Virus record (IMG/VR): IMGVR_UViG_3300006919_000374
Coordinates: 1 to 26,255 of that record
DNA from: a virus
Strand: one strand, 5' to 3'
Length of the DNA: 26,255 bases
Position 1 is the first letter of the stretch. The number at the start of each line of letters is the position of its first letter. Below, one piece after another: positions 1 through 26,255 of the stretch. The notes beneath the pieces are model-generated. The model ran no database searches. It saw nothing but the letters and a program-made list of their open reading frames with translations, and was not told the DNA's origin. The position numbers and the translations under genes are program-made.

Positions 1-1
1 A

Positions 2-1741
2 CCAAAGAACGTAACCTTAGACTGGACTGCCCCTGACACAGATAGTGATACGCCGTTAGTGCCTAACTCTTTATATGATCTTAAGGGCTATAACATCTAT
101 CGTAATACTTCTAACAGTCAACCCACAAGCCCTATAGCTTTCTCTGGTTCTGACAAATATGTTGACGGTGGATTGGGCGTAAACACTCAATATTATTATT
201 GGGTAACAGCACTAGACTTTACAGGTAATGAAAGCACGGCGGTAGCATCTGGGGCGGTCACAACAGACGCACAAGCCTCTGGCGTTGATACTGATACACG
301 CATTTATTCAGGGCGTTTATATTGGCAAACACTACAAGCAGCGGCCCCATCGGGCAGTGATGTGCCAAACGCATCTAACTTTGTATTTAATGTTAGCTCG
401 GAGGTGTTCACTACGCTCCAAACAGGATGGAGCCACAGCCAAACATCTGTAGCTAATACCTCACTAGCAGTAAAAGAGTGGTCGGTTCCTTACACTGTTA
501 CTGTAGATGCAGATGATAATGTTGATAGCATTTCATTCGGCACCATAGCAGGTGCGTTCCAAATTACTGATACGATTGAGAGCGATAATTTCAATAGCAC
601 AGATGGTTGGCAAATAAACAAAGATGGTACAGCTACTTTTAACGCTGCTGTAATTCGTGGAACATTACAAGTCGGTCAGGTGCCTACGCTTAGTTCGGCA
701 AAGATAAGTGACTTGAACGCTATAGCAACGTCTGGTGACTATAATGATCTAACAAACACGCCCACTCTGTTTAGTGGTAACTATAATGACCTAACAAATC
801 AGCCTAGCTTGTTTGATGGCGCATACTCTAGCTTAAGTGGACAACCGACTTTAGGTACATTAGCTGCATTAAACAATGTTAACTATACTACTGACATAAC
901 TAATACGCCAACGTTAGGAACATTAGCTAGTCAGAATACCGTTAACTATAGTACTGACATAACTAATACGCCAACTTTAGGTACATTAGCTAGTCAAGAC
1001 ACTGTAAACTATAGCACCCAAGTTACAAGCAAGCCTACAATTCCAAGCAGCACAAGTGATCTTACAAACGACAGTGACTTTCAAACAGGATCACAAGTCA
1101 GTAGTGCAATAAGCAGCGCAGGGTATGCAACTGAAAGCTATGTAACCACGCAAGTCGGCACAAAGTCTAAAATCTATTACTCATCAAGTGCTCCATCGGG
1201 AGCGAATACAGGCGATCTTTGGTACAATACTAGCACAGGAACATTTAAAAGATGGAGTGGTTCTTCTTGGGTAGACGTAAGTATTACCGCTGACAGTATT
1301 GCTGCAAATTATGTTTATGCTGGAACAATAAATGCCGTTCAGATTAATTCAGGAGAAATTAATGTTGCTAGATTGCCAGGAATTGGTGTTGCTGGAAGTA
1401 CCTCAGTTTCGTCAAGTCTAAGTAGTGCAAGTTTTCCATATACCATGACTGTTTCCTTTAGTGGAGTAACATCTGGTTCTAGTATGATGGCAGTATTAAA
1501 TGGAACTTTTGATACTACTAATGATAATGGTTCAGTTTCTATAACACCAACAGGCTCAAATGTCAGTTTAAATCACAATCAGTCTATTGGTGGGTTCGCT
1601 TATAATAGAACTACTTACGCTAATTGTATATCCGCAACAGCTACTTCTACAAGTGGTAGCTTAGGGTTTAGTATTGGCCGTTCTCCTTCGGGTGGTGTTT
1701 ATGTTCAAGCGGCTGTGTCACTATTAACATTTAAGGCTTAA
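2..1741 (+). CDS. Tail-tip / host-specificity (J-like) protein, 3' part
   Basis: This is the C-terminal part of a large tail protein. The frame is open to the left window edge without a start, so the GTG at 59 is probably not the true start. The visible part opens with a fibronectin type III domain (roughly the first 90 codons; GYNIYR and YYYWVTALDFTGN strands). Next comes a segment around DGWQINKDGTATFN and AAVIRGTL, which resembles the conserved C-terminal region of phage tail-tip J proteins. A run of low-complexity fibre repeats follows (DLTNTPT, ITNTPTLGTLAS), then the phage-fibre segment GDLWYNTSTGTFKRWSGSSW and a Ser/Gly-rich C-terminal domain. The role is presumably receptor contact at the tail tip. 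It sits 1 nt before a tail-assembly-chaperone-like gene and ahead of the lysis genes, the usual end of a siphovirus late operon. J-like is an inference from domain order. Confidence 0.75.
   Translation, partial: PKNVTLDWTAPDTDSDTPLVPNSLYDLKGYNIYRNTSNSQPTSPIAFSGSDKYVDGGLGVNTQYYYWVTALDFTGNESTAVASGAVTTDAQASGVDTDTRIYSGRLYWQTLQAAAPSGSDVPNASNFVFNVSSEVFTTLQTGWSHSQTSVANTSLAVKEWSVPYTVTVDADDNVDSISFGTIAGAFQITDTIESDNFNSTDGWQINKDGTATFNAAVIRGTLQVGQVPTLSSAKISDLNAIATSGDYNDLTNTPTLFSGNYNDLTNQPSLFDGAYSSLSGQPTLGTLAALNNVNYTTDITNTPTLGTLASQNTVNYSTDITNTPTLGTLASQDTVNYSTQVTSKPTIPSSTSDLTNDSDFQTGSQVSSAISSAGYATESYVTTQVGTKSKIYYSSSAPSGANTGDLWYNTSTGTFKRWSGSSWVDVSITADSIAANYVYAGTINAVQINSGEINVARLPGIGVAGSTSVSSSLSSASFPYTMTVSFSGVTSGSSMMAVLNGTFDTTNDNGSVSITPTGSNVSLNHNQSIGGFAYNRTTYANCISATATSTSGSLGFSIGRSPSGGVYVQAAVSLLTFKA
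846..1025 (+). repeat. Tandem coding repeats in the tail-tip gene
   Basis: Three consecutive copies of a roughly 60-bp coding unit, specifying variants of PTLGTLAxxxxVNYxTxxTxxP, lie here. Two of them are nearly identical at DNA level (around 895-1015). Such units are typical of extended fibre shafts and can expand or contract by recombination. Confidence 0.75.
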
Positions 1742-1742
1742 A

Positions 1743-2117
1743 ATGCAGTATACAATTTTTACATCTGAGGGACATTGGCTTGCTCATGTAGATTGCACTT
1801 ATGAGACAGATGTTCCGACTTTAGAAAGTAATCAACAAGTTGTCGTAGGTAATCATCCAGAAAACACGATGCTTGTAAATAATGAGATCGTAAATGCTAC
1901 GGGTGATGCACTTGACGAATACAATAACAAACTTCTTATGCAGATTAGAAAAGAGCGCAATCTTTTATTAGCGCAATCCGATTGGACGCAGTTTAACGAC
2001 AGCCCATTAGACAATACAAAAAAACAACAGTGGGCCACCTACCGCCAAGCCTTGCGTGACCTACCCACCAACACAACAGACCCAGCTAACCCAACTTGGC
2101 CTACTAAACCAGAGTAA
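1743..2117 (+). CDS. Tail fibre assembly / tail assembly chaperone-like protein
   Basis: A 124-aa protein starting 1 nt after the tail-tip stop codon. The C-terminal half carries the pattern RKERNLLLAQSDWTQFND, then KKQQWATYRQALRDLP, and ends in a Pro-rich tail. This RxxLLxxSDWTQ...W..YRQ.LRDLP pattern is characteristic of the phage tail-assembly-chaperone / XkdW-like C-terminal domain commonly found next to fibre genes. The N-terminal half is a beta-rich segment without a recognised motif. The expected role is folding or attachment of the adjacent tail protein, though some members are themselves structural. Family assignment is good; the exact role is inferred from position. Confidence 0.7.
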   Translation: MQYTIFTSEGHWLAHVDCTYETDVPTLESNQQVVVGNHPENTMLVNNEIVNATGDALDEYNNKLLMQIRKERNLLLAQSDWTQFNDSPLDNTKKQQWATYRQALRDLPTNTTDPANPTWPTKPE

Positions 2118-2121
2118 ACCT

Positions 2122-2352
2122 ATGTATGAGATGATCGACCTAGTAATGCAGTGGCTTGTAGCTCCCTTAGTTGTAGTTGTATGGCACCTGTTTAACCGTT
2201 GTACTAAGCATGAGACACAGATAGCTGTACTACAGTCTCAGTTAGAAAGCTCTAAAGTCTCTTACGACAGGGAGATGAAAGAGATGAAAGAAACCATCAA
2301 AGCAATCTTTATGAAACTCGACAGTATAGAACAATCACTGCGAGAGAAATAG
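2122..2352 (+). CDS. Small membrane-anchored coiled-coil protein, lysis-associated
   Basis: I choose the ATG at 2122, just after the upstream stop, giving 76 aa. An earlier in-frame start would overlap the previous gene by 62 nt. Residues about 8-23 form a hydrophobic transmembrane segment (MQWLVAPLVVVVWHLF). It is followed by a basic CTKH stretch and a long charged heptad-like helix to the C-terminus (QIAVLQSQLESSKVSYDREMKEMKETI). One membrane anchor plus a coiled coil, beside holin and endolysin genes, suggests a lysis accessory (holin-like or inner spanin-like) role. No diagnostic motif separates these possibilities. Confidence 0.6.
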   Translation: MYEMIDLVMQWLVAPLVVVVWHLFNRCTKHETQIAVLQSQLESSKVSYDREMKEMKETIKAIFMKLDSIEQSLREK

Positions 2353-2820
2353 ATGCCAATACTAGAGAGCATTGCTGCTGCTAATGCTGCTTACTCTGTA
2401 ATAAAGACTGCCTTAGGTAATGGTAAAGAGACTGCAGGTCTTATCAGTGCTGTAGGTAAGTTCTTATCAGCAGAAGAAGATGTAAAAGACGCAGTAAATA
2501 AAAAGAAGAACAGTCCACTTACTGCTATTACTGGGGGTTCCGAAGGAGATTGGGAAGAGTTTCAACACTTAGAGAACCTCAAACAAAAGCGACAGGAATT
2601 AGAGTCCTACTGCAGACTCTACGCGCCACCAGGTACATGGGATAGATGGCAACAGTGGCAAGTTGAAGCTCGTAAGCAAAGGCAAGCTGCTAAGAAAGCT
2701 GCAGAGAAAGCCAGAGAAGAGCGTAACGAAGCAATAGCTACAGCCACAGGAATTGGAATGGCTGTAATAGTTGTAATCTTAGGAATTTACTACTTAGGTG
2801 TCTACATGGGAAGGTGGTAA
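2353..2820 (+). CDS. Hypothetical membrane protein with amphipathic core
   Basis: A 155-aa protein starting immediately after the previous stop codon. The N-terminal ~45 residues are Ala-rich and weakly hydrophobic (SIAAANAAYSVIKTAL, AGLISAVGKFL). The middle is highly charged with a Lys/Arg/Ala-rich helix (QVEARKQRQAAKKAAEKAREERNEA). The C-terminus is a single strong transmembrane helix (IGMAVIVVILGIYYLGVYMG) ending in a short RW tail. It lies inside the lysis block. I do not recognise a named family. The topology (long cytoplasmic region, C-terminal anchor) would fit a tail-anchored lysis regulator or a virion-associated protein, but this is only contextual. Confidence 0.6.
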   Translation: MPILESIAAANAAYSVIKTALGNGKETAGLISAVGKFLSAEEDVKDAVNKKKNSPLTAITGGSEGDWEEFQHLENLKQKRQELESYCRLYAPPGTWDRWQQWQVEARKQRQAAKKAAEKAREERNEAIATATGIGMAVIVVILGIYYLGVYMGRW

Positions 2821-2825
2821 GATAC

Positions 2826-2909
2826 GTGGTTTATAGTAAAGACGGAAAGATCGTCATAATCACGTCTAACAAAAGGATAGCTGAACACTATGCCAGCAAC
2901 AGTAATTGA
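2826..2909 (+). CDS. Possible 27-aa protein in the lysis block
   Basis: A short GTG-initiated frame in an otherwise unassigned 70-nt gap. AAGGTGG at 2811-2817 is placed about 8 nt before the GTG. The peptide reads like a compact beta hairpin plus helix (VVYSKDGKIVIITSNKRIAEHY) and overlaps the start of the next gene by 20 nt. The start codon choice (an in-frame GTG also exists at 2814) and coding status are uncertain. Confidence 0.35.
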   Translation: MVYSKDGKIVIITSNKRIAEHYASNSN

Positions 2910-3102
2910 CGAATACAAGGTATTCCCACGGCTAATGATGTTAGTCGTTACTATATTAACTTACCAGAGTGTCCACTGGTACATGTCACTACCTGACCCC
3001 ACAAACGGACAAGCAGGACTGGTCTCAGTCTGTATGGGGGCTTTAACTGGATGCTTTGGCATCTGGATGAATAAAGAAGCTAAAACGGATCGAGGTTCGT
3101 AA
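2890..3102 (+). CDS. Putative two-helix holin
   Basis: A 70-aa protein with a charged N-terminus (DEYKVFPR) and two predicted transmembrane helices: roughly residues 14-32 (LMMLVVTILTYQSVHWYM) and 41-60 (AGLVSVCMGALTGCFGIWM). They are separated by a short polar loop containing PDPTNGQ, and the tail is charged (NKEAKTDRGS). Size, two-helix topology and position just upstream of the 3TM holin candidate and endolysin fit a small holin or antiholin. AAGG at about 2874 precedes the ATG. Holins lack conserved catalytic motifs, so the call rests on topology and context. Confidence 0.55.
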   Translation: MPATVIDEYKVFPRLMMLVVTILTYQSVHWYMSLPDPTNGQAGLVSVCMGALTGCFGIWMNKEAKTDRGS

Positions 3103-3488
3103 TGTTACAAGCAATCTTAGGGCCAATCACCGAGTTGGCTAGTACATGGTTAAGGGGGAGCGTTGAAACTAAAGCTGCACAGACACGAGCAAAAGTGGCT
3201 AAGGCTGAAGCAGAAGCACAGATTATGGTCAGCCGTGCTACATCAGAAGCAGACTGGGAAAAGATCATGGCGGAGGGAAGCCAGAACTCGTGGAAAGATG
3301 AGTGGCTTACCATTCTGTTTTCAATTCCGCTGATACTTGTGTTTACTGGAGACTGGGGTCGAGAAGTCGTAGCTAATGGTTTTACCGCACTAGAGACTAT
3401 GCCAGATTGGTATCAGTATACTCTAGGTGTAATCGTAGCCGCAAGCTTTGGTGTACGCTCTGCAACTAAACTCTTTGGGAGAAAGTAA
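3102..3488 (+). CDS. Holin, GTA/3TM type
   Basis: A 128-aa protein overlapping the upstream stop by one base (TAATG). It has an N-terminal amphipathic segment, an Ala/Glu/Lys-rich helix (TKAAQTRAKVAKAEAEAQIMVSRA), the motif SQNSWKDEWLTILFSIPLILVF, a polar stretch with a Trp (ETMPDWYQY) and a C-terminal hydrophobic segment (TLGVIVAASFGVRSATKLFGRK). The order charged helix, SWKDEW, TM, PDWYQ, TM matches the 3TM holin family first described from gene transfer agents of alphaproteobacteria. The endolysin starts 1 nt after its stop codon, consistent with a lysis pair. Export of the endolysin is the inferred role. Confidence 0.7.
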   Translation: MLQAILGPITELASTWLRGSVETKAAQTRAKVAKAEAEAQIMVSRATSEADWEKIMAEGSQNSWKDEWLTILFSIPLILVFTGDWGREVVANGFTALETMPDWYQYTLGVIVAASFGVRSATKLFGRK

Positions 3489-3489
3489 A

Positions 3490-3960
3490 ATGAGTTTCAA
3501 ACTATCTAACCGATCACTCGATAAGCTACAAGGTGTTCATCCTGATATGGTAGCCACAGTAAAAATGGCTATTCAGATAACCAAAGTAGACTTCGGTGTT
3601 ACCTACGGTGTACGAACATTAGAAGAGCAGAAGAAGCTTTATGCCTCTGGTCGCTCTCAGACTATGAAGTCCAAACACTTACTGCAAGGAGATGGCTATT
3701 CTCATGCCGTAGACCTTGTAGCATACGATGGTCCGAATGTGGTGTGGGAACTCAATGTTTATGATGACATTGCTGATGCCATGAAGTTTGCAGCTAAAGA
3801 AGTGGGCTGTAAGATTAAGTGGGGAGCTGCTTGGTCAGTAGGCAACATAGTGGACTACACTGGTACAGCAGAAGACGCTATGAATGAATACATTGATCTT
3901 CGCCGTAGTCAAGGTCGTAGGCCGTTCATTGACGGTCCTCACTTTGAGCTGATGGTCTAG
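3490..3960 (+). CDS. Endolysin, M15 family metallopeptidase
   Basis: A 156-aa protein. The ATG at 3490 is preceded by GGGAG at about 3477, so I prefer it to a longer upstream in-frame option that overlaps the holin. It looks like an M15-type L-alanyl-D-glutamate/D-Ala peptidase. Visible elements are an N-terminal helix with LQGVHPDM, then VTYGVRTLEEQKKLYASGRS. The zinc-binding signature SKHLLQGDGYSHAVDL follows (H63 and D75 are the likely ligands), and then DGPHFEL near the C-terminus (D148 likely catalytic, H151 the third ligand). There is no signal peptide, so it needs a holin, which is the preceding gene. It would cut the peptide stem of murein to release virions. Confidence 0.88.
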   Translation: MSFKLSNRSLDKLQGVHPDMVATVKMAIQITKVDFGVTYGVRTLEEQKKLYASGRSQTMKSKHLLQGDGYSHAVDLVAYDGPNVVWELNVYDDIADAMKFAAKEVGCKIKWGAAWSVGNIVDYTGTAEDAMNEYIDLRRSQGRRPFIDGPHFELMV

Positions 3961-3964
3961 TAAA

Positions 3965-4153
3965 ATGTGGATCGCTATAATACTACTATGCCAGAACCCT
4001 TCAGCTTTATCATGTCAGGTGTTAGCTAAGACTGATGAGACTTTTTACTCTGAACAGGAATGCCAAAAGGAAGTCGTAGTGGTTGCTACAGACTTTATGA
4101 GTAAAGGCCTCATGGCTATTCCTAACTGCTTTAAGGTGGGTAACCCTACCTGA
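3965..4153 (+). CDS. Small exported Cys protein of the lysis block
   Basis: A 62-aa protein 4 nt after the endolysin. The N-terminus is hydrophobic (WIAIILLCQNPSALSCQVL) and could be a signal or anchor segment. The mature part contains the pattern FYSEQECQKEV and a second Cys in IPNCFKV about 22 residues later, suggesting a disulfide-bonded periplasmic peptide. Its position after holin and endolysin would suit a spanin or lysis accessory, but no lipobox is obvious and no family is recognised. It resembles in layout the leftward small gene at 4146-4325. Its stop codon lies in the convergent overlap with that gene. Confidence 0.55.
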   Translation: MWIAIILLCQNPSALSCQVLAKTDETFYSEQECQKEVVVVATDFMSKGLMAIPNCFKVGNPT

Positions 4154-4325
4154 GCACTGGTCTGATAGACTGAGACAGCTCTCCTGTATTTCTACAGAAC
4201 AGATCAGCAGACAAATGCTCTAGAGTTCTTATGACCCTATCACACTCTGACGAACTGTTGAGGAGCATGTCTACTTGTACATCTCCTGCGTGGTAGATTA
4301 TAGTCAAGATATAGTAAAATTCCAT
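4146..4325 (-). CDS. Small hydrophobic-N-terminus Cys protein
   Basis: A 59-aa leftward ORF in the junction between the converging operons. I choose the ATG at 4325 (MEFYYILTIIYHAG) over the upstream ATG at 4346 because AAGAGGCG lies about 7 nt before it. The first ~14 residues are hydrophobic, followed by the motif MLLNSSSECDRVI and a second Cys (ADLFCRN). This recalls the S-x-E-C ... C layout of the rightward 62-aa gene that it overlaps by 8 nt at the 3' ends. It lies beyond the hairpin at 4391-4410 and I see no clear promoter of its own. Function unknown. Confidence 0.45.
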   Translation of the reverse strand: MEFYYILTIIYHAGDVQVDMLLNSSSECDRVIRTLEHLSADLFCRNTGELSQSIRPVLR

Positions 4326-4390
4326 AATACGCCTCTTGTGTATCATAGGGGTTTGTAGTAAGACAGAGGAGTTACCTCCTCCAAAACTAA

Positions 4391-4420
4391 AGGCGGCCTT
4401 CGGGCCGCCTCTTTTTATTT
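4391..4420 (+). terminator. Rho-independent terminator of the rightward late operon (probably bidirectional)
   Basis: An 8-bp perfect GC-rich stem (AGGCGGCC / GGCCGCCT) closes a TTCG tetraloop in the hyperstable C(UUCG)G context and is followed by CTTTTTATTT. On the opposite strand the same stem is followed by TTTAGTTTT, so it may also stop the leftward operon, whose DUF3310 stop codon lies in its T tract. A second small hairpin (GAGGAG-TTAC-CTCCTC, about 4364-4380) precedes it. Confidence 0.9.
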
Positions 4421-4678
4421 GCCATCGAGATACTCGTTAAGTCTTTTTGAGTACCATTCGACCTTCTTCAAGTCCTGCTTAAAGTTTCCCTTGTCCCTAC
4501 ATCGGTGTTGATACTTGATCATATTCCCACGTAGGTAACCAATGTACTCTGCTGCACTCAGTACCTCTTTCATGTAGTCTATACACTCAATAGACCCACT
4601 CGTGTAGTGAGCAGGGCTATTGACCATATCACGCTCTTGAGAACGATTACGTTCGTCGGGTGTAAAGTCCTTTACCAT
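4415..4678 (-). CDS. DUF3310 / SaV-like phage protein
   Basis: An 87-aa protein. The C-terminal part matches the DUF3310 pattern: VNSPAHYTSGSIECIDYM, then SAAEYIGYLRGNMIKYQHRCRDKGNFKQDLKKVEWYSKRL. The hallmark is HY..G.iE.ID followed by a YLrGN.iKYi.R...K....DL.KA..Y helix. The family is widespread in phage nucleotide-metabolism and replication operons; its biochemical function is not established. It is the last gene before the terminator. Its ATG overlaps the stop codon of the 54-aa gene upstream, indicating translational coupling. Confidence 0.85.
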   Translation of the reverse strand: MVKDFTPDERNRSQERDMVNSPAHYTSGSIECIDYMKEVLSAAEYIGYLRGNMIKYQHRCRDKGNFKQDLKKVEWYSKRLNEYLDGK

Positions 4679-4836
4679 TCTGGATCACCATACTCGTCAA
4701 AGGAACCTACAGGACCACTGAAGCTCATGTCTACTGTGATCCCATTGACTGGGTCATCAAGCTCCTCGTGCTCTGTGGACATTACCCCCATTTCCTGAAG
4801 GTGATGCTCTAAGTAAAGTGGTATTTGGTTTTCCAT
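4672..4836 (-). CDS. Hypothetical 54-aa acidic protein
   Basis: A small gene whose ATG shares one base with the ribonucleotide reductase stop codon (TAATG). The AGGAG about 9 nt upstream lies in the reductase 3' end. The product is strongly acidic (STEHEELDDP, GSFDEYGDPEW) with no Cys and no membrane segment. It fills the gap between nrdJ and the DUF3310 gene exactly, overlapping both, which argues that it is a real operon member. No family recognised. Confidence 0.6.
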   Translation of the reverse strand: MENQIPLYLEHHLQEMGVMSTEHEELDDPVNGITVDMSFSGPVGSFDEYGDPEW

Positions 4837-6602
4837 TATTCACAACTCCTTAAGCCTGTTGATGGATCAAAGTAGCAAGCGCCACCTTCATCTACATGTG
4901 GTTTTACATTTTCATCGACAAAGAAGTCAAGTTGTTTTTCTGGCTCCTCTGCAACATCTTCTGAAGAGGCTGCATTTAGAATACCATAACGCTTACCTGC
5001 TGCACGGAATGTAGTGCAACCAGAAGCCCCACCATCAAACGCTTGCATGTAAACATCCTTGAACTCTTCCCAAGTAATATCTGCTCCTACGTTACAAGTT
5101 TTAGAACAGGCACTATCCACATACTGGCTTGCTAAGTTAAGCACTTTAACATGATCATTAACGTGAAGCTCATCTGCTGTTTTACCTTTAACACCAAACA
5201 CACGATAGCCATAGTCTTCCACACGCTCTACCTTTGGACCTTCGAAGGTCTGGATAGTGCGATCATAGTAGTAAGAGAACACTGGCTCAATGCCAGAGCT
5301 TACGTTATCTGCTGACAGACTGATAGTACCAGTCGGAGCGATTGACAGTAGGTGAGAGTTACGAATGCCATACTTACGAATGTCATCACGAATCTCATGT
5401 GGCAATGTCAGACCAAACTCACTCAACAGATAGTTCTCTTTAAACAAGGGGAATGGCCCCTTTTCCACCGCTAGGGATACTGAAGTACGGTATGCAGTGT
5501 CACGTAAGACCTTCATAATCTGCGTGAGAGTAGCCATAAACCCTGCTGATGCATACGGGTAGCCCAGAGCCTCAATAGCGTTTGCTACCCCTGTTAGACC
5601 GAGTCCCATGCGGCGTTTGTTACGTGCCTCTTTAGCTTGCTCGTCTAGTGGGTAGACTGCACGATCTACAACATTGTCCATAGCACGTACAACAGGTGGA
5701 ATATCCCGTTTGAACTGTTCATAATCAAACATCCAGAACCCTGCGTAATCCATACAGACATACTGGGTCAAGTTAAAGGAACCTAGCAAACATGCGCCAT
5801 TAGGTGGCAGTGGCTGTTCACCGCAGGGGTTGGTAGCCCGGATAGTTTCTATGTACCAAAGGTTATTCTTACGGTTAATACGATCAATAAAGAGGATACC
5901 TGGTTCTGCCCAGTCCCATGTAGAGCGTAGGATGTCATCCCATAGTGCCTTAGCTTTGACTGTCTTATAGACACGACCATCGAACACTAAGTCAAAGTCT
6001 TCGTCCTTCTTGACTGCCCACATAAACTTGTCAGTGATGCCTACAGAAATATTGAACTGCGTTAGGTTATCACTATTGTTCTTCGCACGGATGAACTCTT
6101 CGATGTCTGGGTGATCAACACGTAGGACACCCATCTGTGCGCCTCTACGGTGACCTGCAGAGCTGATTGTCTTACAGATTGCATCAAAGATACCCATGAA
6201 GCTAATAGGGCCACTAGAGCGGCTGTCTAGTGACTTAATCATAGCTCCCTTGGGACGTAGTGTGGAGAAGTCATAACCAATGCCCCCACCCAAGCGCATG
6301 GTCTGTGCAGCGTCCTCTGCTGCTTTCATGATACCACGCATACTGTCAGTGATGTTCTCAGATACAAAGCAGTTGTAAGGTGTGACCTCACGAGGAGAAC
6401 CCATGGCCGACTGAACACGTCCTGCAGGTAAAAACCGTTGATGCAACAGAATATCACGGAACTCGTTGTAGTGTTCTGTATTGTCTTTGAGTGCGTCAGC
6501 TACTCGTGTCATGGCATCTTTGAACGTCTCGTTCGGGCCACGGTATTTCATTTTGTGGATTTCTTCACTAATTCCGATTGTTGGTCCGTAGGTGTTCTTC
6601 AT
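4836..6602 (-). CDS. nrdJ: Adenosylcobalamin-dependent (class II) ribonucleotide reductase
   Basis: A 588-aa single-chain class II reductase that reduces ribonucleotides to deoxyribonucleotides using coenzyme B12. Visible elements are an N-terminal EEIHKMKYRGPNETF region, a redox Cys in YNCFVSE (C78), LGGGIGYDFSTLRPKGA around 105-120, and the active-site loop NPCGEQPLPPNGACLLGSFN (N258, C260 as thiyl site, E262, second redox Cys C271). The APTGTISL phosphate-binding region follows, and a C-terminal shuttle Cys pair (C576, C587, ACYFDPSTGLRSCE). C260 and C271 are 11 residues apart, as in well-studied class II enzymes. No N-terminal ATP cone is apparent. It belongs to the leftward operon with MazG and DNA polymerase and implies a host that makes or imports cobalamin. 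Confidence 0.93.
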   Translation of the reverse strand: MKNTYGPTIGISEEIHKMKYRGPNETFKDAMTRVADALKDNTEHYNEFRDILLHQRFLPAGRVQSAMGSPREVTPYNCFVSENITDSMRGIMKAAEDAAQTMRLGGGIGYDFSTLRPKGAMIKSLDSRSSGPISFMGIFDAICKTISSAGHRRGAQMGVLRVDHPDIEEFIRAKNNSDNLTQFNISVGITDKFMWAVKKDEDFDLVFDGRVYKTVKAKALWDDILRSTWDWAEPGILFIDRINRKNNLWYIETIRATNPCGEQPLPPNGACLLGSFNLTQYVCMDYAGFWMFDYEQFKRDIPPVVRAMDNVVDRAVYPLDEQAKEARNKRRMGLGLTGVANAIEALGYPYASAGFMATLTQIMKVLRDTAYRTSVSLAVEKGPFPLFKENYLLSEFGLTLPHEIRDDIRKYGIRNSHLLSIAPTGTISLSADNVSSGIEPVFSYYYDRTIQTFEGPKVERVEDYGYRVFGVKGKTADELHVNDHVKVLNLASQYVDSACSKTCNVGADITWEEFKDVYMQAFDGGASGCTTFRAAGKRYGILNAASSEDVAEEPEKQLDFFVDENVKPHVDEGGACYFDPSTGLRSCE

Positions 6603-6626
6603 TTCCTCTACCTTTCATTCTTCTTC

Positions 6627-6869
6627 TTACTCATCTAAGTCTCCAAACTTATATTCTGTCAACTCTTCTTCATCTTTATTATACTCTATGTGATCTGATA
6701 TAAAGTCATACACTACACCTAAATCTAACTTAGCTGCAGCACAATACATAACTAACTTTAAACCTTCTTCTGCCAACAGACCCCTTGCGTGCTGATCAAA
6801 ATGGAACTGGTAAGTAGCACTCCCATCTTCATTCTCTTTGACAGTCTCTACGCCAATTACACCAGTCAT
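6627..6869 (-). CDS. Hypothetical 80-aa acidic protein
   Basis: A small acidic protein between MazG and NrdJ. It starts with MTGVIGVETVKENEDGSATYQFHFD, a beta-hairpin-like segment. A helical segment with LLAEEGLKLVMYCAAAKLDL follows, and then a Glu/Asp-rich tail. The start overlaps the MazG stop codon, showing operon coupling. The layout (short beta meander, then an HxxxGLLAEEG helix) resembles small proteins found in T7-like and marine phage operons, but I cannot name a family. Function unknown. Confidence 0.65.
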   Translation of the reverse strand: MTGVIGVETVKENEDGSATYQFHFDQHARGLLAEEGLKLVMYCAAAKLDLGVVYDFISDHIEYNKDEEELTEYKFGDLDE

Positions 6870-7222
6870 CGGTTGTCTCCTGAACCACGTAGTTTCCCAC
6901 GCTTCTTGCGGCTTTCTAGTTTATCTAAATTCATCTGAGCAATGTCAGAGAGTGGGTATCCCAAGTCTTCTGCTAACATTGCTGCAAACCATAAAACATC
7001 TCCCAATTCTTTGGCAACATCATCCTTGTTAATACTCCCATCCCGCATCCACTTAGATATTTTACCACTGACTTCTCCTACCTCTTCGGCAAGACCTAGC
7101 GTTGGGTAAACTACCTTAAACTCTTTCTTATAGATTGCATAACGGCGAGCTTGATTCTGATACTGGTCTATATCTAAACTAGAAAAATCGCCAAAACGGT
7201 CAATGTCTTCACTCGTAATCAT
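6866..7222 (-). CDS. mazG: MazG-like nucleotide pyrophosphohydrolase
   Basis: A 118-aa single MazG-type domain predicted to hydrolyse NTPs or dNTPs to the monophosphate and PPi. The all-alpha NTP-PPase signature is visible: ExxE (E47 to E50 in LAEEVGEVSGKI), followed about 25 residues later by ExxD (E72 to D75 in DDVAKELGDVLWFAAMLAEDLG). The C-terminus carries the usual NLDKLESRKKRGKL tail. Its length suits the single-domain phage MazG form. It overlaps both neighbouring genes. The inferred role is balancing or cleaning the nucleotide pool with NrdJ next door; a role in altering host (p)ppGpp signalling has been suggested for marine phage MazG but cannot be judged here. Confidence 0.85.
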   Translation of the reverse strand: MITSEDIDRFGDFSSLDIDQYQNQARRYAIYKKEFKVVYPTLGLAEEVGEVSGKISKWMRDGSINKDDVAKELGDVLWFAAMLAEDLGYPLSDIAQMNLDKLESRKKRGKLRGSGDNR

Positions 7223-7394
7223 TCTCTACATACACTCCTAAGTCTACTAGGCCCATGTGATGCATATCTAGTAGCACTTCTGCTTGTAGTCTTACATCAG
7301 GTCCAACTGCTTCTTTAAAGAGACCCTCAAAGCTGTAGGCCTCTATCATGTCTAATATGTCCTCGTACCGAAGATCATAATCTGGGTCTATCAC
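7209..7394 (-). CDS. Hypothetical 61-aa acidic protein
   Basis: A short acidic protein (DPDYDLRYEDILDMIEAYSFEGLFKEA...) predicted to be mainly helical, with no Cys and no membrane segment. Its start overlaps the phosphoesterase stop codon by 4 nt and its end overlaps the MazG start by 14 nt, so it sits snugly in the operon. No family recognised. Confidence 0.6.
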   Translation of the reverse strand: MIDPDYDLRYEDILDMIEAYSFEGLFKEAVGPDVRLQAEVLLDMHHMGLVDLGVYVENDYE

Positions 7395-8185
7395 TTGTTA
7401 TACTCCTTCTCAAGTGCAGACATACTAACCCACTGCATGTCATAGTTTCCATCCTCTAGTTCGCGCTTGACCACCGCTCCATGTCTCCACTCACGGTTTG
7501 CTTGTCCAGCCCATGCTTCTTCCTTACCTTTGAAGCAACCCACAACCAGTCCGCTAATCGGCGTAGGACGAGCATCAGCTTTATGGTAATAAGAGAATTT
7601 ATGACTATGACCGACAGTAGCAGAACAGGATAGTTTTTCAACGAGAGAATAGCCATGATGCTTAGTTGACATAGCTGTACCGTAGTTACCACTAGAAACA
7701 TAGTGACCATAGAGTACACCATCGTACTCAACGAGTGAGGGGGCTGAGTTAGTGTATTCATGATATTCATCAAACCAATGATCTGTGTTAAGGTGACTAA
7801 AAGAAATACCGTAGGTCTCCCCATGAAGCCTTGGGTCATGGGCTATGGCTTTCTTTATACGATTTTCATGGTTTCCCTCAAAGCCAAACCAAGCTGCCTT
7901 CTTGTACTTACGACGATTAGGAGCATACCGTAGTTTCTCCATAGCATCATTGTAAGACTTGATGTCTGCTTCATAGCTTTGTGAAACGATAGCCTCAGGG
8001 TAACGAGTGTCATACGTGTTAAGAGAACGCATGTCAGCTCCATCCCCAAGGTCTATCACGTAGTCGGGACACACATCGTAGATAAACTGCCCTAGCCAAC
8101 TGAACCTTTCGTTACTACAATCAGGGTCAGCATGAGCACAGGAGAATACTACAACTGTTTTCGGTCGGGTGTTTGTCAGGTACAT
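7391..8185 (-). CDS. Calcineurin-like metallophosphoesterase
   Basis: A 264-aa protein with the ordered metal-binding motifs of the metallophosphatase fold. These are FSCAHADPD (H18, D20) near the N-terminus, DLGDGAD (D45, D48), GFEGNHE in the middle, LYGHYVS (third His motif) and VGHSHKF near residue 195. It is a candidate phosphomonoesterase or phosphodiesterase acting on nucleotides or nucleic acid ends; substrate cannot be read from sequence. The start is supported by GGAGGT within the 3' end of the upstream 59-aa gene. Such enzymes recur in phage replication operons. The same DNA carries a long overlapping frame, which I regard as a shadow. Confidence 0.85.
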   Translation of the reverse strand: MYLTNTRPKTVVVFSCAHADPDCSNERFSWLGQFIYDVCPDYVIDLGDGADMRSLNTYDTRYPEAIVSQSYEADIKSYNDAMEKLRYAPNRRKYKKAAWFGFEGNHENRIKKAIAHDPRLHGETYGISFSHLNTDHWFDEYHEYTNSAPSLVEYDGVLYGHYVSSGNYGTAMSTKHHGYSLVEKLSCSATVGHSHKFSYYHKADARPTPISGLVVGCFKGKEEAWAGQANREWRHGAVVKRELEDGNYDMQWVSMSALEKEYNK

Positions 8186-8186
8186 T

Positions 8187-8366
8187 TTAGACCTCCAAAG
8201 GTTCTATCGACTTTGAGAAGTGATTGACTAGCATACTAATCCCCTCTTCGTCCTCGTGGCATAGCCACCCTTTTGTATAACCTTCTTCTGTTTCGTACAA
8301 ACTTAAGACTGCCCAATAAGTATCACAGTCAACTACTTCGTTTTTGTAAACCCAATGAACTTTCAT
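8187..8366 (-). CDS. Hypothetical 59-aa protein
   Basis: A short gene (start MKVHWVYKNEVVDCDTYWA) filling the gap between the nuclease and the phosphoesterase. Its ATG overlaps the upstream TGA (ATGA) with GGAAC just before it, and its 3' end carries the ribosome binding site of the next gene. It is rich in aromatic and acidic residues (LYETEEGYTKGWLCHEDEEG), suggesting a small beta-sheet protein. The tight packing on both sides supports real coding. No family recognised. Confidence 0.6.
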   Translation of the reverse strand: MKVHWVYKNEVVDCDTYWAVLSLYETEEGYTKGWLCHEDEEGISMLVNHFSKSIEPLEV

Positions 8367-8707
8367 TTTGTTCCTTTCAGTAGGTTTATGTAGTGGTCAG
8401 CATTACAGACGACTAACCAATCTTTTCTGTCGCCCCTTAAGAACACTACTGGCTCATGTTGCCCATCCTGCACTGCTTGATCCATGAAGTTATAAAGTCC
8501 AGTAAAAGTCTTACGTCTCTTAACTTCGATGGACAGTGGGATAGATTGTCTAGCATGAGGTGAGAGAACAATGTCTTCCCCATTGACCCCCATGATCTGT
8601 GACTTAACGTCATCAGGATGAAGGTCAGGGAAAGCCTTCAGGAGTTTGTCTCTAACTTCCTGCTGCCCAGTTCTTCCTTTTGCTTTCGCTGTTCTGGCGG
8701 TTCCCAT
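8363..8707 (-). CDS. PD-(D/E)xK nuclease, Holliday-junction-resolvase-like
   Basis: A 114-aa protein with a compact restriction-endonuclease-like core. It has a basic N-terminus (ARTAKAKGRTGQQEVRDKLL), then GEDIVLSPHARQ with the candidate metal-binding D45, then SIEVKRRK with the E61-x-K63 motif, a helix with MDQAVQDG and PVVFLRGDRKDWLVV. This arrangement (GxxxQxxxRD helix, D, ExK, Q-containing helix) is typical of phage VRR-NUC/Hjr-type resolvases. Such enzymes typically resolve branched DNA before packaging or degrade host DNA. It overlaps the exonuclease gene by 70 nt, unusually long for this operon. A weak GGTGA precedes the ATG. The nuclease fold is well supported, its substrate less so. 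Confidence 0.72.
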   Translation of the reverse strand: MGTARTAKAKGRTGQQEVRDKLLKAFPDLHPDDVKSQIMGVNGEDIVLSPHARQSIPLSIEVKRRKTFTGLYNFMDQAVQDGQHEPVVFLRGDRKDWLVVCNADHYINLLKGTK

Positions 8708-9372
8708 ATTTCACCATCATGTCTACGAAGCCACAGTAGGCGAGCATTCTCAATCACTCGATCAACGTCACCATCATAGGCTTCTAAGGTTTTCTTCCAA
8801 AGGTCTTCTTCAGTCTCTGCTCCTTTCAGGATTTTCTCAGCTTTCTTTGGCCCAATGTTGTACAAGCCAATGATGTTGTCTGCGTTGTCTCCTGTTAGAA
8901 TCTGAGAGTAGAAGAAGGTAAGTCCTTCAAACTCGTCCACGAACTTCCACTCCCCTTTGTTAAAGTTAAAGTGTGCTCCTGCTAGTTGCAGCATATCTTT
9001 ATCTGCAGAAGCTACAACACACTTACGACCATACTCCGTAGCACCTTTTGCGATCAGGTCGTCAGCTTCTTCTCCATCAGATATGATGGCTTTCCACTGG
9101 TGGACCATATGATCTCGGATAGCGTTCAAGTGTAGAGGCTTCTCGACACTCTTACGGTTACCCTTGTACTCCGCAGTCTTTGCTATCTCGTGACGGAAGT
9201 TGTTCTTACCAGTCAAGAACAGTTTATACTGCCTGTTTCCTGTATGGAAAGAGCCTTCAGATATGACATAGTCTAGCATATCATCAGTCGCCTCTATAGC
9301 GTCCTCTGTACCTTTATCCTTAGTTGCAAAGGCGCAACGATAGGCTATTATGTCACCATCAATTAAGATCAT
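8638..9372 (-). CDS. 5'-3' exonuclease (T7 gp6 / flap nuclease-like)
   Basis: A 244-aa protein of the 5'-nuclease (FEN-like) family. The N-terminus MILIDGDIIAYRCAF supplies D5 and D7. DGEEADDLIAKGA and SADKDMLQL form the central acidic cluster. LTGDNADNIIGLYNIGPKKAEKIL provides the remaining acidic residues and the helix-hairpin-helix DNA-binding motif. The length is close to the phage exonuclease class and shorter than full PolI-type domains. It likely removes RNA primers and degrades duplex ends during replication and recombination. It overlaps the neighbouring 63-aa gene and the nuclease gene, so translation is coupled. Confidence 0.87.
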   Translation of the reverse strand: MILIDGDIIAYRCAFATKDKGTEDAIEATDDMLDYVISEGSFHTGNRQYKLFLTGKNNFRHEIAKTAEYKGNRKSVEKPLHLNAIRDHMVHQWKAIISDGEEADDLIAKGATEYGRKCVVASADKDMLQLAGAHFNFNKGEWKFVDEFEGLTFFYSQILTGDNADNIIGLYNIGPKKAEKILKGAETEEDLWKKTLEAYDGDVDRVIENARLLWLRRHDGEIWEPPEQRKQKEELGSRKLETNS

Positions 9373-9550
9373 CTCTTACCATCTTTATTATGTCATAGTC
9401 AGCAAACACATCATCGAATCCCCAAGCAATACCTGCTTTTGTACATGCATACTCGAAGTCTTCAGAGGTGCGAACTTCTTGCACAAACGTCATAGAACGC
9501 TCATGGTCAAGATAGTCTTTCTCGCTGATTTCTATCTTTACTTTCGACAT
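9359..9550 (-). CDS. Hypothetical 63-aa acidic protein
   Basis: A small protein with N-terminal KVKIEISEKDYLDHER and C-terminal DDVFADYDIIKMVRDDLN, strongly acidic, predicted mixed alpha/beta. GAGGG lies about 6 nt before the ATG, a good start. It lies between the SSB-like gene and the exonuclease and overlaps the latter by 14 nt. A stable hairpin sits just upstream. No family recognised. Confidence 0.6.
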   Translation of the reverse strand: MSKVKIEISEKDYLDHERSMTFVQEVRTSEDFEYACTKAGIAWGFDDVFADYDIIKMVRDDLN

Positions 9551-9569
9551 GATTTCCCTCGTGGTGGAA

Positions 9570-9585
9570 GCCCCCCGAAGGGGGC
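9570..9585 (-). other. Stable C(UUCG)G hairpin in the operon mRNA
   Basis: In the leftward transcript, six G-C pairs close a UUCG tetraloop, 7 nt after the SSB-like stop codon and 20 nt before the next start. It is not followed by a U tract, so it is not a canonical terminator. It could be an mRNA-stability element or processing barrier giving the SSB-like gene higher mRNA levels than downstream genes. Confidence 0.6.
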
Positions 9586-9591
9586 CAGTTA

Positions 9592-10077
9592 TTAAAACCC
9601 AGAGGCATTCTGGGTCTTTTCATATGGGACGTGATCAATCACCCCAATCTTAGACAGGCGTGTACCTGCATAAGTTCCTTCGCCATAGAAATCTAACTTG
9701 ATACGGACTTTAGAGCCATTACCAACTAGACCATCCTCAGAGAAATCCCAGACACCGACCTGCTCGTCGCCGTCCATTTTAACTATTTCGGGTGGACCAC
9801 CTAGTTCTTCTACGGTGTTGTTCACGTTGTTACGTGAGACTTTTACAAACTGACCGATACCATACCCTTCACCATCGTGAGGGTCTTTCACGGCCAACTT
9901 TTTCCCACGTAGCTCTGCTTCGGAAAGCAACTTGTCTAACTCTTCGTGGGTTTCGGGGTAGAACTCTGCGGTATATTTCCCACGAGGGTCAAACTTCGTG
10001 TCCATATCATCCGCCGTTAGACGCGCCCATTTAACGTAACCGTCCATTACGATTGTCTTCGACTTACGTTTAGCCAT
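9592..10077 (-). CDS. ssDNA-binding protein-like (gp2.5-type OB fold)
   Basis: A 161-aa protein with a basic N-terminus (MAKRKSKTIVMDGYVKWARL), a beta-rich core (KYTAEFYPETHEELDKLL, GIGQFVKVSRN, GSKVRIKLDFYGEGTY) and the ending IDHVPYEKTQNASGF. Size, position between polymerase and exonuclease, and the terminal Phe resemble T7 gp2.5-type SSBs of marine phages. The C-terminus is not strongly acidic, which is a departure from T7 gp2.5. It is expected to coat single strands and recruit the polymerase and primase-helicase. AAGGAG precedes the ATG. It has its own promoter and a palindromic operator upstream, which suggests high and regulated expression. The family assignment is probable rather than certain. 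Confidence 0.65.
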   Translation of the reverse strand: MAKRKSKTIVMDGYVKWARLTADDMDTKFDPRGKYTAEFYPETHEELDKLLSEAELRGKKLAVKDPHDGEGYGIGQFVKVSRNNVNNTVEELGGPPEIVKMDGDEQVGVWDFSEDGLVGNGSKVRIKLDFYGEGTYAGTRLSKIGVIDHVPYEKTQNASGF

Positions 10078-10103
10078 CTTATTATCTCCTTTACTAAGAT
10101 GTC

Positions 10104-10119
10104 GTTACCATATAGTAAC
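10104..10119 (-). promoter_or_regulatory. Palindromic operator over the SSB-gene -10 box
   Basis: The 16-bp sequence GTTACCATATAGTAAC (plus strand) is an inverted repeat with a single mismatched pair. It covers the whole -10 element of the promoter at 10109-10136, the classical place for a repressor site. The binding protein is unknown. Confidence 0.5.
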
Positions 10120-10136
10120 CTGGTTTGTAATGTCAA
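10109..10136 (-). promoter_or_regulatory. Sigma70-like promoter for the SSB-like gene
   Basis: On the minus strand, a perfect TTGACA (-35, 10131-10136) is separated by 16 nt from TATATG (-10, 10109-10114). It lies in the only notable intergenic gap (67 nt) of the replication operon, about 30 nt before the SSB-like start codon. The rightward promoter at 19190 has the same layout (TTGACA, 16 nt, TATATGG). Confidence 0.65.
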
Positions 10137-10144
10137 GTGCGACA

Positions 10145-11998
10145 TTAGTGTATTTCGGAATAATTTTTACCGAAACTGTAATCTATATCGAGAGGCACAT
10201 TGAGCTGTACACGCTCGTTGGTTTTCTCGATAGAGATTTTCATAATGTGTTCAATGCGTTGCTCTTCTCCTTCCTTCACAAGCGCAATGATCTCGTCATG
10301 GAACTGACCGATGGTAACAATTCCGCGACTTCTGCAACCTGCTACCCATGTGTCAAAACAGTAGACACCTGTAGACTGGTTAAGGGTACTGAAGCGATCC
10401 TTCTCATAACGCAGAGAGTGGTAGATACCTGAGACTGGATTTAGTAGCCATGTGCTACCGTTAACCTCACGTACCTTACAGTTACCTGCAGTAGTCTGGA
10501 TAGCCCAGTTACGATCCCAGAATGCCTCAAGCATACTCTGTGCCTCAGACTGAGGGATGTTCATTGTACGAGACAACTTGGTTGAACCTACACCATACGT
10601 GGCTGAGTAGTTAACAACCTTGTACTTCTTGCGTAGAGCCTTGAGGCTAACCTCACCTGAGTTGTGCTTGTCAATGTCAACCTGTGTGATCTTACCTGCG
10701 TGACGTGCCAAGTCGAGATGAGGATCAAACCCATCGCGTGACATCTCGTCAACATAGTCAGGATCATGTGGCTTCATATAGTGACGCTTGGTTGTGTCTT
10801 CCAACGATACCATATCTGCACCACACAATACATATCCATCAGGAGCAATAAGGCATCCACGTATCTCTGCTCCCCAAGGTTTGTCCACTGCAGGAAGATT
10901 GACCAAGGGTCGAGCATGACGGAAGCGCAGTGTGTTAGTAAACCCTGCGATAGTTGCTTTGACATACCCATTCCTTTCACTGTCTACAAAAGATTTGAAG
11001 ATACCTAGACGGTGGTTGATGATAGTCAAACCCTCTAGAACCTCTACAGCAGGGTCACGGTCACGTAAGTCTAATACTGACTCACAGAGTTCTCCGTCCT
11101 TCCTGATCTGTTCTACACGGCGTTCATCACCTGTGACTTTATCACGATGATACTCGAATGTCTGTGGTTGCCAACCTAAACCATACAACCAGTCTTTAAC
11201 CTGTGTGATAGAGTTAGGGTTAGCATCCACACGGCGTAGCTCTACCTTAATATTCTCAGTACTGTAAGGTAAACACATCTCATCCATCAATGCCATCCAA
11301 TCATGTGCACGAGAAGTCAAGCTACCGTCCTTCTTTTCCCACTGTGCAGGACGCTTACGATCACCCCAGACGACCTGTTGAGGCATAGAGTTCTTCAACT
11401 GCTCTACCTTATCGGCCTTTAGTTCTTCTAGCTGCTGCAAGTGAGTACGAGCTTTGTCTATGTCTATACGCCAACCAAGTGATTCCTGCTCGTATGCACA
11501 CTCCATCTTGAACATTAAATATCGTACACACTTATCACGACCCTCGGTGTCCTTGTACAGACGACCAAGCTTGTAGCTCAACTCACGCCATAGACGGTCA
11601 TTGATCTTTACGTCCTCTTCACAACGGTGACGATATTCTTCGTATGTCAAGCTATCCCAATCCTCGATGATTGGCTTTGGTACACCGTAGTCGTCCCCAT
11701 AGCTCTCAAGGCTATGCTTACCACGATCATGATTTAGGTACCATGATAGGGGTAATGTATCTATAACCTTCTGATGCTTTGCAGGACGGAACCCTAGTAT
11801 CTTCTGTACGACAGGTAAATCATAGCGGATTATATTGTGTCCGATTAACGTGTCTACAGACATCAGTATCCCACGCATACGGTCGTAGTCGTCAGTACTC
11901 TCTAACGTACAACTACCATCTTGGTTCACTTCATTCTTCCAAGACATAACGTGTATCTTGGTAGGATCGAACCCATCTGTTTCAATATCAAATATCAT
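10145..11998 (-). CDS. DNA polymerase A (PolI/T7-like) with 3'-5' exonuclease
   Basis: A 617-aa replicative family A polymerase. The N-terminal proofreading domain has MIFDIETDG (D4, E6), IGHNIIRYDLPV (N55, D60) and YRHRCEEDV (Y122, D129). The polymerase domain has motif A in CGADMVSLE (D395, E400), motif B in KVVNYSATYG (K460, Y464, Y468) and motif C in GQFHDEI (H567, D568). Both activities therefore look intact. It is shorter than T7 gp5. Y464 occupies the position of E. coli Phe762/T7 Tyr526. GAGGAG precedes the ATG within the 3' end of the overlapping zinc-ribbon ORF. It works with the primase-helicase and SSB-like protein in the same operon. Confidence 0.95.
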   Translation of the reverse strand: MIFDIETDGFDPTKIHVMSWKNEVNQDGSCTLESTDDYDRMRGILMSVDTLIGHNIIRYDLPVVQKILGFRPAKHQKVIDTLPLSWYLNHDRGKHSLESYGDDYGVPKPIIEDWDSLTYEEYRHRCEEDVKINDRLWRELSYKLGRLYKDTEGRDKCVRYLMFKMECAYEQESLGWRIDIDKARTHLQQLEELKADKVEQLKNSMPQQVVWGDRKRPAQWEKKDGSLTSRAHDWMALMDEMCLPYSTENIKVELRRVDANPNSITQVKDWLYGLGWQPQTFEYHRDKVTGDERRVEQIRKDGELCESVLDLRDRDPAVEVLEGLTIINHRLGIFKSFVDSERNGYVKATIAGFTNTLRFRHARPLVNLPAVDKPWGAEIRGCLIAPDGYVLCGADMVSLEDTTKRHYMKPHDPDYVDEMSRDGFDPHLDLARHAGKITQVDIDKHNSGEVSLKALRKKYKVVNYSATYGVGSTKLSRTMNIPQSEAQSMLEAFWDRNWAIQTTAGNCKVREVNGSTWLLNPVSGIYHSLRYEKDRFSTLNQSTGVYCFDTWVAGCRSRGIVTIGQFHDEIIALVKEGEEQRIEHIMKISIEKTNERVQLNVPLDIDYSFGKNYSEIH

Positions 11999-12000
11999 AG

Positions 12001-12174
12001 TTACTCCTCGTTTAAACAGAACTCACAGAAATGATCTTTACTGGGATTACCACACGAGACACACTTACCCCCACTGCTCTGCCATCGCGTCTGCGATCCC
12101 TTGGTAGGTTTTACTACGGATACGCCATCTGTCTTTCGAGGGTGGCAACCAGTGTAGTCTTTGTCTTTCTCCAT
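12001..12174 (-). CDS. Possible zinc-ribbon microprotein or frameshift extension of the methyltransferase
   Basis: A 57-aa frame overlapping the methyltransferase 3' end in the +1 frame and ending 2 nt before the polymerase start. GGAG lies 7 nt before the ATG at 12174. The first 36 residues lie over the methyltransferase and are basic and low-information. The last 21 residues, in DNA not used by any other gene, form a clean zinc-ribbon signature C-x2-C-x8-C-x2-C (CVSCGNPSKDHFCEFC; C38, C41, C50, C53). Alternatively, a +1 shift at the G5 run before the methyltransferase stop would join this zinc ribbon to that enzyme. Either reading explains the otherwise empty 66-nt gap. Not proven. Confidence 0.5.
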   Translation of the reverse strand: MEKDKDYTGCHPRKTDGVSVVKPTKGSQTRWQSSGGKCVSCGNPSKDHFCEFCLNEE

Positions 12175-12655
12175 CACTAAGCTCCATCATTTCTTTCTTT
12201 ACATCATTGGTGGGTACTAGATTAGGCAACCCACGTAACCACAAACAAGTGGCCTTTGACTCCTTGTGGCCGAACATCCAAGGCTGTACGACTTGAGACT
12301 GTTGTCTCCCACCGATACGATCCTTAGCATACTTGTGCATGATTGGGTTCTCTACACAAAGCTTGGGAACTTGGAGGTCAAGAAACATGTTGAAGAAGGC
12401 TGCAGCATCGTCGAGCTTAGCCCATCTTGACTCGTCACGGTGCAACCAACTGACACCAGAATTAGCCAGATAAGTGCAAGGAGGGTGAGCGATGACCAGA
12501 TCCCAATCCTCGAATAATACTTCAGTAATATCCCCTTGATAATGCGGACCATCGCCCTCTCCTTCTAGAATATCACACGACATAGCGTCATGACCTTTCT
12601 TTATGAATGCGTCTCTGACTGTGCCAGAGAACTCACACGCCACCAAAACCTTCAT
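12065..12655 (-). CDS. DNA cytosine methyltransferase-like protein
   Basis: A 196-aa protein with features of C5-cytosine methyltransferases. The N-terminus MKVLVACEFSGTVRDAF resembles the SAM-binding motif I. DLVIAHPPCTYLANSG carries the catalytic PPC motif (C60), and KLCVENPIMHKYA carries an ENP motif equivalent to ENV. The C-terminal KTYQGIADAMAEQWG resembles the motif X helix. It is short for a full enzyme and lacks an obvious target-recognition domain, as in many phage homologues. It may modify phage DNA for protection, but specificity cannot be read. It overlaps the 91-aa gene by 23 nt. A G5 run directly precedes the stop (TGG GGG TAA), next to a zinc-ribbon coding sequence in the +1 frame. 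Confidence 0.68.
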   Translation of the reverse strand: MKVLVACEFSGTVRDAFIKKGHDAMSCDILEGEGDGPHYQGDITEVLFEDWDLVIAHPPCTYLANSGVSWLHRDESRWAKLDDAAAFFNMFLDLQVPKLCVENPIMHKYAKDRIGGRQQSQVVQPWMFGHKESKATCLWLRGLPNLVPTNDVKKEMMELSDGERQRLHWLPPSKDRWRIRSKTYQGIADAMAEQWG

Positions 12656-12908
12656 CTAACATCTCCTTCCAAGTTCTTAAGTACTTATTCTTCCATGTAG
12701 CCGATTGTGCTTCAGCCATACAAACGTCTAACAACTCGGGTGTAACATCTCCATACATAGAATACAAGACCTTTAAGTTTTCTACACGTTGATCCCTGTG
12801 TTGAGCCTTTGTAAGCATAGGAGTGTTAGGCAGAGGTCCTCTTCTGCCAAGTGTACACTGCAATGCTTCAAACCAAAGCATCTGTTGGCCAATAAAAGCT
12901 TCCTTCAT
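12633..12908 (-). CDS. Hypothetical 91-aa protein
   Basis: A 91-aa protein between the primase-helicase and the methyltransferase, overlapping both (4 nt and 23 nt). It is largely helical. The first segment is Trp/Phe-rich (IGQQMLWFEALQCTLGRRGPLPNTP), followed by AQHRDQRVENLKVLYSMYGDVTPELLDVCM and NKYLRTWKEMLDEGFGGV. No recognised motif. Position suggests a replication-linked role. Confidence 0.65.
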   Translation of the reverse strand: MKEAFIGQQMLWFEALQCTLGRRGPLPNTPMLTKAQHRDQRVENLKVLYSMYGDVTPELLDVCMAEAQSATWKNKYLRTWKEMLDEGFGGV

Positions 12909-14464
12909 GTATGCGTCTCCTGCAATGTGAAGCTCTGAGGATCAAACAGCATAGTTCCTGCAGGGCCTTCTTCTGAACACGGACGGTTCTTCTCGACACG
13001 CAAGTAAGTGGTGTTACGGTCGGTGTCATCTTCAGCAAGCTTATCACGGCTCAAGTCGATAATCACAGAAGCACGTTGTCCGATCATACGACAGTACTTA
13101 GGGTCACCATTCTCGTTAGTGTGTGCGATGGTAACAATACCAATGTTAAGCTCTGCAGCTAGCTTAGAGAGCCTCACAGAGAGGTCAGCAAGCTGTTGTT
13201 CCTTACTCTCCTCACTGATGCCAACTACAGCATCTTGGATCGGTTCAAAGAACACATACTTACAGTCACACCCACTAGCCAAATACCTAATCTGGTCAAT
13301 GAAGTCGTCCGTGTTAGTGCCATCAGGCATGTAGAACTGGTAGAACTTCTCGCCCTTGGTGATCTTACGGATCGCATCCTCTACGATGTCGTGTACACCT
13401 AAAGCCTCGATGATATCACGGCGTGTCAGGTTCTGATTTAGCTCGTAGGAGACTAGCCCAAGTAAACTACGCAGTTTAGTTTCCTCTAGATGCCATGAGG
13501 CAAATGGGACTTCCTTCTTTATCATGTTGTACTCTAAGTAGCGCATGATCTCTGTCTTACCGATACCAGTCGGTGCTTTGATCACAGTGAAGTGACCTTG
13601 CATCAGTCCCATGATCTTATCATCGAGAGCTTCGATGCCTGTAGGTACATAAGCATAGTTCGGAGCCTCTCTGAAGAGTTCTACAAACTGGTCTGAGGTG
13701 TTTAGGATATTCTCTGGTGTATATTTCTTTGCATTCCACCACGCATTGGTGAAGTCTTTACCTGCATTGTCCTGAAGGAACTCATTAGCGTCCTTGTATT
13801 TGTCATGTGGGACACGGTAAGTCTTGTTCGGGAACATGTTGAATATCTTTTGTGCGATGGCGTTACCCGCAGCATCACTATCTACACTGAGAACAATCTT
13901 ATCGAAGCTATCTAACCACGGTTTACACTTCTCCCAGAGCCTCTTAGAGGGTGTAGCAGAGGGTAAAGACACCACAGGGTTAGTCCCCCTCACGTTAAGC
14001 ATTTGGTGCGCTGAGAGAGCGTCTAACTCGCCCTCAGTGATGGTTACGATGCTAGCTGACCCTGCAGGGAACAGGTTCATACCGAACAGCTCGTCTTGTG
14101 ACAAACCAGAAGCAGAGAATGTCTTCGGCATTACGCGGATTTTCTTACCCCCTGACGGATAAATATACTCCTGTTTGCTAAGTTCTCCATTTGCGTCTCG
14201 ATAACTACGAACATCGTAAAATTGCATAGTTTTTACCTGAATACCCCTAAGAGGTAGGTATTCGTGTGGTTCAGTAGCGGTAGGGTTGTCAAAAGCCATG
14301 CTGTTATCATCTCCCATAGGTCTCTTGAGTGGTTCATATTGATCGAAGAAGGACTGTGAGCAAGCGAAGCAGTAGCCTACACCCTTGTCGGTGTTAAAGG
14401 AGTACGCATCGCTGCTACCACAGTTCTCCTCATCGGGGCAGGTTAAGTGGGTTAGTTCTGGCAT
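12905..14464 (-). CDS. Primase-helicase (T7 gp4-like)
   Basis: A 519-aa bifunctional replication protein. I choose the ATG at 14464, with AAGGA just upstream; the longer frame begins with TTG. The zinc-binding domain has THLTCPDEENC and YCFACSQSF (C9, C15, C32, C35). The TOPRIM primase core shows ITEGELDALSAHQ (E144) and LSVDSDAAGNAIAQ (D195, D197). The RecA-like helicase domain has Walker A KAPTGIGKTE (K303, T304), ASWHLEE, the YVFFEPIQD Walker-B-like strand, IVTIAHTNEN and GQRASVIIDLSRDK. It would unwind the fork and prime the lagging strand. The 66-aa gene upstream overlaps it by 13 nt. The domain set is complete. Confidence 0.93.
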   Translation of the reverse strand: MPELTHLTCPDEENCGSSDAYSFNTDKGVGYCFACSQSFFDQYEPLKRPMGDDNSMAFDNPTATEPHEYLPLRGIQVKTMQFYDVRSYRDANGELSKQEYIYPSGGKKIRVMPKTFSASGLSQDELFGMNLFPAGSASIVTITEGELDALSAHQMLNVRGTNPVVSLPSATPSKRLWEKCKPWLDSFDKIVLSVDSDAAGNAIAQKIFNMFPNKTYRVPHDKYKDANEFLQDNAGKDFTNAWWNAKKYTPENILNTSDQFVELFREAPNYAYVPTGIEALDDKIMGLMQGHFTVIKAPTGIGKTEIMRYLEYNMIKKEVPFASWHLEETKLRSLLGLVSYELNQNLTRRDIIEALGVHDIVEDAIRKITKGEKFYQFYMPDGTNTDDFIDQIRYLASGCDCKYVFFEPIQDAVVGISEESKEQQLADLSVRLSKLAAELNIGIVTIAHTNENGDPKYCRMIGQRASVIIDLSRDKLAEDDTDRNTTYLRVEKNRPCSEEGPAGTMLFDPQSFTLQETHT

Positions 14465-14652
14465 ACTGTATCCTTCCAACCTTTGATGCGAAAGTACTGG
14501 CCTTCAGAGTAACCATCTACATACGCACCCTTCATGTCATCTCTTCTGCTCATGTAACATGCAGCGCGAGGCATACCATTGTACCCATCGTAATAACCTA
14601 CATCATAGGCTGCTTCGCACTGATCCATATAAAGGTCTTTCATTTTACCCAT
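14452..14652 (-). CDS. Hypothetical 66-aa protein, first gene of the replication operon
   Basis: A small protein (MGKMKDLYMDQCEAAYDVGYYDGYNGMPRAA...) rich in Tyr, Gly and Asp, with the repeat-like pattern GYYDGYNGMP and YVDGYSEGQYF, and a C-terminal FRIKGWKDT. CAGGAG lies 6 nt before the ATG. It is the first gene after the 379-bp non-coding leader and overlaps the primase-helicase by 13 nt. Pairs of YxxGYxxG motifs occur in small phage proteins of unknown function. No role can be assigned. Confidence 0.6.
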   Translation of the reverse strand: MGKMKDLYMDQCEAAYDVGYYDGYNGMPRAACYMSRRDDMKGAYVDGYSEGQYFRIKGWKDTVCQN

Positions 14653-14824
14653 TGTTAACTCCTGTGTTCTAAGGGACTACAAACCCCTTACCATACTAAA
14701 AAAGTGAATACAAGGGTTTTCTTTGTTTTGTGTAGTTTGTATAATGTCTTTACTTAAGTAATCCTAAAGTATCACCACTCACTAGTAACTAGGAGTTAGT
14801 AAGTACTATGGTAATACTTAAGGA

Positions 14825-14914
14825 TTTCTATCGGAGGCCTATTTCCATCGGAGGGCTTTCCACTGGAGGGCCTCGGTCAATTTCCCACGGAGGGCTATTT
14901 CCACTGGAGGCCTA
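14825..14914 (+). repeat. Five-copy TTTCCaytGGAGGgcct array
   Basis: Five imperfect ~17-bp units with the core YCCMWYGGAGGSCT (the GGAGG cores begin at about 14833, 14850, 14865, 14889 and 14906) stand in tandem. An 8-nt interruption sits after the third copy. The TTTCC(C/T)A core also recurs in the array at 17972-18166, so both belong to one repeat family. Confidence 0.7.
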
Positions 14915-14922
14915 TGTTAACA

Positions 14923-14983
14923 CTTAGCCTGGCCCTATGCCTGGCCCCTGGCTAAGCGCCTGGCCAGGATCTTGGCTAAGGCC
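14923..14983. repeat. CTGGC-rich repeat block, left copy
   Basis: Within 61 bp CCTGG occurs four times and CCAGG once, with the palindrome CCTGGCCAGG at 14959-14968 and interspersed TTGGCTAAGGCC. The same vocabulary fills the block at 17928-18166 on the other side of the leftward cassette. Confidence 0.65.
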
Positions 14984-15018
14984 AAAGAAAAACCCTAAGC
15001 TAAATCAATAGCTTAGGG
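14984..15018 (-). terminator. Rho-independent terminator of the leftward peptidase cassette
   Basis: In the leftward transcript a perfect 9-bp stem (CCCTAAGCT / AGCTTAGGG) with an 8-nt loop is followed directly by TTTTTCTTT. It lies 13 nt after the stop codon of the 75-aa gene, so the cassette forms its own transcription unit. Confidence 0.85.
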
Positions 15019-15031
15019 CATAGCTTTGAAG

Positions 15032-15259
15032 TTAGTTAATGCTGACGATTGGATTTACGTTAGCTTCTAAGTTCATTTCCTCGCTATTGAGTAAGGTTAG
15101 AAACTCGCATAGCTCGTCCATTTTGTCGATTTCTTTGGTCAACATCTCGAACGCGCTTTCGTCTCGACCTATCGCCCAGAACGTAGCGATAATCTTGAGA
15201 CGCCCGCTAATGCGGTACGCCTCCTCTTGTGCTGCTGATTTCTCTTGAGCTAATTTCAT
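15032..15259 (-). CDS. Hypothetical 75-aa helical protein, last gene of the cassette
   Basis: A small, predicted mainly alpha-helical protein (QEKSAAQEEAYRISGRLKIIATFWAIG, then MLTKEIDKMDELCEFLTLLNSEEM). GGGAG precedes the ATG and the gene begins 2 nt after the peptidase stop codon. It is the last gene before the terminator. Heptad-like leucines and charges suggest a coiled coil or small helical bundle, possibly a partner of the upstream proteins. No family recognised. Confidence 0.6.
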   Translation of the reverse strand: MKLAQEKSAAQEEAYRISGRLKIIATFWAIGRDESAFEMLTKEIDKMDELCEFLTLLNSEEMNLEANVNPIVSIN

Positions 15260-15261
15260 AG

Positions 15262-16221
15262 TTACAGTCTCCCGTATTTGTTAAGGTTAATCTGCGCACC
15301 GTATGCATAGAGATCTTCTTCCAGTGCGTCCGTAGTTTTCCAGTAATCTGCAAGCAGTCGGGCTAAGGCCTCGGGATGCTCGCAGATGACCTCATAGAAG
15401 TCGGCTACAGCATCTTCTCCCACCACGGGGTCGGTGTGTCCGCTGGGCGTTCCTCGTAAGGGATACCCCCAGTGGTCATCCCAGTGATACTCTAAGATCG
15501 CAGGATCTCTTGCTATCACTAGCTTTGACCAGTCGGCGGATATAAGAGCGTCTCTAAGCTGCGCCACATAGTTTAAGTCTTGGGTTTCTTTGGCGGTGTG
15601 CTGCGAGTAGTAACCAACCGATAGGTTCGTACACTCTGGGATAATGTGAGCGTACTCATTACTATCTGTGTAACTACCAGTAGGGTCTGGCTCGTGATCC
15701 ATTCCTAGAATACTGGCAAGAGACTTGGCAAAGGCATCACTAGCTGTTCTGCACCCCGTCTGATGGGTTATAATATCGCTAGTACCCTTGCGGTCGAAGC
15801 TAATGACTGCATTCACACTAGCTAACCACCAAGGATTATCATCCACTAGCGCCTTAGAGCCAATACAGCCAGTTTCTTCTTCGGCATGGACTACATAGAC
15901 GCCCTCGATACCTGCATCGATCATTTCTAAGATCAACCAGATACCTGTCGCACAGTCTGCGCCCAGACAGTTAGACTTGGAACCGTTAGCTAAGCTGACA
16001 ATACCGTCATTGATCTGGATATTCTGCATACCACCATTGCTGTGGACGCTATCGTAATGTGCAGCGTAGCAGACGCTTGGGTTATCGCCTATGACTAGCT
16101 CATAGTTACCATTCTTGTCTGGATACCCGAAGGTCGGGTGTAGAAAACGGCTACAGAAATCCTTGATGGACTCGGTGCCATGCTTGCGCTTATATTTAAG
16201 CATTGACGTCAGGCTATGCAC
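15262..16221 (-). CDS. Di-zinc aminopeptidase-like enzyme (M28/M20/M42 clan MH)
   Basis: A 319-aa protein with all five metal-ligand motifs of clan MH peptidases in order. They are AAHYDSVH (H55, D57), LGADCATGIW (D89, bridging), HAEEETGCIGS (E114 base and E115 ligand), ISFDRKGTSD (D143) and GYYSQHTAKE (H208). A C-terminal extension of about 100 residues (LEYHWDDHWGYPLRGTPSG and helices) has no recognised motif. There is no signal peptide, so it probably acts in the cytoplasm on peptides or amino-acylated substrates. The start is a GTG with GGAGGG 6 nt upstream, overlapping the Cys-rich gene by 13 nt. Such enzymes are uncommon in phages. Activity is inferred from complete ligands; substrate unknown. 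Confidence 0.78.
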   Translation of the reverse strand: MHSLTSMLKYKRKHGTESIKDFCSRFLHPTFGYPDKNGNYELVIGDNPSVCYAAHYDSVHSNGGMQNIQINDGIVSLANGSKSNCLGADCATGIWLILEMIDAGIEGVYVVHAEEETGCIGSKALVDDNPWWLASVNAVISFDRKGTSDIITHQTGCRTASDAFAKSLASILGMDHEPDPTGSYTDSNEYAHIIPECTNLSVGYYSQHTAKETQDLNYVAQLRDALISADWSKLVIARDPAILEYHWDDHWGYPLRGTPSGHTDPVVGEDAVADFYEVICEHPEALARLLADYWKTTDALEEDLYAYGAQINLNKYGRL

Positions 16222-17642
16222 TGCTCGCCCTCCTCTTTCTTACGTTGTGATGACCACTCACCAGTTAGTTCATTCTGAACATACTCATATATGCGGTCAC
16301 TCTTGTTAAACGCTTGGATCTGCTCCAAGGTTGTCAGTTCGCCATCTTCTAAGACCTGAGCCTCATCGTTGTGATAGATGCCATCGCTTAGCCAACAGGT
16401 AAAGTATTCGTTGTCATACTGATCTGCGGAGATATCTTCACCATCCGCCGTAGTATAAACATACTCCTGATACCATAGCTGTCCATCGGTACACTCAATA
16501 GCGTATTCGTCTGCATAGTATGAGTCCCAATACTGAACTACGGTATTACCGTTCCAGTGACGGCTATATACTTCCCTAGCATCGCACTCAGGATAATACT
16601 CATCTGAATACTCGCATCTGAAGTATCTACTCTCAAGACAGCTCGGACATATGGCTCTATCACAGACGTGAGTTACGTCCATTTCATGGATACTGTCTGA
16701 GCAATCTTCGCAGAAGTAACACTCGCCATCTCTTAAGATGCCGCCGTAGTTACTACCGTCGATAGTGCCACATTCGTCAACTACGAGATAATCTCCCCAG
16801 ACACGTAAGGCACGAGGCTCCAGATCAAGGTAAGGTGCTAACCACCCACCATCATAAGGATCAGCAACTAAGCAAGCACCAGTCCATGATGCACTATCTG
16901 CTCTCCTAGCTCCCATCAGATAGAGCTGATCGTTAAGCATTTCATAGGCTGCTTCTGATACGCAGTAGATAGGCGCTGCCTGAGGAATCTCTGGCTTAGT
17001 CCACACGACACACCGACCAGCGATCTGTCCTGAGGGAGTTTCTAACCAGAGTATCGTAAACTCACCAGACGCATAAGCTTCTACAGGATGCTTAGGTAAT
17101 GAGTCAAACGAGTACCGCATACAGCTATTGGCCATATGTTTCTTAGACCAAGACGTATCTACATTCTCATAATCGGCTTGCTCATAAGAGTAGGCTTTTC
17201 TAAATGAGGCTGCATCTTGGCCAGTCTTTAAGGTAAAGTCTTTGGCTAATAGCTTAGCTTTTACCTCATCGACCATTTTGTCGATCTCACTATCGGTTAG
17301 CACTGGGAACATACGTCTAATCGCACGCCCAATCCGCATAGCTTGGCGACCATTACGGCCTTTAGACCTAGCATTGGCATCTGGCCAAATGTATAGGCTA
17401 TTAGGCTCATTACGATCTACGTTAGGTCTATAGAAATCTATGACCTGTTTGATCTTATTGTTTTGCTCCATGTGATAGCTATTGAGAATAGTACCTTCGA
17501 TACCTCGAATATCCCCTATACCTGTCACTAGGATATCATACACGCGAGTTTCTATGAACTTGCCTGCACGACGAGACAGGCCTTCATTACTAAGCTCATC
17601 GCTTAGCTCAAGACCTGCGAGAGATTTTCCAAAGTCTCTCAT
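16209..17642 (-). CDS. Cys-rich protein of unknown function with zinc-finger-like domain
   Basis: A 477-aa protein, first gene of the cassette. AGGAGGT lies 4 nt before the ATG. The N-terminal third is basic and helical (KGRNGRQAMRIGRAIRRMFPVLTDSEIDKMV). A middle beta-rich domain (about 165-300) has the sequence HMANSCMRYSFDSLPKHPVEAY followed by EFTILWLETPSGQIAGRCVVW. Residues 308-353 form a Cys-rich region (C308, C311, C314, C327, C332, C335, C343, C353) in CxxCxxC and CxxC pairs, resembling tandem treble-clef or LIM-like zinc knuckles. The acidic, Tyr/Trp-rich C-terminal part repeats an xYWDSYYADEYA-type unit. I recall similar uncharacterised phage proteins but no function. It is co-transcribed and overlaps with the peptidase gene. 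Confidence 0.7.
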   Translation of the reverse strand: MRDFGKSLAGLELSDELSNEGLSRRAGKFIETRVYDILVTGIGDIRGIEGTILNSYHMEQNNKIKQVIDFYRPNVDRNEPNSLYIWPDANARSKGRNGRQAMRIGRAIRRMFPVLTDSEIDKMVDEVKAKLLAKDFTLKTGQDAASFRKAYSYEQADYENVDTSWSKKHMANSCMRYSFDSLPKHPVEAYASGEFTILWLETPSGQIAGRCVVWTKPEIPQAAPIYCVSEAAYEMLNDQLYLMGARRADSASWTGACLVADPYDGGWLAPYLDLEPRALRVWGDYLVVDECGTIDGSNYGGILRDGECYFCEDCSDSIHEMDVTHVCDRAICPSCLESRYFRCEYSDEYYPECDAREVYSRHWNGNTVVQYWDSYYADEYAIECTDGQLWYQEYVYTTADGEDISADQYDNEYFTCWLSDGIYHNDEAQVLEDGELTTLEQIQAFNKSDRIYEYVQNELTGEWSSQRKKEEGEQCIA

Positions 17643-17739
17643 AGTTACCTCCTAAGTAACGGTTAAAGTTTACAGCTTACGCTGCGGCTAAGATACAGGC
17701 TAAGGAACGAATCAGTGGACGCACCTATCCTGTGCTTAT

Positions 17740-17768
17740 ACTATAGCATTTCTAGGGGTAAGGGTCAA
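17740..17768 (-). promoter_or_regulatory. Sigma70-like promoter of the leftward peptidase cassette
   Basis: On the minus strand TTGACC (-35, 17763-17768) stands 17 nt from TATAGT (-10, 17740-17745); each box matches consensus at 5 of 6 positions and the spacing is optimal. The first gene starts about 90 nt downstream with a strong AGGAGGT. Confidence 0.75.
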
Positions 17769-17801
17769 ATCCTTAGTTTTATTCTATGGTAACAGCCGGG
17801 C

Positions 17802-17917
17802 TTGTGATCACGTTTGTAGTACCTGAGAATAACTACAATACAATCAAGTACTTACACCCACTGCGTACAACTAATTTGTGATCACAGTTCCTGTGCAGGG
17901 GGATTTCTTGTGATCAC
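17802..17917. promoter_or_regulatory. Three TTGTGATCAC palindromic sites
   Basis: TTGTGATCAC occurs at 17802-17811, 17876-17885 and 17908-17917, each centred on the perfect palindrome GTGATCAC; the second and third extend to TGTGATCACA. They lie just upstream of the cassette promoter. The half-sites look like those of CRP but lack the 6-nt spacer, so a different regulator is more likely. Confidence 0.55.
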
Positions 17918-17971
17918 ATATGGGCAGCCAGGCCTGGCGCTGAGCTAAGGAAATACCTTAAACCTTCGATC

Positions 17972-18166
17972 ATTTCCCATCCGGGGTCCTGGCTTAGGGC
18001 TTAGCCTGGCGCCTGGCTTAATTCCTATCCGGGGTCCTGGCCTGGGGCTTAACCTGGCCCTTAGGTTATTTCCTATCCGGGGTCTTAGCCTGGGGCCTGG
18101 CCAGGGGCCTGGCTTAGGTCATTTCCCATCGGGGGGTCTAGGGCCTGGCCTGGGGCTTAACCTGGC
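17972..18166. repeat. Four-copy ~50-bp GC-rich minisatellite
   Basis: Units begin with ATTTCC(C/T)ATCCGGGG or close variants at 17972, 18021, 18068 and 18121 (spacing 49, 47 and 53 bp). Each continues into a variable CCTGGC/TTAGGGCTTA/CTTAACCTGG tail. More than a dozen CCTGG words and the palindrome CCTGGCCAGG (about 18097-18106) make it very prone to secondary structure. Related sequences precede it at 17928-17950. Confidence 0.8.
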
Positions 18167-18286
18167 GGTATACAATGGTATGCAATAAGCGGTATGCAAT
18201 GGTATACAATAAGCGGTATGCAATGGTATACATTAATTGGTATACTATGGTATGCACTAAACTGTATGCTATGGTATACACTAAGC
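18167..18286. repeat. Iteron array: five tandem 24-bp units
   Basis: Five abutting 24-bp units (starting at 18167, 18191, 18215, 18239, 18263) each contain two GGTATRC boxes, spaced 10 and then 14 nt to the next unit, so ten boxes in all. Every unit holds exactly one palindromic GTATAC and one GTATGC, in variable order, and most end in a TAAGC-like trailer. Unit 5 begins TGTATGC. No spacers of CRISPR type. This is the architecture of initiator-binding iterons or of a cooperative repressor array. Confidence 0.9.
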
Positions 18287-18500
18287 TATGATCCTAGCGC
18301 ATAGCACCTATGCAAACAAATCGTATCTCCCGGTGCATTTTTTTGTTGCAGACCTTAGCGCAATATGGCATAACTTATGTATGGACAGGGGAACACGGGG
18401 TTCCTAGGATCGGTGAGATCCGCTTCTGTCAGTCTAGTTAGCCTAGGCCGAAGGGCAATCCTGCCCATAGAAAATTCAACGTACTTTGGAGGTACACATT

Positions 18501-18755
18501 ATGTCAGACTTTTGGTCACAAGAAGAAGTTACAGTCGAGATCCTACGCAAGCGCGCTCACAAAGAGATCCTTGAGCTTGTTTGTCAGCACCTTGCTACGA
18601 TCAAAGACAATTCCGCTTTTGATATCGCACTGGATGCCGTGCTTATGTACATGACAATAGATATGGGTTCTACCCCACGTCACGTCATTAAAGACGCTAT
18701 CCACGACCGCGCTACGAAGTTGCGTTTAGACCGTCAAGAGGCGGCTAAGAAATGA
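18501..18755 (+). CDS. Hypothetical 84-aa protein, first rightward gene after the control region
   Basis: I choose the ATG at 18501, preceded by GGAGGT at 18488-18493 (7-nt spacing), over the upstream in-frame ATG that overlaps the ribosome binding site. The product is predicted all-helical (SDFWSQEEVTVEILRKRAHKEILELVCQHLATI, then FDIALDAVLMYMTID, then RHVIKDAIHDRATKLRL). There is no Cys cluster, no membrane segment, and no clear helix-turn-helix. Position next to the iteron array makes a regulatory or initiator-accessory role worth considering, but nothing in the sequence shows it. Confidence 0.65.
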   Translation: MSDFWSQEEVTVEILRKRAHKEILELVCQHLATIKDNSAFDIALDAVLMYMTIDMGSTPRHVIKDAIHDRATKLRLDRQEAAKK

Positions 18756-18850
18756 CACCGCGTGAACTTATAGTGTCCCTTATTGGGGCACTTATCCTTT
18801 TCCTTATCCCGTTGGCTTGGTTTTATATAGTCTTTGGGATAGGCTATTAA
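18752..18850 (+). CDS. 32-aa single-span membrane protein
   Basis: A very short ORF whose ATG overlaps the previous TGA (ATGA). It encodes a polar start (MTPRELIVS) and one long hydrophobic segment (LIGALILFLIPLAWFYIVFG). Tight coupling to the upstream gene and the clean transmembrane composition support coding. Function unknown; such mini-membrane proteins often modulate host membrane enzymes or lysis. Confidence 0.55.
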   Translation: MTPRELIVSLIGALILFLIPLAWFYIVFGIGY

Positions 18851-18942
18851 CTACGTTGGGGCCCCTGCTATTTCCGTAGCTTGGGCCTTAGCGGCGCGCA
18901 ACCACCCTCATTTCCAAAATAAAAAAATACCTTGAGACTAAA

Positions 18943-18957
18943 GTGACGTAACGTCAC
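18943..18957 (+). promoter_or_regulatory. GTGACGT-A-ACGTCAC palindrome
   Basis: Two perfect 7-bp arms separated by one base, 25 bp upstream of the -35 box at 18982. This is a typical activator or repressor dyad position; the cognate protein is unknown. Confidence 0.5.
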
Positions 18958-18981
18958 AAAGAAAAACCTTAGGGCTACCCC

Positions 18982-19010
18982 TTGAAACTACCGCAGTCAC
19001 TTACTATACT
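18982..19010 (+). promoter_or_regulatory. Sigma70-like promoter P1 of the packaging operon
   Basis: TTGAAA (18982-18987) and TATACT (19005-19010) with a 17-nt spacer; both boxes match consensus at 5 of 6 positions. The -10 is embedded in the perfect palindrome TATACTATAGTATA (19005-19018), so binding of a dimeric regulator could block it. Confidence 0.7.
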
Positions 19011-19018
19011 ATAGTATA
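19005..19018 (+). promoter_or_regulatory. 14-bp perfect palindrome over the P1 -10 box
   Basis: TATACTATAGTATA is fully self-complementary and begins at the first base of the -10 element. A TATACTATAG word also occurs at the leftward cassette promoter (about 17737-17746), on the opposite orientation. Confidence 0.5.
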
Positions 19019-19189
19019 ACTTAAGTATCTACCAACTCCTAGAACCTTATTAGAGAGTCTGTAGCAGGTAGGTACTATAGATCTACTTAAGTATTACTCT
19101 AGTATAGATGTTTTCTAGTGGTTTGTAGTACTATTTACAATCTAGAGTTGTATTTCCTGTAGTATTACAAAAATATTACGCTAGACCCC

Positions 19190-19217
19190 TTGACAAATCT
19201 AAATTAGTACCTATATG
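19190..19217 (+). promoter_or_regulatory. Sigma70-like promoter P2 of the packaging operon
   Basis: Perfect TTGACA (19190-19195), 16-nt spacer, TATATG (19212-19217) followed by G: the same architecture as the SSB-gene promoter. It lies about 110 nt before the terminase small subunit. Confidence 0.6.
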
Positions 19218-19327
19218 GCCCTCATAGACCCTAGATTAGGCTGAATCGTACCTTCCCAGTATTTGTAGTTTTGATGATGGCGGATTGTTGCCTCACTAAG
19301 GTCTAAACTCCAAGAAAGACTAGAATA

Positions 19328-19738
19328 ATGGCTGGCCCATTGCCTACACTGAAATATAGCGAAGCTATAGCCAAGTATATACGTCAAGCTGTGCAAGATG
19401 GTGTACAGATCAAGGATATACTAGCTACTGTTAACAAACGCTATCAGAATGCCCCTAGAAACAACGCAATGCTCTACAAGTTATACGGTGGAGACATTGC
19501 TGAAGCTCGTGCAGAGATCACTCAGCGCGTGGGCAATGTAGTTATTGAGCAAGCCCTCTCTGGTCACTATCCCTCTCAAGAGCTGTTCCTGCGTTCTAAA
19601 GCAGGTTGGAGTCCTAAGAGTACCGAAGTTGCAGAAGAGGGCGCTGGAGATGACGATGAGAACTCTGGCGCAATCAATACCTTAATGACACTGCTAGGAC
19701 ACAATGGTTCGGACGTACATCAAGAAGACGGCGATTGA
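19328..19738 (+). CDS. Terminase small subunit (putative)
   Basis: A 136-aa protein directly upstream of, and overlapping by 35 nt, the large terminase gene. The N-terminal half has helical segments of the size expected for a DNA-binding helix-turn-helix (YSEAIAKYIRQAVQDGVQIKDILATVNKRY). The middle part (VGNVVIEQALSGHYPSQELFLRSKAGWSP) resembles the oligomerisation segment of small terminases, and the C-terminus is acidic (EEGAGDDDENSG) with a DVHQEDGD tail. It would recognise the pac/cos site and load the large subunit. The call rests mainly on position and size; sequence similarity within this class is usually low. Confidence 0.72.
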   Translation: MAGPLPTLKYSEAIAKYIRQAVQDGVQIKDILATVNKRYQNAPRNNAMLYKLYGGDIAEARAEITQRVGNVVIEQALSGHYPSQELFLRSKAGWSPKSTEVAEEGAGDDDENSGAINTLMTLLGHNGSDVHQEDGD

Positions 19739-21110
19739 GCAGCAGATACCTGAGATCACAGCCGACGATCTCAGGAAGCTACCACCCGAGAAAGTACAAG
19801 AAGTTCTTAATGCTTTAGGCCCCGCCCAAGCAGACGAACTGAAGTACAACTGGCCTTTCTGGGCAAGACGTGATCAGTTAGAGCCAGAGGGTGATTGGGA
19901 CTATTGGGTATTTAATGCTGGTCGGGGAGCTGGTAAGACTCGATCAGGGGCTGAGTGGGTAAGACACAAGGTCAAACAGGGCTTTAAGCGTATTGCTTGT
20001 GTAGCCCCCACTAAAGGCGATATTCGTCGTGTTATGGTAGAAGGGGAATCAGGACTCCTAAACGTATGTTGGGAGCATGACAAGACCTACCGAGGAGCCA
20101 GACTAGGGTATCCACTCTGGGCGCCTACCAACAACACGATGACATGGGAGAATGGAGCTAAAGTAGAGTTCTTCTCCGCAGAAGACCCAGAGCGTTTACG
20201 TGGTCCACAGTTCCACGCAGCATGGGCAGATGAAGTAGCGGCATGGCGTAACCAGCAAGATGTATGGGATATGCTGCAATTTACACTGCGCTTAGGACGT
20301 AAGCCGCAGGTAATGGTAACTACGACCCCGAAACCTACGAAACTGATGAGACACTTGCTTAAGAATGAGAGGTCTCACGTTACTCACGGGTCTACGTTTG
20401 ATAACGCTGCTAATCTTGCTACTCCGTTTCTTGAGGGGATTAAGAGGGAGTACGAAGGAACGAGACTAGGCCGACAGGAACTCTATGCTGAAATGCTAGA
20501 GGAAGCCGATGGAGCCTTGTGGACTACTGAGATATTAGACGCGGCAGAGATAGACCCGAAAGACATCCCCGAACTTAATAGGATTGTAGTTGCACTAGAC
20601 CCTGCGGTAACTGCAAATGCTGAGTCTGACATGACTGGTATTGTAGTTGCAGGGGTAGATGTAAATGGAATAGGATATGTCCTCGAAGATGCCACGGATA
20701 GACTTAGTCCTGCAGAGTGGGCAGCGAAAGCTATCTCGTTATACCAATCGTATAGTGCTGACCGTATCGTTGCCGAACGTAATCAGGGCGGTGAAATGGT
20801 ACGCAGGACGCTTGAAGCTGAAGATGAAACAGTTCCTATCAGGCTTGTCCACGCTTCTAGAGGAAAAATGGCTAGGGCTGAACCTATATCTGCGCTCTAT
20901 GAAAGAGGCCGTGTTAAACATACCAAAGGCCTTGACGAGCTGGAAACGCAAATGAGAACTTGGGAGCCGTTGGGATCAATTGGCTCCCCTGACCGTTTAG
21001 ACGCATGTGTATGGGCATTGACCGACCTAATGCTCAACGGAGTGAATAACCCCACTGTACGACTCTCTTACGCTTCCGCCAAAGGCCTCAACGAAGTATA
21101 TTTAGGTTAA
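19704..21110 (+). CDS. terL: Terminase large subunit
   Basis: A 468-aa packaging motor. The ATPase domain shows Walker A NAGRGAGKTRSG (K78, T79), Walker B AAWADEVAAW (D176, E177) and the coupling-like motif VMVTTTPKPTK. The RNase H-like nuclease domain shows VVALDPAVTANAESDMTG (D299), IVAERNQGGE and GSPDRLDACVWAL (D430, D433). The length is typical of HK97-type siphovirus large subunits. It starts inside the small-subunit gene with AGGA just upstream. It pumps DNA into the prohead and cuts concatemers together with the small subunit. Confidence 0.93.
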   Translation: MVRTYIKKTAIEQQIPEITADDLRKLPPEKVQEVLNALGPAQADELKYNWPFWARRDQLEPEGDWDYWVFNAGRGAGKTRSGAEWVRHKVKQGFKRIACVAPTKGDIRRVMVEGESGLLNVCWEHDKTYRGARLGYPLWAPTNNTMTWENGAKVEFFSAEDPERLRGPQFHAAWADEVAAWRNQQDVWDMLQFTLRLGRKPQVMVTTTPKPTKLMRHLLKNERSHVTHGSTFDNAANLATPFLEGIKREYEGTRLGRQELYAEMLEEADGALWTTEILDAAEIDPKDIPELNRIVVALDPAVTANAESDMTGIVVAGVDVNGIGYVLEDATDRLSPAEWAAKAISLYQSYSADRIVAERNQGGEMVRRTLEAEDETVPIRLVHASRGKMARAEPISALYERGRVKHTKGLDELETQMRTWEPLGSIGSPDRLDACVWALTDLMLNGVNNPTVRLSYASAKGLNEVYLG

Positions 21111-21113
21111 CCA

Positions 21114-22439
21114 ATGAAAAAGCTAAGCGAAGAGTTTGGAAAGTTAGAGTTAGGCCAAGGTGGCTCTAACACTAAAGATGGTACAATACGCGCTGATGAG
21201 TTCCTACCTGACCTTAAAGGTAAGAGAGCCATCCGTAAATACCGTGAGATGCGTGATAACGATAGTACTATCGGCGCTATCATGTATGCTACCGAACAAG
21301 TGCTTCGTGATGTAGACTATTATGTAGAACCAGCCAACGATTCCGCTGAAGCTAAGAAGGAGGCAGACTTCGTCAAGAGTATTCTAGAGGATATGGAACA
21401 TACCCTAGATGATCACATCTCTGAAGCGTTGTCTCATTTGACTTTTGGATTCTCGATCTTTGAGGTGGTCTACAAACGCAGACGCGGGCCAGACTTCCGA
21501 GCAGGTAAGAAACACTCTAAATATACCGATGGCCGCATCGGAGTACGCAAACTTGCATCTCGCGCACAATGGACGATTGAGCGATTTGATGTGGACAAGA
21601 CAACAGGAGATGTCTTGGGTGTCCGTCAAGAGCAAAACTACGGGATTAAGAGCACTTACATCCCTGCTAACAAGATACTACACTACAAGACAACGAACAC
21701 GAACAACGACCCATCTGGACGCTCTATCTTACGGAATGCATACTCTGCTTACCAATACCTTAAGAACCTCCAGAACATAGAAGCGATAGCAGTAGAGCGT
21801 GAATTACATGGGGTTCCAATTGGTCGTATTGCTGCAGAGTACTTAAGCCCCGATGCCACAGCAGACCAAGCCTCAGTCCGAAGCCAGATGGAAAAGATCC
21901 TACGTGATCTTAAGTTTAATGAACAGGGTTATGCGCTTCTTCCTTCTGATGTCTATCGTGATGCTGATGGCAAGCCTACTAATCAACGTATCGTGGACAT
22001 CGAACTTATCGCATCAAATGGTTCTCGAAACATTGATATTAACCCTATCATCAGCCGTTATCAGCATGATATTGCTCGTAGTGTTATGGCTGAGTTTCTA
22101 ATGCTAGGAGCAGGGGCGAATGGCTCTTATGCATTGTCTAAGTCTAAAACTGACCTATTCCTCAGATCTATGGAGTCTTATATTAACTCTATCTTTGACG
22201 TGTTGAATAAGCAGTTAGTAGAACCCCTTTGGCACATGAATGGGTTGAACTTTGACCTAATGCCAAAGATATGTGCAGGTGATGTAGCACCACATGACTT
22301 GCGTGAACTAGGTGCATACCTACGAAACCTAAATGGTGCAAACATCGACTTGTCCGATCAGGACGATATTGTAAACGCTCTTCTACTAAATGCAGAGCTG
22401 CCACCTAAAAAAGTGAGTGAGAATAATGGCAACAATTAA
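21114..22439 (+). CDS. Portal protein (DUF935-like)
   Basis: A 441-aa protein 3 nt after the terminase gene. Visible features are RAIRKYREMRDNDSTIGAIMYATEQVLRDVDYYVEP at residues 38-73, a family-typical N-terminal block. ISEALSHLTFGFSIFEVVYKRRRG and LASRAQWTIERFDVD follow, then the long alpha-helical stem/crown region (IARSVMAEFLMLGAGANGSYALSKS). This pattern matches marine phage portals related to the DUF935/Mu gp29 type. It forms the dodecameric vertex ring through which the terminase loads DNA. Its last 14 nt overlap the next gene. No protease or capsid gene follows within the window. Confidence 0.82.
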   Translation: MKKLSEEFGKLELGQGGSNTKDGTIRADEFLPDLKGKRAIRKYREMRDNDSTIGAIMYATEQVLRDVDYYVEPANDSAEAKKEADFVKSILEDMEHTLDDHISEALSHLTFGFSIFEVVYKRRRGPDFRAGKKHSKYTDGRIGVRKLASRAQWTIERFDVDKTTGDVLGVRQEQNYGIKSTYIPANKILHYKTTNTNNDPSGRSILRNAYSAYQYLKNLQNIEAIAVERELHGVPIGRIAAEYLSPDATADQASVRSQMEKILRDLKFNEQGYALLPSDVYRDADGKPTNQRIVDIELIASNGSRNIDINPIISRYQHDIARSVMAEFLMLGAGANGSYALSKSKTDLFLRSMESYINSIFDVLNKQLVEPLWHMNGLNFDLMPKICAGDVAPHDLRELGAYLRNLNGANIDLSDQDDIVNALLLNAELPPKKVSENNGNN

Positions 22440-22797
22440 TGATCGTGTGTTCGACAACGGATTGACCGTTCTAGACACCGAAGCAAACCGTATTGACGTT
22501 ACTTCGCAAGAGGCAACATCATACGCAGAAGCAACATCTACCTACACACTAGGTAACTCTACATCGCTATCAATCGGCGCACCTGCTGATCGCTCTGGCG
22601 GTGGTCGTGAAGTTACTGTAGCAGCTATCTCTGATGGTTCTATCAGCGGAAGCGGTACAGCAACTCACTATGCAATCGTGGACACAGCTAACTCTCGTTT
22701 GTTGGTAACAGGTTCACTATCTGCATCACAATCTGTGACAAGCGGCAACACTTTCAGCTTAGCTTCGTTCACAGTCGGTATCCCTGATCCTTCATAA
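22426..22797 (+). CDS. Structural protein of unknown role (beta-rich, 123 aa)
   Basis: I choose the ATG at 22426 (MATINDRVFDNGLTV); an in-frame GTG 9 nt upstream is less likely. It is a Ser/Thr/Ala/Gly-rich, beta-type protein with the segments LDTEANRIDVTSQEATSYAEA, REVTVAAISDGSISGSGTATHYAIVD and TFSLASFTVGIPDPS. I associate this layout with small proteins that follow portal genes in marine phages and are probably virion components. Its N-terminal MxTxxDRV start resembles that of the LamG protein downstream, suggesting a shared docking module. Precise role unknown. Confidence 0.6.
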   Translation: MATINDRVFDNGLTVLDTEANRIDVTSQEATSYAEATSTYTLGNSTSLSIGAPADRSGGGREVTVAAISDGSISGSGTATHYAIVDTANSRLLVTGSLSASQSVTSGNTFSLASFTVGIPDPS

Positions 22798-22806
22798 GGT
22801 TCTTGA

Positions 22807-22917
22807 ATGGCACATCATAGTTTTGAAGCTGTGTCAGACGAGCACGGCAAGAAGATCACGGATAACGGCTTCTCCATGACTATGGGGAAGAAAGAAAAGC
22901 CCAAAGAGGGAAAGTAA
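22807..22917 (+). CDS. Hypothetical 36-aa basic protein
   Basis: A very short gene (MAHHSFEAVSDEHGKKITDN...) filling the gap between two structural genes. AAGG lies 7 nt before the ATG, and the stop is followed after 3 nt by the next start. The product is polar with a Lys-rich C-terminus (GKKEKPKEGK). Coding is supported by spacing and ribosome binding site only. Function unknown. Confidence 0.45.
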   Translation: MAHHSFEAVSDEHGKKITDNGFSMTMGKKEKPKEGK

Positions 22918-22920
22918 GAG

Positions 22921-25900
22921 ATGGTCACTCTCGCGGATAGAGTAAAAGTAGCAACCAGTACAACTGGTACAGGCACAATCACACTTGGCGCTGCTGAGAG
23001 TGGCTATCAATCTTTTGCCGATGGTGGCGTTTCTAATGGTGATGTAGTTCGCTATGTCATCGAAGATGATACGGCTTGGGAGATAGGTACTGGTACTTAT
23101 ACTTCCAGCGGTACAACTTTATCACGTACACTATCATCTAGTTCTACGGGATCGCTTCTTAATCTTAGCGGTTCTGCGGTTGTATTCATTAGTCCTAGCG
23201 CGGCAGATTTAGAAGTTAATGCTGGGTATGAGGAAACTGTATTTACAGCTACCTCTGGACAGACAGCTTTTACAGGTACCTTTAACACATCAGCGGCAGC
23301 GGTGTTTCTGAATGGTATCTTGCTCAAGCTAACCACAGATTACACGATTACATCAACTACTGTAACTCTGACATCTGGTGCGGCGGCTGATGATATTCTT
23401 ACAGTATGTGAATACGGCTTCCCTAGCAGTAACTTCAAGTCATTCTTGGATACGTTTACGCTTCCAACATCTGATGGAACAAGCGGTCAGGTATTGCAGA
23501 CAAACGGTTCTGGAGTTCTTTCACTAGCGGATGCGGCAAGCGGCGGCGTTACTACATATTCAGCGATTGGTGATTTGCCCCTGACAGGAAATAGCGCAGG
23601 GGATATGGCTTATGTTTCAGGCAATAACCGCTTGTATATTAATAATGGTACAGGCTGGTATAATATTGCTTTGGTCAATACAAATCCAAGCATTACATCA
23701 GTGCAAGACGCTAGTAATGGGACATCTCCATTTACGCTTTCTACAGATGGAACTGCAACAGTAATTACTATTACAGCAAGCGACCCAGAAGAAGTGCCGT
23801 TAACTTACTCTTACAGCGTTACCTCTGGTAGTTTGACAAATGGGGGCGGTACGACAGCTACTGTTACACAAGGAACTGGCTCAAATACTAATGTCTTTAC
23901 TGTAACACCAAGCACCACAGAGGCTTATGCTGGGTCTTTTACGCTGACCTTTACAGTAAGCGATGGAGTAAATACTTCTACAAGTGATAATTCTTTTTCA
24001 CTTAACTTCATAACGACAATCACGAATTCGCAATATACTACTTATTTATTAAAAGCAGATGCATCAGCAGCGGATAATCAAGTAGATGCATCTAGTAACA
24101 GCTTGACGATAACTGAAAATGGTAATGTAACATCTACTGCATTTAGTCCATATCATCCGAGAGGATACTCTACATACTTAGATGGGTCTGGCGATTATTT
24201 AACTGCTGATGTGCCTACAAATAATACGACATTTACCGCTGAGTGTTGGTTTTATCAAACAGCGGATGCTGGTGATGGTGCTGATAGTCATACGCTTATG
24301 TCATCTTGGAATAACCAAGGAACTGCTCCTAAAAGTTGGCTTGCTAGTATCTCAGACAATGGAAGTGGGCAGCAAATCAGAACTATTTTTTCCTCAGATG
24401 GTTCTTCAAACTCTATCTCATATGATGGAACTGTAACAAACAATACTTGGCATCATTTTGCTATCGTTGCGGATGGTACAAATGTAACAGTGTATCTTGA
24501 CGGGTCGCAGATTAGACAAACAGCAATTGTATTAAATACCAACACATTACCACTTCACATAGGTGACACTTTAAATCTCAGCGCAACATCTGCTCAATTT
24601 GAAGGATACATAAGTGATGTAAGGGTTGTAAGAGGCTCTGCGGTTTACACTTCTTCATTCACGCCACCTACAGAGCGACTTACCGCAATTACCAATACTG
24701 ACCTACTTACATGTCATTTGCCATATATAGCAGATGGCTCAAGTAATGGTCATAGTATTACAATTAGTGGAGAAGCTAGAACACAACAATTCAGCCCATA
24801 CGATCAGGAACAATATACAAAATCATCATACGGTGGTTCAGTCTATTTCGATGGGACAGGTGATTACTTAGATATTGCAAGTAGTTCAGGATTAGGCTTT
24901 GCATCTAATGATCTAACTATTGAGTTGTGGGTTTATTGGAAAACTGCACCTAGTGGTTATAAGGGGATTTTTTCGACTTTAAACTCTGTCGACACATCTG
25001 TAGGTGTAACTTTTGCTACAGACAGCAATGGTTATCTTACTTTCACTATGAATAGTGATGCTGCGAATGACTTTACCGCAAACACAACAGGATTTTCATT
25101 TACAAAAAACGTTTGGTATCACTTAGCTTTGGTTAGAACAAGCAATACTGTGAAAATTTTTGTCAATGGACAGCAAGAGGGAAGCAATATAACCAATAGC
25201 TCTAATCTTGGCAGTTCAAACCCAGCGACAGTAGGAAGAATATATACGGATTATGTCGATCATTCTCCTGATGCATATATTGCAGATTTAAGAGTTGTAA
25301 ATGGAACAGCAGTTTATACATCTAATTTTACACCACCTACTGCACCACTAACGGCGATTACAAACACCCAGCTTCTTACTTGCACAAACAAACATGATAT
25401 TTGGGATGCTTCTACTGGTAGAAAACTTCAAATGATAAATTCACCAGCAGCCTCTACTACACAGTATAAGTGGTCAAATAGCATTTACTTTGATGATACG
25501 GCTGCGATTTATTCTGATCTTGATGAGCATGGGGGGGTAGGCACAAGAGACTACACATGGGAGGCTTGGGTTTATCCAACCAACGTATCTGCGGAGAGTG
25601 CTCTGTTTTCTTTCGGCACCTACAACCCAGGTCTATATATAGATACTTCCTCCAATATTGTTCATGTAGATGCTGGGACAGGACAGCAAGTAAATACAGC
25701 GCACGGAATGTCAAATAATACATGGTATCATGTGGCGGCTTGTAGGGACGGTTCAGACTTAAGAGTTTTTATTGATGGAACACAAGTAGGATCGACAGGC
25801 ACAGGATATAGTGTTGATATACCGAGGGATACGCTTCGTATCGGTGCGTATGAAACAGGTTCTTCATATCGGTGGAATGGATATATGGAAGATGTAAGGC

Positions 25901-25965
25901 TTACTATAGGTCTAGCTAGATACACATCTAACTTTACACCACCAACCGCAGCATTAGAGGGTTAA
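22921..25965 (+). CDS. Large adhesin-like virion protein with three LamG-type domains
   Basis: A 1014-aa protein. Residues 1-100 ([20 protein letters not shown]..., [11 protein letters not shown]) and 100-190 ([39 protein letters not shown]) are phage-fibre attachment-type modules. An Ig/cadherin-like beta domain spans about 258-360 ([19 protein letters not shown]). Three concanavalin/LamG-like domains follow, at about 417-583, 640-806 and 854-1012. Each opens with YFDGTGDYL-like and contains W(Y/H)H(L/V)A and (V/I)(F/Y)(V/L)(N/D)G. Each closes with DxRxxxGxAxYTSxFTPPT. Such domains bind glycans. GAGGG precedes the start. The likely role is a fibre or decoration that contacts the host surface. 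Confidence 0.8.
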
Positions 25966-25968
25966 GAA

Positions 25969-26255
25969 ATGGCAAGTAGAAGCAGAAGCATGGCAAACTT
26001 TGCCACCTCGGTTAACGCCTCTGGTGAGTTTTCTTTTAGCGATCTTACAAACACGCCAACAACTAAAGCAGGCTATGGCATTACAGACGCATTTGATGGT
26101 GTATTCTCTAGCCTTAAAAGTACCCCCATAACGGTTTCTGGATATGGCATTACAGACGTTCCAGTAGTAGGCACAGATGCGCAAGCCTATGACAGCAACC
26201 TCACTAGCTTTGTTGATACATTTACCCTGCCTACTTCGGATGGAACATCTAACCA
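25969..26255 (+). CDS. Fibre-like structural protein, 5' part
   Basis: The gene runs off the right window edge; 95 codons are visible. AGAAATGG follows the previous stop by 3 nt. The N-terminus MASRSRSMANFATSVNASGEF leads into repeated units: DLTNTPTTKAGYGITDAF, then LKSTPITVSGYGITDVP, then [16 protein letters not shown]. The DLTNTPT and YGITD words are typical of phage fibre shafts, and the last segment is almost the same as one in the LamG protein. The role is presumably a fibre subunit. No more can be said without the missing part. Confidence 0.65.
   Translation, partial: MASRSRSMANFATSVNASGEFSFSDLTNTPTTKAGYGITDAFDGVFSSLKSTPITVSGYGITDVPVVGTDAQAYDSNLTSFVDTFTLPTSDGTSN

Follow-up and report, generated by a model that had tools for sequence, protein, structure and literature searches.

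The peptidase gene studied here has been annotated in hundreds of phage genomes, while the gene beside it has been left as a 'hypothetical protein'. The locus raises the question of whether the two genes act together and, if so, what they may do. In the present study, we analysed a stretch of 26,255 nucleotides of viral DNA (IMG/VR record IMGVR_UViG_3300006919_000374), called here the window. It covers part of a marine phage genome that is Roseobacter-phage-like, its primase and terminase being closest to those of phage CRP-6 (62% and 69%). An initial annotation had proposed an autonomous cassette with its own promoter, start signals and terminator, holding two overlapping large genes and a third small gene, and this layout was borne out. 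The cassette runs on the minus strand from 17768 to 14992, in the order promoter, 477-aa gene (hereafter the partner), 319-aa peptidase gene, 75-aa gene and terminator. The features are as follows:

17740..17768, minus strand: sigma-70-like promoter TTGACC-17-TATAGT with TG before the -10 element (extended -10), matching the consensus at 10 of 12 positions
16209..17642, minus strand: partner gene ('SCM family', defined below), 477 aa, ATG start, SD TTAGGAGG; from the open reading frame, alignments and model
15262..16221, minus strand: clan MH di-metal peptidase gene, 319 aa, GTG start; from phrog_4191 and Pfam M28
15032..15259, minus strand: small gene, 75 aa, with relatives in closely related viruses only
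14992..15019, minus strand: intrinsic terminator, an 11-pair stem followed by a T-rich tail; from the sequence
17802..17919, unstranded: palindrome TTGTGATCACA in three copies (17802, 17876, 17908) upstream of the promoter, a candidate operator; from a repeat search

The promoter ranks first among 13 matches in the region. It is identical in a close relative (L004), which adds little because the whole stretch is about 96% identical there, and two of the three palindromes are retained in the same relative. The peptidase start lies inside the partner gene, with an overlap of 13 bases and its own SD (GGAGG) within that gene. The 75-aa gene, which has relatives in close viruses only, is outside the broadly conserved core. 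In addition, CCTGGC/GCCAGG-type motifs flank the cassette, with 5 sites at 14928-14968, 18 sites at 17927-18166 and just one further occurrence in the rest of the window, and these clusters look like module-boundary linkers. Five copies of 13-mers like TTTCCACTGGAGG were found at 14825-14910 in the linker beyond the terminator, and 24-base units (GGTATGCAATGGTATACAATAAGC) form a tandem array at 18143-18286 that is possibly an origin or a regulator site. A 66-aa protein encoded at 14452-14652 on the minus strand is conserved in L005 and L010; in Pfam it matches ribosome modulation factor weakly (E 0.0055), and it is possibly a phage ribosome-hibernation factor.

The window peptidase is of an already known kind and belongs to clan MH (M28-like). 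It reached 29.9 bits against Pfam M28 (PF04389; curated cut-off 21.3, E 6e-7), and the phrog_4191 'peptidase' HMM matched residues 2-258 with an E of 6.3e-83. The initial annotation had described a complete set of clan MH ligands, and all of them hold: H55, D57, D89, E115, E116, D143 and H208 are invariant in two alignments covering 29 close and 10 diverse homologues. Its numbering needs correction, the catalytic Glu and the following ligand being E115/E116 and not E114/E115. Furthermore, the AlphaFold2 model (pLDDT 87.6) gave 165 matches in the PDB at E <= 0.001, and all of the top matches listed are clan MH enzymes. PepT was matched with an E of 1.4e-9, and TET/M42 and M28 aminopeptidases were also matched. 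The PepT alignment agrees with the window peptidase around H55/D57, D89, E115/E116 and H208, and its span excludes D143. By sequence and modelled fold, the peptidase is predicted to be intact, with a putative metal site that rests on alignment and fold together. The earlier view that clan MH peptidases are rare as phage proteins has to be given up, since 375 phage records encode this peptidase, as do at least 592 stretches of viral contigs, the named phages being chiefly Klebsiella, Pectobacterium and Vibrio Autographiviridae. In Pseudomonas phage C171 (L213 5966-6768), the annotation divides the peptidase into two short genes in a row, which suggests a split, broken or mis-sequenced copy.

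Among the peptidase loci of IMG/VR, a set picked by similarity to the window peptidase, the partner was adjacent on the same strand in 65 and within 2 kb in 9 more, and none of those with enough flank was without it. In bacterial genome contigs, which like the named-phage set are more distant, the partner was adjacent in 31 and near in 2; the seven genome-contig peptidases without a partner were all short (236-286 aa) and of a separate type. The initial annotation had taken the two large genes as a unit, with rare neighbourhood in relatives as the contrary case. What was found is adjacency in unrelated elements, with the partner adjacent or near in 32 of the 38 testable peptidase clusters (60% identity, enough flank). 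Chance or purely lineage-specific adjacency was ruled out by the locus survey and these clusters. The adjacent genes mostly overlap or abut (79 pairs overlap and 25 have a gap), and the survey of peptidase loci found no fusion of the two. The order is reversed, with the peptidase first, in Cellulophaga phage phi38:1 and in a Lak phage, so whatever created or preserved the pairing did not depend on gene order. Record counts for the peptidase and the VP93-type partner were 42/42 in Vibrio, 10/10 in Escherichia, 4/4 in Shigella and 230/231 in Klebsiella phages. In addition, the distances among partners follow those among peptidases (r = 0.94; partial r = 0.88 given primase; Mantel p = 0.001). Partner paralogues with no adjacent peptidase occur in Lak phages and in L154, L155 and L157; Lak phage LR745206 has eight partner copies and five peptidases. 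One viral contig (L155 1-3964) carries 4 or 5 partner-family genes in tandem, with no peptidase in that stretch. Overall, a joint function of the partner and the peptidase is well supported, and we infer its chemistry and target below.

The window partner had no significant match in Pfam, PHROG or NCBIfam. Partners were first located by position, in Rhizobium phage Pasto, Bradyrhizobium phage BDU-MI-1, Peat1, KpV74 and VP93, and their alignment gave a common core of S-C-M, Y, R, Y and PYxD. The SCM family is defined here by this core (S-C-M, Y190, R210, Y226, PYxD) and comprises 129 sequences, among them the window partner with S173, C174, M175, Y190, R210, Y226, P270, Y271 and D273. In about 125 aligned cores of the 129, residues S173, C174, Y190, Y226 and D273 are 100% conserved where aligned, R210 is kept in 96% and P270/Y271 in 98%. 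No stretch of 7-10 residues in the family is conserved enough for profile scans of collections. The window-centred branch and the branch centred on Lak and Cellulophaga phages are related with a probability of 99% in hhalign. The window partner consists of a helical N-terminal part, the core (about 137-290) and LIM/treble-clef-like C-terminal repeats (about 308-456). The paired CxxC knuckles noted in the initial annotation were confirmed as C311/C314 and C332/C335, which are nearly invariant, and there is an additional C308xxC311. The C-terminal part differs by type, with four-Cys LIM-like repeats in the window type and DnaJ-like CxxCxG repeats in some Lak copies. Its four-Cys spacing and repeat topology are LIM-like; in Pfam the LIM matches were weak and not significant, and were seen in 7 of 38 members (best E 0.0069). 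A few database records label the partner 'putative structural protein'. No paper was found that treats the peptidase and its neighbour as one unit, and, in the databases and papers searched, neither the family of partners nor the way it is strictly paired with the peptidase appears to have been described.

These features bear on another explanation, namely peptide scavenging. Here the peptidase would break down short peptides derived from proteins of the host as a supply for phage synthesis, and the partner, a zinc-binding adaptor, would deliver or present these peptides and carry out no covalent chemistry itself. The nearest solved folds of the peptidase are indeed tripeptidases and housekeeping aminopeptidases, and a C-terminus that varies from LIM-like in the window to DnaJ-like CxxCxG in Lak is what adaptors have. 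However, the invariant C, Y, R, Y and D of about 125 partner cores point to an active or ligand site more than to an adaptor, and conjugative plasmids have no obvious need for scavenging. We consider this explanation unlikely.

The AlphaFold model of the partner has a mean pLDDT of 89.7 and a pTM of 0.50, so its domains are confident and their mutual arrangement is not. The predicted order of the core is beta1-alpha1-(alpha2)-beta2-beta3-beta4-alpha3-beta5, which fits a GNAT domain. When the model was compared with the PDB by Foldseek, no match reached E 0.001; the top 50 were nearly all GNAT acetyltransferases, FemX aminoacyl transferases or an aminoacyl-lipid synthase, the best with E 0.014 and a probability of 0.96, with TM-scores mostly of 0.1-0.35 and an RMSD often above 5 A. 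The partner had no match to a Pfam acetyltransferase. In hhalign, the SCM profile showed no similarity to the PF00583 or PF13480 sets, a comparison that is uninformative on GNAT ancestry because the control between two GNAT families failed too. When the alignment was read by eye, the acetyl-CoA loop Q/RxxGxG/A was not seen before alpha3, where the loop is PIYGVSE or similar and not glycine-rich. Because of the low scores, the uninformative profiles and the lack of a visible glycine-rich CoA loop, we term the partner GNAT-like and not a GNAT; the weak Foldseek matches suggest a core of GNAT-like topology. Viral models (BFVD) gave relatives among uncharacterised proteins of phages and, over about 119 columns, a single partial match to a phage 'amidoligase'. 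This link was not upheld, as Amidoligase_2 (PF12224) exceeded its cut-off in 0 of 20 records, several of them fragments.

The pair is present in Autographiviridae, marine podoviruses, Cellulophaga phages, Lak megaphages, phage-plasmid-like replicons and a conjugative plasmid. In Autographiviridae it precedes the primase, and in Phimunavirus it is among the conserved early genes, where a function had previously been given to the peptidase only (PMC6115819). In the window lineage the pair is accessory, because the closest cultured phages CRP-6, CRP-5 and ICBM2 have no peptidase match and, in their annotated early regions, the small genes are followed immediately by the primase. The initial annotation had expected an early, host-directed role, and an early or accessory location is supported. 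In phage Pasto, an ArdA-like antirestriction gene precedes the pair. On the conjugative plasmid pMC4 of Sphingopyxis, ParB and toprim genes flank the pair and HEPN and Abi genes are close by, and among loci like pMC4 there are ParB-like genes in eight and primase-like genes in eight. A tyrosine integrase gene family follows the pair in 36 viral loci, mostly directly. The Methylobacterium plasmid pVL1_2 (L209) combines, on a single replicon, three partner genes with two peptidases and with a short glutamyl-tRNA-synthetase-like gene; its partners are similar to those found in the large Bradyrhizobium phage BDU-MI-1, and the replicon is perhaps a phage-plasmid.

Two further explanations can be weighed against these contexts. 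Carriage on phages, prophages and plasmids, the HEPN and Abi genes beside the pair on pMC4, the neighbouring integrase and the overlap of just two genes would all suit a defence or exclusion module, which blocks competing elements like an abortive-infection or toxin-antitoxin pair. Against such a module, the genes are core early genes in lytic Autographiviridae (the Phimunavirus early core, PMC6115819), and both are nearly always kept together. Membership of a known defence family was rejected, as eight proteins of the pair and its relatives gave zero matches to the PADLOC HMMs, a library of defence models that holds no anti-defence models. The main text of a paper on anti-defence genes of plasmid leading regions (PMC11541004) makes no mention of this peptidase or its plasmid neighbours. 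We regard a defence module as distinctly improbable. The other explanation is an accessory role in the virion or in replication, the pair processing a phage protein such as primase or a virion precursor. The pair is usually just upstream of primase/helicase and polymerase genes, and the 'putative structural protein' label also points this way; on the other hand, the conjugative plasmid carries the pair without nearby virion genes, and the pair accompanies unrelated replication systems. Moreover, clan MH enzymes are known as exopeptidases and not as maturation endopeptidases. An accessory role of this kind seems very doubtful.

The reading that we favour, tentatively and at somewhat below an even chance, is a widespread two-gene unit of an SCM protein and a clan MH peptidase, in which the partner recognises or acylates a target and the peptidase trims it or reverses the modification, for early host takeover or counter-defence. 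The pair would be expressed early from its own promoter. The core of the partner may be a GNAT-like catalytic or ligand-binding domain with a putative active site of C174, Y190, R210, Y226 and D273. The C-terminal zinc-binding repeats of the partner, which are variable, may select the target, a protein or peptide that the partner would acylate or aminoacylate. The peptidase would then work on the same target, either by trimming its N-terminus or by reversing the acyl or aminoacyl modification, and the purpose may be early takeover of the host or the neutralising of a host defence component. The weak GNAT-like match and the neighbours in Pasto and pMC4 fit the roles put forward in the initial annotation, such as removal of a peptide tag, aminoacyl chemistry or counter-defence, and do not prove them. 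FemX-like GNAT enzymes use aminoacyl-tRNA for peptide ligation (PMC2922099), and the phage protein Rac triggers cleavage of host RNA polymerase alpha (PMC7552054); therefore, both kinds of chemistry exist in nature, although the partner had no homology to FemX-like GNATs or to Rac by any test here. A bolder version of the two-gene reading, which we hold to be a long shot, is that SCM proteins are a new branch of acetyltransferase-fold enzymes. Their zinc repeats would choose host proteins, onto which the SCM protein would transfer an amino acid, a peptide or an acyl group that the M28 peptidase then removes or edits. This would be a reversible protein-tagging system of phages and plasmids, and in Lak megaphages it would have expanded to several copies of the partner.

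Compared with the initial annotation, the case for linkage is now stronger, whereas the cases for rarity and function are weaker. Since the two genes stay linked in phages that are not related to one another, in phage-plasmid-like replicons and on a conjugative plasmid, they are predicted to share a useful function, which is directly testable in phages that can be cultured. Should the partner prove to be an enzyme of acetyltransferase fold, the pair would represent a new chemistry of host takeover or counter-defence.

The Autographiviridae peptidases of phrog_4191 and Pfam M28 (PF04389) are among the closest known systems. The window peptidase is a clear member and shares with them the early position before the primase and the upstream partner, but it is less than 50% identical to the versions of cultured phages, and its cassette, set in a Roseobacter-phage-like genome, has a promoter and a terminator of its own. 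The PepT-like tripeptidase (3gb0), TET/M42 and M28 aminopeptidases have in common with it the clan MH catalytic core and all metal ligands, whereas the window enzyme, of 319 aa, is only 14% identical over the fold alignment. On the partner side, phrog_13313 and phrog_6980, which have no function assigned, hold the Pectobacterium-phage partner and, weakly, other partners. These share the SCM core with the window partner, which itself scores in neither. The strand and helix order predicted for the partner core is like that of GNAT acyltransferases and FemX/L-PGS aminoacyl transferases, which make up nearly all of its top PDB matches, but the partner differs from them in its weak scores, its lack of sequence similarity and of a visible CoA loop, and its extra invariant SCM and PYxD motifs. 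Rac, a GNAT of phiKMV-like phages, is a different gene, located downstream of the phage RNA polymerase, with an acetyl-CoA pocket and a reliance on host proteases (PMC7552054); it nevertheless gives a precedent for a phage protein of acetyltransferase fold that is tied to proteolysis of a host target (PMC7552054).
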